NCBI RefSeq assembly: GCF_001046875.1
Contig: NZ_HF571038.1
Location: 816,214-880,213 of the forward strand
Reading direction: 5' to 3'
DNA: 64,000 nt
DNA from: Nostocoides jenkinsii Ben 74
GTDB taxonomy: Bacteria; Actinomycetota; Actinomycetes; Actinomycetales; Dermatophilaceae
Shown here one piece after another: positions 1-64,000 of this stretch. Each line of letters starts with the position of its first letter. Positions within the stretch are counted from its first letter, which is position 1. Under the pieces are notes generated by a model. It was not told the origin of the DNA. It saw nothing but the letters and a program-made list of their open reading frames with translations, and searched no databases. A program made the position numbers and the translations under genes.

Positions 1-75
1 AGCACGTCTTGCAAGACGTGCTCAAGTTCGTAAGACGTGCTCAAGTTCGGGAGGCGTGCTCAAGTTCGGGAGGCG
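1..75. repeat. Mirrored short-repeat array A (cut by window start)
   Basis: A perfect 10-bp inverted repeat (1-10 against 13-22) is followed by three direct copies of an acgtgctcaagttcg unit beginning near 15, 34 and 54, so 19-20 bp apart. Only the right-hand arm is inside the window; the single inverted unit at 1-10 suggests the mirrored arm lies just outside. The architecture matches arrays B (1004-1162) and C (41981-42070), although the unit sequences differ. No protein is visible here. The function is unknown. Confidence 0.75.
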
Positions 76-131
76 GGGCCACTTCCGTTGTGTATGTCTA
101 GGTCCTCTCCCAAAGGTGCGCTGAGCCCGGC

Positions 132-137
132 TACCCT
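132..137 (+). promoter_or_regulatory. -10 element, probable leaderless promoter of the PNP gene
   Basis: TACCCT fits the actinobacterial TANNNT -10 pattern. It ends six bases before the GTG at 144, and no Shine-Dalgarno sequence precedes that GTG. Transcription would begin at or next to the start codon, giving a leaderless mRNA. No good -35 box is obvious. Confidence 0.5.
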
Positions 138-143
138 ACGCGG

Positions 144-983
144 GTGACCGACACCGTTGCCGTGAACCCGCTAGATGCCGAAGGCGCCAATCCCTTCGAT
201 GTAGCCGCCGATGCCGCGGCGGTGATCGCCGAGCGGACGGGGGCTGCCAGTCATCACGTCGCACTCGTCCTGGGCTCGGGTTGGGGTGAGACCGCCAACC
301 TCATCGGCGAGACCTTGGCGACGATCGACAACACGGACGTGCCGGGCTTCGCCAAGGCCGCCGTCGTCGGCCACTCCGGCACGATGCGGTCCATCGCGAT
401 TGGCGACACCGGCCGGCGAGCCCTCGTCTTCGGTACGCGTACCCACTTCTACGAGGGCCGTGGGGTCCGCGCCGTCGTCCACGCGGTCCGCACCGCCGCC
501 GCCGCCGGCTGCCGCACGATCGTGTTGACCAATGGCTGTGGCGGCGTGCGTCCGGAGTGGACGCCGGGCACGCCAGTCCTGATCAGCGACCACCTCAACC
601 TCACCGCGGCGTCACCGCTTGAGGGCGCCACCTTTGTTGATCTGACCGACCTCTACTCCCCCCGCCTGCGCGCGCTGGCAAAGGAGGTTGACCCAACGCT
701 GGACGAAGGGGTGTATGTGCAGTTCCGCGGCCCCCAGTACGAGACCCCGGCCGAAGTCCGCATGGCTGGCATCCTCGGCGGCGACTTGGTCGGCATGTCC
801 ACCACCCTCGAAGCCATCGCCGCGCGGCAGGCCGGCCTCGAAATCCTCGGCATCTCCCTGGTCACCAACCCCGCCGCCGGCATCTCCGCGACCCCGCTCT
901 CCCACGCCGAGGTTGTCGAGGCCGGCCAAGCCGCCGCCGCCCGCTGCGGCCGACTCCTCGCCGAGATCGTCGGCCGGATCTAG
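144..983 (+). CDS. punA: Purine nucleoside phosphorylase (trimeric type)
   Basis: This cytoplasmic enzyme splits purine (deoxy)nucleosides with phosphate into free base and (deoxy)ribose-1-phosphate. At 279 residues it has the usual length of the trimeric PNP/MTAP family. Visible marks are the glycine-rich phosphate loop VLGSGWGE near residues 42-49, the FGTRTHFYEG stretch near 95, the NGCGGV segment near 131 and the base-binding region GMSTTLEAIAARQAG followed by VTNPAAGIS. The GTG start is chosen because a -10 element lies just upstream (leaderless). It opens a nucleoside salvage region with the mutase at 1728, as in the deoD-pmmB pair of mycobacteria. Confidence 0.93.
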   Translation: MTDTVAVNPLDAEGANPFDVAADAAAVIAERTGAASHHVALVLGSGWGETANLIGETLATIDNTDVPGFAKAAVVGHSGTMRSIAIGDTGRRALVFGTRTHFYEGRGVRAVVHAVRTAAAAGCRTIVLTNGCGGVRPEWTPGTPVLISDHLNLTAASPLEGATFVDLTDLYSPRLRALAKEVDPTLDEGVYVQFRGPQYETPAEVRMAGILGGDLVGMSTTLEAIAARQAGLEILGISLVTNPAAGISATPLSHAEVVEAGQAAAARCGRLLAEIVGRI

Positions 984-1003
984 CCAGCGAAGCTGGCATA
1001 CAC

Positions 1004-1162
1004 GTGAGGCTTTCGTGCTCCGGTGAGGCTTTCCCGTCGGTTGGTGAGGCTTTCCTGACGCGGTGAGGTGTTATAGCGCCTCACCGCGTCAAGAAAGCCT
1101 CACCAAGGGCCAACAAAGCCTCACGCGGGCGGAAAGGCCTCACCCGCGCACGAAAGCCTCAC
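1004..1162. repeat. Mirrored short-repeat array B
   Basis: Three copies of GTGAGGCTTTC start at about 1004, 1023 and 1044. They are followed by four copies of the reverse complement (near 1093, 1114, 1132 and 1152, some with one change), all spaced about 19-21 bp. The centre is a perfect 12-bp stem (1056-1067 against 1080-1091). The array lies between two convergent genes, so its transcript from either side could fold into a long interrupted hairpin. It may act as a bidirectional terminator, but array C lies between divergent genes, which argues against a terminator-only role. Confidence 0.8.
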
Positions 1163-1194
1163 GGCCCGGGGCGGAGCACCGCTGGGAGTGGGGG

Positions 1195-1608
1195 TCACTG
1201 TCCATACGTGGCACGGAGGTCTCGAAAGAACACCTCGTTGAGGCGGCGTCGATAGTGGCCCACGGCTGACGGGTCGTCCACGGCAACCGGAGATTCGAGC
1301 CGGAACCGGAGCGCCGTCTCGGCGCCCCGCGCCGCCACCTCGATCAGCACGACCAAGTCCGGCCGGGCCGGCCACAGCGATGTCCAGACGATCTCCCCCA
1401 CTCCCGCATCCCCGAGCGCCGCCTCACCAAGCCCCGCTTCACCAAGCCCCGGCTCGCGCATCGAAATCACCTGCGGCGCAATCTCATCCGGCAACAAGTG
1501 CAGCCACGACCGCACCCCGGTCGAGCGCGGTGCCACCAGGTCCGCCCACACAACAGTCAGCGGCGGCGGCAGGCGCCGGGTGCGATCGGCCAGGACGAAC
1601 GGGTGCAC
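1195..1608 (-). CDS. Conserved hypothetical protein with a short internal repeat
   Basis: 137 residues, GTG start, divergent from the mutase gene at 1728 and convergent with the PNP gene. I do not recognise the family with confidence. The alternation of strands and helices and the ending (LNEVFFRDLRATYGQ) would suit a small SRPBCC-like fold, but that is a guess. Residues about 53-69 are a glycine/glutamate repeat (GEAGLGEAALGDAGVGE) encoded by near-identical 15-bp units at about 1425-1460. These resemble the gcctcacc core of the neighbouring array B, so repeat DNA may have expanded into the coding region. Confidence 0.6.
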   Translation of the reverse strand: MHPFVLADRTRRLPPPLTVVWADLVAPRSTGVRSWLHLLPDEIAPQVISMREPGLGEAGLGEAALGDAGVGEIVWTSLWPARPDLVVLIEVAARGAETALRFRLESPVAVDDPSAVGHYRRRLNEVFFRDLRATYGQ

Positions 1609-1727
1609 CCCACGATCGTGGCGAACCCCGGGCGTCGGCGCCAGTGGCTATCGTCGCCCAAAGATCAGCCTCCCGTCGCACCGCCCACGCCCCACCCGAA
1701 CTGCCGCAACCACCCCAAGGAGTCCGT

Positions 1728-3398
1728 ATGCCGCTCGCTCCCGACGATCTCATCGCCGCCGCTCGCCTGTGGTCCAGCGATGACCCGGACCCGACAACCG
1801 CGGCCGAGTTGCCCGAGGTCATCAGCGCCGCGGAGGCCGGCGACCAGGATGCCCTCGCCGACCTGGCCGACCGGTTCGCGGGGATGCTGGAGTTCGGGAC
1901 GGCGGGGCTGCGGGGTGCGCTCGGCGCCGGGCCCAATCGGATGAACCGCGCGGTCGTGATCCGGGCGGCGGCGGGCCTCACGGCATACCTAAAAACCCAG
2001 AAACCGGACCCCTTCGTCGTGATCGGGTTCGACGCTCGCTTCAACTCCGATGTCTTCGCCCGCGACACCGCGGCCGTCGTCGTCGGCGCCGGCGGCACGG
2101 CCGCGATCCTCCCCCGACCGCTGCCGACGCCCGTCCTCGCCTATGCGATCCGATTCCTCGGCGCGGACGCCGGTGTCATGGTCACCGCCAGCCACAACCC
2201 GCCGCAAGACAACGGCTACAAGGTCTATGTCGGCGACGGCTCCCAGATCGTCCCGCCAATCGACGGCCTGATCGCCGCCGAGATCGCCAAGGTCACGGCG
2301 GTCGCCGACGTGCCCCGAGTCAACGACGGCTGGGAGACCCTCAACGACGACGTCCTCGACGCCTACGTCGCCGACGCCGCCACCGTCGTCTCTGCGGACG
2401 CCCCTCGCGATGTCGTCATCGTGCACACCGCCATGCACGGCGTCGGCACCGAGACGATCCGCAAGGCTTTCGCAGCCGCTGGCTTCGCCGAGCCAATTTC
2501 TGTTGCGGCACAAGCCGAACCGGATCCGCTCTTCCCCACCGTGAGCTTCCCCAATCCCGAGGAACCGGGGGCGATGGACTTGGCCCTCGACCTCGCCGAG
2601 CAGACCGGCCCCGACCTCGTCATCGCCAACGACCCCGACACCGACCGCTGCGCCGCCGCCATCGCCGGCCCCGGCGGCTGGCGGATGCTGCGCGGGGACG
2701 AGGTGGGCGCCCTCCTCGGGGCTCACGTCCTGACCAAGGGCGTCGCCCCCGGACGTCCGTTTGCCAACTCGATCGTCAGCTCGCGCCTGCTCGGGGCCAT
2801 GGCGACGGCCGCCGGCGTCCCCCACGAGGAGACGCTCACCGGCTTCAAGTGGATCGGCCGCGTCCCGAACCTCGCGTTCGGCTACGAGGAGGCCCTCGGC
2901 TACTGCGTCGACTCCGATCACGTCCGCGACAAGGACGGCGTTTCCGCCGCCCTGATGTTGACCGAACTCGCCGCGACCCGCAAAGCCGCCGGCTCCGATC
3001 TGCAGGCTGTCCTGGACGAACTCGCTATTCAGCACGGGGTCTACGCCACGGACTCCTTCTCCATCCGCGTCAGCGACCTCTCCCTCATCGGCGAGATCAT
3101 GGCCAAGCTGCGCGGCACCCCATTGACCCAAGTCGGGGGCAGCAGCGTCGCCCGCACCGACGACCTCGCCCGCGGCGACGGGGGCCTGCCGCCGACCGAG
3201 GGCCTGCGCTATTACCTCGACGATGCCTCGCGCATCATCGTTCGCCCATCCGGCACCGAGCCCAAGCTCAAGATCTATTTGGAGGTCATCGAGCCGGTCG
3301 CCGATGCCGTCGACCTCGGCCCCACGCGACGCCGCGCCGCCGACCGCCTGACCACCATTCGGACGGCCATGGAAGCAGCCACAAAACTCGACAACTAA
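1728..3398 (+). CDS. pmmB: Phospho-sugar mutase (phosphomannomutase/phosphopentomutase-like, PmmB type)
   Basis: A 556-residue alpha-D-phosphohexomutase superfamily protein. The phosphoserine loop VTASHNPPQDNG is near residue 150, the metal loop NDPDTDRCA near 302, the sugar loop GYEEALGYC near 385 and the phosphate-binding RPSGTEPKLKIY near 505. AAGGAG lies 6 bases before the ATG at 1728, so the longer upstream reading frame (from 1380) is not the gene. Family members interconvert sugar 1- and 6- or 5-phosphates. Beside PNP, a phosphopentomutase role (ribose-1-P to ribose-5-P) is attractive, but the sequence alone cannot separate it from glucose or mannose mutase activity. Confidence 0.9.
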   Translation: MPLAPDDLIAAARLWSSDDPDPTTAAELPEVISAAEAGDQDALADLADRFAGMLEFGTAGLRGALGAGPNRMNRAVVIRAAAGLTAYLKTQKPDPFVVIGFDARFNSDVFARDTAAVVVGAGGTAAILPRPLPTPVLAYAIRFLGADAGVMVTASHNPPQDNGYKVYVGDGSQIVPPIDGLIAAEIAKVTAVADVPRVNDGWETLNDDVLDAYVADAATVVSADAPRDVVIVHTAMHGVGTETIRKAFAAAGFAEPISVAAQAEPDPLFPTVSFPNPEEPGAMDLALDLAEQTGPDLVIANDPDTDRCAAAIAGPGGWRMLRGDEVGALLGAHVLTKGVAPGRPFANSIVSSRLLGAMATAAGVPHEETLTGFKWIGRVPNLAFGYEEALGYCVDSDHVRDKDGVSAALMLTELAATRKAAGSDLQAVLDELAIQHGVYATDSFSIRVSDLSLIGEIMAKLRGTPLTQVGGSSVARTDDLARGDGGLPPTEGLRYYLDDASRIIVRPSGTEPKLKIYLEVIEPVADAVDLGPTRRRAADRLTTIRTAMEAATKLDN

Positions 3399-3493
3399 GG
3401 CTCGACATACTCGGTATAGCTGTGCTTGGATCACCGCGGGGGCCACTCCCCTGCGCTGCCGGACCGACAGCGCGGCTCGACAAAGGAGTTGGA

Positions 3494-5650
3494 ATGAGGA
3501 TCCGCACAGGGCTTGTTTCAGGGATGGGGGTCGTGACCGCCGCGGGGCTGCTGGCCGCGGCCGCCGGCGCCACCCCGCCGGGCACCGACCAGGGCCGCCC
3601 GTCCGCGGCCAGCCGCGCGCTCAAGACGTCGCTGACGCCGGCCAGCCGGATCGCGGTGCTGCTCAACGGCGACCGCGTTCAGGTCGGCTCGACGGCCACG
3701 GGGGCACCGACGTTGACCTTCCTCGGCGCCCCTCGCGAGAAGATTCAGGCAGTGCGTGCCGGCTCCGCGATGTATGTCATCCCCAAGAGCCTCACCGCCG
3801 TGGTCGGCTCGACCTGGGATCTCGCGCTCTTCGACGTCACCGCCGCCCGCCCGGGCGGGCGCACCGCCGTCACCATCACGTATGCCGCGGACTCGGCTCC
3901 CACGGCCGTCCCCGGGGTGGAGGTGGCGAGCCGGAGCGGGCGCACGGCATACGGCTATGTCACCACCGCGAGCAGCCGCGCCCTCGGGGCGGCACTGGCG
4001 ACCACGGACGCCGAGTCGCTCTTCGCCGGCGTGCGGTCCATCGTCCCGACGGGCAAGGCCGCACCGCGCACCGACTCCCGCTGGCCGATGCACACCCTCG
4101 AGGTCCGCGCGGTGGGCTTCGACGGCAAGCCAGCGGGGCGGCACCTGATCTTCGTGGTCAACACGACCGACCCCGGCAAGGGGCTGAGCGCCGTCTTCAC
4201 CAACTACAAGGGCGTAGGGAAGGTCAGTGTCGCGGAGGGGACTTATCAACTGATCGACTCCGGCTTCGCGACCCGCAAGGGCGTCGAAACCGGCTATCTG
4301 GTTCCCGGCCCGGAGTTCATCGTCTCCGGCCCGCGCAGCGCCACCGTCGACCTGCGCACCGCCACCTCCCCGGTCGTTAGCTCGAACCCCTGGGGTGAGG
4401 CGGCCTTTGCCATGACCGCGCTGGACCGGACGATCTCGTCCGACTCGATCACCAACAACGTCAGATCGCTCCTCTTCGCCGCGGGCGACACCCCGATCTT
4501 GGCCGCGCCGACCGTGGGCCCGCTGCATGGGGAGCAGAGCATCATCCGCTACGACAACTGGCAGACCAGCGAAGGGGTGGCCAAGCGCTACGACCTCTAC
4601 GGCAAGGCCAGCGGTCGCATCGGCTCTCGCGTGAAGTTCTCCTTCACCAATGCCAACACCATGGCGATCAACTCCTCGTTCTATGGCCCGAGCGACCTCT
4701 CCACGTCGCTCTTCAGGGTGACGCTGACAGATGCGTCCGGCGGCGTCGGCGCGAGTATGCCGGCGCCTGGCCCGCTGCTCGAACGCCGGGTGAGCGCCGT
4801 CCCGGGCACTTACCAGGAGGGGGAGTTCATCCAGTCGCTGGACCTGGAGACCTTCGCTCCCGCCGGCTGGTTCCGCAGTTTCCCGAAGCCCGCCAAGGCC
4901 GGCGGAACGCTCAATGAGAGCTGGGGCAAGGCGCCGCTGCACCTGCGCTTCCTGCGTCCCGACCTCTCCTCGCAGGATCTCCCGTGCGGCGCCTGCGTCG
5001 CGGGCGCCATCCTCAACGTCATCACCGTGCCCATGTCCGACAACGACCCGATGCACATCGGCAATCTCGACCCGGTCGGGATGGAGATGCGCGGCTCCTA
5101 CGTCCTCAAGGCCGACACCAAGGTCATCGCCAGCGGCAATGGCTATAGCTACAACCCGGCCGAGTTGCCCCTCGGCACCAAGGTCGTCAGCGGCACCCAG
5201 ACGGGCGTGCGCGATGGCGGCATCTTCGCCCTGGCCACCTCGCTCACCACCCAGTTCGCGACACCGCTCGCGGCGGCCTTCCCGGCCCCGGCGAGCGAGA
5301 ATTGCGACTTGGGCGATGCCTGCAAGGTCGTGCCCTTCCTCTCGGCCACCTATTCGGCCAAGGTCGACCCGACCAACCGCCTCAGCAAGGGCAAGCAGAG
5401 CATCGGCATCACGGTCCAGCAGGTCGGCCGGGCCACCCCCAAGGGCGTCACCAGCGTCAAGGCCTGGATCAGCTACAACGGCACCACCTGGGTCGCGGCC
5501 CCGGTCACCGGCAGTGCCGGGACGTATGCCGCGTCCGTCACCGTCCCCTCCTCCGCCGGACGGTCCGCGTCGCTGAAGATCGCCGTCACCGACCAGGCGG
5601 GATCCACCCTGACCGAAACCATTCGCGGCGCCTTCCTGCTGCCCCGCTGA
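3494..5650 (+). CDS. Secreted protein with subtilase-like accessory domains but no protease domain
   Basis: 718 residues; ATG preceded by AAAGGAG at 3482-3488. A Sec signal peptide (MRIRTGL, hydrophobic to AAAAGATPPG) ends near residue 28. The next part (residues about 50-140: VLLNGDRVQVG, then MYVIPKSL, then DLALFDVT) resembles the N-terminal region of secreted actinobacterial S8 peptidases of the TLLTGDRV type. The middle resembles the beta-rich regions that follow their catalytic domain. No Asp-His-Ser catalytic motifs are present, so the protease itself seems missing. The C-terminus (about 620-718) looks Ig-like (VKAWISYNGTTWVAAPV). It lies 22 bp before the S53 peptidase gene, so a joint extracellular role is likely. 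Confidence 0.7.
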   Translation: MRIRTGLVSGMGVVTAAGLLAAAAGATPPGTDQGRPSAASRALKTSLTPASRIAVLLNGDRVQVGSTATGAPTLTFLGAPREKIQAVRAGSAMYVIPKSLTAVVGSTWDLALFDVTAARPGGRTAVTITYAADSAPTAVPGVEVASRSGRTAYGYVTTASSRALGAALATTDAESLFAGVRSIVPTGKAAPRTDSRWPMHTLEVRAVGFDGKPAGRHLIFVVNTTDPGKGLSAVFTNYKGVGKVSVAEGTYQLIDSGFATRKGVETGYLVPGPEFIVSGPRSATVDLRTATSPVVSSNPWGEAAFAMTALDRTISSDSITNNVRSLLFAAGDTPILAAPTVGPLHGEQSIIRYDNWQTSEGVAKRYDLYGKASGRIGSRVKFSFTNANTMAINSSFYGPSDLSTSLFRVTLTDASGGVGASMPAPGPLLERRVSAVPGTYQEGEFIQSLDLETFAPAGWFRSFPKPAKAGGTLNESWGKAPLHLRFLRPDLSSQDLPCGACVAGAILNVITVPMSDNDPMHIGNLDPVGMEMRGSYVLKADTKVIASGNGYSYNPAELPLGTKVVSGTQTGVRDGGIFALATSLTTQFATPLAAAFPAPASENCDLGDACKVVPFLSATYSAKVDPTNRLSKGKQSIGITVQQVGRATPKGVTSVKAWISYNGTTWVAAPVTGSAGTYAASVTVPSSAGRSASLKIAVTDQAGSTLTETIRGAFLLPR

Positions 5651-5672
5651 CGACAAGAAGGAGCCAACAATC

Positions 5673-6875
5673 ATGCGTTCATTCACCGTCCGGGCGGCCG
5701 TCGTGGCCGCCGCTGCTGCCGCGGTCGTCGGCGGGGGTCTCTTGCCCGCCATGGCCTCGGCCTCCGCCTCCGCCGACGCCGGTCGACACTCCGCCACCAC
5801 GGCCCGCCCTCTGCAGTCCTGTGCCGCCGACCGGCGACAGGGTTACGCCCACTGCATGAGCCGGTTCGTCAACCCGGGCACGGGTGGCCGGGCACCGGCC
5901 GGCTACCTGAGAAAGGACCTGGCCAAGGCCTACAACATCCCCAAGGCCGGCTCGACCGGAACCGTGGCGGTCATCATCGCCTTTGATGTGCCCAATGCCG
6001 AAAAGGACCTCGCGGTCTATCGCAAGGTCAACGGCCTGCCGCCGTGCACCACCGCCAACGGCTGCTTCACGAAGGTGAATCAGCGCGGTCAGAAGGGCAA
6101 CTATCCGGCGGCCGACGGCGGCTGGGCCTTGGAGGGGTCGATGGACCTCGACATGGTCTCCGCCGGCTGTCCCACCTGCAAGATCTTGCTGGTCGAGGCC
6201 GACGACAACCACGACAACAACCTCGCCGCCGCCACCCGGACCGCGCGCAAACTCGGCGCGACCGTCACCTCGCACAGCTACGGCGGGACGGAGTATGGCG
6301 GTATGTGGGCCAACCAGGATGCCTACGAGGCACCCGGCGCCATCGCCGTGGCGTCCAGCGGTGACTGGGGATTCACCGCCCCGCAGGCACCGTCGGTCTT
6401 CCGCACGGTCCTCGCGGTCGGAGGGACAACGCTCAACCGAGCCAGCAACGCCCGCGGCTTCGATGAAGACGTCTGGTTTGGCGCGGGGAGCGGCTGCTCG
6501 GCATACGTCCCGAAGAGTTGGGTGCAGAAGGACAAGCACTGCGCGATGCGCACGGTCGCGGACGTGTCTGCCGTGGCCGACCCCGACACGGGCGTCGCGA
6601 TCTACGACACCTACGAGAACCCGTTCGGCATCCCGCCGGGCTGGATCATCGGTGGCGGCACGAGCGCATCGGCCCCGCTGGTCGCGGGCATGATCGGCAA
6701 CGCCGGCAATGGCGCGACCTATAGCAACTCCGTTCCCTATCGCAAGCCCGGCGCGTTCTATGACGTCGTCGGTGGCAGCAACGGCTCCTGCGGCGAGGAC
6801 TACCTCTGCACGGGAGTCAAGGGCTACGACGCCCCCACCGGCGTCGGCTCCCCCCGGGGCCTCGCCGGCCTCTGA
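5673..6875 (+). CDS. Secreted S53 (sedolisin family) serine-carboxyl peptidase
   Basis: 400 residues with a signal peptide (MRSFTVRAAVVAAAAAAVVGGG to about residue 33) and a good ribosome site (AAGGAG, 7 bases before ATG). The sedolisin triad can be read: Glu and Asp in WALEGSMDLDM near residues 150-158, the oxyanion Asp in ASSGDWGF near 228, and the Ser in GGGTSASAPLVAG near 328. It appears to lack the large activation prodomain of classical sedolisins, since only about 35 residues separate the signal peptide from the mature-like start. Six or more cysteines suggest disulfides. It is probably co-transcribed with the 3494-5650 gene. Confidence 0.9.
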   Translation: MRSFTVRAAVVAAAAAAVVGGGLLPAMASASASADAGRHSATTARPLQSCAADRRQGYAHCMSRFVNPGTGGRAPAGYLRKDLAKAYNIPKAGSTGTVAVIIAFDVPNAEKDLAVYRKVNGLPPCTTANGCFTKVNQRGQKGNYPAADGGWALEGSMDLDMVSAGCPTCKILLVEADDNHDNNLAAATRTARKLGATVTSHSYGGTEYGGMWANQDAYEAPGAIAVASSGDWGFTAPQAPSVFRTVLAVGGTTLNRASNARGFDEDVWFGAGSGCSAYVPKSWVQKDKHCAMRTVADVSAVADPDTGVAIYDTYENPFGIPPGWIIGGGTSASAPLVAGMIGNAGNGATYSNSVPYRKPGAFYDVVGGSNGSCGEDYLCTGVKGYDAPTGVGSPRGLAGL

Positions 6876-6907
6876 GCCGACCAACCCACTCGCACTCACC
6901 TGAACAC

Positions 6908-6943
6908 GCCGCGCCCGTTCCCTCGTATGGGGAGCGGGCGCGG
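6908..6943 (+). terminator. Hairpin terminator after the S53 peptidase gene
   Basis: A 15-bp stem with one mismatch (6908-6922 with 6929-6943) and a 6-base loop starts 32 bases after the peptidase stop codon. It is followed by a weak T-containing run. Confidence 0.75.
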
Positions 6944-6983
6944 CCCTGTTGTTAGCTGCGGTTTTCCCGCCCAATCCCAGTAC

Positions 6984-7034
6984 CCGGCGCTTTGGGAGGG
7001 TTTCCCACAGCTGGTTTCCCTCCCGAAGCGCCGG
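6984..7034. terminator. Large 17-bp hairpin between convergent genes
   Basis: 6984-7000 pairs with 7018-7034 (one G-T pair) around a 17-base loop. It lies between the S53 peptidase and the solute-binding protein genes, which converge, so it can serve either strand. Confidence 0.65.
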
Positions 7035-7065
7035 AAAGCCACCCAAACCTCTTGGGTGGCTTTCC
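7033..7065 (-). terminator. Perfect 14-bp hairpin terminator for the solute-binding protein operon
   Basis: GGAAAGCCACCCAA at 7033-7046 is perfectly complementary to 7052-7065 around a 5-base loop. It starts 11 bases beyond the stop of the lipoprotein gene on the minus strand. Confidence 0.8.
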
Positions 7066-7076
7066 GTTGGGGTTAG

Positions 7077-8375
7077 TCAGTGCCCGGCGGGGCGATAGGA
7101 GTTGACGGCCTCGCTCAGCTTCTTGGCGAAGACACTCGTATCTCGGGTGCGCACGAACGCGCTCACGCCATCGAAGAAGCCTTGCGTGAACGCCGGATCC
7201 ATCGCCTCACCGTGCGTGATCGAGCGCAGCACCGGGCCCTTCCACAGCGCCTCGGACGCCGACTGCTGATAGGGCGACAAGCTCGCGACGTCGACATTCT
7301 TCAATACCGGCACCGAGCCCTTGATCTTGTTGAATTCCAGGTTCGCTGCCGGGTCGGCCAAGGTCGCCAGGAACCCGAGCGCATTCTTCGCATTAGGCGC
7401 ACTCGTCGCCGCGACGAAGACGTCGACGACGGCGAGATAGCCATCGCTCGTCCCCGGGAACGCCACCTCCCCGACGCTCGATTCGGTAGCACCGTCCTTG
7501 ACGAGTTCGCCATACGCCGAGTCGTTCATCGTCAGGAACGCGCATCCCCCGGAGGCGAGCTTGGCAACCGCCTGGTCCCACGACTGCTCGTCGGCATCGG
7601 CATCGGCATACGCCAACAGGGTGTCGAGCGTGCCGAGCGCATCGGTCACCGCCTTGCTCCCCCAGTCGAACTTGTCGTCGGTGAGCTTCTGCCAGCCGTC
7701 AGCGCCGACCTGTGCCAGTAGCACGTTCTCAAACAACTCGACCGTTGTGAACGCGTCCCTGCCGCCCAAGCACAACGCCGTGCCCCCGGACACCTTGACC
7801 TTCTCCAGATCAGCCACGAACTCCGCCGGCGTGTAATCCCCCGTCGGCGCAGCCACCCCCGCCTCGTCCAGCGCGGCCGCGTTGAAGAAGAGAACATTTG
7901 AGCGGTGCGCGCCCGTCGGCATCGCGTATTGCTTCCCATCGACGGTCACCGCGTCCAGAATCGCGGGGTTCATCGCCTCCTTGACACCGTTCCCGAACGC
8001 CGAACTCGCGTCGCGCACTTGCTTCGATCGGACGTATGCCGCGGTGGCCGCCCCGTCGAACGTCTGCCACACGTCGGGCGGATTCCCCGCGAGGAGCCGC
8101 TTGGCCAAGTCGACCCGCGCCTGGCTCCCGGCGCCACCCGCGACGGCGGCATTGGAGATGCTCACCCCGGAGTTGGCCGCGACATAGGCGTCGGTGAACA
8201 CCTTGAAGGCGGGCGCCTCGGACGCCGAAGTCCACCACGACATCACTTCGAGGTTGCTCGTGGCCTTATCGGCGCTGGTCTCGGTCGGCCCACCGCACCC
8301 AGCGAGGATGACGGCGCCGCTGACCGCGGCGGCGACTGCAAATTGAATTCGCTTGCGGGACATGGCGATCCTCAC
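7077..8375 (-). CDS. Extracellular sugar-binding lipoprotein (ABC-type, family 1), no ABC partner nearby
   Basis: 432 residues. The signal peptide ends in the lipobox LAGC, with Cys27 as the expected lipidation site. Typical cluster-D sugar-binding features follow, such as NPPDVWQTFDG near residue 97 and an early VMSWWTS strand. The GTG start at 8375 overlaps the stop of the permease gene by 4 bases (GTGA), indicating translational coupling; MSRKR is an alternative start. Usually such proteins serve an ABC importer, but here the only partner is a proton-symporter type permease, and no ATPase or ABC permease is adjacent. It may use an ABC system encoded elsewhere. Confidence 0.88.
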   Translation of the reverse strand: MRIAMSRKRIQFAVAAAVSGAVILAGCGGPTETSADKATSNLEVMSWWTSASEAPAFKVFTDAYVAANSGVSISNAAVAGGAGSQARVDLAKRLLAGNPPDVWQTFDGAATAAYVRSKQVRDASSAFGNGVKEAMNPAILDAVTVDGKQYAMPTGAHRSNVLFFNAAALDEAGVAAPTGDYTPAEFVADLEKVKVSGGTALCLGGRDAFTTVELFENVLLAQVGADGWQKLTDDKFDWGSKAVTDALGTLDTLLAYADADADEQSWDQAVAKLASGGCAFLTMNDSAYGELVKDGATESSVGEVAFPGTSDGYLAVVDVFVAATSAPNAKNALGFLATLADPAANLEFNKIKGSVPVLKNVDVASLSPYQQSASEALWKGPVLRSITHGEAMDPAFTQGFFDGVSAFVRTRDTSVFAKKLSEAVNSYRPAGH

Positions 8376-9718
8376 GCTTCCGTGGCGAGGACGGCGCTGC
8401 CGCCGGGCGCCCTCAGGTCATAGATGGCGTATGCCGCGACCACGGCGAAGCAGGCCGCTGGCACGATGAATGAGACCGCCGGCGTCGTCTTGTCGATCAC
8501 GAGCCCCTGGACGAGTGGCATGATCGCGCCGCCGACGATGGCCATGACCAGGCCGGCAGCACCGAACTTCGTGGCTGGGCCGAGCCCCTGCAGCGCGACG
8601 CCATAGATCGTCGGGAACATCAGCGACAGGCAGAACGAGATCGCCACGATGGCCGCGACGCCCACCACATTGGGTGAAACCACGGCGATCAGGCACAGAC
8701 CCACCGCCAGGATCCCCAGCGCCGCGAGGACCTTCGTCGCACGCACGCGGCCGATGAGCCACGTCATGAAGAACCGAGAGAACAAGAAGACGATCAGGCT
8801 GACCTGCAACAGGTAGCCACCCAACTTCAAACTGCCATCCAGCGCCTGCTGGACGTACTGAATGATGTAGGTCCAGCAGCACACCTGGGCGGCGACGTTG
8901 AAGAACTGGGCGATGACGCCATAGCGATACCGCTTCCGGCTCCACAAGACCTTCGCAATGCTCTCCCCGGTGGCATCCCCGTCGGACGCCTCCGAGTGGA
9001 ACTCTTCCCGGATCGGCGGGGACTTCTGAAGGGCAATGACCAGCCAAATCACCAGCAGGAGGAAGGCCAACCCGAGATAGGGACCCATGACCGCCCCTAG
9101 TTGCCCGGCCCGGATGGTGTGCAACTCCCCGGGACTGAGCGAGGTCAGGTCAACGGGGTTGTCCTCTAGCTTGGGCAGAATCAACGTCGAGGCAAGCAGG
9201 ACACCGATATTGGTGCCCAGCGGGTTGAACGCTTGCGCAAAGTTCAACCGCCGCGTCGCCGTCGACTCCGGCCCGAGCGCGATCACATACGGATTCGCCG
9301 AGGTCTCCAGAATCGAGCACCCCGCGGCCATCGCGAACAGCGCGACCAGGAACGCCTCATACGTCATGATCTTGCTCGCCGGATAGAAGGCGAACGCCCC
9401 GATCGCGGCCAGTCCGAGCCCGGTCAGCAACCCGACCTTGTAGCCGAAACGCTGGTTGATAAAGGCCGCCGGCAACGCCAGCAGGAAGTAGGCCCCGAAG
9501 TAGGCCAACTGCACCAGCGACGCCTGGAAGGTGCTCATCTCGAAGATGCGCTTGAAGCCGGCGACCATCGGGGTGGTGAGGTCCGCCGCGATGCCCCAGG
9601 CCGTGAAACAGCCGACCAGAACCGCGAACAGCACCATCATTCCGGGCCCGACAAGGGGCTCCTTGACCGGCCCGACCGAGCTTGGCGTTGCCGGGCGGTC
9701 TTGCCTCGTAGTGCTCAC
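8372..9718 (-). CDS. MFS sugar permease, FucP-like (L-fucose:H+ symporter family)
   Basis: 448 residues with about 12 membrane segments. The family-typical segment after helix 4 (ETSANPYVIALGPE, then NFAQAFNPLG) identifies the fucose/glucose-galactose symporter group. Family members import sugars with protons. It is the first gene of a minus-strand pair whose second gene is a binding lipoprotein; the 4-base overlap shows they are one operon. The substrate cannot be read from the sequence. It is divergent from deoC, with 165 bp between the two starts. Confidence 0.88.
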   Translation of the reverse strand: MSTTRQDRPATPSSVGPVKEPLVGPGMMVLFAVLVGCFTAWGIAADLTTPMVAGFKRIFEMSTFQASLVQLAYFGAYFLLALPAAFINQRFGYKVGLLTGLGLAAIGAFAFYPASKIMTYEAFLVALFAMAAGCSILETSANPYVIALGPESTATRRLNFAQAFNPLGTNIGVLLASTLILPKLEDNPVDLTSLSPGELHTIRAGQLGAVMGPYLGLAFLLLVIWLVIALQKSPPIREEFHSEASDGDATGESIAKVLWSRKRYRYGVIAQFFNVAAQVCCWTYIIQYVQQALDGSLKLGGYLLQVSLIVFLFSRFFMTWLIGRVRATKVLAALGILAVGLCLIAVVSPNVVGVAAIVAISFCLSLMFPTIYGVALQGLGPATKFGAAGLVMAIVGGAIMPLVQGLVIDKTTPAVSFIVPAACFAVVAAYAIYDLRAPGGSAVLATEA

Positions 9719-9871
9719 TGCCGCTCCTCAACCGGCGCACAGGTTCCCAATGTGACGCCGTCGTCCAGACCTGGATGGGGGGAGAAAACCGCTAGGTCCG
9801 AACGTAGCGTTCCCCCGTCTCCCCGGCAACGGGAGACCGCGGATCGACCGAGAAAGAACCCACCCTGGGCC

Positions 9872-9877
9872 TAGACT
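9872..9877 (+). promoter_or_regulatory. -10 element of the deoC operon, leaderless
   Basis: TAGACT stands six bases before the GTG start at 9884, with no ribosome-binding site between them. The expected transcription start coincides with the start codon. Confidence 0.55.
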
Positions 9878-9883
9878 CAACCG

Positions 9884-10885
9884 GTGAGTTCCACCCCGGT
9901 CGACACCGCCGTCGACGCCACCGCCCGTGCCCGCGATCTGCTCGGGGTCTCCCGACTGACCAATTCCGCCCTGACGGCCTGGCTCCACGGCCTGCCGGGC
10001 GTGGACCAAGTCGGCTGCGAGGCCCGCGCGGCCGCACTGGGCACGCGCTCGATCAAGACCGACTCCAAGAAGTGGGCCATCGACCTGGCCATCTCGATGA
10101 TCGACCTGACGACCCTAGAGGGCGCCGACACCCCCGGCAAGGTCCGCGGGTTGTGCGCCAAGGCCCTCACCCCCGACGCGAGTGATCTCACCGCTCCTCG
10201 GCCTGCGGCCGTTTGTGTGTATGGCGATATGGTCGCCACCGCGCGCGCCACCCTCGGCACCGACAGCGGCGTCAATATCGCTGCTGTCGCAACGGCTTTC
10301 CCGAGCGGACGCGCCAGTATGGCCGTAAAGCTCGCCGACACCCGCGAGGCCGTCGCCGCCGGCGCGGACGAGATCGACATGGTCATCGATCGCGGCGCCT
10401 TCATCGCCGGCGACTACCTGCGCGTCTTCGACGAGATTGCCGAAGTGAAAAAAGCCTGCGGCAGTGCGCGCTTGAAGGTCATCATGGAGACCGGCGAGCT
10501 GGTCACTTATGACAACGTCCGCCGCGCGTCGTGGCTCTCGATGCTCGCTGGCGGTGACTTCATCAAGACGAGCACCGGCAAGGTGTCCCCCGCGGCGACG
10601 CTGCCCGTCACCGTGATCATGCTGGAAGCCGTGCGCGACTGGCTCGACCTCACTGGCGAGATGGTCGGGGTCAAGCCCGCCGGTGGCATCAAGACGAGCA
10701 AGGACGCCATCAAGTTCTTGGTCGCCGTCAACGAGGTCGCCGGGGAGGCCTGGCTCGACAATCACTGGTTCCGCTTCGGCGCCTCCAGCCTGCTGAATGA
10801 CCTTCTCCTGCAACGACAACGGATGACGCTCGGCTATTACTCCGGCGCCGACTACATCACCGACGACGCTCCCAGCCTCTACTGA
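9884..10885 (+). CDS. deoC: Deoxyribose-phosphate aldolase
   Basis: 333 residues, of the long actinobacterial type. It cleaves 2-deoxyribose-5-phosphate to acetaldehyde and glyceraldehyde-3-phosphate through a lysine Schiff base. The catalytic lysine lies in GGDFIKTSTGK near residue 227, and a second active-site lysine is in GVKPAGGIKTS near 263. EIDMVIDRGAF near 165 is the conserved acidic strand. The GTG start is supported by the leaderless promoter. The two aldehyde dehydrogenase genes downstream (12-bp gap, then a 4-bp overlap) would remove the acetaldehyde. Confidence 0.94.
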   Translation: MSSTPVDTAVDATARARDLLGVSRLTNSALTAWLHGLPGVDQVGCEARAAALGTRSIKTDSKKWAIDLAISMIDLTTLEGADTPGKVRGLCAKALTPDASDLTAPRPAAVCVYGDMVATARATLGTDSGVNIAAVATAFPSGRASMAVKLADTREAVAAGADEIDMVIDRGAFIAGDYLRVFDEIAEVKKACGSARLKVIMETGELVTYDNVRRASWLSMLAGGDFIKTSTGKVSPAATLPVTVIMLEAVRDWLDLTGEMVGVKPAGGIKTSKDAIKFLVAVNEVAGEAWLDNHWFRFGASSLLNDLLLQRQRMTLGYYSGADYITDDAPSLY

Positions 10886-10897
10886 CGAAGGCCCGCA

Positions 10898-12343
10898 ATG
10901 ACGAAGTTCGAATACGCCCCTGCGCCCGAGTCCGGGGCCGTCGTCGACCTCAAGCCGTCCTATGGCTTGTTCATCAACGGCCAGTTCGTCGATGGCACCG
11001 GCACGAGCTTCAAGACGATCTCCCCCGCCACCGAGGAGGTGCTCGCCGAGGTTGCCGAGGCGAGCGCCGCGGATGTGGACGCGGCGGTCAAGGCCGCGCG
11101 CGCGGCATACACCCGGGTATGGAGCAAGCTGAGTGGCGCCGATCGGGGGAAGTATCTCTTCCGGATCGCCCGCATCCTGCAGGAGCGGGCGCGCGAGTTC
11201 GCGGTCCTGGAGACGCTCGACAATGGCAAGCCGATCAAGGAGAGCCGCGACGTCGATGTGCCCATCGCGGCGGCGCACTTCTTCTATCACGCAGGCTGGG
11301 CCGACAAGCTCGACTACGCCTCGCTGGGGCCGAACCCGCGCCCGCATGGCGTTGTGGGACAGATCATTCCGTGGAACTTCCCGATGCTGATGCTCGCCTG
11401 GAAGATCGCCCCGGCGCTGGCCACCGGCAACACCGTCGTGCTGAAGCCCGCCGAGACCACGCCGCTGACGGCGCTGCTGTTTGCCGAGGTGTGCCAGCAG
11501 GCCGACCTGCCGCCGGGCGTCGTCAATATCGTCACCGGCGCGGGCGTGACGGGTCAGGCGATCGTGGACCATCACAGCATCGACAAGATCGCGTTCACGG
11601 GCTCGACCGGCGTCGGCAAGGCCATCGCCCGCGCCATCGCCGGCACCCCCAAGAAGGCGACGCTGGAGCTGGGCGGCAAGGCCGCCAACATCATCTTCGA
11701 CGACGCCCCGATCGACCAGGCGGTCGAGGGGATCATCAACGGCATCTTCTTCAACCAGGGCCACGTATGCTGCGCCGGCTCCCGATTGCTTGTCCAGGAG
11801 TCGATCGCGGACGAGGTCGACCGGCGACTGAAGCGCCGGTTGCAGACGCTGCGCGTCGGCGACCCGCTCGACAAGAACACCGACGTCGGCGCCATCAACT
11901 CGCGCGCGCAACTCGATCGGATCACCTCGCTGGTCGCCGCCGGTGAGGCCGAGGGCGCCGAGCGCTGGGACACCGGTTGTCCGTTGCCCGAGAAGGGTTT
12001 CTGGTTCCGACCGACGGTCTTCACCGGGGTCAGCCAGACGCACCGGATCGCTCAGGAGGAGATCTTTGGCCCGGTGGTCTCGGTGCTGACCTTCCGCACG
12101 CCCTCGGAGGCGGTGGCGAAGGCCAACAACACGCCATACGGGCTCTCGGCGGGGATCTGGACGGAGAAGGGGTCGCGCATCCTCTGGATGGCCGACCAGA
12201 TGCGGGCGGGGGTGGTCTGGGCCAACACCTTCAACAAGTTCGACCCGACCAGCCCGTTTGGCGGCTACAAGGAATCCGGCTACGGCCGCGAGGGTGGCCG
12301 GCACGGTTTGGCCGCCTATGTCACGACGGGAGAAGGCGCGTGA
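10898..12343 (+). CDS. Aldehyde dehydrogenase (NAD(P)+-dependent)
   Basis: 481 residues, a full-length ALDH. The oxyanion Asn is in PWNFPM near residue 160, the general-base Glu in TLELGGKAAN near 258 and the nucleophilic Cys in QGHVCCAGSR near 291. EEIFGPVV near 387 is the usual cofactor-side motif. In the deoC operon the likely substrate is the acetaldehyde released by DeoC. The product, acetate or another oxidised form, is inferred from context. Confidence 0.92.
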   Translation: MTKFEYAPAPESGAVVDLKPSYGLFINGQFVDGTGTSFKTISPATEEVLAEVAEASAADVDAAVKAARAAYTRVWSKLSGADRGKYLFRIARILQERAREFAVLETLDNGKPIKESRDVDVPIAAAHFFYHAGWADKLDYASLGPNPRPHGVVGQIIPWNFPMLMLAWKIAPALATGNTVVLKPAETTPLTALLFAEVCQQADLPPGVVNIVTGAGVTGQAIVDHHSIDKIAFTGSTGVGKAIARAIAGTPKKATLELGGKAANIIFDDAPIDQAVEGIINGIFFNQGHVCCAGSRLLVQESIADEVDRRLKRRLQTLRVGDPLDKNTDVGAINSRAQLDRITSLVAAGEAEGAERWDTGCPLPEKGFWFRPTVFTGVSQTHRIAQEEIFGPVVSVLTFRTPSEAVAKANNTPYGLSAGIWTEKGSRILWMADQMRAGVVWANTFNKFDPTSPFGGYKESGYGREGGRHGLAAYVTTGEGA

Positions 12344-13224
12344 GCCGGGTCGAGGTCAAGAAGACCTACAAGCTGTATGTCGGCGGGGCCTTCCCCCGCA
12401 GTGAGTCCGGCCGCTCCTACGAAGTCACCGACAGCAAAGGCCGCTTCCTCGCCAATGCCGCGCTGGGGTCCCGCAAGGACGCCCGTGACGCCGTTGTCGC
12501 TGCCCGCAAGGCCCAGGCGGGCTGGGCGGGGGCCACGGCATACAACCGCGGTCAGGTCCTCTATCGCGTCGCCGAGGTCATGGAGTCTCGTAAGGCCCAA
12601 TTCGTGGAGGAGGTGCGCGCCGCGGAGGGCCTGAACCCGACCCGAGCCGCCGCAGCCGTCGACGCCGCCATCGACCGCTGGGTCTGGTACGCCGGGTGGT
12701 CCGACAAGTTCACGCAGGTTCTCGGCGGCCTGAACCCGGTGGCCGGGCCCTACTTCAACATCTCGGCACCCGAGCCCACGGGCGTCGTGGCCGTCCTTGC
12801 GCCCCAAAGCAGTTCACTGCTGGGGCTGGTCAGCGTCGTGGCGCCGGTCATCGTGTCCGGCAACACCGCCGTGGTCGTGACCAGCTTTAACCGGCCGATC
12901 CCGGCGATCACCCTGGCCGAGGCGCTGGCGACCTCGGATGTCCCAGGCGGCGTCGTCAACCTGGTCACGGGCAATCCCGCCGAGATGGCGCCCTGGCTGG
13001 CTTCCCACCGTGACGTCAACGCGATCGACCTCACCGGCGTCGCGGACACCGACATCGCGTGGGCCGAGCTGGAGCGCGCGGCGGCCAACAACCTCAAGCG
13101 TGTTCGACGCCCGCTCATTGTCGACGGATCGGCCGTCGAGCCGGACTGGACGCTGAGCCCGGGCCTGAATCGGATCGAGAGTTACCTGGAGACAAAGACG
13201 GTCTGGCACCCCAAGGGAAAGTAG
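12340..13224 (+). CDS. Truncated aldehyde dehydrogenase-like protein without catalytic domain
   Basis: 294 residues. The GTG start overlaps the stop of the active ALDH by 4 bases. It aligns by eye with the N-terminal coenzyme-binding half of ALDHs (FNISAPEPTGVVAVLAP near 147, then GGVVNLVTGNPAEM near 203). The chain ends before the region that would hold the nucleophilic Cys. The oxyanion motif PWN is replaced by APQSSS, and the Glu-Leu-Gly-Gly motif is absent. It is therefore probably a structural or regulatory partner of the full-length ALDH, not an enzyme. Coding quality looks intact, so recent decay is unlikely. Confidence 0.8.
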   Translation: MSRVEVKKTYKLYVGGAFPRSESGRSYEVTDSKGRFLANAALGSRKDARDAVVAARKAQAGWAGATAYNRGQVLYRVAEVMESRKAQFVEEVRAAEGLNPTRAAAAVDAAIDRWVWYAGWSDKFTQVLGGLNPVAGPYFNISAPEPTGVVAVLAPQSSSLLGLVSVVAPVIVSGNTAVVVTSFNRPIPAITLAEALATSDVPGGVVNLVTGNPAEMAPWLASHRDVNAIDLTGVADTDIAWAELERAAANNLKRVRRPLIVDGSAVEPDWTLSPGLNRIESYLETKTVWHPKGK

Positions 13225-13232
13225 CCTGCCCA

Positions 13233-13251
13233 CCAGTGCCGCCGGCACTGG
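13233..13251 (+). terminator. Short hairpin after the deoC-ALDH operon
   Basis: An 8-bp perfect stem (13233-13240 with 13244-13251) with a 3-base loop lies 9 bases after the last stop codon of the operon. No T run follows. Confidence 0.45.
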
Positions 13252-13465
13252 ACGGGAGGAGGCCAGGATGGAGCGACCCACCGAGCAATCGGAGGCCGGG
13301 GTCGAGACGTCGCCGACTGACCCGGCGACGTCGCGTCTCGCCCCACTGATCCCTAACGGGTTTCTCACGGTCGTCGACCGTGCAGGGGTCGTGGCGCCGG
13401 GTGGCCCGGCGGGCCGGGAATCCAGCCCTATCCCGGCCCGATCGACCGACCCTGACGCCGAGGGG

Positions 13466-13987
13466 TCAGGCCAGGTCCTCCAGGAAGAGATCCACCTGGA
13501 TCTCGTCGGCGAGACGCTCAAGCTCCTCGCGCAGGGCACCGAGGTCGGCACCGATCGGCACCCGGGCCGAGACCTGGGCCTCGAAGAGCCGGCCCCCAGC
13601 CATCGGCGCGTCCCGGGTCTCGGTCGCCAATTCATCGAGGTTGATGCCCTGTCGAGCCAGCACCCCCGAGACCGCCGCGACGATCCCGGGCCGGTCGGTG
13701 CCGAGCAGGCTCAGCCGGAAGTGTCCGCCCTCATCCTCGGTGTCCGCCGTCCCACCGTCGTCGACCTGCAAGTCGATCAGACCGGCCGCGACCGGCTCCA
13801 AGGCCTGACGAAAGGCCTCGACATTGCCCTCCGGGACCGTGACCACGACGATGCCGGCGAACTTGCCCGCCAACTCGGCCAGCTGGCTGCGTTCCCAGTT
13901 GCCCCCATTGGCCGAGACCACGTCCGCCAGCGAACTGACCAGTCCGGCGCGGTCCTCGCCGAGGATCGAGATCACGAGTGTCTGCAC
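13466..13987 (-). CDS. Tandem ACT-domain protein (GcvR-like)
   Basis: 173 residues from a GTG at 13987. Two ACT domains can be seen: the first begins VISILGEDRAGLVSSLADV (residues about 5-23), the second LSLLGTDRPGIVAAVSGV (about 90-107). ACT domains bind amino acids or serve as dimer modules; GcvR-type proteins regulate glycine cleavage in Gammaproteobacteria. No ligand can be named here. The longer upstream reading frame to 14164 runs into the promoter of the kinase gene and was not used. Confidence 0.82.
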   Translation of the reverse strand: MQTLVISILGEDRAGLVSSLADVVSANGGNWERSQLAELAGKFAGIVVVTVPEGNVEAFRQALEPVAAGLIDLQVDDGGTADTEDEGGHFRLSLLGTDRPGIVAAVSGVLARQGINLDELATETRDAPMAGGRLFEAQVSARVPIGADLGALREELERLADEIQVDLFLEDLA

Positions 13988-14045
13988 GCCTCGATCGTAG
14001 CGAGCCAGCCACCCGGCGGCGCGGCTGCGCCGTAACCTACCCCTC

Positions 14046-14678
14046 GTGACCACCCCGACGACCCCGCCAGCCCGCCCCGCCGTCGTCCTCCTGTGCGGTC
14101 CAAGCGGCGCTGGCAAGTCCCGGCTGGCCCAGGTCCTCCACGTCCATCGGGGATGGCCGGTCATCCAACTCGACCACTTCTATCGTGACCACGACGATCC
14201 CGGTATGCCGCGCCACCCCTCCCTCGGCATCGTCGACTGGGATCATCCCGATTCCTGGAATGCCGATGCCGCCGAGGCGGCGCTCGTCTCCCTCGTGACC
14301 ACGGGCAGGGCCGTCATCCCGGAGTACGACATCAGCACCAGCAGCCGCGTCGGCGAAGGTGAGGTCAGCGCCGCCCCCGGGGACCTGCTGATCGCCGAGG
14401 GAATATTCGCGGCCGAGCTGGTCGAGCGGCTGCGGCAGCGCGGCATACTCCATAGCGCGTGGTGCGTGGCCAATCACCGGTGGGTGACGATGGTGCGCCG
14501 CCTCGTGCGCGACGTGCGGGAGCACCGCAAACCGCCAGCCGTTCTCGTGCGGCGGGGGTGGGCCCTGATGCGCGCCGAGCCGGACGTGCTCGCGAGCGCG
14601 ACCAGGAAGGGCGCGACCGTCATCGATCCCGGGTCCCTTCAACGGCTCTTGGAAGCCGACCCCGCCGGCACCCGGTGA
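14046..14678 (+). CDS. udk: Uridine kinase-like P-loop nucleoside kinase
   Basis: 210 residues. The Walker A GPSGAGKS is near residue 19, followed by a substrate Asp in QLDHFYRDHDDPG near 42-54 and an IVDWDHPDSWN stretch typical of the uridine kinase family. It would phosphorylate a pyrimidine nucleoside, in keeping with the salvage genes around it. The GTG start has no ribosome site but a TAACCT -10 box ends 7 bases upstream (leaderless). It is convergent with adenosine deaminase, with a 4-bp gap. Confidence 0.82.
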   Translation: MTTPTTPPARPAVVLLCGPSGAGKSRLAQVLHVHRGWPVIQLDHFYRDHDDPGMPRHPSLGIVDWDHPDSWNADAAEAALVSLVTTGRAVIPEYDISTSSRVGEGEVSAAPGDLLIAEGIFAAELVERLRQRGILHSAWCVANHRWVTMVRRLVRDVREHRKPPAVLVRRGWALMRAEPDVLASATRKGATVIDPGSLQRLLEADPAGTR

Positions 14679-14682
14679 GCGG

Positions 14683-15783
14683 TCAGACGGTGTAGGCGGG
14701 CACCCCAAGGGCGACATAGCCCGGCTTGACGACCTTCTCGATAAGGGCGAGGCGCACGTCATAGGGGATGAAGGCGGACTTCAGCGCGTTGATCGTCGCC
14801 CACCGGATATCGGAGAGAGTCCAGCCGGCGTCATCGACCAAGTGCTGCATCTCGCGACCGAGCGTGGTACCGCTCATCAGGCGATTGTCGGTGTTCACGG
14901 TGACCCGGAACCGCAGATCCTTCAGCAGCGTGATCGGGTGCTCGGCGTATGAGGCAGCCGCCCCGGTCTGCAGGTTGCTGCTCGGGCACATCTCCAACGG
15001 GATCCGGGCGTCTCGGACGTATGCCGCGAGCCTGCCCAACACCGGCGCGTCACCGGAGGTGTCGACGTCGTCGACGATGCGTACGCCGTGGCCGAGTCGA
15101 TCCGCGCCGCACCATTGGATCGCCTCCCAGATGCTCGGGAGACCGAACGCCTCGCCGGCGTGGATGGTGAAGTGGGCATTCTCGCGCTGGAGGTACTCGA
15201 AGGCGTCGAGGTGGCGGGTGGGCGGGTAGCCGGCCTCCGCACCGGCGATGTCGAAGCCGACGACCCCGTCATCGCGATAGCGCGCGGCGAGTTCGGCGAT
15301 CTCACGGGATCGGGCGGCGTGGCGCATGGCCGTCAGAAGCGCGCGGACCTGGATCGGGCGGCCGGCCGCCGCCGCCTCGGTCTCCCCCTCCCGGAAGCCG
15401 GCGTTAACCGCCTCGACGACCTCCTCCATGGCCAGCCCACCCGCGACGTGTTGCTCCGGGGCGTAACGGGACTCGGCATACACCACGCCGTCGGCGGCGA
15501 GGTCGAGCGCGCACTCCTTGGCCACCCGGTGCAGGCCGGCAGGGGTCTGCATGACGGCGACGGTGTGCTCGAACGTCTCCAGGTAGCGCACCAGCGATCC
15601 CGAGTCCGCGCTCTCGCGGAACCATTGGTCGAGCGCCGCCGCATCCGTGCGCGGCAGGTTGGTGTAGCCGATCTCGTCGCTGATCTCGATGATCGTTTGC
15701 GGCCGCACTCCCCCGTCTAGGTGGTCGTGCAAGAGGGCCTTGGGTGCCGCGGCGATTTCCGGGCTGACGGCGATGTCACTCAC
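14683..15783 (-). CDS. add: Adenosine deaminase
   Basis: 366 residues. It hydrolyses (deoxy)adenosine to (deoxy)inosine and ammonia in the cytoplasm. Zinc ligands are in LLHDHLDGG near residue 18 and HAGEAFG near 206. [12 protein letters not shown] near 262 and [11 protein letters not shown] near 294 complete the active site. The GTG start has a TACGCT -10 box (15791-15796) 7 bases upstream. It sits just downstream of thymidine phosphorylase but has its own promoter. It supplies inosine for the PNP at the left end of the window. Confidence 0.95.
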
Positions 15784-15896
15784 GATGGACAGCGTATGGC
15801 GTGGCCCCCTCCCGGGTCCCTAGGCCACCTCCGGGACGCCGGGTGTGGGCCTGGGTTTGGGGCCTGGGGTTTTTGGCGCTGGGTTGGGGCTCTGGG

Positions 15897-17180
15897 TCAG
15901 GAGATGCGGTCGAGGACCACGGGGGTGGGGTTGGGGGCGGCGTCGCCGATCTGTATGCCGCCCGCGAGCGCCTCCTTGGCCCGCTCGAAGCGGTCGGGGG
16001 TGTCGGTGAGCAGGGTGAGGATGGGCTCGCCCTTGCGGACCGGGTCACCGGGCTTGCGGTGGATTTCCACGCCAGCCCCGGCTTGCACCGGGTCCTCCTT
16101 GCGGGCCCGGCCGGCGCCGAGGCGCCAGGCGGCGACGCCCACGGCATACGCATCCATGGCGGTGACGAAACCGTCGCGCTCGGCGAGGATCTGCTCGTTG
16201 TGCTTGGCGACGGCCATCGGCGCTTCGGGGTCTCCGCCCTGGGCCCGGATCATCCGGTTCCAGGCATCGAGCGCGCGGCCGTCCTGGAGCGCGGCCCGCA
16301 CGTCCTGACCGCCCTTGCCCGCGGCCTCGAGCATCTCCTCCGCCAGACGCACGGTCAATTCCACGACATCGGCCGGACCGCCGCCCGAAAGCACCTCGAC
16401 GGACTCGCGTACCTCGATGGCGTTGCCGGCGGTCAGCCCCAGTGGTGTCGACATATCCGTCAGCAGCGCAACGGTTTTGACGCCGGCGTCGGTGCCGAGG
16501 TCGACCATCGTGCGAGCGAGCTCGCGGGCGTCGTCGATGTTCTTCATGAACGCCCCCGAGCCGACCTTGACGTCGAGAACGAGCGCCCCGGTGCCCTCGG
16601 CGATCTTCTTGGACATGATCGAGGAGGCGATCAGCGGGATGGCCTCGACGGTCCCCGTGACATCGCGCAGCGCATACAGCTTCTTATCCGCAGGGGCCAG
16701 GCCGGAGCCGGCCGCGCAGATCACCGCGCCCACGTCGTCGAGCTGGGCGAGCATCGCCTCATTGGACATCCCGGCCTGCCAACCGCGGATCGACTCCAGC
16801 TTGTCGAGGGTGCCGCCGGTGTGGCCGAGCCCGCGACCGGACAGCTGCGGCACGGCCACCCCGAACACCGCGACGAGCGGGGCGAGAGGCAGCGTGATCT
16901 TGTCGCCGACACCGCCGGTCGAGTGTTTGTCGGCAGTGGGGTTCTTGAGCGAGGAAAAGTCCATGCGCTCGCCCGACTTGATCATCGCGTCGGTCCACGT
17001 TGCGATCTCGCGACGGGTCATCCCATTGAGCAGGACAGCCATGTTGAGCGCCGACATCTGCTCCTCCGCGACCACACCTCGCGTGTAGGCGTCGATCACC
17101 CACCGGATCTGCTCGTCCGACAACTCGCGCTTGTCACGCTTGGCAATGATGACGTCGACGGCATCGAAGGCTTCGCTCAT
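15897..17180 (-). CDS. deoA: Thymidine phosphorylase
   Basis: 427 residues, the normal length for bacterial DeoA. The family signature STGGVGDKITLPLAPLVA lies near residues 87-104, and KVGSGAFMKNIDDA near 195 is conserved. It converts thymidine and phosphate into thymine and 2-deoxyribose-1-phosphate, feeding the mutase and DeoC. Related actinobacteria have cdd directly upstream of deoA. Here a toxin-antitoxin pair on the other strand separates them, so deoA needs its own promoter or read-through across the pair. Confidence 0.95.
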   Translation of the reverse strand: MSEAFDAVDVIIAKRDKRELSDEQIRWVIDAYTRGVVAEEQMSALNMAVLLNGMTRREIATWTDAMIKSGERMDFSSLKNPTADKHSTGGVGDKITLPLAPLVAVFGVAVPQLSGRGLGHTGGTLDKLESIRGWQAGMSNEAMLAQLDDVGAVICAAGSGLAPADKKLYALRDVTGTVEAIPLIASSIMSKKIAEGTGALVLDVKVGSGAFMKNIDDARELARTMVDLGTDAGVKTVALLTDMSTPLGLTAGNAIEVRESVEVLSGGGPADVVELTVRLAEEMLEAAGKGGQDVRAALQDGRALDAWNRMIRAQGGDPEAPMAVAKHNEQILAERDGFVTAMDAYAVGVAAWRLGAGRARKEDPVQAGAGVEIHRKPGDPVRKGEPILTLLTDTPDRFERAKEALAGGIQIGDAAPNPTPVVLDRIS

Positions 17181-17288
17181 GGCCGCATCCTGCCAGCACC
17201 CGGCTCGAAGTCCATACCAAGCGACCGTCAGGCAGAGGGCATTGCGTTACGGCAGACAATTTGAATCCCTGTTTGGTATGCTAGTTAC

Positions 17289-17522
17289 ATGTCAATTCAG
17301 ATCACCGTTCGACTTGATGAGGGGCTGGTTGCCAATCTCGATGCGGTCATTGCCTCCGGAGGCGCGAAGTCGCGGGCGGCCCTTATCGAGTCGGCCCTAG
17401 AGGCGGAGTTCCGCCGTCGCCTCTATCAGCGTGAAATCGACATACTGCGCGCCCAGCCCAGCGACCCCGACATGGACGCACTCGCTGCGTGGATGGTCGG
17501 CAGATATCCAGGCATCGAGTGA
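17289..17522 (+). CDS. Ribbon-helix-helix antitoxin (MazE/CopG-like)
   Basis: 77 residues. The first 45 (QITVRLDEGLVANLDAVIASG, then KSRAALIESALEAEF) form the beta strand and two helices of a ribbon-helix-helix DNA-binding fold. The C-terminal acidic tail would wrap the toxin. The stop overlaps the toxin start (TGATG). A TATGCT -10 box at 17277-17282 lies 6 bases before the ATG, so translation is probably leaderless, and the antitoxin likely represses this promoter. AT content just upstream is higher than in neighbouring DNA. Confidence 0.85.
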   Translation: MSIQITVRLDEGLVANLDAVIASGGAKSRAALIESALEAEFRRRLYQREIDILRAQPSDPDMDALAAWMVGRYPGIE

Positions 17523-17821
17523 TGCGTCCGATCCATGTGGTTCGGCTTGACAAAGCCCGCCCAGCGCTGATTTTGACGCGCTCCAGCGCAATCCCCTACC
17601 TCACCCACGTGACAGTCGCGCCCATCACCAGCACAATTCGCGGCATCGTCAGTGAGGTGCCACTCAGTGAGCGCAACGGACTCGATCATGACTCTGTGGC
17701 AAGCCTCGACAACGTCACGACGGTGCCCGTCTCGGCGATAGGTCGGTTAATCGGCTTCCTCGAACCCGAGGACGAGAAGACGCTGACCGCCGTGATCGAG
17801 CGCAGCTTCGACTTGCACTGA
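17522..17821 (+). CDS. MazF/PemK-like endoribonuclease toxin
   Basis: 99 residues starting at the ATG within TGATG. MazF-type landmarks are visible: RPALILTRS near residue 13, THVTVAPITSTIRG near 28-41 and VPLSERNGLDHDSVASLDNV near 46-65. Toxins of this family cleave mRNA at short sites and are neutralised by the adjacent antitoxin. The N-terminal Arg of the classical GDI/GEVW start is replaced by MRPIHVVRL, a shorter beginning seen in some actinobacterial members. It lies between cdd and deoA on the opposite strand. Confidence 0.83.
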   Translation: MRPIHVVRLDKARPALILTRSSAIPYLTHVTVAPITSTIRGIVSEVPLSERNGLDHDSVASLDNVTTVPVSAIGRLIGFLEPEDEKTLTAVIERSFDLH

Positions 17822-17848
17822 AGCGTCGACCTGCACTGGCCCGAGGGG

Positions 17849-18301
17849 TCAGCGCTCGGCCAGGCGCTCCAGCTCGGCCGGGCCGAAGGCCTGCGGCAGC
17901 ATCTCGCGCATGCTGCGCACGCCCTCGGGAGTCATCAGGAGACAATCGGGGCCGCCGTTCTCCCACAGGAGTTGGCGGCACCGGCCACACGGCATCAGCG
18001 CCTGACCGTCGCGGCCGACGCAATAGACCGCCGCAAACTGCCCGCCGCCACCCATGTGCAACGCCGAGACCAGGCCGCACTCCGCGCACAGCGCCACGCC
18101 GTAGGCCGCGTTCTCGACGTTGCATCTCGAGAACACCCGCCCGTCGGTCGTGATGCCGGCAACGCCTACCGGGAACTTGGAGTATGGGCAGTAGGCCCGC
18201 GCCGCCGCGTCGACGGCGGCGACGCGCAACCCCTCCCAGTCAATCGGGGTGCCCACGACGTCGTCGCCGTCACCACTGCCGCTACCCCCGCGGGACGTCA
18301 C
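17849..18301 (-). CDS. cdd: Cytidine deaminase
   Basis: 150 residues. Zinc-site motifs are SRCNVENAAYG near 57, CAEC (the Glu is the proton shuttle) near 70 and MPCGRCRQLLWE near 104-115. It deaminates (deoxy)cytidine to (deoxy)uridine. Its start abuts the stop of the upstream ABC permease gene, so it is the last gene of the bmp-nup transporter operon. The C-terminus (PAELERLAER) is of normal length. Confidence 0.95.
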   Translation of the reverse strand: MTSRGGSGSGDGDDVVGTPIDWEGLRVAAVDAAARAYCPYSKFPVGVAGITTDGRVFSRCNVENAAYGVALCAECGLVSALHMGGGGQFAAVYCVGRDGQALMPCGRCRQLLWENGGPDCLLMTPEGVRSMREMLPQAFGPAELERLAER

Positions 18302-19567
18302 CTAGTGGCCGCCCTTGCGATAGATCTGTCCGTCGGCAGCGGGCATTCGCAGACGTTGCGATGCGAAGGCGAGTACCAACAGCGTTGCCACGTAAGGAGT
18401 CGTGCCCGCCAGCTCGCCCGGCACCTGATCCACGGCGAAGAACCACCACGCGACCAGCAGGCCGACGACGATGGCGACCCCGCCTTGAATGGCCCGCTGC
18501 TTGCGCACGATCTGCCAGATGCCCACGAGAACCAGGGCCACGGCGATCGCCAACAGCAGGGCGTGCACGCTGTCACCACCGCGCAGCCGAATGGCGTCGG
18601 TGTAGCCGAACAAGGCCGAGCCCGCCAGGAGCCCGCCGGGGCGCCAGTTGCCGAAGATCATCGCCGCGAGACCGATATAGCCTCGTCCACCCGTTTGACC
18701 GTCGCGATAGACGTTGGAGGCGACCAGCGTCAGGAACGCGCCACCGAGGCCGGCCAGGGCGCCCGAGGCCAGAACCGCGAGGAACTTGTAGCGATAGACG
18801 TTGACGCCAAGGCTCTCGGCCGCCGACGGGGACTCGCCCACCGACCGGAGGCGCAGGCCGAAGGCGGTGCGCCACAGAATCCACCAGGTTGCCACGAACA
18901 ACGCGATCGCGATCAGCGTCAGCGCCGAGACATCCGTGACGAGCGCGCGCAGGACCGCCGCGAAGTCGGAAACGAAGAACCAATGTTTGCGCTCGATCGT
19001 GCCCAAGCCGTCCGAGAGTCCCGGGACGGTGATCGACGGGATCTTCTTCAGCGGCGGGGACTGGGTGGGCCCACCGCCGGGCAGCCCGTTGAAGAAGCGG
19101 GACGCGAGGTATTTCGCGATGCCGACGCCGATGATGTTCAGCGCCACACCGGAGACGATGTGGTCGACGCCGAAGACCACGGTGGCGAGTGCGTGAATGA
19201 AGCCACCGAGCAAACCGCCGATGATGCCGCCGATCAGGCCCGCCCACGGGCCCCAGTGATAGGCGAAGAAGGCGGCGAACCAGGTGCCGAGGATCATCAT
19301 GCCTTCGAGACCGATGTTGACCACGCCGGCCCGCTCCGACCACAAACCGCCGAGACCGGCCAGGGCAATCGGCACGGCAAGACCGAAGGTCGCCGCTAGG
19401 GCGCCGGACGACGCGATGTCGTTGGCCCCGGTGACCACCCGCAGCACTGCGAAGATGAAGACCGCGCCGAAGACCAGCAGCGCCCACGTCGCCGGGGTGA
19501 AGCCGCGCCGCTTGGACTCGGCGCTGTCGAGGACCTGCTCGGTCCCCGTCGTCAAACCCGTGCTCAT
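18302..19567 (-). CDS. Nucleoside ABC transporter permease 2 (NupQ-like)
   Basis: 421 residues with about 10 hydrophobic segments. LGLEGMMILGTWFA near residue 93 is the conserved permease segment of the BMP-associated branched-chain/ribose transporter family. The start overlaps the preceding permease gene by 4 bases. It forms the membrane channel with the product of 19564-20676. A charged, polar segment near residues 180-210 is a probable loop. Contiguity with cdd supports nucleoside import. Confidence 0.88.
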   Translation of the reverse strand: MSTGLTTGTEQVLDSAESKRRGFTPATWALLVFGAVFIFAVLRVVTGANDIASSGALAATFGLAVPIALAGLGGLWSERAGVVNIGLEGMMILGTWFAAFFAYHWGPWAGLIGGIIGGLLGGFIHALATVVFGVDHIVSGVALNIIGVGIAKYLASRFFNGLPGGGPTQSPPLKKIPSITVPGLSDGLGTIERKHWFFVSDFAAVLRALVTDVSALTLIAIALFVATWWILWRTAFGLRLRSVGESPSAAESLGVNVYRYKFLAVLASGALAGLGGAFLTLVASNVYRDGQTGGRGYIGLAAMIFGNWRPGGLLAGSALFGYTDAIRLRGGDSVHALLLAIAVALVLVGIWQIVRKQRAIQGGVAIVVGLLVAWWFFAVDQVPGELAGTTPYVATLLVLAFASQRLRMPAADGQIYRKGGH

Positions 19568-20676
19568 GCCTGCGCTCCTTCCGGAGTCCGGACGGCTCGC
19601 TGGGCGGCCAACTCCTTGGCGACCTTGGACTGTTCGAGCCGGATGTCGGCCCGGCGCACCAGTTCATAGGCGATGACGATGGCAAACAGGATGATGCCCT
19701 GAATGATGTTGACGAGTTCGGGTGCGACTCCGGCCCGGATCTGGAGGGCATTGCTCTGCGTGTCGAGGTAGGACCACAGCAGCGCCGCCAGAGCGATGCC
19801 GACGGGGTGGTTGCGCCCGAGAAGGGCGATGCCGATGCCGGCGAACCCGAGCCCGGCCTGGAAGGTCGTTCCGTAGGAATGGTCCAGGCCGAACAGCAGC
19901 GGCATACCGACGAGCCCGGCGAGCGCCCCGGAGGCGATCATCGAGGTCATCACCATCCGCGGCACCTTGACGCCGCTGGCGACCGCAGCGGTCTCGGAGC
20001 GCCCCGTCGCGCGCAGGTCGAAGCCGAATCGCGTCTTGCCAAGAATGAACCAATAGAGGAAGCCGACGATGATCGCCAGAATCAGCAGCGTGTAAATCCG
20101 GTTGTTCGCCCCCGGAATCAGCTTGAAGCCCTCGAGTTGCGAGGACTCGGGGATCTCCTGGGTGTTGGTCGCGTTGGAACCCTTAACCTTCACTGCGACC
20201 TTGTTCAGCAGCCAGGCGACGACGCCGGTGGCGATGGCGTTGAGCATGATGGTCGAGATGACCTCGGAGACACCACGCTTCACCTTCAGGTATGCCGCGA
20301 TGCTCGCCCAGAGACCGCCCGCCAGCATCGCGATCAGGATGGCGACGATGATGTTGAGGAAGCCCGGGAGCCAACCCTGACCCGCGAAGATCGCCGCGGC
20401 GAAGGCCGCGACCCGGTACTGCCCGTCGACCCCGATATTGAAGAGGTTCATCCGGAAGCCGACTGCGACCGCGATGGCCGAGAGATAAAGGACGATCGCG
20501 CCGTTGACGATATTGGTGATCTGGCGCGGCTTGGGGGCGGACAACATCGTGATCCACACGTCGCGCACGGGGTCGCCCAGCGCGAACAGAACGAGCGAGG
20601 TGAGGACCACCGCGATCAGCAGCGCCAGAACCGGCGCCGCCAGCGTCATCAGGGCCCGCTTGGGATCGAGTTTCAT
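19564..20676 (-). CDS. Nucleoside ABC transporter permease 1 (NupP-like)
   Basis: 370 residues, about 9-10 membrane helices. MNLFNIGVDGQYRVAAF near residue 75 is the family-typical GVDGQ segment, and VMTSMIASGALAGLVGMP near 235 carries the coupling region for the ATPase. The start overlaps the ATPase gene by 4 bases and the stop overlaps the second permease by 4 bases, which shows tight translational coupling. The C-terminal tail is cytoplasmic and charged. Confidence 0.88.
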   Translation of the reverse strand: MKLDPKRALMTLAAPVLALLIAVVLTSLVLFALGDPVRDVWITMLSAPKPRQITNIVNGAIVLYLSAIAVAVGFRMNLFNIGVDGQYRVAAFAAAIFAGQGWLPGFLNIIVAILIAMLAGGLWASIAAYLKVKRGVSEVISTIMLNAIATGVVAWLLNKVAVKVKGSNATNTQEIPESSQLEGFKLIPGANNRIYTLLILAIIVGFLYWFILGKTRFGFDLRATGRSETAAVASGVKVPRMVMTSMIASGALAGLVGMPLLFGLDHSYGTTFQAGLGFAGIGIALLGRNHPVGIALAALLWSYLDTQSNALQIRAGVAPELVNIIQGIILFAIVIAYELVRRADIRLEQSKVAKELAAQRAVRTPEGAQA

Positions 20677-22196
20677 CGGGCTGCTCCGGTCGTGTCCGAG
20701 GGGTGCTCGTCGTGCGATCCGTCGGCACCGGTCATCGCCGCGCCGAGGTCTTGGCTGGTCACATGGTCTGGGTCGAACTCACCGGTGAGTCGTCCGCGGA
20801 GAATGACCTTGATGGTGTCGGACAAGCCGATCAACTCCTCAAGGTCGGCGCTGATGAGCAGGACCCCCAGGCCCTCGTGGCGCGCCTTGCGGATGAGGTC
20901 CCAGATGGACGACTGGGCGCCGACATCCACGCCTCGGGTGGGGTGTGAGGCGACGAGCACCTTTGGGTTGTGGCTCATCTCGCGCCCGACGATGAGTTTT
21001 TGCTGGTTCCCGCCGGACAGTGAGCCGGCCGTGACGAAGATCGAGGGGGTGCGCACGTCATACTCCTTGACGATGCGCTCGGTGTCGGCCTTGGCCGCCT
21101 TCGCGTCGATCAACTGACCCTTGACATTGGGGGCCTCAGTTTGGTGTCCGAGGATCCGGTTCTCCCACAGCGGGGCTTCGAGCAGCAACCCGTGGCGATG
21201 GCGGTCCTCGGGGATATAGCCGACACCGGCCTCGCGGATCTCGCGCACGCCCCAGTCGGAGATGTCGGTGTCGCCAAGGAAGACCCTGCCGGCGGTCGGC
21301 TCGCGCATCCCCATGATGACCTCGACCAATTCGGCCTGACCATTGCCTTCGACGCCAGCGATGCCGACCACTTCGCCGGCGTGGATGTCGAGGTCGACGT
21401 CGGTCAGCAGATTGCGTCCCTCGCCCCCGGCCAAGGTGATGTCGGTCAGGCGCATGACGATGCGGTCGGTGACGGTGGACTCGGCCGTCTCCGGCGTCGG
21501 CAACTCCGAGCCCACCATGAGCTCGGCCAACTGCCGTGCGTTGACCGTCTTGGGGTCGACCGTCGCCACCGTCGTGCCGCGGCGGATCACCGTGATGTCG
21601 TCGGCGACGGAGAGAACCTCATCCAGCTTGTGCGAGATGAAGAGCACCGTGAGGCCCTCGGCCTTGAGCTCGCGCAGGTTGCCGAACAACTCCTCGACTT
21701 CCTGCGGGACCAGCACGGCCGTCGGCTCGTCGAGGATGAGGATCCGGGCACCGCGATAGAGCACCTTGAGGATCTCGACGCGCTGGCGGTCACCAACGCC
21801 GAGGTCCGCGACCAGGTCGTCCGGATTGACGCGAAGGCCATATTCCTTCGAGATGCGCTTGATCTCGGTGCGGGCGGCGCCGCCGATGCCGTGGAGCTTC
21901 TCGGCCCCGAGCACGACATTCTCCAAGACGGTGAGGTTGTCGGCGAGCATGAAGTGCTGGAACACCATTCCGATGCCGACCTTGATCGCGTCGGCCGGGG
22001 AGTGGAGGTCGACCCGGTTGCCCTCGATGGTGATGGTGCCCTCGTCGGGGCGCTGCACGCCATACAGGATCTTCATCAAGGTGGACTTGCCGGCGCCGTT
22101 CTCACCGCACAACGCATGCACGGTCCCTCGACGGACTTTGAACGCGATGTCCTTGTTGGCGACAACACCAGGGAAGCGCTTGGTGATGCCCGCCAA
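20673..22196 (-). CDS. Nucleoside ABC transporter ATPase with two ABC domains (NupO-like)
   Basis: 507 residues from the TTG at 22196. There are two ATPase domains in tandem. The first has Walker A GENGAGKST near 33; the second has the ABC signature LSGGNQQKLIVGRE near 395. The first domain carries a degenerate signature (VGDRQRVEILK), as is usual in this family. The TTG start has no ribosome site. In frame upstream there is no ATG, GTG or TTG, but an ATC at 22236-22238 sits 8 bases after a perfect AGGAG and would give 521 residues with a natural-looking N-terminus, so the true start may be AUC. Confidence 0.88.
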   Translation of the reverse strand: MAGITKRFPGVVANKDIAFKVRRGTVHALCGENGAGKSTLMKILYGVQRPDEGTITIEGNRVDLHSPADAIKVGIGMVFQHFMLADNLTVLENVVLGAEKLHGIGGAARTEIKRISKEYGLRVNPDDLVADLGVGDRQRVEILKVLYRGARILILDEPTAVLVPQEVEELFGNLRELKAEGLTVLFISHKLDEVLSVADDITVIRRGTTVATVDPKTVNARQLAELMVGSELPTPETAESTVTDRIVMRLTDITLAGGEGRNLLTDVDLDIHAGEVVGIAGVEGNGQAELVEVIMGMREPTAGRVFLGDTDISDWGVREIREAGVGYIPEDRHRHGLLLEAPLWENRILGHQTEAPNVKGQLIDAKAAKADTERIVKEYDVRTPSIFVTAGSLSGGNQQKLIVGREMSHNPKVLVASHPTRGVDVGAQSSIWDLIRKARHEGLGVLLISADLEELIGLSDTIKVILRGRLTGEFDPDHVTSQDLGAAMTGADGSHDEHPSDTTGAAR

Positions 22197-22235
22197 CTCG
22201 ACGGCGAGGGGTGCGGCCTGGGCTGCATCGGCGGT

Positions 22236-22251
22236 GATGGCACACGCTCCT
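22236..22251 (-). promoter_or_regulatory. Ribosome-binding site pointing to an ATC codon upstream of the ATPase
   Basis: On the minus strand AGGAG (22247-22251) is followed after 8 bases by ATC (22236-22238), which is in frame with the nupO-like gene. The annotated alternative, TTG at 22196, lacks any such site. Confidence 0.45.
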
Positions 22252-22287
22252 GGGGTGGATCGGGTCGCGGGAACCCGGCAACGGCGA

Positions 22288-22326
22288 CGGGGCCCGGGGG
22301 AACGCTACCGCGTCCCCCGGGCCCCG
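22288..22326 (-). terminator. Perfect 14-bp GC hairpin between the binding-protein gene and the ATPase gene
   Basis: 22288-22301 pairs perfectly with 22313-22326 around an 11-base loop. It starts about 60 bases after the stop of the BMP lipoprotein gene, with no U run. Such intercistronic hairpins commonly stabilise the upstream mRNA and let the binding protein be made in excess of the transporter; partial termination is the alternative. Confidence 0.7.
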
Positions 22327-22384
22327 CTCGGTAATCGTGAGGTTCAGTTGTTTCCGAGTCGGAGCGACCGAAACCTCAGGGAAA

Positions 22385-23482
22385 TCACATCTCGTCGGGA
22401 ACCTTGATCTCGCCCGAGACGATCTTGGCCTTGTACTCATCGAGCTTGGGCTTGATGTCGTCGATGTGGCCGCCGGTGGTGGCGTAGTCGACGCCGCCCG
22501 CCTTCAGGTCATAGACGATCTTGCCGGACTTCTCCTCGCCGCCCTGGGCAGCCTTGAGGTATTCGTACACGGCGACATCGAGCTTCTTCAGCATCGAGGT
22601 CAAGATGACGTCGCGAACGTCGGGCTCGGCGATCAGCGCCTGGTCCTTGTCGACACCGATCGCCCAGCCCTTGGCCTTCTTGGCGGCGGCAAAGACGCCA
22701 CCACCGGAGCCACCGGCGGCGTGGTAGACGATGTCGGCGCCCTTCTGGAACATGCCGTCGGCCGCGGTCTCACCCTTGGCCGGGTCACCGAAGCCGCTCA
22801 TGTCCGGCGGCTGGGTGAGGTAGGTCGACTCGATCTTGATGTCGGGGTTGACCGCCTTGGCGCCCGCGACGTAGCCCGCTTCGAACTTGTTGATCAGCTG
22901 CACGTTGACGCCACCGACGAAACCGATGTGGCCGGCTTTGCTCTTGAGGGCGGCGGCCGCACCGACGAGGAAGGAACCCTCGTTCTCGGCGAAGGTCAGC
23001 TGCGCGACGTTGTCACCCTTGGAGTCGTCCGAGTCGTCGTCGATGATCGCGAAGTGGACGTCCGGGTTCTCCTTGGCGACCTTGCCGACGGAGCCGGCGT
23101 AGGCGTAGCCCACGGCGATGATGTGCGTGAAGCCCGCGTCGACGAGCTGGTTGAGGCGCTCCTCACGGGCGGCGTCGTTCTCGTCGTTGACCGCGGTGGC
23201 CTCTTGGGGCTTGAAGCCGAACTCGCCGGCGGCCTTGTCGAGGCCGGCTGCGGCGGCGTCGTTGAACGACTGGTCACCGCGGCCACCCACGTCATAGGCT
23301 ATGCCGACCATGAGCTTGGAGTCGCCAGCGGGGGCGGCGGAGGTGGACTCAGAGCTCGACGCGGACGCGGAGCCGGAGCCCGCTGCCGAGGACGAGGACT
23401 CCGTGGACGTGCTGCTGCCACAACCGGCGAGGGCCATGGTGCCGACGGAAAGGGCGGCAGCGACCTTCAGCAATGGACGCAA
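22385..23482 (-). CDS. BMP-family nucleoside-binding lipoprotein
   Basis: 365 residues. The lipobox ALAGC puts the lipidated Cys at residue 21, followed by a long serine-rich linker (to about residue 50). The binding domain begins LMVGIAYDVGGRGDQSFND, a hallmark of the basic membrane protein family, which binds purine and other nucleosides. It is first in the operon with the ATPase, two permeases and cdd, so it is the substrate receptor on the outer face of the membrane. Confidence 0.93.
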   Translation of the reverse strand: MRPLLKVAAALSVGTMALAGCGSSTSTESSSSAAGSGSASASSSESTSAAPAGDSKLMVGIAYDVGGRGDQSFNDAAAAGLDKAAGEFGFKPQEATAVNDENDAAREERLNQLVDAGFTHIIAVGYAYAGSVGKVAKENPDVHFAIIDDDSDDSKGDNVAQLTFAENEGSFLVGAAAALKSKAGHIGFVGGVNVQLINKFEAGYVAGAKAVNPDIKIESTYLTQPPDMSGFGDPAKGETAADGMFQKGADIVYHAAGGSGGGVFAAAKKAKGWAIGVDKDQALIAEPDVRDVILTSMLKKLDVAVYEYLKAAQGGEEKSGKIVYDLKAGGVDYATTGGHIDDIKPKLDEYKAKIVSGEIKVPDEM

Positions 23483-23599
23483 GGTGGTACTCCTTACTCA
23501 GGGTGTTTCGTGACGCCCAACGCGCGCGCCAACCAAGCGGAAGGATAGGTTCCCCGACGGCGAACCTCCCACACCCTTGGCGCGCTCAGGTCGAAACCG

Positions 23600-24817
23600 T
23601 TACGAAGTCGGGACGTCAGCGTCGGCCAGAAAGCGCTCCAGCGCGGTCAGGCCAACCGCGCCCAGGAGCTTGGCGCCGGCCTCGATGGCCCGCTCGTCGA
23701 CGATGTAATCCCCTTGGTGAAGGTCGTAGGTGCGTCCGCCCGCGGTGCGCGTGCCCAGCCGCGCCATCGCGCCGGAGGCGTGATGCAGATACCAGGCGAA
23801 ATCCTCGCCACCCATCGATTGGGCGGTGGGCACAGCCTTGAGACCAACGGTTGCCACGGCCGACCGCAGGTCGCCGATGGCGGCGGCGGTGTTCACGACC
23901 GGGGGGACCCCCTGGACGTGGGTGAGTTCGGCTTGGACCCCGAAGGGAGCCGTCACCTCATCGACGATCCGTTCGAGCAGCGGGGCGAGGCCGCGCCATA
24001 CATCCGAATCGAGGACGCGCAGCGTGCCCTCCGCGAACCCGGTCGACGGGATGACGTTGCCCGCTCGGCCGGCGTGGACCTGTCCCCACACGATCAACGC
24101 GGACGCCCGCGGATCGACGCGGCGCGCGAGCACCGTGGGCAGGTCGGTGACAACCTTGGCGAGCGCGAACGTGAGGTCCTCGGTCAGGTGCGGACGGGAC
24201 GTATGACCGCCGTGCCCCTTGAGATTGACCGTGAGCCGGTCGCAGGCCGCCGTGAGCGCCCCCTCCCGCAGCCCCACCTGACCTACGTCGAGACCGGGGT
24301 CGCAATGCAAGGCGTATGCCGCGTCGACCCCGAGCATTCCTCCCTCGGCGATGATGTCGTCGGCGCCGCCCGGGATGGACTCCTCGGCCGCCTGGAAGAA
24401 GAACCTCACCGCGGTGCCGGTGGCATCGAGGTAGTCGCGCAGATCGCCCAGGGCCAGCGCCGCCCCGAGAAGCGCGGTGGTGTGGACGTCGTGGCCGCAC
24501 GCGTGGCATACGTCCGGGCTGATCGAGGCGAAGTCGAGGCCGGTTCGCTCCCGGACCGGCAGCGCGTCGATGTCGGCCCGCAGGGCCACGCGGAAGCGCG
24601 CATCGGCCGGGCCAAGGTCGGCGATCAGACCGGTGCCCGGCAACCGCCGCACGGGTATGGCCGCCTGCCCCAGTCGGTCCGCCAAGACCGCCGTGGTCCG
24701 CTTTTCCTGGTGGCTCAATTCGGGATGCTGGTGGAGGTCGCGCCGGATGTCGACGAGTTCGGAGCGCCGGGACTCGATGGCATCGCAGAGCCCGGTGAAG
24801 GGAGTAGCAGGGATCAT
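23600..24817 (-). CDS. M20-family amidohydrolase
   Basis: 405 residues. RRDLHQHPELSHQE near residue 25 and the metal-binding HACGHDVHTTALLG near 103 mark the M20D aminoacylase/IAA-amino-acid hydrolase type, along with a dimerisation domain in the middle (GHGGHTSRPH near 195). MGGEDFAWYL near 340 is the last metal ligand region. It probably hydrolyses an N-acyl amino acid; the substrate is not visible. A TAAAAT -10 box lies 9 bases before the ATG. Confidence 0.88.
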   Translation of the reverse strand: MIPATPFTGLCDAIESRRSELVDIRRDLHQHPELSHQEKRTTAVLADRLGQAAIPVRRLPGTGLIADLGPADARFRVALRADIDALPVRERTGLDFASISPDVCHACGHDVHTTALLGAALALGDLRDYLDATGTAVRFFFQAAEESIPGGADDIIAEGGMLGVDAAYALHCDPGLDVGQVGLREGALTAACDRLTVNLKGHGGHTSRPHLTEDLTFALAKVVTDLPTVLARRVDPRASALIVWGQVHAGRAGNVIPSTGFAEGTLRVLDSDVWRGLAPLLERIVDEVTAPFGVQAELTHVQGVPPVVNTAAAIGDLRSAVATVGLKAVPTAQSMGGEDFAWYLHHASGAMARLGTRTAGGRTYDLHQGDYIVDERAIEAGAKLLGAVGLTALERFLADADVPTS

Positions 24818-24842
24818 CGCTTGTCGATTTTACGGCGCATCG

Positions 24843-25925
24843 TCAGGTGAGCTGCCCTCGGCCCGACGCCTTGAGCCGCTCGACGATCGTCTTGACCTCT
24901 TGGGCACGCTCGCGCGTGGTGACCAGGATGGCGTCCGGGGTGTCCACGACGACGATGTCATCGATGCCGAGCAGCGCCACCAGGCGACCGGCTTCCGGCA
25001 CCACGATGCCGGTCGCGTCCAACGCCTCGACCAGGTTGGCGTCGCCCACGACGCTGACGCCGTCCGCCCCCGGAGCGATCATCGCGCCGAGCGAGGAGAA
25101 GTCGCCGATGTCGTCCCAGCCGAAGGACCCGGGCACCACGACGACCTGACCAGCATCGGCCGCCGGCTCGGCGATGGCGTGGTCGATCGCGATCTTCGGA
25201 AGGGTGGGCCAGAGTTCGTCCAGCCGCTGCGGTTCGGCGGCGATGGCCCGCAACGACTCGGTGAAGCGGGGCTGGTACGCCGAGAGCAACTCCAATAGAC
25301 GACTCGCCCGGACGACGAACATGCCTGCGTTCCACCGGAACTCGCCGGTCTGGACGTAGGCCGCCGCCCGCTCCGCATCGGGCTTCTCGACGAACTGACG
25401 CACGTGCAGCGCGGTGGGGTAGCCGGCCAGCGGACGACCGGACTGGATGTAGCCGAATCCGGTGGCCGGGTGGGTCGGCGTGATGCCGATGGTGACGAGA
25501 TACCCATCGGCCGCGGCGCCGATCGCTTCCCCGATGCACTCGCCGAAAGCGGCTTCGCCGGAGATGACGTGGTCGGCGGCGAATGAGCCGATGATCGCGT
25601 CGGGGTCGCGGGCCTCAAGAACCGCGGCGGCGAGGCCGATAGCGGCCATGGAGTCCCGAGCCGATGGCTCGATCAGGACGTTGTCCGGCCGGAGGCCGGG
25701 CAATTGCGCGCGCACGGCGTCGGCATGCGCCGCGCCAGTCACCACTAGGACGCGGTCACCGGCGAGCGGCGCCAGGCGATCGACGGTGTCCTGCAACAGG
25801 GTTCGCCCAGATCCGGTGAGGTCGTGCAGGAACTTCGGGCTGCCCGCTCGGCTCACCGGCCACAGACGGGTCCCGGCCCCACCGGCGGGGATGACGGCAC
25901 AGAAGGATGTGTATGGCGCGGCCAT
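24843..25925 (-). CDS. manC: Mannose-1-phosphate guanylyltransferase
   Basis: 360 residues from the ATG at 25925. The nucleotide-binding signature AVIPAGGAGTRLWPVSRAGSPK is near the N-terminus, and FVEKPD and the sugar-binding NAGMFV segments follow near 180-205. It makes GDP-mannose from mannose-1-phosphate and GTP. It lacks the C-terminal isomerase domain of bifunctional enzymes. TACGGT lies 7 bases before the ATG (leaderless), which excludes the longer frame to 26153. Confidence 0.9.
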   Translation of the reverse strand: MAAPYTSFCAVIPAGGAGTRLWPVSRAGSPKFLHDLTGSGRTLLQDTVDRLAPLAGDRVLVVTGAAHADAVRAQLPGLRPDNVLIEPSARDSMAAIGLAAAVLEARDPDAIIGSFAADHVISGEAAFGECIGEAIGAAADGYLVTIGITPTHPATGFGYIQSGRPLAGYPTALHVRQFVEKPDAERAAAYVQTGEFRWNAGMFVVRASRLLELLSAYQPRFTESLRAIAAEPQRLDELWPTLPKIAIDHAIAEPAADAGQVVVVPGSFGWDDIGDFSSLGAMIAPGADGVSVVGDANLVEALDATGIVVPEAGRLVALLGIDDIVVVDTPDAILVTTRERAQEVKTIVERLKASGRGQLT

Positions 25926-25986
25926 GCCCGGCACCGTATCCCGCCGGACACGGGAGGAGCCACCCGGTCCGGGGCGCGAGCCCGGG

Positions 25987-27126
25987 TCAGCCGCGCGGCA
26001 TACGACGGCGACGGCGGGGGCGGACGGCTGCGGCGGCGAGCCCGGCGAGGGCGGTGGCTGCCGCCCCCAGCACCGCGCCCGAGGCGATGCTGGCCCGATC
26101 GGCGGCCCGCTGATCCAAGGTCGGCAAGCCGAGCGCGGCGCGAGCGGCCGCATCCTGCGGGAGTCGCGAGGGAGCCCGATCTGTCCATTCGGCGGCCGCA
26201 GCTTCGCGGGTCGCGGGTCCCTCCTGGAGCTTCGCCTCCTCGCCGGCGCTGGTCGAGACGAGCGCGTCGTTGATGGCGTCGATGTCGTTGGCCGCCCAGG
26301 CGGCCGAGAGCAACATGGCGCGAGCGATGAAGTTCAAGAAGGCGAGGAGCCCGACGACTAGCGCGATGGAGGCGAACAACTTGTTGTCCATCGTGCCCGC
26401 GATCAGCCGGGAGCCAAACGTCTGCAAAAAGGTCAGCGCGACACCGCCGAAGAGCGCGCCATTGCGAGTCGCGATCCAGGGCAGTTCCACGCCCGAGAGG
26501 ATGCGCAGCATCAGCGCCACCAGGAGGCCGTTGGCCACGAAGGACACGAGCAGCCCGGCGATCGTGATGACCCACGGCTGATCGCCCAGGCCGATCCAAT
26601 CCGCCACGGCGCCCGCGACGGCGCTGGTGACTGCATTGGTCATCGCCGCTAGCACGACGCCGAGGCCAAGGGTGGCCAGGACAGCGAGGTCGCGCAGCTT
26701 GCTCATCACAAAGTTGCCCGGGGCACCCTGCACGCCGAAGATCGCGCGGATCCCGTCACGCAGAGCGCTCAGCCACCCCAGGCCGGCCCAGAGCAGACCC
26801 GCCACACCGACGGCGGCCGTCAGGCTCAAGGTCGTGCCGGTCGGGATGGTGAGAGGGATGAGTCCGTCGGGGTTGGCGTCCGTCTTGACGAAACCGGGCA
26901 ACTGCTTCTCGATGGCCGACTGCACCTCGGCGAGGAGGTCGGGCTGGTCCCGCAGCACGAGACCGAAGATCGTGAACCCGAGCGCGATCGCCGGGAACAG
27001 GGAGAAGAACGCAAAGTAAGTGACGCCGCCGGCGAGCAGGCCGCCGCGGGCATCGCCATACCGCTTCCACGCTCGCCAGATGTCGCTGCGTTGGAAGCGC
27101 GCCCACAACACTTTCAGCCGGTCCAA
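25987..27126 (-). CDS. YihY/BrkB family inner-membrane protein
   Basis: 379 residues. The early YFAFFSLFPAIALGFTI segment near residue 37 is the family signature, and about six membrane helices follow up to residue 265. The cytoplasmic C-terminus is alanine-rich with a final hydrophobic helix and an arginine tail (RPRRRRRMPRG). The function of the family is unsettled, and older RNase BN naming is wrong. TTG at 27126 lies 4 bases after the stop of the phosphoesterase gene, so the two are coupled; GTG at 27114 is an alternative start. Confidence 0.87.
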   Translation of the reverse strand: MDRLKVLWARFQRSDIWRAWKRYGDARGGLLAGGVTYFAFFSLFPAIALGFTIFGLVLRDQPDLLAEVQSAIEKQLPGFVKTDANPDGLIPLTIPTGTTLSLTAAVGVAGLLWAGLGWLSALRDGIRAIFGVQGAPGNFVMSKLRDLAVLATLGLGVVLAAMTNAVTSAVAGAVADWIGLGDQPWVITIAGLLVSFVANGLLVALMLRILSGVELPWIATRNGALFGGVALTFLQTFGSRLIAGTMDNKLFASIALVVGLLAFLNFIARAMLLSAAWAANDIDAINDALVSTSAGEEAKLQEGPATREAAAAEWTDRAPSRLPQDAAARAALGLPTLDQRAADRASIASGAVLGAAATALAGLAAAAVRPRRRRRMPRG

Positions 27127-27129
27127 GAG

Positions 27130-27645
27130 TTAGCTCCCTCGCAGGTCGAAGGCCTTCACCGGCCGCCAGACGTCGTCCTCACCATGGTGGTACAGATGGA
27201 TCGCGGGTACCGCGAAAGAGACCGAGAAATCGTCGAGATCGACGAAGGCGGCGTCCAACTCCTCCTCGGAGATGTTGTGGGCGATCGTCACGTGCGGGTG
27301 GTAGTCGAAGTCGAGTTCCCGCGCCACCGGACCGGTGCGAATCTCCGACTCCAGCGCCTCGCACTCGGCGACGCCCTCGGTCAGTTGGACGAAGACCACC
27401 GGGGAGACCGGGCGGAACGTCCCGGTCGACTCCAACACGATCTCAAATGGCGTATGCCGCGCCGCCACCGCCGCGAGGTGCGCCTCCACCTCGGCCAAGT
27501 CGTCCCCCGCGACCGCCGTCGGCGGAAGCAGGGTCACGTGCGGCGGAATCGCGTACGCGAGTGGATCACCGAAGGCCTCGCGACGCTCCTGCAGGAAGCT
27601 CGCATAGGGCTCGGGGATCGCGACGGCGACACCGATGGTGGGCAT
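27130..27645 (-). CDS. 2H phosphoesterase (2'-5' RNA ligase/CPDase-like)
   Basis: 171 residues. Both catalytic H-x-T motifs are present: PPHVTLLPP near residue 38 and HPHVTIAHN near 119. This fold acts on 2',3'-cyclic phosphates or 2'-5' linkages. The exact substrate is not predictable. A TAACCT -10 box lies 8 bases before the ATG. It is the first gene of a two-gene unit with the YihY protein. Confidence 0.87.
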   Translation of the reverse strand: MPTIGVAVAIPEPYASFLQERREAFGDPLAYAIPPHVTLLPPTAVAGDDLAEVEAHLAAVAARHTPFEIVLESTGTFRPVSPVVFVQLTEGVAECEALESEIRTGPVARELDFDYHPHVTIAHNISEEELDAAFVDLDDFSVSFAVPAIHLYHHGEDDVWRPVKAFDLRGS

Positions 27646-27669
27646 GGGGAAGGAGGTTACCCGCCCAGG

Positions 27670-29908
<2,239 letters not shown>

Positions 29909-29986
29909 CCCCGGGCTCGGGCGTGGCCGGGCGCCATCAAGCGGAATCAGGCGACGATGGGCGACCGCGACTCCTATCGTGTCGTC

Positions 29987-30640
29987 ATGGAGCGCACCCT
30001 GATCGACCGCCTGTCTGCCGTATCCTCGACAAGCATCGCCGACGCAGGGCCCTCGCTTGTCGTCCTCCCGACAAGCCTGCGTCCGGTCGTGCCGGGGCGG
30101 AAGTTTGCGGGACGCGCGGTCACTGTGCGGGCCGAGCGCGACCTCATGGGCGCGATTGCGGGATTGGCGGCCGCCGAGCCAGGCGATGTTCTGGTGATTG
30201 ATGCCGGGGGCGACGACCGGGCGGTGGCGGGCGAACTGTTCAGCACCGAGGCGCAGCGGCGCGGGCTCGCGGCCTTCGTCGTCTTCGGCCGGTGCCGCGA
30301 CAGCGCCATCCTTGCGACGCTGGATCTGCCGATCTATTGCACCGGCTTCGCCCCGAATGCGTATGCCGCACAGGCCGTTCCGCAGATCGCTGTCCCGCTC
30401 GACCTTGCTGGAGCGCGCGTGGAACCCGGGGATCTACTGATGGGTGACGACGACGGCATCGTCTGCGGGTCCGCCGAGGCGATGGCGGCCGCGATCGACA
30501 AGGCTGAGGAAATCCAGTCCCGCGAGGAGGGCTTGCAGCGCGCCATCGCTGGTGGGCAGTCGATCTTCGAGCACATGAACTGGGACGAGCACCTGGCATC
30601 GCGGACGGCCGGCCGCCCCAGCTCGTTGAGTCTGGCATGA
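29987..30640 (+). CDS. RraA-like protein (HMG/CHA aldolase superfamily)
   Basis: 217 residues from ATG 29987. TATCGT lies 6 bases before this ATG, so it is preferred over the ATG at 29957, which would add 10 residues. GDVLVIDAGGDDRAVAGELF near 62-82 and FGRCRDSA near 100 correspond to the G-x20-R-D signature of RraA/4-hydroxy-4-methyl-2-oxoglutarate aldolases, and MGDDDGIVCG closes the fold. The role may be aldolase, decarboxylase or an RNase E inhibitor homologue. The 4-base overlap with an aminotransferase gene favours a metabolic role. Confidence 0.82.
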   Translation: MERTLIDRLSAVSSTSIADAGPSLVVLPTSLRPVVPGRKFAGRAVTVRAERDLMGAIAGLAAAEPGDVLVIDAGGDDRAVAGELFSTEAQRRGLAAFVVFGRCRDSAILATLDLPIYCTGFAPNAYAAQAVPQIAVPLDLAGARVEPGDLLMGDDDGIVCGSAEAMAAAIDKAEEIQSREEGLQRAIAGGQSIFEHMNWDEHLASRTAGRPSSLSLA

Positions 30641-31824
30641 CCGCGTTCGCCGCCCGGGCCGCGCTGGTCCAGCCGTCGCCGATCCGGGAGTTCCTCTCTC
30701 TCGCAACCAATCCCGAGATCATCTCGTTCGGCGGCGGCTATCCGGACGCGAGCCTGTTCCCGATGGCTGAGTTGCGCGCGATCTATGCCGACCTGCTGAC
30801 ACCGGCGAATGCGCAGACGCTGCAATACACCGCCTCCGACGGGCTGCCCCGGCTGCGCGCGCAGGTCGCCGAGCGCCTCACGCGCGACGGTATGCCGTGT
30901 GGTCCCGACGACATCCTCATCACCCAGGGCGGGCAGCAGGGTCTTGATTTGGTGGCGAAGCTCTTCGTCGATCGAGGCGAAGTCATCGTCACGGAGGACC
31001 CGACGTTCATTGGGGCCTTGATCGCGTTCAACCCCTGCGAGCCGGCCTACGCCAGCGTCCCGATGGACGAGGACGGCCTGGACGTGGATGCGCTTGCGGA
31101 GATTCTGCGGACGACGCCGCAGGTCAAGCTGATCTACACGGTCCCGGACTTCCAGAACCCCACCGGTCGCACCCTCAGCCTCGAGCGCCGGCGACGGCTC
31201 GTCGAACTCGCGGAGGCGTTCGACGTCACAATTCTGGAGGACACGCCATACCGCGAATTGCGTTATGAGGGAACGCGATTGCCGACGATCAAGAACTTCG
31301 ACACCACCGGTCGCGTGATCCACCTCGGCAGCTTCTCGAAGATCCTCGCCCCCGGTCTGCGGCTCGGCTGGGTGCTCGCGACGCCCGAAATCCGGGAAAA
31401 GTTGGCCCTGCTCAAGCTCGCCGCCGACACCCAGAACGGCACTCTCAACATGCGCGCCGCCTCGGCCTATCTCGACGCCCACGACATCGATGCCCACATC
31501 GCGGGGATGCTGCCGGCATACCGCCGCAAGCGTGACCTGATGCTCGCGATGCTGTCGGAAGCCATGCCCGACGGGGTGACGTGGACACGACCGGATGGCG
31601 GCCTCTTCACCTGGGTGACATTCCCGGACGGTTTTGATTCCGCCGCCTTCCAGCGCGACCACCTCATCCCCCGCGCCGGCGTCCTCCTAGTGCCGGGCGC
31701 CGCATTTTTTGCCGTGGGGCAGCGGCCGAATCACGCCCGGCTGAGCTACTCGGGGGTGCCCGACGACCGCTTGGTCACCGGCGTGCGCGCCATGGGTGAC
31801 CTGCTCCGCGAGGCGCTGGGCTGA
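30637..31824 (+). CDS. PLP-dependent aminotransferase, class I/II (2-aminoadipate/LysN-like)
   Basis: 395 residues. YTVPDFQNPTGRTLS near residue 167 binds the cofactor, and the PLP lysine is in HLGSFSKILAPGLRLGW near 233. The N-terminal EIISFGGGYPDASLFP is typical of the MocR-like aminotransferase branch without the DNA-binding domain. ATGA overlap with the RraA-like gene shows one operon. The amino acid substrate is not determined. Confidence 0.88.
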   Translation: MTAFAARAALVQPSPIREFLSLATNPEIISFGGGYPDASLFPMAELRAIYADLLTPANAQTLQYTASDGLPRLRAQVAERLTRDGMPCGPDDILITQGGQQGLDLVAKLFVDRGEVIVTEDPTFIGALIAFNPCEPAYASVPMDEDGLDVDALAEILRTTPQVKLIYTVPDFQNPTGRTLSLERRRRLVELAEAFDVTILEDTPYRELRYEGTRLPTIKNFDTTGRVIHLGSFSKILAPGLRLGWVLATPEIREKLALLKLAADTQNGTLNMRAASAYLDAHDIDAHIAGMLPAYRRKRDLMLAMLSEAMPDGVTWTRPDGGLFTWVTFPDGFDSAAFQRDHLIPRAGVLLVPGAAFFAVGQRPNHARLSYSGVPDDRLVTGVRAMGDLLREALG

Positions 31825-31845
31825 GCCTCGCCGCCAGCCAAGCGG

Positions 31846-32414
31846 TCAGCAGGCGATGAGGCAGAGCCAGGCGAAGCCGAGAATGCCTCGATAACCACGC
31901 AGGTATGCCGCGCGCTGCCCCCGCAAGGCCTCGGCGACCTCCGGGCGGCGCGGGTCATCGAGTGGCAGCGTCGTCAGTTCGTCGACCAGGCGCGCAGCGA
32001 AGCCCGACTCGAACTCGTCCCACTCCCCAGGCTGGCTTCCCCGAAGTCGGCGAGGAGGAAGCCGTGGCCTTCGACCAGCTCGACTAGCGCTGCGAGAGAT
32101 AGGTATTCGTCGACACGGCCGGCCAACGGGGCGATCGCCTCAGGCGTTGGCGGGGCGGACCAGATCGCCTCCCCATAGACAACGCGGTCGCCCGGTTTCA
32201 GCATCGCCCGCATCGCCGTTAGTGCCGCGGTGTAGTCGAGGGGTTGCGCGTCCTCGACCGGTTGGCCCCAGATCTGGCTCGCCCCGACGACGATGAGCGC
32301 ATCGACCTCCCCCGCGGAGATAGCACGCGCGTCACCCACCTGGAAGACCACCCGCTCCGCGAGGCCGCGCTCCAGGGCCAGGCCCGCCCAAGCTATCGCG
32401 CCGATGGCGAGCCG
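31846..32414 (-). pseudogene. SAM-dependent methyltransferase remnant, frameshifted and lacking its N-terminus
   Basis: The minus strand encodes the C-terminal two thirds of a class I methyltransferase: VVFQVGDARAIS, then VVGASQIWGQP, then DRVVYGEAIWS. The frame breaks at a run of four C on the plus strand (32025-32028). Shifting frame there restores EWDEFESGFAARLVDEL and a normal ending RGYRGILGFAWLCLIAC. The N-terminal SAM-binding glycine loop is missing because the reading frame is closed upstream by a stop at 32415-32417. The fragment overlaps the 3' end of the next gene, which marks a rearrangement boundary. Confidence 0.75.
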
Positions 32415-32950
32415 TCATACGCCACTTGTGGCTTGCGCGGGGACAGCGTGTAGCTAACGGCCCACGCAATCTCGATGGCCAGGACCAGTCCTGACCAGCG
32501 GTAGGTCGTTTCCAGGGCAGCGGTCCGGGCAGGGTCGGCGATCCACGCCACCAGGAGCCACGTGATCCCCGACGCGATGGCCACCGCGACCGCGGTCCGA
32601 CCCACGTCGGCCCAGCACAGGCGCGCGTATGCCGCGCCGTGTGGCTTCTCGGGGCGGGGACCGTCGGCATACCGGTGCGCAAAGCGGATATCTGCCCATC
32701 GGATCAGCCTGTGCCCGTAGGCGATCGAGAAACCGAGATAGAACGCCGCCAGGCTGTGGGCGACGGTTGCGCTCTCTCCTGATCGGAGGTTGACCGCGGT
32801 GGCGATCAGCAGAACCAAGTCGATCAGCGGGACGAGAGCCAAGACGAGGAGGCCGGCGCGCGGCATACGAGCGAGGTAGCGAAGGACGAGCCCCGAGACG
32901 ATGGCGACCCAGAACGCGATCTCGCAGAAGACGATGACGGTGATGATCAT
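32393..32950 (-). CDS. Small membrane protein of unknown function
   Basis: 185 residues from ATG 32950 (AAGGAG 8 bases upstream). About five hydrophobic helices are visible, the first starting at residue 1 (MIITVIVFCEIAFWVAIVSG). The stretch FYLGFSIAYGHRLIRWADIRFAHRYADG is polar-aromatic and resembles small actinobacterial 2TM proteins, but I cannot name the family. It is divergent from the TetR gene, with a shared palindromic control region, so it is the likely target of that repressor. Confidence 0.75.
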   Translation of the reverse strand: MIITVIVFCEIAFWVAIVSGLVLRYLARMPRAGLLVLALVPLIDLVLLIATAVNLRSGESATVAHSLAAFYLGFSIAYGHRLIRWADIRFAHRYADGPRPEKPHGAAYARLCWADVGRTAVAVAIASGITWLLVAWIADPARTAALETTYRWSGLVLAIEIAWAVSYTLSPRKPQVAYDGSPSAR

Positions 32951-32965
32951 GATCTTCTCCTTGTG

Positions 32966-33009
32966 AGTACGACCGTATTCACAACAATTTAACACAGTCG
33001 TACTAGAAT
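32966..33009. promoter_or_regulatory. Divergent promoter with probable TetR operator
   Basis: AGTACGAC (32966-32973) and its reverse complement (32997-33004) flank an AT-rich core, unusual in this GC-rich DNA. TAGAAT (33004-33009) stands 6 bases before the TetR GTG at 33016, so the right half-site touches the -10 box. The arrangement fits autoregulation plus repression of the membrane protein gene. Confidence 0.6.
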
Positions 33010-33015
33010 GAGTGC

Positions 33016-33591
33016 GTGCCCAAGTTGATCGATCACCAAGCCCGCGAAGAAGCCATTGTTGAAGCGGCCTGGCGCGTCATGGTCCGAGATGGCGCAGCGG
33101 CGGTGTCGGTGCGCAATGTCGCGGCCGAGGCCGATCTGGCCACCGCTTCGCTCCGGCGGGCTTTCCCCAGCCAGAGTGACTTGCTCGTCGCCTGCCTCAC
33201 ACTCATGGGCACTCGGGCAGAAGCGCGGATCCGAGCCCTCCGACCCCGACCAGATGCCGTAGCCATGGCGATGGCCCAGCTAGGCGAGACGATGCCGCTA
33301 GACGATCAGCGACGGGTCGAGATGAAGGTGTATGTCGTGCTCGGCATCGCCGCGCTAAGTGATCCTGCGTTGCGCGCGGCGCATCAGCGGATCGACGCCG
33401 GGATTGAACGCCTCTGCGCCAGCGTGGTCGCGTCGTTGAGCCCCAGCGCGCCGCGGAGCGAACGAGCGCGGGCAACCCGTCACCTGCACGCCCTCCTCGA
33501 TGGGCTGGCACTTCACCTACTGCACGGAATGTCGCCGAGAGCGGCAACCAACACGCTTCGCCAGTACGTGCTCAGCCTTTCCAAAGCGTAG
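33016..33591 (+). CDS. TetR-family transcriptional regulator
   Basis: 191 residues, GTG start, leaderless. The N-terminal helix-turn-helix can be read across EEAIVEAAWRVMVRDG (helix 1) and VSVRNVAAEADLATASLRRAF (HTH, residues about 29-50), ending in the usual FPSQSDLL. The ligand domain ends LHLLHGMSPRAA. The ligand is unknown. The divergent 32393-32950 gene is the probable target. Confidence 0.85.
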   Translation: MPKLIDHQAREEAIVEAAWRVMVRDGAAAVSVRNVAAEADLATASLRRAFPSQSDLLVACLTLMGTRAEARIRALRPRPDAVAMAMAQLGETMPLDDQRRVEMKVYVVLGIAALSDPALRAAHQRIDAGIERLCASVVASLSPSAPRSERARATRHLHALLDGLALHLLHGMSPRAATNTLRQYVLSLSKA

Positions 33592-33638
33592 GGTCGCCCG
33601 CTCGAGCCGGCACACTCGGCAGAACTACTCTCAGGGCC

Positions 33639-34031
33639 GTGGTCCGTGAGTCGTCAAGCGCGCGCTGGACGCCGTGGCGCGTGGTGCTGTCGTTCGGCAT
33701 CGTCAGCCTGCTCGCGGACATGGCCTATGAGGGCGCCCGCTCGATGTATGGGCCGTTGCTCGCCTCGCTCGGGGCGAGCGCATTCGTCGTTGGGCTGGTC
33801 ACCGGAGCGGGTGAGGCCATGGCTCTCGTGCTCCGGCTGGCTACGGGGCCGATGGCGGATCGTCGCGGCGGGCACTGGTCTTTCACGATCGTCGGCTACG
33901 GCCTCACCGCGATCTGCGTTCCCTTGCTTGCCGTCGCACCGCACCTCGGGGCGGCCGGTCTTGCGTTCGCGGCGCTGATGATCCTCGCCGAGCGCGCGGG
34001 GAACCGGCGCACGACGCCTACGGCGCGCTGA
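33639..34031 (+). pseudogene. MFS transporter, N-terminal fragment
   Basis: The first 120 residues are a clear MFS start: SFGIVSLLADMAYEGARSMYG, then ATGPMADRRGGHW, which is the loop 2-3 motif. Three to four helices follow up to MILAERAG. After that the frame runs into unrelated sequence and stops at 34031. A full protein would have about 400 residues. A TACTCT -10 box 7 bases before the GTG shows that the promoter survives. The missing C-terminal end is found inverted just downstream. Confidence 0.75.
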
Positions 34032-34045
34032 CGAGCACCGCACCC

Positions 34046-34219
34046 CTCGTGGTCAGCGACGCGTGCCAAGCGGATGGCAGTATGCAGGAGCCACGCGGCG
34101 GCGACCTGGCTGACCGCGACCACCCCGACTAGCGTCGGGAGCGAACGGTCGAGCAGAAGGCCGGCCAGGCCGCCGCCGACTCCCCACCGAGCTCCGGGCG
34201 GGTACGAAGTCGGGGACAA
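34046..34219 (-). pseudogene. MFS transporter, C-terminal fragment in inverted orientation
   Basis: Read on the minus strand this piece gives GVGGGLAGLLLDRSLPTLVGVVAV followed by SQVAAAWLLH, which matches the last two helices of the same MFS type as the N-terminal fragment at 33639. The two pieces face each other, so the gene has lost its centre and had its end inverted. No start signal precedes it. Confidence 0.55.
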
Positions 34220-34282
34220 CGTCCTTCCACGATGACCGGCGTGAGCCGACGCTCACTGTCACCCATCACCAGGAGCGCCACG

Positions 34283-34513
34283 TTGACCGCACAACACCAC
34301 CCCACTCGTCGCCCACAGAACGCCGGCGACGAGATGCTCACCCTCCAGGAGCCCTGTGCCTTTCTCCGGGTGCCTGAGGGCACTCTGCGCTACTCGCGCC
34401 ACCTCGGGTCCGGGCCGCGCAGCTTCAAGCTCGGCCGCCACGTCCGTTACTGGCGCGCCGACCTCATCCTCTGGCTCAGCGAGCAGACCAACAGTCCACA
34501 GAACCACCGCTGA
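34283..34513 (+). CDS. Excisionase/AlpA-like helix-turn-helix protein
   Basis: 76 residues from a TTG at 34283, chosen because AGGAG ends 7 bases upstream; ATG 34334 is the alternative. The body (MLTLQEPCAFLRVPEGTLRY, then GPRSFKLGRHVRYWRADLILWL) is the MerR-like winged helix of actinophage excisionases. The usual Tyr-Trp-Arg in the recognition helix reads Tyr-Ser-Arg here. It lies 58 bp before the integrase gene, as in integrative plasmids and prophages. Confidence 0.82.
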   Translation: MTAQHHPTRRPQNAGDEMLTLQEPCAFLRVPEGTLRYSRHLGSGPRSFKLGRHVRYWRADLILWLSEQTNSPQNHR

Positions 34514-34571
34514 GACTGCCCGCCGTCAGATCTCGGAGAGACGATGGAGCGATCGCGGAAGGAGCAGCACC

Positions 34572-35768
34572 ATGGCGGGGAACATCGCCAAGCGAGCCAA
34601 CGGCAAGTGGCTGGCGCCGTATCGCGACGAGTCAGGGAAGGAGCACTCGCGACACTTCGACCGCAAGATCGACGCCCACCAGTGGCTCGACTCGGTCACC
34701 TCGGCCGTCGTCACCGGAACATACGCGGATCCGCAGGCCGGCCGGATCACGTTCGCGGCGTTCTTCGGCGAGTGGGCGGCCCGTCAGGTCTGGGCACCCG
34801 GCACCGTGCTCGCGATGTCACTCGCGGCCAGATCCGTGCCGTTCGCCGGGAAGCCCATGAAACAGGTCCGGCGCTCGGACGTCGAGACCTGGATCAAGCA
34901 GATGGACGCCGCCGGGCTCGCTCCCGGCACCATCAAGACCCGGTACGTCAACGTCAGGTCGGTGTTCCGCGCCGCGGTCAAGGACCGGGTGATCGGCGCC
35001 GACCCGACCGACGGAGTACGCCTTCCCCGCGGTCGCCGCGCGGACGTGGCCATGTCGATCCCCACGCCTGACGACGTGGGGCAGCTCATGGCCGTCGCCG
35101 ACGAACGGTTCCAGCCGTTCGTCGCCCTCTGCGCGTTCGCCGGCCTCCGGCTGGGCGAGGCCGCCGGCGTCCAACTCGGCGACGTCGACTTCCTCCGCAA
35201 GTCACTCAAGGTCTCCCGCCAGGTGCAGCGGGTGAACGGCGGGGCGATCGACGTGCGGGCGCCGAAGTACGGGTCAGAGCGCGTCGTCTACCTCGCCGAC
35301 AGCCTCGTCACCGTCCTCGCCAAGCACGTCGCCTCCCACGGAACCACCGGTAATGATCGTTGGCTCTTCGCCGGGGACGGCGACGGCCCGCCGCACCAGA
35401 ACACCGTCGGCTACTGGTGGCGCAAGACACTGCACGACGCCGAACTGTCCGGCATCAAGCTCCACGACCTGCGGCACTTCTACGCCTCCGGCCTCATCGC
35501 CGCCGGGTGCGACGTCGTGACCGTCCAGCGCTCGCTCGGTCACTCGAAGGCGACCACGACTCTCAACACGTACGCCCATCTCTGGGCGACCGCCGAGGAC
35601 CGGATGTTCTTGGATGCCCTCGGGACGGTGATGCATGGTTCAAGTACCGAGCAAACGTTCGAATCAGTTCCACACCTGAAAGATTCCACATCATGGCCAC
35701 CAAGACCCCCGCCAAGCGCATCGTCAAGACCCCGAAGCCCGTTGAGACCGTGGAAGCTGCCGCGTTAG
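34572..35768 (+). CDS. Tyrosine recombinase (phage-type integrase)
   Basis: 398 residues. AAGGAG lies upstream of the ATG at 34572. There is an N-terminal arm-binding domain (MAGNIAKRANGKWLAPYRDE), a SAM-like core-binding domain (about 60-150) and a catalytic domain with Arg in FAGLRLGEA near 197, His-x-x-Arg in LHDLRHFYAS near 299, His in LGHSKATTTL near 322 and Tyr in NTYAH near 333. The last 35-40 residues (from about 358, proline/serine/arginine-rich) look like non-homologous read-through and overlap the next gene by 76 bp in another frame, so the natural 3' end may have been replaced. Confidence 0.9.
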   Translation: MAGNIAKRANGKWLAPYRDESGKEHSRHFDRKIDAHQWLDSVTSAVVTGTYADPQAGRITFAAFFGEWAARQVWAPGTVLAMSLAARSVPFAGKPMKQVRRSDVETWIKQMDAAGLAPGTIKTRYVNVRSVFRAAVKDRVIGADPTDGVRLPRGRRADVAMSIPTPDDVGQLMAVADERFQPFVALCAFAGLRLGEAAGVQLGDVDFLRKSLKVSRQVQRVNGGAIDVRAPKYGSERVVYLADSLVTVLAKHVASHGTTGNDRWLFAGDGDGPPHQNTVGYWWRKTLHDAELSGIKLHDLRHFYASGLIAAGCDVVTVQRSLGHSKATTTLNTYAHLWATAEDRMFLDALGTVMHGSSTEQTFESVPHLKDSTSWPPRPPPSASSRPRSPLRPWKLPR

Positions 35769-36093
35769 ACGAGGCGCTGCCCGCCATCGAAGCCGCCATC
35801 CAGCAGGTCGTTGACACGTTCGGCGTCACCGTGCAGCGTGCCCGACTCAAGGGCATCCGCGCGCTGGCCTACCAGGCGCTCGTTGAGTCCATCGAGGCCG
35901 GCGATCTGGAAGCCCTCACCGAGCGCGCTATCGGCAAGTCGGCAACCTGCCCACCGGCTGGACTGTCAACGCGCCCAAGCGCGCCTCCAAGGCCGACACC
36001 AAGCCTGCCCCGGCTGCCAAGTCCAAGAAGGGCAACACGGTTGCCACCGCCGAAGGAGTAATCATCGCGGAGCAGCGTCACATCAACGGATAA
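35693..36093 (+). pseudogene. Small Lys/Ala-rich protein gene with a frameshift, function unknown
   Basis: From ATG 35693 the frame encodes MATKTPAKRIVKTPKPVETV and a helical segment (residues about 25-80) ending EALTERAIGK. It then loses sense. In the frame one base back, the sequence continues naturally as VGNLPTGWTVNAPKRASKAD with a basic Ala/Pro/Lys tail ending AEQRHING at a TAA near 36091. Loss of one G near 35939 would explain it; a -1 ribosomal shift is possible but no slippery heptamer is visible. The basic tail suggests nucleic-acid binding. I do not recognise the family. Confidence 0.5.
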
Positions 36094-36205
36094 CCCCAAA
36101 CGGCAGCCCTCTTACTGGGCGCTAGGGGCTCCCGCTTTGCCGGGTACGGTTGCCGCGCCGGTTCACCCAGGCGGCAGGGCAACGGTGCCACCGGCGCAGG
36201 CCCGG

Positions 36206-37120
36206 TTAGTCGATGTCGAGCAAGCCGTTACCAGCGAATCGCCTAATTGCTGCAATCTTGTCGTCGATCTTATAGCTGTCCAGCAGTCGATCAAGGGCCT
36301 CCTGATGAGAAAGCCGCAAAATGCTGGTGCGCTCCTCGGAGTAGTAATTGAGTCCCTCGGTCTTTAGCACGCCAACAGCCGCGATGTTAGCTTCCTTTTC
36401 CACCTTCCAGATGTCGCGCATTTCGCTGGCACTTCCAAGCAACACGCGATTGAGTGAACGCCAGTAGGCTTGCGCGTCCTTTGACGGGTTCATTAAGCCA
36501 GGCTCGGCAAGCAGCCCACGCAAAAGGTTCACGGCGAACTCTTCGCCAATCGTCACCTTCGACTGCACCACCGCGGCAAGGTGCGAATAAGAGAGCACGC
36601 ATACATTCCTGGACGATGCATCCAGGTAGATCTGGCTGTTTCGGGTGGGCAGTTGATCGATCGGCGCGACCACGACGGCAAACTCTTTCGAGTACCGCCA
36701 GCGGTCCATCGCGGCCACCTTGAAGTCTTTCTGGTTCTTGGCCGTACGTGTCAGCCTGAACGCCTTCGCATCGGCAACAAGGTCATAGTCCGCAGCAGCA
36801 GCCTCAACATCGGCCATGTCAGCACGGCCATCCAGCACCACGGCATTGAGGCCAATGAACGTAAGTGCCTCGGCGATCACAGAATCCGTGTACTTGGAAT
36901 ACGCCTTCTCTTCAGTCGAGTCGTGGCGGTACCGCTCCGGTATAACCCCGCAGAAGCGTAGGTGACTCAGGAGTTGCTCGTACCCCTCAACGTCGACTTC
37001 ACGCCTAAGTACCTCAAATGTGCGTCGACTCGTGGCTGCAAACGAGGACGCCGATTCAGCCAGGGTGGCTACCCAGCGATCCCTGGTGTCAATCTGCTTC
37101 GGAGATACCTCAAGTGCCAT
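36206..37120 (-). CDS. HindIII-family type II restriction endonuclease
   Basis: 304 residues. The segment YDLVADAKAFRLTRTAKNQK near residues 109-128 matches R.HindIII closely from memory (LVADAKSFRLSRTAKNQKDF). It contains the catalytic Asp-x-Lys (DAK), with an upstream Glu expected near EKAYSKY. The overall length also equals that of R.HindIII (about 300). It should cut AAGCTT if specificity is conserved. It lies 12 bp downstream of its methyltransferase in the same operon. Base composition is visibly less GC-rich than neighbours, consistent with transfer. Confidence 0.88.
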   Translation of the reverse strand: MALEVSPKQIDTRDRWVATLAESASSFAATSRRTFEVLRREVDVEGYEQLLSHLRFCGVIPERYRHDSTEEKAYSKYTDSVIAEALTFIGLNAVVLDGRADMADVEAAAADYDLVADAKAFRLTRTAKNQKDFKVAAMDRWRYSKEFAVVVAPIDQLPTRNSQIYLDASSRNVCVLSYSHLAAVVQSKVTIGEEFAVNLLRGLLAEPGLMNPSKDAQAYWRSLNRVLLGSASEMRDIWKVEKEANIAAVGVLKTEGLNYYSEERTSILRLSHQEALDRLLDSYKIDDKIAAIRRFAGNGLLDID

Positions 37121-37132
37121 TCTTCACCCAAT

Positions 37133-38050
37133 CTAGAAGAGCCGCGCCGGGTCGGTCGCATTCAGCCGCTCGGTCGCCGCCTCGTAGTAGGCCCGTTCCC
37201 TCTCGAACCCAATAAAGCGTCGCCCTACGGCCTTCGCAGCTACCAGCGTCGTTGCACTGCCAGCGAACGGGTCAAGAACAACCTGCTCTTCCTTCGTGAC
37301 CAATTCCACAAGCGCAGACATCAATGCCAGCGGCTTCTGCGTCGGGTGGACCTTGGCCTCATTCCGGTGCATACCGACCTCGAAGATGTTCGCCGAGTCA
37401 CGGCTGAATCGTTCCAGCGCATCAGGGTTGTACGCCCCTACGCCATACCGGAGAACGTTATCAGCGATGGTTGTGCCGATCTTATAGGGCTTGGTCGCCC
37501 AAATAATCGGCTCGAATCGTGGCCGAAGATTCCCGAGCCGCCACCCCTGCCACTCTTCAGCACTGGCTTCGTCTGCACGCTTCTCGTACACGACGGACAA
37601 CCTCTGCGCCCTATGCAGCGCCTGAGGCTTGATCCACGCAATCTGGTCTTTGATTGTGTAGCCGGAATCTTCCAGCGCCACCATCAGCCGGTGCGAGAAC
37701 CGGCGACCAGCAAACAGCAGCACACTCGCCCCAGGCTTCAGCGCGGGATAGGCCAGTTGCAGCCACTCGGCGCACCAGGTCTCGTACTCCTTACCGATCT
37801 CGCGGTCGGCAGCTGACCATCCATTCAGCGGCTTGCCGCGACGCTTGAACGCCCCGTTGGCCTTCGCCTGGGCAGGCGAAGCCCCCAGATATGCACTGTT
37901 CGTGTTGGCGTGCAGGACGTCCCAGTCCTCGGCACCAATGCCGTAGGGAATGTCCGTGATCAAGGCATGGACCGACTCAGCAGGGAGGTCGCCGAGCCGC
38001 GCCAAGCAGTCGGCGTGGTAAAGCCGATCAAACTGCATTTCAGAACTCAT
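37133..38050 (-). CDS. DNA methyltransferase of the HindIII-like system (amino-methyltransferase, beta order)
   Basis: 305 residues; ATG preceded by GGAGA. Motif IV reads ITDIPYGIG near residue 32, with Ile in place of the usual first Pro. Motif I is VVLDPFAGSATTLVAAKAVG near 256-275, preceded by HPTQKP (motif X). The order IV, target domain, X, I defines a beta-class N6-adenine/N4-cytosine enzyme. It protects host DNA from the endonuclease encoded downstream. It is encoded first, as expected for safe establishment. Only 18 bp separate it from the stop of ychF's neighbour boundary. Confidence 0.88.
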   Translation of the reverse strand: MSSEMQFDRLYHADCLARLGDLPAESVHALITDIPYGIGAEDWDVLHANTNSAYLGASPAQAKANGAFKRRGKPLNGWSAADREIGKEYETWCAEWLQLAYPALKPGASVLLFAGRRFSHRLMVALEDSGYTIKDQIAWIKPQALHRAQRLSVVYEKRADEASAEEWQGWRLGNLRPRFEPIIWATKPYKIGTTIADNVLRYGVGAYNPDALERFSRDSANIFEVGMHRNEAKVHPTQKPLALMSALVELVTKEEQVVLDPFAGSATTLVAAKAVGRRFIGFERERAYYEAATERLNATDPARLF

Positions 38051-38068
38051 CTGGTGTTCTCCACACCG

Positions 38069-39151
38069 CTAACTGTGGCGGAACTCCACGACGTCGCCGT
38101 CTTGCATGACGTAGTCCTTGCCTTCCAGGCGGGCCTTGCCGGCTGACTTGACGGAGGCCATCGAGCCCAAGGTGTCCAGGTCGGCGAAGGAGACCACCTC
38201 GGCCTTGATGAAGCCCTTTTGGAAGTCGGTGTGGATAACGCCCGCCGCCTGCGGGGCCGTCCAGCCCTGGCGGATGGTCCAGGCGCGTGATTCCTTGGGG
38301 CCGGCGGTGAGATAGGTCTGCAGGCCAAGCGTGTGAAAGCCGGTGCGGGCCAACTGATTCAGACCGGACTCCTCGGCGCCGAAGCTCTGCAACAACTCCA
38401 ACGCCTCGTCCTCGGACATCTCCATCAGGTCCATCTCCAACTTCGCGTTGAGGAAGACTGCGTCGGCGGGCGCGACGAGTTCCCGCAGGGACGCCTGCAA
38501 TCCGGCATCCGCAAGCTGATCTTCATCCAGGTTGAAGACATAGATGAAGGGCTTAGTCGTCAGCAGCCCGAGCGAGCGGGCGAGGTCGGGGTCGACACCG
38601 GCGGCGGCGCCCGCGGCATACAACGTGCTCCCCTCCTCGAGGACCTTCTGGGCCGCGAGGGCCGTGTCGAGGACCGCCTTGTCGGCCTTCTTGCCCTTGA
38701 CCTCCTTGTCGAGGCGCGGGACGGCCTTCTCCAGGGTCTGCAGGTCGGCGAGGATCAGCTCGGTCTCGATAACCTCGATGTCGTCCTTGGGCGAGACCTT
38801 GCCGTCGACGTGCACGACATCGTCATCGGCAAAGGCCCGCACGACCTGGCAGATCGCGTCGGCCTCGCGGATATTGGCGAGGAACTTGTTGCCCAGCCCC
38901 TCCCCCTCGGACGCGCCCTTGACGATGCCCGCAATGTCGACGAAGGAGACCGTCGCCGGCAGGATGCGCTCGCTGCCGAAGATCTCCGCGAGGCGGGTCA
39001 GCCGCGAGTCCGGCAGGGGAACCACCCCGACATTGGGCTCGATGGTCGCGAACGGGTAGTTCGCGGCGAGCACATTGTTCTTGGTTAGGGCGTTGAAGAG
39101 GGTGGACTTGCCGACATTGGGCAGTCCGACGATTCCGATGGTGAGAGCCAC
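38069..39151 (-). CDS. ychF: Redox-regulated ATPase YchF (OLA1 family)
   Basis: 360 residues. The P-loop GLPNVGKST is near residue 8, the G3-type segment VDIAGIVKGASEGEGLG near 70 and the non-canonical NLDE in place of NKxD near 204, which gives ATP preference. The TGS-domain end DGDVVEFRHS is intact. A TAAACT box lies 9 bases before the GTG. It is a core housekeeping gene and marks the right edge of the accessory island, because the restriction-modification genes begin 18 bp beyond its stop. Confidence 0.95.
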   Translation of the reverse strand: MALTIGIVGLPNVGKSTLFNALTKNNVLAANYPFATIEPNVGVVPLPDSRLTRLAEIFGSERILPATVSFVDIAGIVKGASEGEGLGNKFLANIREADAICQVVRAFADDDVVHVDGKVSPKDDIEVIETELILADLQTLEKAVPRLDKEVKGKKADKAVLDTALAAQKVLEEGSTLYAAGAAAGVDPDLARSLGLLTTKPFIYVFNLDEDQLADAGLQASLRELVAPADAVFLNAKLEMDLMEMSEDEALELLQSFGAEESGLNQLARTGFHTLGLQTYLTAGPKESRAWTIRQGWTAPQAAGVIHTDFQKGFIKAEVVSFADLDTLGSMASVKSAGKARLEGKDYVMQDGDVVEFRHS

Positions 39152-39185
39152 GAGGACAGAAGTTTAGTGGCCTGGCGGGCACCCC

Positions 39186-41300
39186 TCATACGCGCTGCAG
39201 ATGCACCAACAAGGCCTGCTCGGGATGCAGATTCGGCATCGACAAGCCCACTGACATCAGAACCGCGCCGCTGATCTGGGTGCCGGGGGCATCGAACCAG
39301 TCGGGGAAGTTCATCTGCTGACAGCTCGGAATCTCGCCGAGGTTGACCGGGCTCACGGCGTAAGTCGCCTCCGGGTCGAGGCCCGCCAGCCGCAGGCAGC
39401 CGGAGACCTCGACGACCTCGGTGTCGAGCTGGGCCATCGAGAAGACCGCCTCCGAGCCGTCCTTGGCGACGACTCCGTGCACCACGGCATTGCGGGTGGG
39501 TGTGTCGACGCGGACGACCTCGCCGGTGTGCAGCAGCTCGCGGTGCGCCTTGTGCCAATCGATCGCCGTGCGCAGCATGGTGAGTTCCTGGTCGTTGAGC
39601 GTGGCGACATTCCACTCCACGCCCATGTGCCAGAAGACCGCGCTCGCGGCGCGGAGCGCGAACGAATTGTGCCGGCCGGTCGTATGCGAGTGCGGGCCCC
39701 CGATATGCGAACCGATCAGCTCCGGCGGGACGACAAGCGAAGTCCAGAGGTTGATGTGCTGGCGCTCCATCGCGTCGATGGTGTCGGATGCCCAGAGGCG
39801 ATCGGTGCGCTCGAGAATCCCGAGGTCGACGCGGCCGCCGCCGGAGGCGCAGGTCTCGATGTCGACACCGGGGTGGCGGCGACGCAACTCGTCCATGAGT
39901 TCATAAACGGCCAGCGTCACGGCCCGGATGGCCGGCTGGCCATCGTGCGAGACGTCGACGAGGCTGCGGTTGTGGTCCCACTTGACGAAGGCGATGTCGT
40001 GGTCGCGCAACAGCGCATCCATCCGCTCGAGGATGTGGGCGAAGCACTCGGGATTGGCCAGGTCGATGACCTGTTGACGGCGGGCGAGCACGGGGTCGCG
40101 GCCCGGGACTCGCAGCATCCAGTCGGGGTGATCGCGCAGCAAGTCGGACTTGGGGTTGGCCATCTCCGGCTCGACCCAGATGCCGAATTCCATTCCGAGA
40201 GAACGCACATGGTCGATGATCGGGTTGAGTCCGTCCGGCCACATCTCATCCGAGACGACCCAGTCGCCGAGTCCCTGGCCATCGTGGCGACGGGAGCCGA
40301 ACCAGCCGTCGTCGAGGACGAAACGCTCCATCCCGGCGGCCGCTGCCTTGTCGGCGAGATCGGTGAGCACATCGAGTCGATGGTCGAAATAGACCGCCTC
40401 CCAGGTGTTGAGGAGCACCGGCCGGGGGGTGGACGGGTGGGAGGGGCGCGAGCGGACATACCCGTGGAAGGCCGCGCTGATCCCGTCCAGACCGCGGTCG
40501 CTGTATGCCGCGAAAACCGTTGGTGCGCGGTAGACCTCGCCTTCGCCGAGGACCACCTCCGACGGCCCGATCAACTCCCCGGCACCTAGCTGTGCCTTGC
40601 CCTCGGGGTTGCGCTCGGCATACACCCGGGAGTCGCCGGACCAGGCGTGGTGCACGGCCCAGACCCGGCCATGACGGAACCCGAATCCGGGATCGCCGAC
40701 GCACAGCGCCAGCGGGCCGCTGTGCTCCGTCCGGCCCGTGCGGCCCTCGCGCATCCACGCACCCATCGGTATGGTCAGGCGCTGCGGCGAGCGCTCGCGG
40801 CACCACCGGCCACTGAGGTCGAGCACCTCGATGGCGTCCATCGGTAGCGGCACGCTGAGCTCGCACGCATCGATCCGGAAGTCACCCGCGCCGAGATTGC
40901 GGATCTCCGCGGCCATCTCGAGGAGGCCGTCGGGGTGCAGACGGTAGGTCGCCTCGATCTGCAGGCCGGTCTCCGCATCCATTGCATCGACGACCAGCGA
41001 GGACTCGTCCGAGGTCACCGAAGCGGCCGTGAAGCGCGGGGCAAAGCGCGTGCCATCGGGGGCCGAGCCGATCAGGGCCGGGCGCATCCGCCAGCCGTCG
41101 ACCGGCATCGGCAGCAGGCGACGCACGAGTGGAACGTCAGGGTGGGAGTGCGGAACCACCGGTGTCGTCGCCGCGACCAACTCCGCCTCGGAGAGGCCGT
41201 CAGGCAGCCGCGGACCCCAGTGGAGGACAACCGGTAGCGCATCACCATCCGTGACCGCGACGAAGGAGGTGGTTTCGCTACGCAGGTGGATCAGGGTCAC
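39186..41300 (-). CDS. Alpha-galactosidase, GH36
   Basis: 704 residues from GTG 41300, with GGAG just upstream. An N-terminal beta-sandwich (residues 1-280) is followed by the TIM barrel. The nucleophile Asp is in AFVKWDHNRSL near 430 and the acid/base Asp in RLWASDTID near 490, with CASGGGRVD between them. No signal peptide is present, so it acts on internalised alpha-galactosides such as melibiose or raffinose, releasing galactose for galK. Confidence 0.92.
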   Translation of the reverse strand: MTLIHLRSETTSFVAVTDGDALPVVLHWGPRLPDGLSEAELVAATTPVVPHSHPDVPLVRRLLPMPVDGWRMRPALIGSAPDGTRFAPRFTAASVTSDESSLVVDAMDAETGLQIEATYRLHPDGLLEMAAEIRNLGAGDFRIDACELSVPLPMDAIEVLDLSGRWCRERSPQRLTIPMGAWMREGRTGRTEHSGPLALCVGDPGFGFRHGRVWAVHHAWSGDSRVYAERNPEGKAQLGAGELIGPSEVVLGEGEVYRAPTVFAAYSDRGLDGISAAFHGYVRSRPSHPSTPRPVLLNTWEAVYFDHRLDVLTDLADKAAAAGMERFVLDDGWFGSRRHDGQGLGDWVVSDEMWPDGLNPIIDHVRSLGMEFGIWVEPEMANPKSDLLRDHPDWMLRVPGRDPVLARRQQVIDLANPECFAHILERMDALLRDHDIAFVKWDHNRSLVDVSHDGQPAIRAVTLAVYELMDELRRRHPGVDIETCASGGGRVDLGILERTDRLWASDTIDAMERQHINLWTSLVVPPELIGSHIGGPHSHTTGRHNSFALRAASAVFWHMGVEWNVATLNDQELTMLRTAIDWHKAHRELLHTGEVVRVDTPTRNAVVHGVVAKDGSEAVFSMAQLDTEVVEVSGCLRLAGLDPEATYAVSPVNLGEIPSCQQMNFPDWFDAPGTQISGAVLMSVGLSMPNLHPEQALLVHLQRV

Positions 41301-41343
41301 GGGGTGCACTCTCCATCGAGTTGTCGGACGGTCACACTCAACG

Positions 41344-41865
41344 CTAGTCGCCGGGGCAGACAGGCGGCAGGCCGTCCTCCAGATAGGCGCACGGGACGGG
41401 GGTGAGGGCCGCGCGGAGGAGGCGCGCGGCATACGGCGCGATGTGGGTGTCGAGCTCGGCGAGACCAACCCAGTGCACGGCGACGATCTCGCGCGGTTGG
41501 AGGGTCAGCCCGGCTACCCAGTCCGCGGGAACCCGCCCAAGGTCGAAGAGGAAGAGAACGGCGTCGTCCCAGCCGCGGTACGGCGGGAGCCACGTGGAGG
41601 TGACCAACTCTCCGACACGGACGTCCGTCCCGAGCTCCTCCGCTATCTCCCGGCGCAGACACGCCGCCGGCGACTCGAATTTGTCGACGACGCCGCCGGG
41701 CAGGTCCCACTCCTTCTTGTAGGTGAGTTGGCAAAGCAGGATCTCGTCGTTCTCGTTGCGCAGCATCCCCTGCGCGATGACACGCTTGGTGGGGAGGCGG
41801 GCGTTGAGAGTCTCGATGAAATTCCGGCGCGCGGCGTCGTCGGCGAAGGAGGGAGGCTCAGGCAT
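41344..41865 (-). CDS. Nudix hydrolase
   Basis: 173 residues from ATG 41865. The Nudix box is complete: GGVVDKFESPAACLRREI followed by AEELG (residues about 69-91). It is preceded by a strand LLCQLTYKKEWDLP. Substrates of the family are nucleoside diphosphates linked to another moiety; the specific one is not visible. The longer frame to 41988 passes into intergenic repeats and is not used. Confidence 0.86.
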   Translation of the reverse strand: MPEPPSFADDAARRNFIETLNARLPTKRVIAQGMLRNENDEILLCQLTYKKEWDLPGGVVDKFESPAACLRREIAEELGTDVRVGELVTSTWLPPYRGWDDAVLFLFDLGRVPADWVAGLTLQPREIVAVHWVGLAELDTHIAPYAARLLRAALTPVPCAYLEDGLPPVCPGD

Positions 41866-41980
41866 CGGCGACCCATCGCGCGCGGTAACTCTCGATCGAC
41901 TCGGGCATGGGCGCGAGGCTACCGGCGCGTGCCGACAGGCCCCACCTCGCACCTGCTTGCCCCAGTCCCGCCCGCCCGTC

Positions 41981-42070
41981 CACGTCACCCCTTTTCAACC
42001 ACGTCATACCTTTCCGACCACGTCACCCGCCCCAAGGGGTGACGTGAACGACAAGGGGTGAGGTGAGCGC
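41981..42070. repeat. Mirrored short-repeat array C
   Basis: CACGTCA-type units begin at 41981, 42000 and 42019, exactly 19 bp apart. The mirrored units GGGGTGACGTG and GGGGTGAGGTG begin at 42036 and 42055, again 19 bp apart, with a further partial copy after 42070. The centre forms a 10-bp hairpin. The array lies between the divergent Nudix and rmuC genes, so it cannot be only a terminator. Its architecture matches arrays A and B while the unit sequence differs. Confidence 0.8.
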
Positions 42071-42124
42071 GCAAGAGGGGTTGTTCCATCATCACTGTCG
42101 GTGGCACATGGAATGGTGCGAGCT

Positions 42125-43318
42125 ATGGACGCATGGATGGCAGGTCTGCTGGGACTCGTGATCGGCACGGCATTCGCCGCCGCGCTGATGTGGGGGCGGT
42201 ATGCCGCGCGCTCGGCTTCCCTCGTTACCGAGCGTGATCTCCTGCGCGCCCGGGTGGGCGACCTGGAGGCCTCGCTCAGCGAGGATTCCGAAACCGCGGC
42301 CCTGCTGTTGCCACTGCGCGACACCCTCGGTCGCGTTGAGCGCCAGGTCGGGACCCTGGAGCGGGACCGGGTGGAGCAGTTCGGGTCTCTGCGTGCGGTG
42401 CTCGCGCGCGTCGAGGGCGAGACGCAGGATCTCGGGCGGGCCACGGCCTCGCTGGCCGGCTCACTGCGGTCCAGCACGGTGCGCGGGGCCTGGGGGGAGG
42501 TGCAATTGCGGCGTGTTCTGGAGGTGTCTGGAATGTTGCCGCGCTGCGATCTCGACGAGCAGGTGACAGCCACCTCGCGCCACGGCCAGGGGGTCCGGCC
42601 TGATGTCGTCGTGCGTCTGCCCGGCGAGAAGGTACTGGTCATCGACGCCAAGGCGCCGATGAGCGCCTTCCTCGACGCCCAAGCCGAGGACCTCGGTGAC
42701 GACGAGCGCGCCGCGCTGCTCGGTCAGCATGCCGCCGGCCTGCGCCGTCACATCGAGGCGCTTGCCGCGAAGGACTACTGGTCCGCGTTCACCGCGAGTC
42801 CCGAGTTCGTCGTCTGCTTCGTCCCGAGCGACGCCATGCTCGCCGCCGCGCTGGCCGCGCAGCCCGGCCTGCACGAGCATGCCCTGGGGCGCCGAGTGGC
42901 CCTGGTCGGGCCAGCGTCATTGCTCGCCTTGCTTCGGACCGTCGCCTTCACGTGGCAGCAGGATTCCGTCGCGACCTCCGCAAGCGAACTGCTGGACGTG
43001 GGCTCAGAGCTGTACCGTCGCCTCGCCACCCTCGGCGGCCACACCGCCAAGCTAGGCCGCAGCCTGACCAGTTCCGTCGAGGCTTACAACGCCATGGTCG
43101 GGGCTTTGGAGTCTCGCGTCCTCGTGACCGCCCGGCGGATGCAGCACCTCGGCCTGTTGACCGACGAGCTGCCCTCCCTCGCCCCCGTGGACACCGGCCC
43201 CAGGCCCCTCACGGCCCAGGAATTGATCGACGCCGCCACCCAGCAAGACGCGCGCGCCCAACTGCTCTTCGACATCCGCAACCCCGAATCAGGTGATGCC
43301 CAAGCACACACCGGCTAA
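42125..43318 (+). CDS. rmuC: DNA recombination protein RmuC homologue
   Basis: 397 residues from ATG 42125; GTG 42101 and ATG 42113 are alternatives in the same frame. An N-terminal membrane helix (AGLLGLVIGTAFAAALMWG) is followed by a coiled coil (about 30-110) and the nuclease-like RmuC domain with GAWGEVQLRRVLE near 126, VRPDVVVRLPGEKVLVIDAKAP near 168 and FVPSDAMLAAAL near 242. The family limits inversions at short inverted repeats, which is notable next to array C. Confidence 0.9.
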   Translation: MDAWMAGLLGLVIGTAFAAALMWGRYAARSASLVTERDLLRARVGDLEASLSEDSETAALLLPLRDTLGRVERQVGTLERDRVEQFGSLRAVLARVEGETQDLGRATASLAGSLRSSTVRGAWGEVQLRRVLEVSGMLPRCDLDEQVTATSRHGQGVRPDVVVRLPGEKVLVIDAKAPMSAFLDAQAEDLGDDERAALLGQHAAGLRRHIEALAAKDYWSAFTASPEFVVCFVPSDAMLAAALAAQPGLHEHALGRRVALVGPASLLALLRTVAFTWQQDSVATSASELLDVGSELYRRLATLGGHTAKLGRSLTSSVEAYNAMVGALESRVLVTARRMQHLGLLTDELPSLAPVDTGPRPLTAQELIDAATQQDARAQLLFDIRNPESGDAQAHTG

Positions 43319-43365
43319 GCCCGCGCACGCAAGCGGAGCGGAGGTGGCCCCGTCGCGGCGGGGTG

Positions 43366-43485
43366 CGCCCGGTGGGGGCAGTCGAGGAGCGGAGACGAGC
43401 GAGGCACGAGCGAGCGCAGCGACGAAACTCCTGCCCCCACGGGCGTACCCGGCCGCGCCGGGGTTCGTACGCGGCCGCGCCGGGG
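43366..43485. repeat. Long GC hairpin and direct repeat between convergent genes
   Basis: 43366-43381 pairs with 43431-43445 (15 bp, one bulged base) around a 49-base purine-rich loop. A cggccgcgccgggg unit is then repeated at 43450-43463 and 43472-43485. It lies between the rmuC and ispH stops and probably ends transcription from both. Confidence 0.6.
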
Positions 43486-43506
43486 TGCCTCCCCGGGGCG
43501 CGGCCG

Positions 43507-44520
43507 CTAGTGCAGCGAACTCGTGGACGCGAAGGACCCGTCGTGGGTCATCTTGTCCGGCATGCCCGCCGCCTTGAGGTCACGGCGGATCTCGTTGGGG
43601 AGCGAGAAGGTCAACGACTCCTCGGCAGCCACGACGGGTCGGACATCGGCATACCCACGCTCGGCGAGGAAGTCCAGGACACCGCGGACCAGCACCTCCG
43701 GCACGGATGCCCCAGACGTGACGCCGACGGTGCGCACGCCGTCCAACCACGCCTCGTCGATCTCCTCCGCGTAGTCCACGAGGTGGCCGCCGCGCGAACC
43801 GTGTTCCAACGCGACCTCCACCAGGCGCACGGAGTTGGAGGAGTTCCGCGACCCGACGACGATCATCAGGTCGCACTCGGACGCCATCTGCTTCACGGCC
43901 AGCTGGCGGTTCTGGGTGGCGTAGCAGATGTCGTCACTCGGCGGGTCCTGCAGCGACGGGAAGCGCTCGCGCAGCCGGCGGACCGTCTCCATTGTCTCGT
44001 CGACCGAGAGCGTGGTTTGGGAGAGCCAGACCACCTTCTCGGGGTCGCGCACGGTCACATTGGCCACGTCATCCGGGCCGTCGACCAACGTGATGTGCTC
44101 CGGCGCCTCGCCGGATGTCCCCACGACCTCCTCGTGGCCCTCGTGCCCGATCAGCAGGATGTCGTAGTCGTCATTGGCGAACCGCACGGCCTCGCGGTGC
44201 ACCTTCGTCACCAGCGGGCAGGTCGCATCGATCGTCTTGAGCTTCAGCGAGCGCGCTTCTTCGTGCACCACTGGCGCCACGCCGTGCGCCGAGAAGACCA
44301 CCGTGGCGCCCGCGGGCACCTGCTCGGTCTCGTCGACGAAGATCGCGCCACGCTTCTCCAACGTAGTCACGACATGCTTGTTGTGCACGATCTGCTTGCG
44401 GACATAAACGGGCGGGCCATACAGCTCCAGGGCCTTTTCGACGGTCACCACGGCGCGATCGACCCCCGCGCAATAACCTCGGGGCGCAGCCAGCAGGACT
44501 CGCTTGGGCATCTCGGACAT
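43507..44520 (-). CDS. ispH: 4-hydroxy-3-methylbut-2-enyl diphosphate reductase
   Basis: 337 residues. The last enzyme of the MEP pathway, it makes IPP and DMAPP using a [4Fe-4S] cluster. Cluster cysteines are Cys17 (PRGYCAGV), one in [11 protein letters not shown] near 101 and one in [11 protein letters not shown] near 200. The active-site Glu is in the conserved Thr/Glu region. TAAACT stands 6 bases before the ATG at 44520 (leaderless), which decides for MSEMPKR over MPKR. Confidence 0.96.
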
Positions 44521-44587
44521 ACCTGCAGTTTAGGCGCGCTGTCTGGACGGCCCCGGTTGTCCGACCGACCGCCTACGCTTCCCATTT

Positions 44588-45829
44588 GTGTCGACCTCGC
44601 CGCCTCCGTTGCCGGAACGCGCCGTCGACACGTCTGCGGAGTCGCCGTGGCCGGTGCGGCTGTTGAGCATGAAGATGGCCGACTACATCGACAAGATGTC
44701 GGTGTTGTGGGTCGAGGGCCAGGTCGTCCAACTGACCCAACGCCCCGGCGCCAAAACGGCCTATCTCACTCTGCGCGATCCCGATATCGATATGTCCCTC
44801 TCGGTCGCGATCTCCGTCAATGCCCTGAGCGCGATGCCGCGTCCGTTGACCCAGGGTGAGCGCGTCGTCCTACAGGCGAAGCCGCAATTCTGGCCCCAAC
44901 GCGGCAGCCTGATGCTCGATGCCCGCCAGATCCGCCCCGTCGGCGTCGGCGAACTCCTCGCCCGCATCGAATACCTCAAAGCGACCCTGCGATCAGAGGG
45001 CCTCTTTGACGCCGATCGCAAGCGCGCCCTCCCCTTCCTCCCGCACACCATCGGCCTCATCAGCGGCCGGGGCAGCGCCGCGGAGAAGGATGTCGTCGAG
45101 AATGCGCGGCGCCGTTGGCCGGGAGCGCGTTTCGAGATCCGGGCCGTCGCCGTCCAGGGCACTACCGCCGTCGCAGATGTATGCCGCGCCCTCGCCGACC
45201 TCGATGGACTCACCCACGTGGAGGTCATCGTCATCGCTCGGGGAGGCGGTTCCGTCGAGGACCTGTTGCCGTTCAGCAATGAGGCTCTCCTGCGGGCCGT
45301 CGCCGCGGCGCGGACCCCGATCGTCAGCGCGATCGGACACGACGTCGACACCCCGTTGCTCGATCATGTGGCGGATCGGCGGGCCTCCACCCCGACGGAT
45401 GCGGCCGCGCTCATCGTCCCGGACGCGGCCCTCGAACGCGCCGGCGTCACGGGGTCACGCCAACGCCTCCGCCGGCACCTGACCACCCTGGTGGCAACCG
45501 AACGCCGCCGACTGGACGACCTGACGCGACGGCCGGTGCTCGCGGACCGCACGGCATACGTCCGCACTCAACGGGACCAGCTCGAGTCGCTGCGGGCGCG
45601 CAGTCGGGCCGGGGCCACCCGGACCATCGAGCGGGGGCGCGAGAACACCGAGCGCCTGCGGACCACCGCTCGACTGTTGTCCCCCCAGGCGACGCTCAAC
45701 CGTGGATACGCCATCGTCACCAAGCCCGACGGGTCCGCGGTGACGACTCGAAAAGGGATCGCTGTCGGTGACTTGCTTCGAGTGCGTGTCGCCCAGGGTG
45801 ATTTCGCGGTGCGGGCGGCCGACTCGTGA
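44588..45829 (+). CDS. xseA: Exodeoxyribonuclease VII large subunit
   Basis: 413 residues. It has an N-terminal OB-fold (VLWVEGQVVQL near 39), the catalytic core (SGRGSAAEKDVVENA near 159, RGGGSVEDLLPFSNE near 220, AIGHDVDTPLLD near 244) and a long coiled coil to the C-terminus. The GTG start follows a TACGCT box by 8 bases. It is transcribed with xseB, 51 bp downstream. ExoVII degrades single-stranded DNA. Confidence 0.94.
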   Translation: MSTSPPPLPERAVDTSAESPWPVRLLSMKMADYIDKMSVLWVEGQVVQLTQRPGAKTAYLTLRDPDIDMSLSVAISVNALSAMPRPLTQGERVVLQAKPQFWPQRGSLMLDARQIRPVGVGELLARIEYLKATLRSEGLFDADRKRALPFLPHTIGLISGRGSAAEKDVVENARRRWPGARFEIRAVAVQGTTAVADVCRALADLDGLTHVEVIVIARGGGSVEDLLPFSNEALLRAVAAARTPIVSAIGHDVDTPLLDHVADRRASTPTDAAALIVPDAALERAGVTGSRQRLRRHLTTLVATERRRLDDLTRRPVLADRTAYVRTQRDQLESLRARSRAGATRTIERGRENTERLRTTARLLSPQATLNRGYAIVTKPDGSAVTTRKGIAVGDLLRVRVAQGDFAVRAADS

Positions 45830-45880
45830 CAACCCGACTACCCACACTGCCCGCGTTGACACTTCCCGCTGGAGGATGAC

Positions 45881-46150
45881 GTGCCCAAGAAGGCTGACAC
45901 CCCGACCCCCGATGTCCCCGACGCTGCTCCCCCGGCCGCGTCGATCAACGCCGGCATCGCCGACCTCGGCTACGAGCAGGCCCGAGACGAGCTCGTCGAG
46001 ATCGTCGCGCGCCTCGAGAGCGGCCGGGTCGGGTTGGAGGAGAGCATGACGTTGTGGCAGCGCGGCGAGGCGCTGGCCGATCGCTGCGAAGCGTGGCTCG
46101 ACGAGGCGCAGTCTCGACTGCAGGCCGTCACCGACGCCCCTACCGACTGA
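45881..46150 (+). CDS. xseB: Exodeoxyribonuclease VII small subunit
   Basis: 89 residues. YEQARDELVEIVARLESGRVGLEE near 28-51 is the XseB coiled-coil signature, continuing with WQRGEALADRCEAWLDEAQ. The N-terminal 25 residues are a charged, proline-rich extension. It binds the coiled coil of XseA to form ExoVII. GTG start; a GGAGG sequence lies 5-6 bases upstream. Confidence 0.93.
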   Translation: MPKKADTPTPDVPDAAPPAASINAGIADLGYEQARDELVEIVARLESGRVGLEESMTLWQRGEALADRCEAWLDEAQSRLQAVTDAPTD

Positions 46151-46188
46151 GCCCGGATCAGCAGATCAACGCCTCAGCAGATCCAGGC

Positions 46189-46767
46189 TCAGCCGCTGAA
46201 CGGGGCCATGTGCTCGGCCAGAATCGTCAGATCCGCGACCGTGGCATCCCCCGTCACGATGGTCGTCAATTCGCCCGGCTTGGCCGGCTCGTGCACCAGG
46301 CTGTTTTGGGTCTTGATGTCACGGACATACACATCCCACGCCTGCCCGTTGATCGTCACCATGTCGGTCTTCGGAGCGCGATTGGTTTGCGCCCGAATCC
46401 AGTCGGCGGTGCCGTTCATGGTCTGCTCGATCGCGGCATATGTCCGATCCGGCGTCTGATAGCCGACATGCCACACCCGCAGTTTGTCCGTGGATGGCAA
46501 GAAACGGACCGCGCTCGGCGTCCAACCCTCGGGCAGATCCTTGCCGACCGCGATCGGCCACGAGGTCTGCGCGACCACCTGCCGGGCCAGCGAATCGATA
46601 TGCACCTGCGGCACCGACGCGGTGTTGACCCGGGCCACGGCGAAGAACAAGACCGCCATGAACCCGATGATGACCAGCAAGGACCGAACCATGTTGGCGG
46701 CCGAGCCACGGGCATACATGCTCGTCCGCGGGGCGGGGGCAGTGGCTGGGGGCGCATCCGACGACAT
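46189..46767 (-). CDS. DUF4245 family membrane-anchored protein
   Basis: 192 residues from ATG 46767. After about 25 flexible residues there is one membrane helix (MVRSLLVIIGFMAVLFFAVARV), then an extracellular domain with SWPIAVGKDLPEGWTPSAVR and a WHVGYQTPDRTYAAIEQT segment. This matches DUF4245, which in actinobacteria commonly sits beside xseAB. The function is unknown. It is convergent with xseB. Confidence 0.83.
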   Translation of the reverse strand: MSSDAPPATAPAPRTSMYARGSAANMVRSLLVIIGFMAVLFFAVARVNTASVPQVHIDSLARQVVAQTSWPIAVGKDLPEGWTPSAVRFLPSTDKLRVWHVGYQTPDRTYAAIEQTMNGTADWIRAQTNRAPKTDMVTINGQAWDVYVRDIKTQNSLVHEPAKPGELTTIVTGDATVADLTILAEHMAPFSG

Positions 46768-46896
46768 GTCCCCTATCGTCCACCACATGGGGCCACCCTC
46801 CCCAATTCCCTGCTCCGGCGATAGGCTCCAAGCGGCCGGCGCGGGCGTCCGGCGCCCCACAGCGGCACCCCACAGCGCCACCGATAAGGAGCAGGT

Positions 46897-47820
46897 ATGG
46901 AACGCGCGTCGTCAAGCTTCTTGATCATCGGTGAGGCACTGATCGACATCGTTCAGCGCTATGCCGAGAACCCGGTCGAGCACGTGGGTGGGTCACCGGC
47001 CAATGTGGCCGTCGGGGTCGCCCGGTTGGACAACACCGTGAAGTTCGCCACCTGCCTGGGCGACGACGCCCGGGGCGACCGGATCCGCGCCCATCTCACG
47101 CGGCGCGGCGTCCAAGTCGTCACGGACCCGACCGAGACCCGTACCTCGACGGCTCTAGCCAATATCGATGAAACCGGCGCTGCGACATACATCTTCGACC
47201 TTAACTGGGACCCCGGCACCATCGAGCTGACCAGCGACATCGGCCACATTCACACCGGCTCGATCGGCGCCGTTCTGCTGCCTGGGACCGACGACGTCGT
47301 CGCCGCGCTCCAGCGAGGCAGCACCCAGGCCACGATCTCTTATGACCCCAACGTCCGCCCCACGATCATGGGTGACCTCGACAAGGTTCGGGCCCAAATC
47401 GAGTCGATCATCGGCTACTCCGATGTCGTCAAGGCGAGCAGCGACGACATCGAGTTGCTCTATCCGGACCTCTCTCTCGAAGCCGTGCTCACGCGCTGGG
47501 GCAATCTTGGACCGGGTCTCACGGTGGCGACGCGCGCCGCTGACGGCGTGAGCTTCCGGCTCACTGGCACCGGCGAGTTCGTCACCTTGGCCGCGCCGCC
47601 GACCCGCGTCGTCGACACTGTCGGCGCCGGCGACTCCTTTATGGCCGGCCTGTTGTCCGGGCTCTTCGACGCGGGCCTGCTCGGCGGACCGGAGGCACGC
47701 GATCGCCTAGGCCGCGCGACGATGGCGCAAGTCACCCCGGCGATCGCTCGCGGGAGTCGCTGCGGTGCCATCACCGTCAGCCGCGCGGGCGCCTACGCGC
47801 CGAGCCTGGACGAGCTCTGA
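46897..47820 (+). CDS. PfkB-family carbohydrate kinase (fructokinase-like)
   Basis: 307 residues; AAGGAG lies 7 bases before the [19 protein letters not shown] near residue 29 is PfkB motif 1, and [19 protein letters not shown] near 241-259 is motif 2 with the catalytic Asp. The length and the [15 protein letters not shown] stretch resemble fructokinases, but the sugar is not certain. Confidence 0.87.
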
Positions 47821-47884
47821 CCAAGCCCGCAGGTCCGCGGTCGTAGGCTGGGGCTCAACCCGACGAACAGGAGCACGGACCCTC

Positions 47885-49567
47885 ATGGCGGACTTCATCT
47901 ACTCGGACCTGCTGCCCACGGGAGCGGACGACACGCCATACCGCCTCCTGACGACCGAGGGAGTCGAGGTCGTCGAGGGGCCGGACGGCACCCATTTCCT
48001 GCGCGTCGCCGACGAGGCGATGCGACTGCTGACCGAGACGGCGATGCATGACATCGCGCACTACCTGCGCCCGGCCCACCTGGCCCAGCTACGCCGGATC
48101 CTCGACGACCCCGAGGCCTCCAACAACGACAAGTTCGTCGCGCTCGACCTGCTGAAGAACGCCAACATCTCAGCGGGCGGAGTCTTGCCGATGTGCCAGG
48201 ACACCGGGACGGCGATCGTCATGGGCAAGCGCGGGCAGCGCGTGCTCACCGCGGGACCCGATGAGGCCACGATCGCCCGCGGCGTCTTCGACGCCTACAC
48301 GACCCTCAACCTGCGCTACAGCCAGATGGCGCCGCTGACGATGTGGGAGGAAAAGAACACCGGCTCCAACCTCCCCGCCCAGATCGAGCTGTATGCCGAT
48401 ACCGCACCCGGGCACGAGACGACCTACAAGTTCCTGTTCATGGCCAAAGGCGGTGGCTCGGCCAACAAGTCGTTCCTCTTCCAAGAAACCAAGGCAATTC
48501 TGTCGCCCGACAAGCTGCTCGCCTTCCTCGATGAGAAGCTGCGCTCGCTCGGAACAGCCGCGTGCCCGCCATACCACCTGGCCATCGTGATCGGCGGCAC
48601 CAGCGCGGAGTTCGCCCTGAAGACGGCAAAGTATGCGAGCGCGAAGTACCTCGACACCCTTCCCACCAGCGGGTCCATGAGCGCCCACGGCTTCCGGGAC
48701 GTCGAATTGGAGGAGAAGGTTCTCGAACTCACCCGACAGTTCGGCATCGGCGCCCAATTCGGCGGCAAGTACTTCTGCCACGACGTCCGCGTCGTGCGCC
48801 TCCCCCGCCACGGCGCGTCCCTGCCCGTCGCGATCGCCGTCTCCTGCTCCGCCGACCGGCAGTGCCTGGGCAAGATCACCGAAGACGGCGTCTTCATCGA
48901 GCAACTGGAGACCGAGCCGGCGCACTTCCTCCCGGAGCAGACGCCGGAGTCCCTGGCGGGCGACGACACCACCGATGTGGTGGCGATCGACTTGAACCGA
49001 CCGATGGAGCAGATCCTCGCCGAGCTGACCAAGCACCCGGTCAAGACGCGACTGTCCCTCACCGGGCCGCTCGTGGTCGCGCGCGATATCGCGCACGCCA
49101 AGATCAAGGAGCGGCTCGACGCGGGGGAGGAGATGCCGCAGTACCTCAAGGACCACCCCGTCTACTACGCCGGCCCGGCCAAGACGCCCGAGGGCATGGC
49201 GTCCGGATCATTCGGCCCCACCACAGCCGGCCGGATGGACTCGTATGTCGATCAGTTCCAGGCCGCCGGCGGATCCATGGTGATGCTCGCCAAGGGCAAC
49301 CGGAGCAATCAGGTGACCGACGCGTGCCATACGCATGGGGGGTTCTATCTCGGTTCCATCGGCGGGCCGGCCGCCCGGCTCGCGCAGGACTGCATCAAGT
49401 CGGTCGAGGTCCTCGAATATCCCGAGCTCGGGATGGAAGCCGTCTGGAAGATCGAGGTCGAGGACTTCCCCGCCTTCATCGTGGTCGATGACAAGGGCGA
49501 CGACTTCTTCGCCTCCGTCACCAAACCCGTCGCCTTCTCGATCGGGAAGCGGGCGGGACTCGTATGA
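47885..49567 (+). CDS. fumA: Fumarate hydratase, class I (iron-sulfur)
   Basis: 560 residues from ATG 47885, with CAGGAG upstream. Cluster cysteines are likely those in [10 protein letters not shown] near 106, [10 protein letters not shown] near 320 and one in the CIKSVE segment near 500. The N-terminal alpha domain and C-terminal beta domain ([20 protein letters not shown] near 385) are fused in one chain, the usual form in actinobacteria. It interconverts fumarate and malate in the TCA cycle. It is coupled to the carbonic anhydrase gene by a 4-base overlap. Confidence 0.93.
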
Positions 49568-50250
49568 CCGTTTCCCCTCGCCACCGCGCCCAGCCGGGCA
49601 CCCGCCCGGTCACTCCGGAGCAGGCCTGGCAGGCCCTGCTGGCCGGCAATGCGCGCTTCATGGCGGACGAGCGCGCCCACCCCCATCAAGACGTCCACAT
49701 CCGCCACCGCCTCGCCGACCAGCAGGCACCGTTCGCGGTGCTGTTCGGGTGCGGCGACTCGCGGGTCGCCGCGGAGATCATCTTCGATCAAGGTCTCGGC
49801 GATCTGTTCGTGGTGCGGACCGCAGGGCATGTCGTCGACTTCAGCGTGCTCGGCTCGATCGAGTTCGGGGTGCTCAAACTCGGCACTCCCTTGATCGTGG
49901 TGCTAGCCCATGACTCGTGCGGGGCGGTCGGGGCCGCGGTTGCGTCGGCCCAAAGCGGGGAGATGCCGCCGGGCTACATTCGCGACATCGTCGAGCGGAT
50001 CACGCCCAGCGTCTTCGCGGTCGGCAAGTCCGGGGAGATCACCGACCGAGCGGTGGAGCGCGAGCACGCGCGGCTGACCTGCGCGCTTCTCTACGAGCGC
50101 TCCTCGATCTGTCGCAACGCCGTTGACGCCGGCCGGTTGGCCATCGTCGGGTGTGAATACGACCTCGTGGACGGCCAAGCGCATCTCGTGCACGTGGTGG
50201 GCGATATCGGCGACCATGAGCTCCTCCTGCGCGACGACCCAGCCGAATAA
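49564..50250 (+). CDS. Beta-class carbonic anhydrase
   Basis: 228 residues. Zinc ligands are Cys in [12 protein letters not shown] near 60 and His/Cys in [12 protein letters not shown] near 116-122. The Asp-Arg dyad of the active site is in GDSR. It interconverts CO2 and bicarbonate. The ATG overlaps the fumarase stop (ATGA), so both are translated together. Confidence 0.93.
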
Positions 50251-50265
50251 CTGCCGGTCCCGTCC

Positions 50266-51087
50266 GTGATCTCGTTGTCCTCCATCCGGATTCATCCGGT
50301 CAAGAGCACGGCCATCCGATCGGTTCCTGGCGCAGCGGTCGACTCCCTCGGCCTGGTGGGAGATCGCCGGTGGATGGTGGTCGATGCCGATGGCGAGTGT
50401 GTCACGGCGCGCACCGACCGACGGCTGTTCACGATCGTCGGGGAGACTCACCATACGGTGGCGGGGTTGAGGGTGCCGCTGCGCTTGTCCGCGCCCGACC
50501 ACGAGACGATCGATGTCGCCGAACCCGCGTCGGACGCGATCCGGGTCACTGTCTTCGGTCGTGCGATGCGCGCCATACCGGCGGACGACGCGGCCGGCGA
50601 CTGGGTTCGCGCGGTCGTGGGACGGCCTGATGTCACCCTGGTCAGGGTGGCGGAACCGCGACCGCTCAATCCGACGTATGCCCGTGCCGGCGACGCCACC
50701 GCGTTCGCCGACGGCTACCCCGTCACGCTCGCGAGTGAAGCCTCATTGGCCCAGGTTCAGCGTTGGATGACCGAGGTGAGTGGCGAGTCAGGGAACCTGC
50801 CGATGGATCGCTTCCGGCCGAACCTCGTGGTCGGCGGGGAGCTGGACCCGTTCGAGGAGGACGCGTGGGGTCGCGTCCGGGTGGGCACGGTGACCTTCCG
50901 GGTAGCCAAGGGCATCGACCGGTGCGCGATGACCATGCTGGATCCCGCGACCCTGACCACCGGCCCGGAACCCATCCGCACCCTCTCGCGCCATCGCAAG
51001 TGGGACGGCGCAACGTGGTTCGGCATTCAGTTGATCCCCGACGACGCGGGCTCCATTGCCGTCGGGGACCACGTCATACCGTCGTGA
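50266..51087 (+). CDS. MOSC domain protein (YcbX/mARC-like)
   Basis: 273 residues, GTG start, 15 bp after the carbonic anhydrase gene. The N-terminal MOSC-N beta-barrel starts LSSIRIHPVKS with GLVGDRRWMVVDADG near 29. The MOSC core has DRFRPNLVVGG near 182 and the likely molybdenum-binding Cys in GIDRCAMTMLDPAT near 223. Proteins of this group bind the molybdenum cofactor and reduce N-hydroxylated compounds. No ferredoxin domain is attached. Confidence 0.87.
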   Translation: MISLSSIRIHPVKSTAIRSVPGAAVDSLGLVGDRRWMVVDADGECVTARTDRRLFTIVGETHHTVAGLRVPLRLSAPDHETIDVAEPASDAIRVTVFGRAMRAIPADDAAGDWVRAVVGRPDVTLVRVAEPRPLNPTYARAGDATAFADGYPVTLASEASLAQVQRWMTEVSGESGNLPMDRFRPNLVVGGELDPFEEDAWGRVRVGTVTFRVAKGIDRCAMTMLDPATLTTGPEPIRTLSRHRKWDGATWFGIQLIPDDAGSIAVGDHVIPS

Positions 51088-51094
51088 ACGACCC

Positions 51095-51170
51095 ACGTAT
51101 GGCCGTGGGTGACGTCAGCACGTGACCTCACCGGGCGACGTGGCCGGAGGATGTGGGCCGGGGGACGTAG
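51095..51170. repeat. Intergenic GACGT-type short repeats (array D)
   Basis: Short units with GACGT or GATGT followed by a G-rich stretch recur at about 51111, 51137, 51150 and 51163. An inverted CCCACG...CGTGGG pair lies at 51091-51109. Spacing is less regular than in arrays A-C. The array lies between the convergent MOSC and glmM genes. Confidence 0.45.
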
Positions 51171-51171
51171 G

Positions 51172-52518
51172 TCAGAGGGCGAGCCGCGCGCGAACCACGC
51201 CGGCCAGGCGCTCCGCGACGTCGTGAGCCTGATCGGCGGTGGCGGCCTCGACCATCACCCGCACCAGCGGCTCGGTGCCGGACTTGCGCAGGAGAACGCG
51301 ACCGGAATCGCCGAGAGCGTCGGTCTCGGTGGTGACGGCCGACTGGAGTTCCTCGTCCGTGTCGACGCGGGAGGTATCGACACCTTTGACGTTGATCAGG
51401 ATCTGCGGGAGGCGGGTCATGACAGCGGCGAGGTCGGCCAGCGACTTGCCGGTCTCGGCCACGCGAGCGGCCAGCATGAGGCCAGTCAGGACACCGTCGC
51501 CGGTCGTGCCGTGCTCCAGCAGGATCACGTGTCCGGACTGCTCGCCGCCGAGCGAGTACGAGCCTTCGCGCATCTTCTCCAACACATAGCGGTCGCCGAC
51601 GCCGGTCTTGATGACCTCGACGCCTTCACGCTCCATCGCCTGGAGCAGCCCGAGGTTGGACATGACCGTGGCCACGAGAGTGTTGCCGGCCAGCTTGCCG
51701 CGTTCCTGCAGCGCCAGGGCGAGGATCGCCATGATCTGGTCGCCGTCGACCTCCGCGCCGGTGTGGTCGACGGCGAGGCAGCGGTCGGCATCACCATCGT
51801 GGGCGATCCCGAAGTCCGCACCGCGGGCGACCACTGCCGCCCGAAGGTGCCCAAGATGCGTCGAGCCGTAGCCGTCGTTGATATTGAGTCCGTCAGGGGC
51901 GGTGCCGATCTCGATCACCTCGGCACCCGCGAGTCGGAACACCTCGGGTGAGACCGCGCTGGCCGCGCCGTGGGCGCCATCGATCACCACGGTGAGTCCG
52001 TCGAGACGGTTGGGCAGAGCGGCGAGGAGGTGAGCGACATACCGCGCCTGGCCGGCCTTGTTGCGGTGGACGCGGCCCACCTCGGCACCCACCGGCCGCA
52101 CCCAGTCCTGATGCAGCCGGGCCGCGATCTGATCCTCCACGGTGTCGGGCAGCTTGTGCCCACCCTGGGCAAAGAACTTGATGCCGTTGTCGGGCATGGC
52201 GTTGTGCGAGGCCGACAGCATGACGCCGAAGTGGGCATCCATGTCGGCGGTCAGGAAGGCGATCGCCGGGGTGGGCAAGACGCCGGCGTCGTGGACGTCC
52301 ACGCCGGCGCTCGCGAGACCCGCGGTGACCGCGGCGGACAGGAACTCGCCCGAGGCCCGGGGGTCCCGCCCGACGACGGCCTTGGGCTTGCGTCCTAGCG
52401 CCCGCGCCGATTCGCCGAGAACCTGCGCCGCCGCGATCGACAGACCGAGCGCCAGTTCGGCGGTGATCTTCTCGTTCGCGAGTCCGCGCACGCCGTCGGT
52501 GCCGAAGAGTCGAGACAT
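51172..52518 (-). CDS. glmM: Phosphoglucosamine mutase
   Basis: 448 residues. The phosphoserine loop [17 protein letters not shown] is near 100, the metal loop HDGDADRC near 244, the sugar loop LGGEQSGHV near 327 and the C-terminal phosphate site [15 protein letters not shown] near 410. It makes glucosamine-1-phosphate for UDP-GlcNAc. GGAAGG precedes the ATG. It lies downstream of rplM-rpsI in the common actinobacterial order. Confidence 0.96.
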
Positions 52519-52615
52519 TCGGGGCCTTCCAGAAAATGGGGTTGCGGCCGCGCCAAGGATCGGTCGGCCTCACGCATGGTAGTCCGCCCAGGGGCTAACC
52601 CGACCACTGCGGCCC

Positions 52616-52663
52616 ACTCGTCGGGGCCAACTCGTCGGGCCAACTCGTCGGGCCAACGCGTCG
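52616..52663. repeat. 13-bp tandem repeats between rpsI and glmM
   Basis: The unit GGCCAACTCGTCG (last copy with one change) occurs three times in a row at 52625-52663, preceded by a partial copy at 52616. The 280-bp gap from 52519 to 52798 holds this array and a hairpin but no gene I can support. Confidence 0.65.
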
Positions 52664-52733
52664 CGGCCGACAGCACACTCTCTCGGCGACGCAGGGTCAG
52701 GGGACCCGGATGACGCTGTCCCGCAGACGCCGA

Positions 52734-52765
52734 AGCGCGGCACCCGTCTGGACGGATGCCGCGCT
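52734..52765 (-). terminator. Hairpin terminator of the rplM-rpsI operon
   Basis: A 15-bp stem with one G-T pair (52734-52748 with 52751-52765) and a 2-base loop begins 33 bases beyond the rpsI stop on the minus strand. It lacks a U run. Confidence 0.7.
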
Positions 52766-52798
52766 GCGGTCGCGGATCGGGGCGGGGACGCCCGGCGA

Positions 52799-53293
52799 TC
52801 AGCGCTTGCTGTACTGAGGCGCCTTGCGGGCCTTCTTCAGACCAGCCTTCTTGCGCTCCGGAACACGGGCGTCCCGGGTCAGGAAGCCGGCCTTCTTCAA
52901 CGCCGGGCGGTTGAGTTCGGCGTCGACGCCGTTCAGCGAACGCGCCACCCCGAGGCGGACCGCGCCGGCCTGGCCCGAGGGGCCGCCGCCGTGGACGCGC
53001 ACCAGCACGTCGTAGGCGCCGTCGAGCTCGAGAACGGCCAGGGGCTCGTTGACGATCTGCTGGTGCACCTTGTTGGGGAAGTAGTTCTCCAGCGTGCGGC
53101 CGTTGATCGTCCACTGGCCGGTGCCGGGGACGATGCGGACGCGGGCGATGGCCTGCTTCCGGCGGCCGGTGCCGGCGCCAGGAGCAGAGGCGGAGGGCTT
53201 GCGGGGGGCCTCACCTGAGACGGGGCCCTCGGACTCCGAGGTGTACTCGGAGAGCTCGGTGTCCTCGTCGTAGTCGTAGGTCGTGTCAGTCAC
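52799..53293 (-). CDS. rpsI: 30S ribosomal protein S9
   Basis: 164 residues. The S9 core begins [18 protein letters not shown] near residue 42 and ends with the invariant KAPQYSKR, whose tail contacts the P-site tRNA. The first 40 residues are an acidic extension common in actinobacterial S9. GTG start with AAGGA upstream. It forms an operon with rplM (38-bp gap). Confidence 0.97.
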
Positions 53294-53331
53294 GGCGTAT
53301 GTGTCCTTCGTCTTGTCTGCGATCGGCGCCG

Positions 53332-53775
53332 TTACTGCGCGACCTGGGAGATCGTGTAGGGGACGGGCTTCTGGGCCGCGTGCGGGTGCTCGGCACCCGA
53401 GTAGACCTTGAGCTTGCTGAGCTGCTGGCGGCCGAGGGTGTTCTTCGGCAGCATGCCGCGGACGGCCTTCTCGACAGCCTTGGCCGGGTCGCGGTCCAGG
53501 AGCTGGGCGTAGGTCTCGGACTTGAGGCCACCGGGGTAGCCCGAGTGCCGGTAGGCGCGCTTCTGCTCAAGCTTGGCGCCGGTCAGGGCGACCTTGTCGG
53601 CGTTGATGATGATGACGAAGTCACCGGTGTCGACGTGGGAGGCGAACACCGGCTTGTGCTTGCCGCGCAGGAGCGCAGCGGTCTGGCTGGCGAGCCGGCC
53701 GAGCACGACGTCGGTGGCGTCGATGACGTGCCACTGACGGGTGATCTCCGCCGCCTTGGGGGTGAAGGTACGCAA
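53332..53775 (-). CDS. rplM: 50S ribosomal protein L13
   Basis: 147 residues. [16 protein letters not shown] near residue 15 and [19 protein letters not shown] near 107 are L13 signatures. The start is a TTG with AAGG about 9 bases upstream; the expected N-terminus MRTFTPKA supports it. It is the first gene of the rplM-rpsI operon. Confidence 0.97.
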
Positions 53776-53993
53776 AGTCTTGCCTTACTTAAGTTTCGGA
53801 CAGGGCTGGTATGCCGCGTGCTCCCGCCGGGCGGCCCGCTCGCGGCTCGCCGGTGGTCGCCCACCAGGGGCGCACGGCACAACGATTCTCAATTCTACGG
53901 AGGGTCCGGGCCGCTCCCAAATCGCCGTCGACGAGTGCCGCCGAGGGCCTGACCTGCACATTCAAGCGCGTGAACACAGATCGCAAACTATCT

Positions 53994-54021
53994 TTGCAAA
54001 CAGATCATGCAAAGGTATTAT
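53994..54021 (+). promoter_or_regulatory. Promoter and probable operator of the ArsR-type regulator
   Basis: TTGCAA (53994-53999) and TATTAT (54016-54021) are separated by 16 bp, the best -35/-10 pair in the window. The -10 ends 7 bases before the ATG at 54029, so the mRNA should be leaderless. A TTTGCA...TGCAAA inverted repeat covers the -35 box and spacer and is the likely operator of the encoded regulator. Confidence 0.7.
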
Positions 54022-54028
54022 GCAATCC

Positions 54029-54610
54029 ATGACCGACTCGGCCGACTTCATCCGCCTCGACGCCGCGACCGTCAAGGTGCTGGCGCACCCGCTGCGCTCC
54101 CGGCTGGTCGGCGCCCTGCGTCTGAACGGCCCCTCCACCGCAACCGCCCTCGCGCAGCACCTCGGCACGAACTCGGGCGCCACGTCATACCACCTGCGCA
54201 AGCTCGCCGAGGTGGGCCTCGTGGTCGACACCGGCCAGGGCGATGCCAAGTCACGAGTGTGGGCCGCCGCCTCGGAGCTGACGCAGTTCGAGGTGAGCGA
54301 CTTCGACGATGACGAGGATGCTGCGACGGCCCTCGGGTGGCTGGAGCGCGACTGGCTGCGCCACTTCACCGACAAGTTCGGCCAGTGGCTCGACGTGCGG
54401 CACTCCTGGCCGGCGCCGTGGCGCGATCGCGCCGGCATGAACGACGACACCGTGCTCGTCTCCGCCGACCAACTACGCCAGATGCATGACGAGATCGGCG
54501 CCGTGATTGCGCGCTATCGCCGTGTGGGACAAGGCAATCCGGACGCCAAGCGGATCGCGACCTATCTGGTCTTCTATCCGGTCGACATGGACAAGGCTCC
54601 CCGCCGGTGA
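54029..54610 (+). CDS. ArsR/SmtB-type winged-helix regulator
   Basis: 193 residues. The N-terminal winged helix is clear: VLAHPLRSRLVGALRLNGPS, then ATALAQHLGTNSGATSYHLRKL (recognition helix, residues about 30-58). It lacks the metal-binding cysteines of ArsR and has a C-terminal domain of about 110 residues with tryptophans. It overlaps the downstream MFS gene by 4 bases, so it probably represses this operon and senses the transported compound. ATG 54020 is a less likely start. Confidence 0.87.
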   Translation: MTDSADFIRLDAATVKVLAHPLRSRLVGALRLNGPSTATALAQHLGTNSGATSYHLRKLAEVGLVVDTGQGDAKSRVWAAASELTQFEVSDFDDDEDAATALGWLERDWLRHFTDKFGQWLDVRHSWPAPWRDRAGMNDDTVLVSADQLRQMHDEIGAVIARYRRVGQGNPDAKRIATYLVFYPVDMDKAPRR

Positions 54611-55863
54611 GCGCGCCGTTGTCCCCCGCCGCGGCCCGGCGGATCTACTACACGCTGACCGTCACCCGTTGGTTCCCCGTCGGACTGATCGTCGGGATCT
54701 TCATCCTGCTGCAGACCGGCCGGGGCTTGAGCACCGCGCAGGCCCTGACGGCGGCCGCCACCTCCGGCCTGGTCTGCTTCGCGCTCGAACTGCCCACGAG
54801 CGGTTTCGCCGATGCTTTCGGGCGTCGAGCGGTCTACATCGCCGCCGCCGTCCTTAATGTCATCACGGCGCTCGCCTATGCCCTGGCGCAAAGCTTTTGG
54901 GCTTTCGTGCTCGCCGCGGCGCTGATGGGCGTCTTCCGGGCCTTGGATTCCGGGCCGCTCGAGGCCTGGTTCGTCGATGAGGTCCACGCGACGCACCCCG
55001 GCGCCGATGTCGATCAGGAGTTGTCCCGGTCCGGTTCGCTGCTCGGGATGGGGATGGCGCTCGGGGCGCTCGTCGGTGGAGCGCTGATCTGGTGGCATCC
55101 GTTCCGGTCGGCCCCGGCGATCGATCTCGCCGTCTGGTGCTTCGTCCTGCTCAACATCGTCCACCTCGTCGCCGTACTCGTCCTGCTGAAGGAGAGTTCG
55201 CGCCATCCGGAGGGCATGCGGCAGCGCGAACTTGTGTTGGCCTCGATGAAGCAGGCGCCTTCCGTCATCACTGGCGGTCTGAAACTGTTGGGGCGCAACA
55301 CGATTTTGCTGGGGATCGTCGCCGCGGAGGTGGCCTGGTCGATCGGCATGATCGCCTTCGAGTCGCTGCTGCCGCTGCGGCTTGAGGAGTTCCTCGGCTC
55401 GCAGCAGGCGGCGGGCGCCGCCATGGGGCCGATCGCCGCTGTGGGCTGGGCGATCTTCTCGCTCGGCACCTTCCTGGCCGGCATCGCCTCCAAGCGCTTC
55501 GGCGTCGCCCGCGCCGCGATGCTCGGTCGCCTGCTCAACGGGACCGGGGTCGTCATCATGGGCCTGTCGATCGGCCCGGCCAGCCTGATCGCCGCCTACC
55601 TGTTCACCTACACTGCGCACGGCCTCAACGGGCCCCCGCACGGGGCGCTGCTGCACCGGGAGGCCGAGGCGAGCAATCGCGCCACCGTGCTGTCGATCAA
55701 CTCGATGATGGCCTTCCTCGCCTTCGGCGTCGGCGCCCCTCTGGCCGGCCTCCTCGCCGACCGCACCTCGGTCGCGACGACGATGATCACGGTTGGCTTG
55801 ATCAGCCTGCTCGGCGTCGCCTGCTACCTCCCCGCCCGCCGCGCCGAGCTCGCCCGTGCCTGA
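54607..55863 (+). CDS. MFS transporter (drug efflux-like)
   Basis: 418 residues, about 12 helices. The loop 2-3 motif is SGFADAFGRRAVY near 62-74. The GTG start overlaps the regulator stop (GTGA). Context with a winged-helix repressor suggests an inducible exporter; the substrate is unknown. The C-terminus ends with a short basic tail. Confidence 0.87.
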   Translation: MSAPLSPAAARRIYYTLTVTRWFPVGLIVGIFILLQTGRGLSTAQALTAAATSGLVCFALELPTSGFADAFGRRAVYIAAAVLNVITALAYALAQSFWAFVLAAALMGVFRALDSGPLEAWFVDEVHATHPGADVDQELSRSGSLLGMGMALGALVGGALIWWHPFRSAPAIDLAVWCFVLLNIVHLVAVLVLLKESSRHPEGMRQRELVLASMKQAPSVITGGLKLLGRNTILLGIVAAEVAWSIGMIAFESLLPLRLEEFLGSQQAAGAAMGPIAAVGWAIFSLGTFLAGIASKRFGVARAAMLGRLLNGTGVVIMGLSIGPASLIAAYLFTYTAHGLNGPPHGALLHREAEASNRATVLSINSMMAFLAFGVGAPLAGLLADRTSVATTMITVGLISLLGVACYLPARRAELARA

Positions 55864-56119
55864 GGAATCAGTGCCATCTCTTTGCGGTTGACGCAGAGTG
55901 CGACACTGGGTCATGACAAATGGGCGGCCCTGGAAGCGGATGACCGAGTCTGCGCCCCAAAGTACCCGCGCGATGACGCCGGCCAGGGCGATTGCGGTGG
56001 CCGACCGGCGTGGCAGCCTGCGCGCGTGTGCCGGAAATCAACGCGGCACCTACGGCGCGGACTATCTTGAGCGACTACGCGAAGACTGGCCCCTCTAACG
56101 GCCCGGACACCCGGGGGAT
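55864..56119. other. Gap without a supportable gene
   Basis: No ribosome site, promoter pair or known family was recognised. A 66-codon reading frame (55898-56098, plus) ending YGADYLERLREDWPL has a helical look and might be the tail of a decayed gene, but nothing supports expression. Confidence 0.4.
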
Positions 56120-57441
56120 CCGCGCGCGCCGTGAGAAGTGCTCAGGCGGGGGGCGTCGCCGAGGTGGGAGCAATAGTGCGGCACGATCAGGTGACCTTCG
56201 GTCTGGAGGTCGGCGCGTATGCCGTGCCGCCCCAGAATCGCGGCCACCGCAGGACCGTCGAGCCGCCGCCGCGGCGAGTTCGCGCGCTAGGTCGAGCAGC
56301 GCGGTGCGGAATCCGGTCAGCTCTGATCGCACTTCCGCGGCAGATCGACCCGCTCATCGCCGACCACGCCGCGCAGTTGGCGGGTCTGCTCGTCATACGC
56401 GATCGCGATGCGGTCCTGCTCGGCGAGGACGGCAGTGAAGAGCAGTTTGGCGAGATTGTTCTCAGGATGTCGGCGACGCTGGAGAAGACCGGCCGCACAC
56501 CCTGGACCGGGAAGACGCCATTGCGATAGATCAGGTCGTGCACCGACGGATCGACCTCCACCTCGATCCCGAACCGCACGCGCACCGATTCGCGGACCCG
56601 CTCGCTCGCGGGCGATGAGTTCGACGAAGTCGGCATGCCGAAGCGAGGTATAGATCAAGTGGGTGTTGCCGGAGCGCGCCACCTGCTCGGGCTTGAACCG
56701 TTTGGTCAGCGCTGCCTTGATGTCCACCACCGTGACCTTGTCGGCATAGGCGGCGAAGACGTCCGCGTCGATGTCCGCCTCGGCGCCGCGCGTCGCCATC
56801 GCAAACGCCTCATCGAGGTTGCCACTGACGAGAATCAGGCTCCGCGAGCAGTCGATCGGCTCGTAAACCATCTTCAGGTTCTGCGCGCTTCGCGCCCGGG
56901 CAACCGCCTGATCCCACGTCAGCGCAGCCAGGGCTCGAGATCGTCGTCAAGGCGCAGCGTGTTCTTGAGGTCCCGGGCTTGCCAGATCCCGATCGTCGTG
57001 TCCGACACGTCCTCACCCGCCTTGCGCCGGCGGACCTGTTCGGCGGCTTGGTATGACAGTGAGGCGATGAGGTACTGCATGTCCGGGTTCTCCCGGCGCG
57101 CCAACCGGCCGTCGCTCAGCAACTCCCAAAAGTCACTGAACTTCGTGCTCGGGACCGGATTGCCTTCGTGGTCAAGGGTGTTGAAGCGCTGGTCGCCGCA
57201 CTAGATCGGTCTTGCCGACACCGGTCATCCCCCACAGGTTGATGATCGCGGGCCGCGAGAGCAGCTCTGGCGCGACGAACCACACGGTCACCGCGTCACA
57301 CAATTCGTCGATGATCCCGTCGATCCCGACGAAGTGTTCTTTGAGAGTGACGCGCGCCGCCTCCAGCCGCGCCCGACGAGCCGCGATGTCGGCGCGGTCC
57401 AGCGCGATGCGATTCGGCGCAAGCTCGCCCTCGACGCTCAT
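56120..57441 (-). pseudogene. Decayed AAA+ ATPase gene with several frameshifts
   Basis: Consecutive minus-strand pieces in changing frames join into one protein. From 57441 they are MSVEGELAPNRIALDRADIA, the Walker A in IINLWGMTGVGKTDLVRR (near 57210), then STKFSDFWELLSDGRLAR to LRLDDDLEPWLR (stop at 56919), then VYEPIDCSRSLILVSGNLDE to RHADFVELIARE, then GVFPVQGVRPVFSSVADIL, which resembles the C-domain of Clp-type ATPases, and a tail near 56190. At least three frame breaks (about 57200, 56900, 56610) and one more near 56450 exclude a functional product. The family is not further identified. Confidence 0.7.
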
Positions 57442-57584
57442 CCGGTCATGCTCCCATGCGCTCAACGTGGGCGTCCGGCCACAGCACACCCATACGACAC
57501 ACGGCGCAGCCGCAGGTTGCGATCCGGCCACGATCCGGGGCGGCCTCCCCACCGCTGACACCAGGCTGCCGGTAGGTTTCGCGC

Positions 57585-58325
57585 ATGGCGGAACCCCTCG
57601 TCGTCCTGTCGGGCGTCAATAAGCACTTCGGTGACCTGCACGTGCTCCGCGATATCAACCTGTCGGTTGATCGCGGCGAGGTGGTGATCGTGATCGGGCC
57701 GTCCGGCTCCGGCAAGTCGACGATGTGCCGCACGATCAATCGTCTGGAGACCTTCGAGAGCGGGTCTATCACCATCGACGGCAAGCCCCTGCCCCAGGAG
57801 GGCAAGGAGCTAGCGCAATTGCGCGCCGATGTCGGCATGGTCTTTCAGTCATTCAACCTGTTTGCACACAAGACGATTCTCGACAACGTCACCCTTGGCC
57901 CGATCAAGGTGCGCAAGAAGGCGAAGGCTGCCGCCGAAAAGGAAGCGATGGCCTTGTTGGAGCGGGTCGGCGTCGCCCATCAGGCGCAGAAATATCCCGC
58001 CCAACTCTCCGGCGGTCAGCAGCAGCGGGTCGCTATTGCGCGCAGCCTCGCCATGGAACCCAAGGTCATGCTGTTTGACGAGCCGACGTCCGCGCTCGAC
58101 CCGGAAATGATCAATGAGGTCTTGGACGTCATGATCGGCCTCGCCAAAGATGGCATGACAATGATCGTCGTCACCCACGAGATGGGTTTCGCCCGGAAGG
58201 CGGCCAACCGCGTGGTCTTCATGGCCGACGGCCAAATCGTCGAGCAGGCCACCCCCGAAGAGTTCTTCACCAACGCGCAGTCCAATCGCGCGAAGGACTT
58301 CCTCGCCAAGATCCTCACGCACTGA
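57585..58325 (+). CDS. gluA: Glutamate-type ABC transporter ATP-binding protein
   Basis: 246 residues. Walker A is GPSGSGKST near 36, the signature is [16 protein letters not shown] near 142, and Walker B is [14 protein letters not shown] near 163. This length and [20 protein letters not shown] mark the polar amino acid importer class. TAGGTT sits 6 bases before the ATG (leaderless). It is the first gene of a gluABCD-type operon. Confidence 0.93.
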
Positions 58326-58356
58326 CCTCAGCACCAGCACCGAAGGGAACCAATCA

Positions 58357-59172
58357 ATGAAGATCTCTCGTTTCGCAGCTCTCGCGGGTGCCGCATCGCT
58401 CGCGGTGGGCCTCAGCGCCTGCGGCGGCGGTGGCGGCGCCTCAGGTGGTGACTCGATCAAGATCGGCATCAAGTTCGACCAGCCCGGCCTGGGTCTGAAC
58501 GACGCCGGCAAGTACAGCGGCTTCGACGTCGATGTCGCGAACTACGTCGCCAAGGAACTCGGCAAGACCAAGGTCACCTTCGTCCAGGCCCCGAGCAAGC
58601 AGCGCGAAGACCTCATCGCGACCGGCCAGGTGGATCTGATCTTTGCGACCTACTCCATCACCGACGCCCGCAAGGAGAAGGTCTCTTTCGCCGGTCCCTA
58701 CTTCATCGCCGGCCAGGACCTCCTGGTGGCCGCCGACAGCACCATCACCGGGCCCAAGGACCTCGACGGCAAGAAGCTGTGCTCGGTCACCGGCTCGACG
58801 TCGGCGGACAACGTCAAGAAGGACTACCCCGGCGTTCAGCTGCAGAACTTCGACACCTACTCCAAGTGTTTGGACTTGGTCGTCAACGGCCAGCTCGACG
58901 CCCTCACCACCGACAACACTATCCTTGCCGGGTATGCCGCGCAGCCGGCTTACAAGGGCAAGCTCAAGGTCGTCGGTGCTCCCTTCTCGGAGGAGCGTTA
59001 CGGCGTCGGCCTGAAGAAGGGTGACGTCGAGCTGTGCAAGAAGGTCAACACCGCTCTGGAGAAGATGGTCAGCTCCGGGGAGTGGCAGAAGGCCGTCGAC
59101 AAGAACTTCGGCCCGGCCGGGTTCAAGGTGGATTCGGCCACCAACCCGCCGAAGCCGGACGCCTGTTCCTGA
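58357..59172 (+). CDS. gluB: Glutamate-type ABC transporter substrate-binding lipoprotein
   Basis: 271 residues. The lipobox GLSACGGG puts the lipidated Cys near residue 22. The SBP-bac-3 fold is seen in YSGFDVDVANYVAKELG near 50-66, TYSITDARKEKVSFAGPYF near 100-118 and a final KVNTALEKMVSSGEWQ. AAGGGAA lies upstream. The ligand is probably glutamate or a related polar amino acid, judged from operon type. Confidence 0.92.
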   Translation: MKISRFAALAGAASLAVGLSACGGGGGASGGDSIKIGIKFDQPGLGLNDAGKYSGFDVDVANYVAKELGKTKVTFVQAPSKQREDLIATGQVDLIFATYSITDARKEKVSFAGPYFIAGQDLLVAADSTITGPKDLDGKKLCSVTGSTSADNVKKDYPGVQLQNFDTYSKCLDLVVNGQLDALTTDNTILAGYAAQPAYKGKLKVVGAPFSEERYGVGLKKGDVELCKKVNTALEKMVSSGEWQKAVDKNFGPAGFKVDSATNPPKPDACS

Positions 59173-59271
59173 CCCTCTCGAACTGAAGCGGCCGACCGGA
59201 GGCGATGCACGGCATACGCCCCGGTCGGCCGAGTTCGGACCCCCGACCCCCGCGCGGAAGAAGAGTGACCC

Positions 59272-59952
59272 ATGGGTGAACTGTTCGCTCAGTTCGACGT
59301 TTGGAGTGCCTTCGGGCAGACCCTCTATCTCGCGTTCTTCTCGGCCATCGGGGCGCTGATCATCGGCACGATCCTGGCGATCATGCGCGTCGGGCCGGTG
59401 GGAATCTTCAACAAGGCGGGCGCGGCATACGTCAATCTCGTGCGCAACACGCCGCTGACGTTGATAATCACCTTCTGCCTGATCGCGCTGCATTACCAAC
59501 TCAAGATCTACCTCGCGCCCGAGGACAGCCCTACCTCCATCGTCGACAATGGCGTGCGCTGGGCGATCGTCGGCTTGACGGTCTACCACGCGGCCTTCGT
59601 CTGCGAGGCGTTGCGCAGCGGCATCAACACCGTTCCGACGGGGCAAGCCGAAGCGGCCCGCTCGATCGGTCTCACGTTCACTCAGAGCCTGCGCGAAGTC
59701 GTTCTCCCCCAGGCATTTAGAGGAGCGATCGCACCCATGGCATCGGTGCTGATCGCGCTCATCAAGAACACGACGGTCGCCTACGCCATCGGGGTCGCGG
59801 AGACGGCGGCCTTCATGCGCGACGGGCTGGAGTTCCGGCCGGATCTGAGTTTCCTGATCTTCGTCCTGGTGGCCGGATTCTTCGTCCTGCTGACGATGCC
59901 GCTTGGCATCGCGCTCACCCACCTCTCCCAGCGCCTGGCGGTGAAGCGATGA
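59272..59952 (+). CDS. gluC: Amino acid ABC transporter permease (GluC)
   Basis: 226 residues, about five helices. VYHAAFVCEALRSGINTVPTGQAEAARSIGL near 103-133 (quoted only by its ends: VYHAAFVCEAL and GQAEAARSIGL) is the EAA loop that contacts the ATPase. VNLVRNTPLTL near 56 is the usual family segment. The stop overlaps gluD by 4 bases. Confidence 0.92.
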   Translation: MGELFAQFDVWSAFGQTLYLAFFSAIGALIIGTILAIMRVGPVGIFNKAGAAYVNLVRNTPLTLIITFCLIALHYQLKIYLAPEDSPTSIVDNGVRWAIVGLTVYHAAFVCEALRSGINTVPTGQAEAARSIGLTFTQSLREVVLPQAFRGAIAPMASVLIALIKNTTVAYAIGVAETAAFMRDGLEFRPDLSFLIFVLVAGFFVLLTMPLGIALTHLSQRLAVKR

Positions 59953-60893
59953 GTTCCTCTGTCCTGTTCGACGCCCCCGGTCCCCGCGGGCAGCGCCGCA
60001 ATCAGATCATCGCCGTTATCGGTGGGGTGCTCCTGCTCGCGCTCGCCGTGCTGGTGATCCGCGCGCTCTACAACAACGGCGAGTTCACCTCGGCGAAGTG
60101 GAGTCCGTTCGGCCAATGGTCGACGTGGCGGTTCTATCTGCTCCTCGGCATCTGGAACACCATCAAAGCCGCGGTCGCCGCGGTGGCATTGGCGATGGCC
60201 TTCGGGTTCGTCTTCGGCGTGGGCCGCCTCTCGCAGAATCGCGCGATCCGCTGGATCAGCGGGGCGATCGTGGAGTTCTGCCGGGCCGTTCCCGTGCTGA
60301 TCATGATGATCTTCTTCTTCGGGATCTATGCCTACAACGGCGTCTTCCCCGCCGCCTGGAATCCGTTCGCGGCTGTCGTCACCGCTCTCACGCTCTACAA
60401 CGGCGCGGTCATCGCCGAACTCGTGCGCTCCGGCGTCTTCGGGCTCCCCAAGGGACAGGCAGAAGCTGGCTTGTCGATCGGGCTGACCCCGAGCCAGACC
60501 CTCGTGCAGATCCAGTTGCCGCAGGCCATCACGGCCATGCTGCCGGCGCTGGTGAGCCAGTTGGTCGTCATCCTGAAGGACACTGCGCTGGGCACGATCA
60601 TCACGTATCCCGAGTTGCTCCAGCAGGCGCAAAACCTCGCCTCCGCCCGATCCAATGTGATCCCCGCGCTACTGGTCGCCGCCGCGCTTTTTATCGGCAT
60701 CAACTACCTCCTCACCCTGCTCGCGGGCCGGCTTGAAGCCCGCATCAACCGCCGCGGCCACACCGCCGGCGCCGCCATCGGTCGCGCCCCGACCGTCCCC
60801 GGAGCCCCGATCGATCAGGGTGCCGCCGCCGCCATGACGCCGCACGAGGCCCGCGATGCCGCGGCGAAGGCCGGCCCGCAGGACCGCGTCTGA
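59949..60893 (+). CDS. gluD: Amino acid ABC transporter permease (GluD)
   Basis: 314 residues. IVEFCRAVPVLIMMIFFF near 106 and the EAA loop GQAEAGLSIGLTPSQTL near 168 pair it with GluC in the channel. The last 50 residues are a cytoplasmic Ala/Pro-rich tail. ATGA overlap with gluC. It is the last gene of the operon and convergent with the GH13-like gene, 24 bp away. Confidence 0.92.
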   Translation: MSSSVLFDAPGPRGQRRNQIIAVIGGVLLLALAVLVIRALYNNGEFTSAKWSPFGQWSTWRFYLLLGIWNTIKAAVAAVALAMAFGFVFGVGRLSQNRAIRWISGAIVEFCRAVPVLIMMIFFFGIYAYNGVFPAAWNPFAAVVTALTLYNGAVIAELVRSGVFGLPKGQAEAGLSIGLTPSQTLVQIQLPQAITAMLPALVSQLVVILKDTALGTIITYPELLQQAQNLASARSNVIPALLVAAALFIGINYLLTLLAGRLEARINRRGHTAGAAIGRAPTVPGAPIDQGAAAAMTPHEARDAAAKAGPQDRV

Positions 60894-60917
60894 CCTATCC
60901 CCGCCGCAGGGCGGCGA

Positions 60918-63086
60918 TCAGAACGGAAGGTCGATGCCCAGCGCTCCGGTCGCCGGCGTGAACGAGATGGTCAGCGGGAGCGGCCCGGCGTCGAACCAAC
61001 CCACGCTCTCCCCGTCTGCACCCGGATAGCCGCCCGCACCGAACGTCTCCGTCCCGGCGACATTCGCGGCCACGCTGACCTGGTAGCTCCCGCCGGTCAA
61101 CTTCGGTGACGTCCAGGTGAACGTCCCGTCGCCGTCGGGGTCGATCAACCGCGTTCGCGCACAGTCGGGTTGATCGTCATACGCACAGCCGACCTCCTTT
61201 TGGAAGTCGCCGATAGCCGTGAAGACCTCATCGGGACTCGCCGCTCGCCCCTGGGTCGCCTTGGTGGACGACACCACCACATTCCCCCGGACAGCCCGGG
61301 CCACGGCCACCAATTCCAGCTCGGTTCCCGGTGCCTCCGGAGTCGAAACCATCGAGACGTATGGCGCATGGCTCCCTCCTGGGACCACCCGCCAATCGCT
61401 CGTCCCGGCCGGGCGGACGGCGAACGCGAGCGCCCCTACCGGTCCGGTCACCTCGGCCGCTACCGGCATGGCGACTTGGGCAAAGCTCGCCGGCCGGGCC
61501 GATACCTGCACCGTCACCGGGATCGTCGACGGGACGGGGCGATCGGCCTTCAACACCGACACTCCGACCTTGTCCAGCGAGACCTTGACCGCGCCCTCGC
61601 CGGTGGCGTCCGTGACGACCGGTTCGGAGACCGCCGAGCCGAAGATCGGCGTGAAGCTCGCCCCGGGAGTCTCGGCGACGATCGAAACGCGTCGGTCCTG
61701 GCCGGGGTTGCGCACGACGAGGTACTCCACCCCGGTGTCTGGATCGATACGAGACACGACGCCGATGCCGACTTCTTGGTCGTCGACGCCGCGGAACAGT
61801 TCGCGCTGGGAGCCACTGACCAATGCCGGGTTGGCCGCGCGCAGCGCCGCGAGTTCGGCGACATAGGCCGCGACCGGGTGCGTCACGTCGTAGCGATCGC
61901 GCGCGCCCGCGGCGCCACCGACGACAACTGCCTTGGCAAAGGCGGGCATCCGGGTCGCGAACTGGTCGCGGGGCCAGCCGTTTCCGGCGTCCACGCGCGT
62001 CAGACCTTGCTCGATTCCCGCCGGGATCATCGGCTGCCCGCCGAGCAGGAACAGGTCGCCGAGGGCCAGTTTGAGCCGTTCGACGAGTCCGGCCTTCGCC
62101 GGCTCGTTCAGGCGTCCCTCGTCCACCGTCAGCCCCCACCACGGAATCACGGTGGCGGCGTCCGGGAAGCCTTCCGCGGGAAGCTCACCCCCGAAGCGGT
62201 CGACGGCCCAGTCGGTCCAGTCATTCGACAGGGGCACCAGCCCGCTCGCCCTGACGAGCGCCCGCGGTGTCCCGACCTTCTCCGGACCCGTGTCGGCGTA
62301 GACGGACACGGACTGACCGAGGTGGGCCGCGGCATACGAACGCCATTGGGAGGCGGCCACGGACCACCACGACATCTGCGCGCGCTGAGGCTGCCTGAAA
62401 AGCGCGTCGGCGGGCCGAATCCGGAAGCCGTCGATGCCCGTGTCGAGCCAGCGGTTTGCGGTGACGGCGGTGGCGGGTTCGCCGTCCAGGACCACGTCGA
62501 GCACCACGCGCAGAGTGCGCTCGTGCGCCGCGGACACCAGCGCCCGCAGATCCTCCTCGGTCCCATACCGCGGGTCGATGGCCTCGGCGCCAACCACATC
62601 GACCGTGAGGCGGGGCGGTGAGTCCGTCGGAGCAGCCCAGATGGGGCCGAGCACGATCGTGGTCACGCCGAGCTCGGCGAGATAGTCCAGGCGGGCCGTC
62701 ACCCCAGCCAGGTCCCCGCCGTGGAAGTAGTCAGCGCGGGTGGGGTCGAAGCCGGTCTTTTCGGGACCGCCCGTGCGGCCTCCCTCGTCGTTGCTCGGAT
62801 CGCCATTGGCGAAGCGGTCGACCGTGAGTTCATAGAAGAGGTCCGGTCGGGCCGGTGCCACGGCGGCCAGGATGGTGTCGATCTCCTTCTCGGACAGCGT
62901 GACCGGTCCGCTGGAGCGGACGTCTCGCACCCCTGGGGTCGCGGTGTTGGCGTCGGGTGCTCCGGCGCTCGGCGATGCGACGCCCGGTGACGGCGAGTCG
63001 AGGTGGCGCCACGCGGCATACGCCATCCCCAGCAGCATCACGAGGGCGAGGGCGAGGACCGTTCGCAGGCGGGCAACTCGTCCCAT
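60918..63086 (-). CDS. Membrane-anchored GH13-like protein with degenerate active site
   Basis: 722 residues. An N-terminal signal anchor (TVLALALVMLLGMAYAAW) is followed by an alpha-amylase-type start (PDLFYELTVDRFANGDPSND, then YFHGGDLAGVTARLDYLAELG). The catalytic landmarks are lost. After VVLDVVL the Asn-His and the whole B domain are missing. The nucleophile motif GFRxD reads GFRIRPADAL, and the acid Glu strand reads VSVYADTG. Beta-sandwich domains follow (about 430-722). It probably binds alpha-glucans or has a regulatory or structural role rather than hydrolysing them. Confidence 0.8.
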   Translation of the reverse strand: MGRVARLRTVLALALVMLLGMAYAAWRHLDSPSPGVASPSAGAPDANTATPGVRDVRSSGPVTLSEKEIDTILAAVAPARPDLFYELTVDRFANGDPSNDEGGRTGGPEKTGFDPTRADYFHGGDLAGVTARLDYLAELGVTTIVLGPIWAAPTDSPPRLTVDVVGAEAIDPRYGTEEDLRALVSAAHERTLRVVLDVVLDGEPATAVTANRWLDTGIDGFRIRPADALFRQPQRAQMSWWSVAASQWRSYAAAHLGQSVSVYADTGPEKVGTPRALVRASGLVPLSNDWTDWAVDRFGGELPAEGFPDAATVIPWWGLTVDEGRLNEPAKAGLVERLKLALGDLFLLGGQPMIPAGIEQGLTRVDAGNGWPRDQFATRMPAFAKAVVVGGAAGARDRYDVTHPVAAYVAELAALRAANPALVSGSQRELFRGVDDQEVGIGVVSRIDPDTGVEYLVVRNPGQDRRVSIVAETPGASFTPIFGSAVSEPVVTDATGEGAVKVSLDKVGVSVLKADRPVPSTIPVTVQVSARPASFAQVAMPVAAEVTGPVGALAFAVRPAGTSDWRVVPGGSHAPYVSMVSTPEAPGTELELVAVARAVRGNVVVSSTKATQGRAASPDEVFTAIGDFQKEVGCAYDDQPDCARTRLIDPDGDGTFTWTSPKLTGGSYQVSVAANVAGTETFGAGGYPGADGESVGWFDAGPLPLTISFTPATGALGIDLPF

Positions 63087-63113
63087 TGCCGCACTCTAGT
63101 GATGTGGGGCCCG

Positions 63114-63755
63114 TCAGCCACGCAGCCACGTGAGAACGGCAAGCACGCGGCGATGGTCGTCTACCGCAACGGGCAGATCGAGCTTGGTGAAGATGTTGTT
63201 GATGTGCTTGGCCACGGCCTTCTCGGTGATGACCAAGGCGGCGGCGATGGCCCCATTCGAGCGACCCTGAGCGATCAATTCCATCACTTCCCGTTCGCGC
63301 GGGGAGAGCCGGTCGACGGGTTGCGCCCGCGGCCGATTCATCAGTGCGGCAACGACTTCTGGGTCGAGCACGGTGCCACCGGCGGCAACCCGACGCACGC
63401 TATCGACAAACTCCGTGGTGTCCGCGACCCGGTCTTTCAGTAGGTAACCGATGGCGCCGTCGCCCGAAGCGAGGAGCTCGCGGGCATACAACTGCTCGAC
63501 ATACTGGCTGAGGACCACCACCGGGAAGCCGGGGCGCGCGGCTCTCGCCGCGATCGCCGCCCGCAGACCCTCGTCACTGAACGTCGGTGGCAGCCGAACG
63601 TCAAGGATCGCGACGTCGACGTCCGGTCGTTGCAATGCCTCGGCCAGCCCGTCCGTGCCGGCGAGAGCCTCGACGACCTGGCAGTCGTAGGCCGCGAGCA
63701 GCCGGGTCAGGCCATCCCGGAGGAGGGCGTGGTCTTCGGCGACAACCACCCGCAT
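63114..63755 (-). CDS. NarL/LuxR-type response regulator
   Basis: 213 residues. The receiver domain has Glu-Asp at the start (VVVAEDHALLRDG), the phosphoacceptor Asp near 53 in VDVAILDVRLPP and a Lys in GYLLKDRVAD near 105. The DNA-binding domain is LSPREREVMELIAQGRSN near 150. It is partner of the kinase gene just upstream, with which it overlaps by 49 bp. Confidence 0.93.
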   Translation of the reverse strand: MRVVVAEDHALLRDGLTRLLAAYDCQVVEALAGTDGLAEALQRPDVDVAILDVRLPPTFSDEGLRAAIAARAARPGFPVVVLSQYVEQLYARELLASGDGAIGYLLKDRVADTTEFVDSVRRVAAGGTVLDPEVVAALMNRPRAQPVDRLSPREREVMELIAQGRSNGAIAAALVITEKAVAKHINNIFTKLDLPVAVDDHRRVLAVLTWLRG

Positions 63756-64000
63756 GGCACCTCCACCGTGATCACTGTCGGCCCGCCAACCGGACTCGAC
63801 ACCTCCATCGTGCCGTCAAATGCCGCCAACCGGCGCGCGATACCCGCCAGACCGGTCCCTCGATCGACGCGCGCGCCGCCGCGACCGTCGTCACCCACTT
63901 GCACCCGCAACACGTCCTCGCGCGCCCCGATCACGACCCAGGCCGCGGTCGCGCCGGAGTGCTTCACGGCGTTCGCCAGGAATTCGGCAGTCGCGAAATA
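63707..64000 (-). CDS. Sensor histidine kinase, C-terminal part (cut by window edge)
   Basis: 98 codons are inside the window, without the start. The HATPase domain is visible: the N box AEFLANAVKHSGATAA, then VGDDGRGG and GTGLAGIARRLAAFDG, ending VEVPCGW and a short tail. This arrangement is the HisKA_3 (NarX/DesK) type that pairs with LuxR-type regulators. The 49-bp overlap with the regulator gene indicates coupled translation. Confidence 0.88.
   Translation of the reverse strand, partial: YFATAEFLANAVKHSGATAAWVVIGAREDVLRVQVGDDGRGGARVDRGTGLAGIARRLAAFDGTMEVSSPVGGPTVITVEVPCGWLSPKTTPSSGMA

Follow-up and report, generated by a model that had tools for sequence, protein, structure and literature searches.

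Our comparisons support P0001, a protein of Nostocoides jenkinsii Ben 74 (genome of 3.81 Mb, one contig), as a putative GH13 pseudoenzyme that lacks the B domain, the Asn-His pair of region I and the catalytic nucleophile. Judged by its sequence, it is a divergent paralog of an intact GH13 protein, P0002, encoded nearby. Ordinary GH13 catalysis has very likely been lost, and the explanation that we favor, with somewhat better than even confidence, is that P0001 serves as an exported, non-catalytic scaffold, probably membrane-anchored, which would act by protein contact.

Gene and domain organization

P0001 is encoded at 60918-63086 on the minus strand of the window, by which we mean the whole 64,000-nucleotide stretch of DNA analysed. 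The open reading frame begins with ATG, codes for 722 residues and is free of internal stops. The initial annotation had described a frame with an alpha-amylase-like start, which agrees with the Pfam Alpha-amylase match (E-value 3.3e-23, covering profile positions 5-89 of 446 only). The order of domains is an N-terminal hydrophobic helix, a GH13 barrel, domain C, an Ig-like domain and an X25 module; all coordinates given below for parts of P0001 are on the minus strand. The model has a helix at residues 2-27 (63006..63083), and the most hydrophobic 19-residue stretch begins at residue 7. This segment had been called a membrane anchor. The hydrophobic helix is there, but it may also be a signal peptide cleaved at AYA-A; we consider P0001 probably anchored, and its export is plausible from the N-terminus. 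A Ser/Pro/Ala-rich linker is seen in the translation at residues 28-55 (62922..63005), with pLDDT below 50 for residues 27-53.

The first part of the barrel, residues 84-200 (62487..62837), is matched by a profile of intact relatives (i-Evalue 3.3e-33) and contains barrel strands 1-3, which the model places at residues 84-87, 143-146 and 193-200. Within it, the motif FANGDPSND (residues 92-100; 62787..62813) and the GGD that goes with it (residues 123-125; 62712-62720) are aligned with the same residues in Thermoactinomyces vulgaris amylase II, where we take them to be calcium ligands. Domain C is modelled as a beta-sandwich at about residues 426-517 (61536..61811), and a profile match to residues 331-483 extends into it. 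The strands at about residues 525-611 (61254..61514) are those of a beta domain which we label Ig-like, a name that we infer from the model. The X25 module, at about residues 621-722 (60921..61226), was identified by Pfam (PF22058, E-value 8.4e-10, 39.1 bits against a cut-off of 27).

The AlphaFold model of P0001 has a pLDDT of 72.9 and a pTM of 0.71. It was computed from alignment A5 and replaced a model from alignment A4 with a pLDDT of 61.5; the sequences aligned for it are those of intact enzymes, whose fold may have been forced on the model. The overlay on GH13 structures, which had been proposed as a check, covered domain C and the barrel as far as it is modelled, and the best match was T. 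vulgaris amylase II (Z 28.1, 349 residues, 3.3 A). Residues 265-318 and 321-324 have pLDDT below 50, and the model does not define barrel strands 6 and 7.

Altered catalytic regions and the missing B domain

The passages of PMC11239784 that define GH13 name a (beta/alpha)8 barrel, an Asp/Glu/Asp triad on strands 4, 5 and 7, a retaining mechanism and four to seven conserved sequence regions, with domain B typical but not strict. In P0001, regions I and II are recognizable though altered, and a profile search detected neither region III nor region IV. P0001 has LDVVLDGE at region I, against FDIVTNHT in P0002, so the Asn-His is gone as initially annotated; the region I remnant DVVLDG (residues 197-202) and the site of the missing B domain lie at 62457..62498. 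Region II (residues 220-225; 62412..62429) reads GFRIRP against GFRIDT in P0002, and Arg224 thus stands at the position of the nucleophile Asp. The annotated loss of this Asp is borne out, with the refinement that the Arg of the GFRxD motif is retained (R222). The distance from the region I Asp to GFR is 23 residues in P0001 and 129 in P0002, hence about 106 residues, corresponding to the B domain between strand 3 and helix 3, are absent between regions I and II, and the claim that the whole domain was lost is upheld.

We are less sure of the third claimed loss, that of the acid Glu, though it is likely: residues 224-330 are too diverged for a firm alignment. The profile search detected no homology within these residues, so the assignments of D265 and D322 rest on MAFFT. 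The region III candidate SVYADTG (residues 261-267; 62286..62306) stands opposite FMFGEV in some alignments only: D265 falls on the acid Glu column in two alignments, and that column is a gap in P0001 in alignments A4 and A5. The reading of VYADTG as region III is therefore alignment-dependent, while in none of four alignments checked does P0001 have a Glu at region III. The region IV candidate TVDEGRL (residues 320-326; 62109..62129), opposite NHDMGR, lies in a low-confidence region of the model. D322 falls on the region IV Asp column in several alignments, all made by MAFFT, and may represent the retained Asp. The YHGYW stretch is missing. At 180 near-invariant columns derived from 55 intact rows, P0001 keeps 66, deletes 51 and changes 63.

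Conservation of the changed residues in homologues was the second check that had been proposed. The 106 aligned relative loci (103 distinct) were selected for copies in which the motifs of regions I, II and IV are intact. Of the 103 distinct copies, 103 have GE[VIA] somewhere between regions II and IV (GEV 96, GEA 5, GEI 2), counted by position between the two regions rather than by its place row by row. When all six frames were searched with profiles built from intact relatives, no other frame contained the missing GH13 parts, which rules out a frameshift artefact as the source of the losses.

That P0001 is an active enzyme using other residues would be favored by D265 and D322, which may fill two of the three catalytic positions. 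However, the nucleophile position is Arg, the B domain is absent, and the region I His (and, as aligned, the region IV His) is lost together with the YHGYW stretch; we consider this reading hardly credible.

The X25 module

The module retains both Cys and the DPDGDG motif. In a table composed of the 74 of 106 rows having the D.DGD motif, P0002 and P0001, three columns are conserved as Trp, Trp and Lys in 99%, 95% and 100%, respectively, of the 75 rows that include P0002, and P0001 has Asp, Gly and Ser in their place. The family Lys and second Trp are seven residues apart, the same spacing as K654 and W661 of Sca5, which contact maltotriose in its X25-2b according to the relevant passages of PMC9112005. 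They fall on a Lys and a Trp of pullulanase 2wan_A and, in a weak second alignment, on a Lys and a Trp of 7rpy_A, which we infer to be the Sca5 structure. The Trp platform and Lys described for glucan contact in those parts of PMC9112005 are thus not found in P0001, and the protein probably does not bind alpha-glucans in the way of the family. The same passages report no binding by Sca5 constructs with a single X25, so that P0002 itself may or may not bind glucan. The loss of the three X25 residues and the presence of an intact paralog upstream were not part of the initial annotation.

Origin and selection

P0002 is an 829-residue GH13 protein with all catalytic motifs and an X25 module, encoded 3.6 kb upstream of P0001, beyond the window. 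Both have a hydrophobic N-terminal segment and the lead-in GPVTL, and both carry one X25 module at the C-terminus. Proteins of the P0002 type, found in this genome, in the genus-mate G001 and in Tetrasphaera australiensis Ben110, further resemble P0001 in the start of the barrel, domain C and the Ig-like domain. Unlike P0001, P0002 has its B domain and catalytic motifs as well as the Trp/Trp/Lys of X25; it is 34% identical to P0001 and 95% identical to its orthologue in G001. Longer relatives, many of about 2000 residues, are widespread in actinobacteria. The T. australiensis Ben110 orthologue of P0002 (L128 / L043) is distributed over two frames, through either a sequencing error or a real break.

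We searched several sets for an orthologue of P0001. None of three genus-mates has the gene at this locus. None was found among 58 relatives (E-value 1e-10), where the best non-self match was the intact G001 protein (170.7 bits), nor in 186 genomes of the family (E-value 1e-45), of which the two matched were this genome and G001 with its intact GH13 protein. In 396 genomes of the order and 394 of the class (E-value 1e-33), 38 and 7 matched, respectively, again with no orthologue, and matches outside the genus reached at most 135 bits; the family, order and class draws overlap, and scoring was limited to the top 6 or 2 candidates from each genome. Six peptide patterns found no orthologue in the genome contigs set, and none was found in viral contigs. 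Among 156 plasmid records, none covers 80% of the P0001 query. The relatives taken from the genome contigs are the best 80 of 410 by similarity to P0002, and the other 330 may include a P0001 orthologue.

In the tree, P0002 and its G001 orthologue are nearest to P0001 by path; the place of P0001 is unsure, and its end branch amounts to 10 changes per column. The tree took 40 of 41 loci; L030 was left out, its reading frame being broken ahead of the last motif. A recent duplication of P0002 in the lineage of this genome is not supported by the 12 sites where P0002 differs from its G001 orthologue: P0001 sides with P0002 at 1 of them, with the G001 copy at 4 and with neither at 7. The corresponding comparison with T. 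australiensis (36 vs 15) was set aside for an apparent frameshift in the record.

When neutral drift of P0002 down to about 43% identity was simulated, none of 180 runs remained stop-free, and the intact frame of P0001 is not the product of neutral drift. Over 544 codons outside residues 196-340, identity between P0001 and P0002 at the three codon positions is 0.515, 0.579 and 0.436, against 0.301, 0.255 and 0.385 by chance. GC3 is 0.838 for P0001 and 0.724-0.900 for 15 other genes. The drift simulation, codon-position identity and GC3 together point to selection on P0001 for much of its history, though not necessarily today; as no orthologue was found, present-day selection is not measurable. 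The codon-usage correlation of P0001 is 0.80, compared with 0.82-0.97 for 14 of the 15 genes and 0.77 for pfkB, the reference having been built from 12 of these 15 genes, which favors them.

P0001 might instead be a functionless relic of a GH13 gene that is now decaying, its frame still intact as the decay is recent. It is known from a single genome in the sets searched, its branch in the tree is extreme, its codon-usage correlation is lower, and the genome carries a broken M41 peptidase gene close by. The 722 intact codons that no neutral run retained and the codon-position bias argue against decay, as does the loss of catalytic and X25 residues while framework motifs stay, and we regard a relic as unlikely, if worth keeping in mind.

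Comparison with non-enzymatic GH13 proteins

Passages of PMC11239784 and PMC8537225 name rBAT and 4F2hc as non-enzymatic members of GH13. The ectodomain of 4F2hc (SLC3A2), as described in parts of PMC8537225, has a GH13 barrel and domain C behind a membrane segment, a build that P0001 may share; like P0001 it is without domain B, and in our alignment its region II likewise has Arg at the nucleophile position. It differs in being an animal protein that serves SLC7 amino-acid carriers as ancillary subunit, and X25 is not described for it; the losses of domain B and of the nucleophile were probably independent in the two proteins. 4F2hc is not among the best 50 overlay matches listed for the P0001 model, which excludes nothing. 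rBAT (SLC3A1) also has a GH13 ectodomain in a non-enzymatic role, but the human protein keeps domain B and the catalytic triad (PMC8537225, in part). Non-catalytic or regulatory roles are reported for the amylase-family proteins maize isoamylase 1/2 (PMC12510319) and fungal AmyD (PMC5412281), which are eukaryotic and are likened to P0001 by description rather than by sequence. T. vulgaris amylase II (neopullulanase 2) shares the calcium-site motif with P0001 and is its best PDB match by sequence as well as by overlay. In contrast to P0001, it is an active enzyme with a domain B.

GH13 pseudoenzymes are already known, and the bacterial variant without domain B appears to be new: among the papers listed in our literature searches there was no bacterial GH13 pseudoenzyme without this domain. 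A passage of PMC11239784 states that 17 of 364 GH13 sequences without the full catalytic set were put aside as likely errors or ongoing pseudogenization. P0001 has an intact frame and keeps its framework motifs without an active site or the residues expected to bind sugar, which suggests that some sequences of this kind may be genuine proteins that have taken on a new role. P0001 and P0002, 3.6 kb apart, form a defined pair of dead and active paralogs on which to test this idea.

Genomic neighbourhood and function

On the minus strand the order of genes is P0002, a pfkB-like kinase, CrcB-like frames, a sensor kinase, a response regulator and P0001. The LuxR-type response regulator (63114..63755, minus strand; Pfam Response_reg and GerE) lies directly upstream of P0001, its stop codon 27 bp ahead of the P0001 start codon, and the HisKA_3 sensor kinase gene has its 3' end at 63707..64000 (minus strand) and continues past the window. 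The two-component system had thus been placed correctly beside P0001. On the other side, 24 bp away and convergent with P0001, an amino-acid-type ABC importer (57585..60893, plus strand) comprises an ATPase, a family 3 solute-binding protein and two permeases. In this genome P0001 and the importer form an insertion flanked by the response regulator and the M41 remnants. Three of three genus-mates have the two-component system without P0001 beside it, hence it is not specific to P0001; next to it are an MFS gene in G002 and G003, and an M41 peptidase followed by an MFS gene in G001. Scans for promoters and terminators at P0001 found none.

The initial annotation had proposed that P0001 is an exported glucan sensor, which would signal to the adjacent two-component system. 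The gene order and the amylase-like fold of the model would fit this, and passages of PMC9123174 propose a glycogen-like alpha-glucan capsule for former-Tetrasphaera relatives; that source places T. australiensis in Tetrasphaera_A and the former Tetrasphaera in Dermatophilaceae. However, the active site, the YHGYW stretch and the X25 Trp/Trp/Lys are gone, and the genus-mates have the two-component system without P0001. A glucan sensor is in our view improbable, and the loss of catalytic and X25 residues with the framework motifs kept argues against it and for a role in protein contact.

In the scaffold explanation, P0001 is a GH13 paralog of the anchored P0002. Its sequence shows that the B domain, the Asn-His pair, the nucleophile and the Trp/Trp/Lys set of X25 have been lost; it still has the calcium motif and the first part of the barrel, as well as domain C and both Cys of X25. 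Such a protein would not cleave alpha-glucans and, less certainly, would have been retained for its folded body. It might contact a protein outside the membrane, for example the active P0002 or the sensor kinase encoded upstream, and naming either as the partner is a guess.

The likeness to 4F2hc raises a further reading, in which P0001 would be an ancillary transporter subunit, perhaps for the adjacent ABC importer. The absence of domain B (passages of PMC8537225), the hydrophobic N-terminal segment and the Arg at the nucleophile position are as in 4F2hc, and the importer genes belong to the same insertion. The importer and P0001 genes are convergent, though, and the partners of 4F2hc in that description (PMC8537225, in part) are SLC7 carriers and not ABC importers. 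Moreover, T. australiensis, which is without P0001, has elsewhere a solute-binding protein 86% identical to that of the importer. We consider such a subunit very improbable. Hardly better are the chances of a bacterial counterpart of 4F2hc that would have lost domain B and exchanged Asp for Arg independently, with its N-terminal membrane segment retained, to become an ancillary, chaperone-like subunit of a membrane protein, for example the importer or the sensor kinase.

Several observations concern the surrounding genes. The M41-peptidase-like gene is in pieces at 56149-57480 (minus strand), in two frames with one part not found, and is intact with 656 residues in G001. The CrcB-like frames lie just past the window (L039 11215-11979), between pfkB and the sensor kinase; an MMPL-like transporter gene takes their position in G001 and G002 and is beside the kinase also in G003, the CrcB-like and MMPL-like labels being our assumption. 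A modified-peptide cluster is suggested just past the window (L039 16319-18121 and L040 2-3077) by frames that we take to be YcaO-like, ABC transporter and lantibiotic-dehydratase-like.
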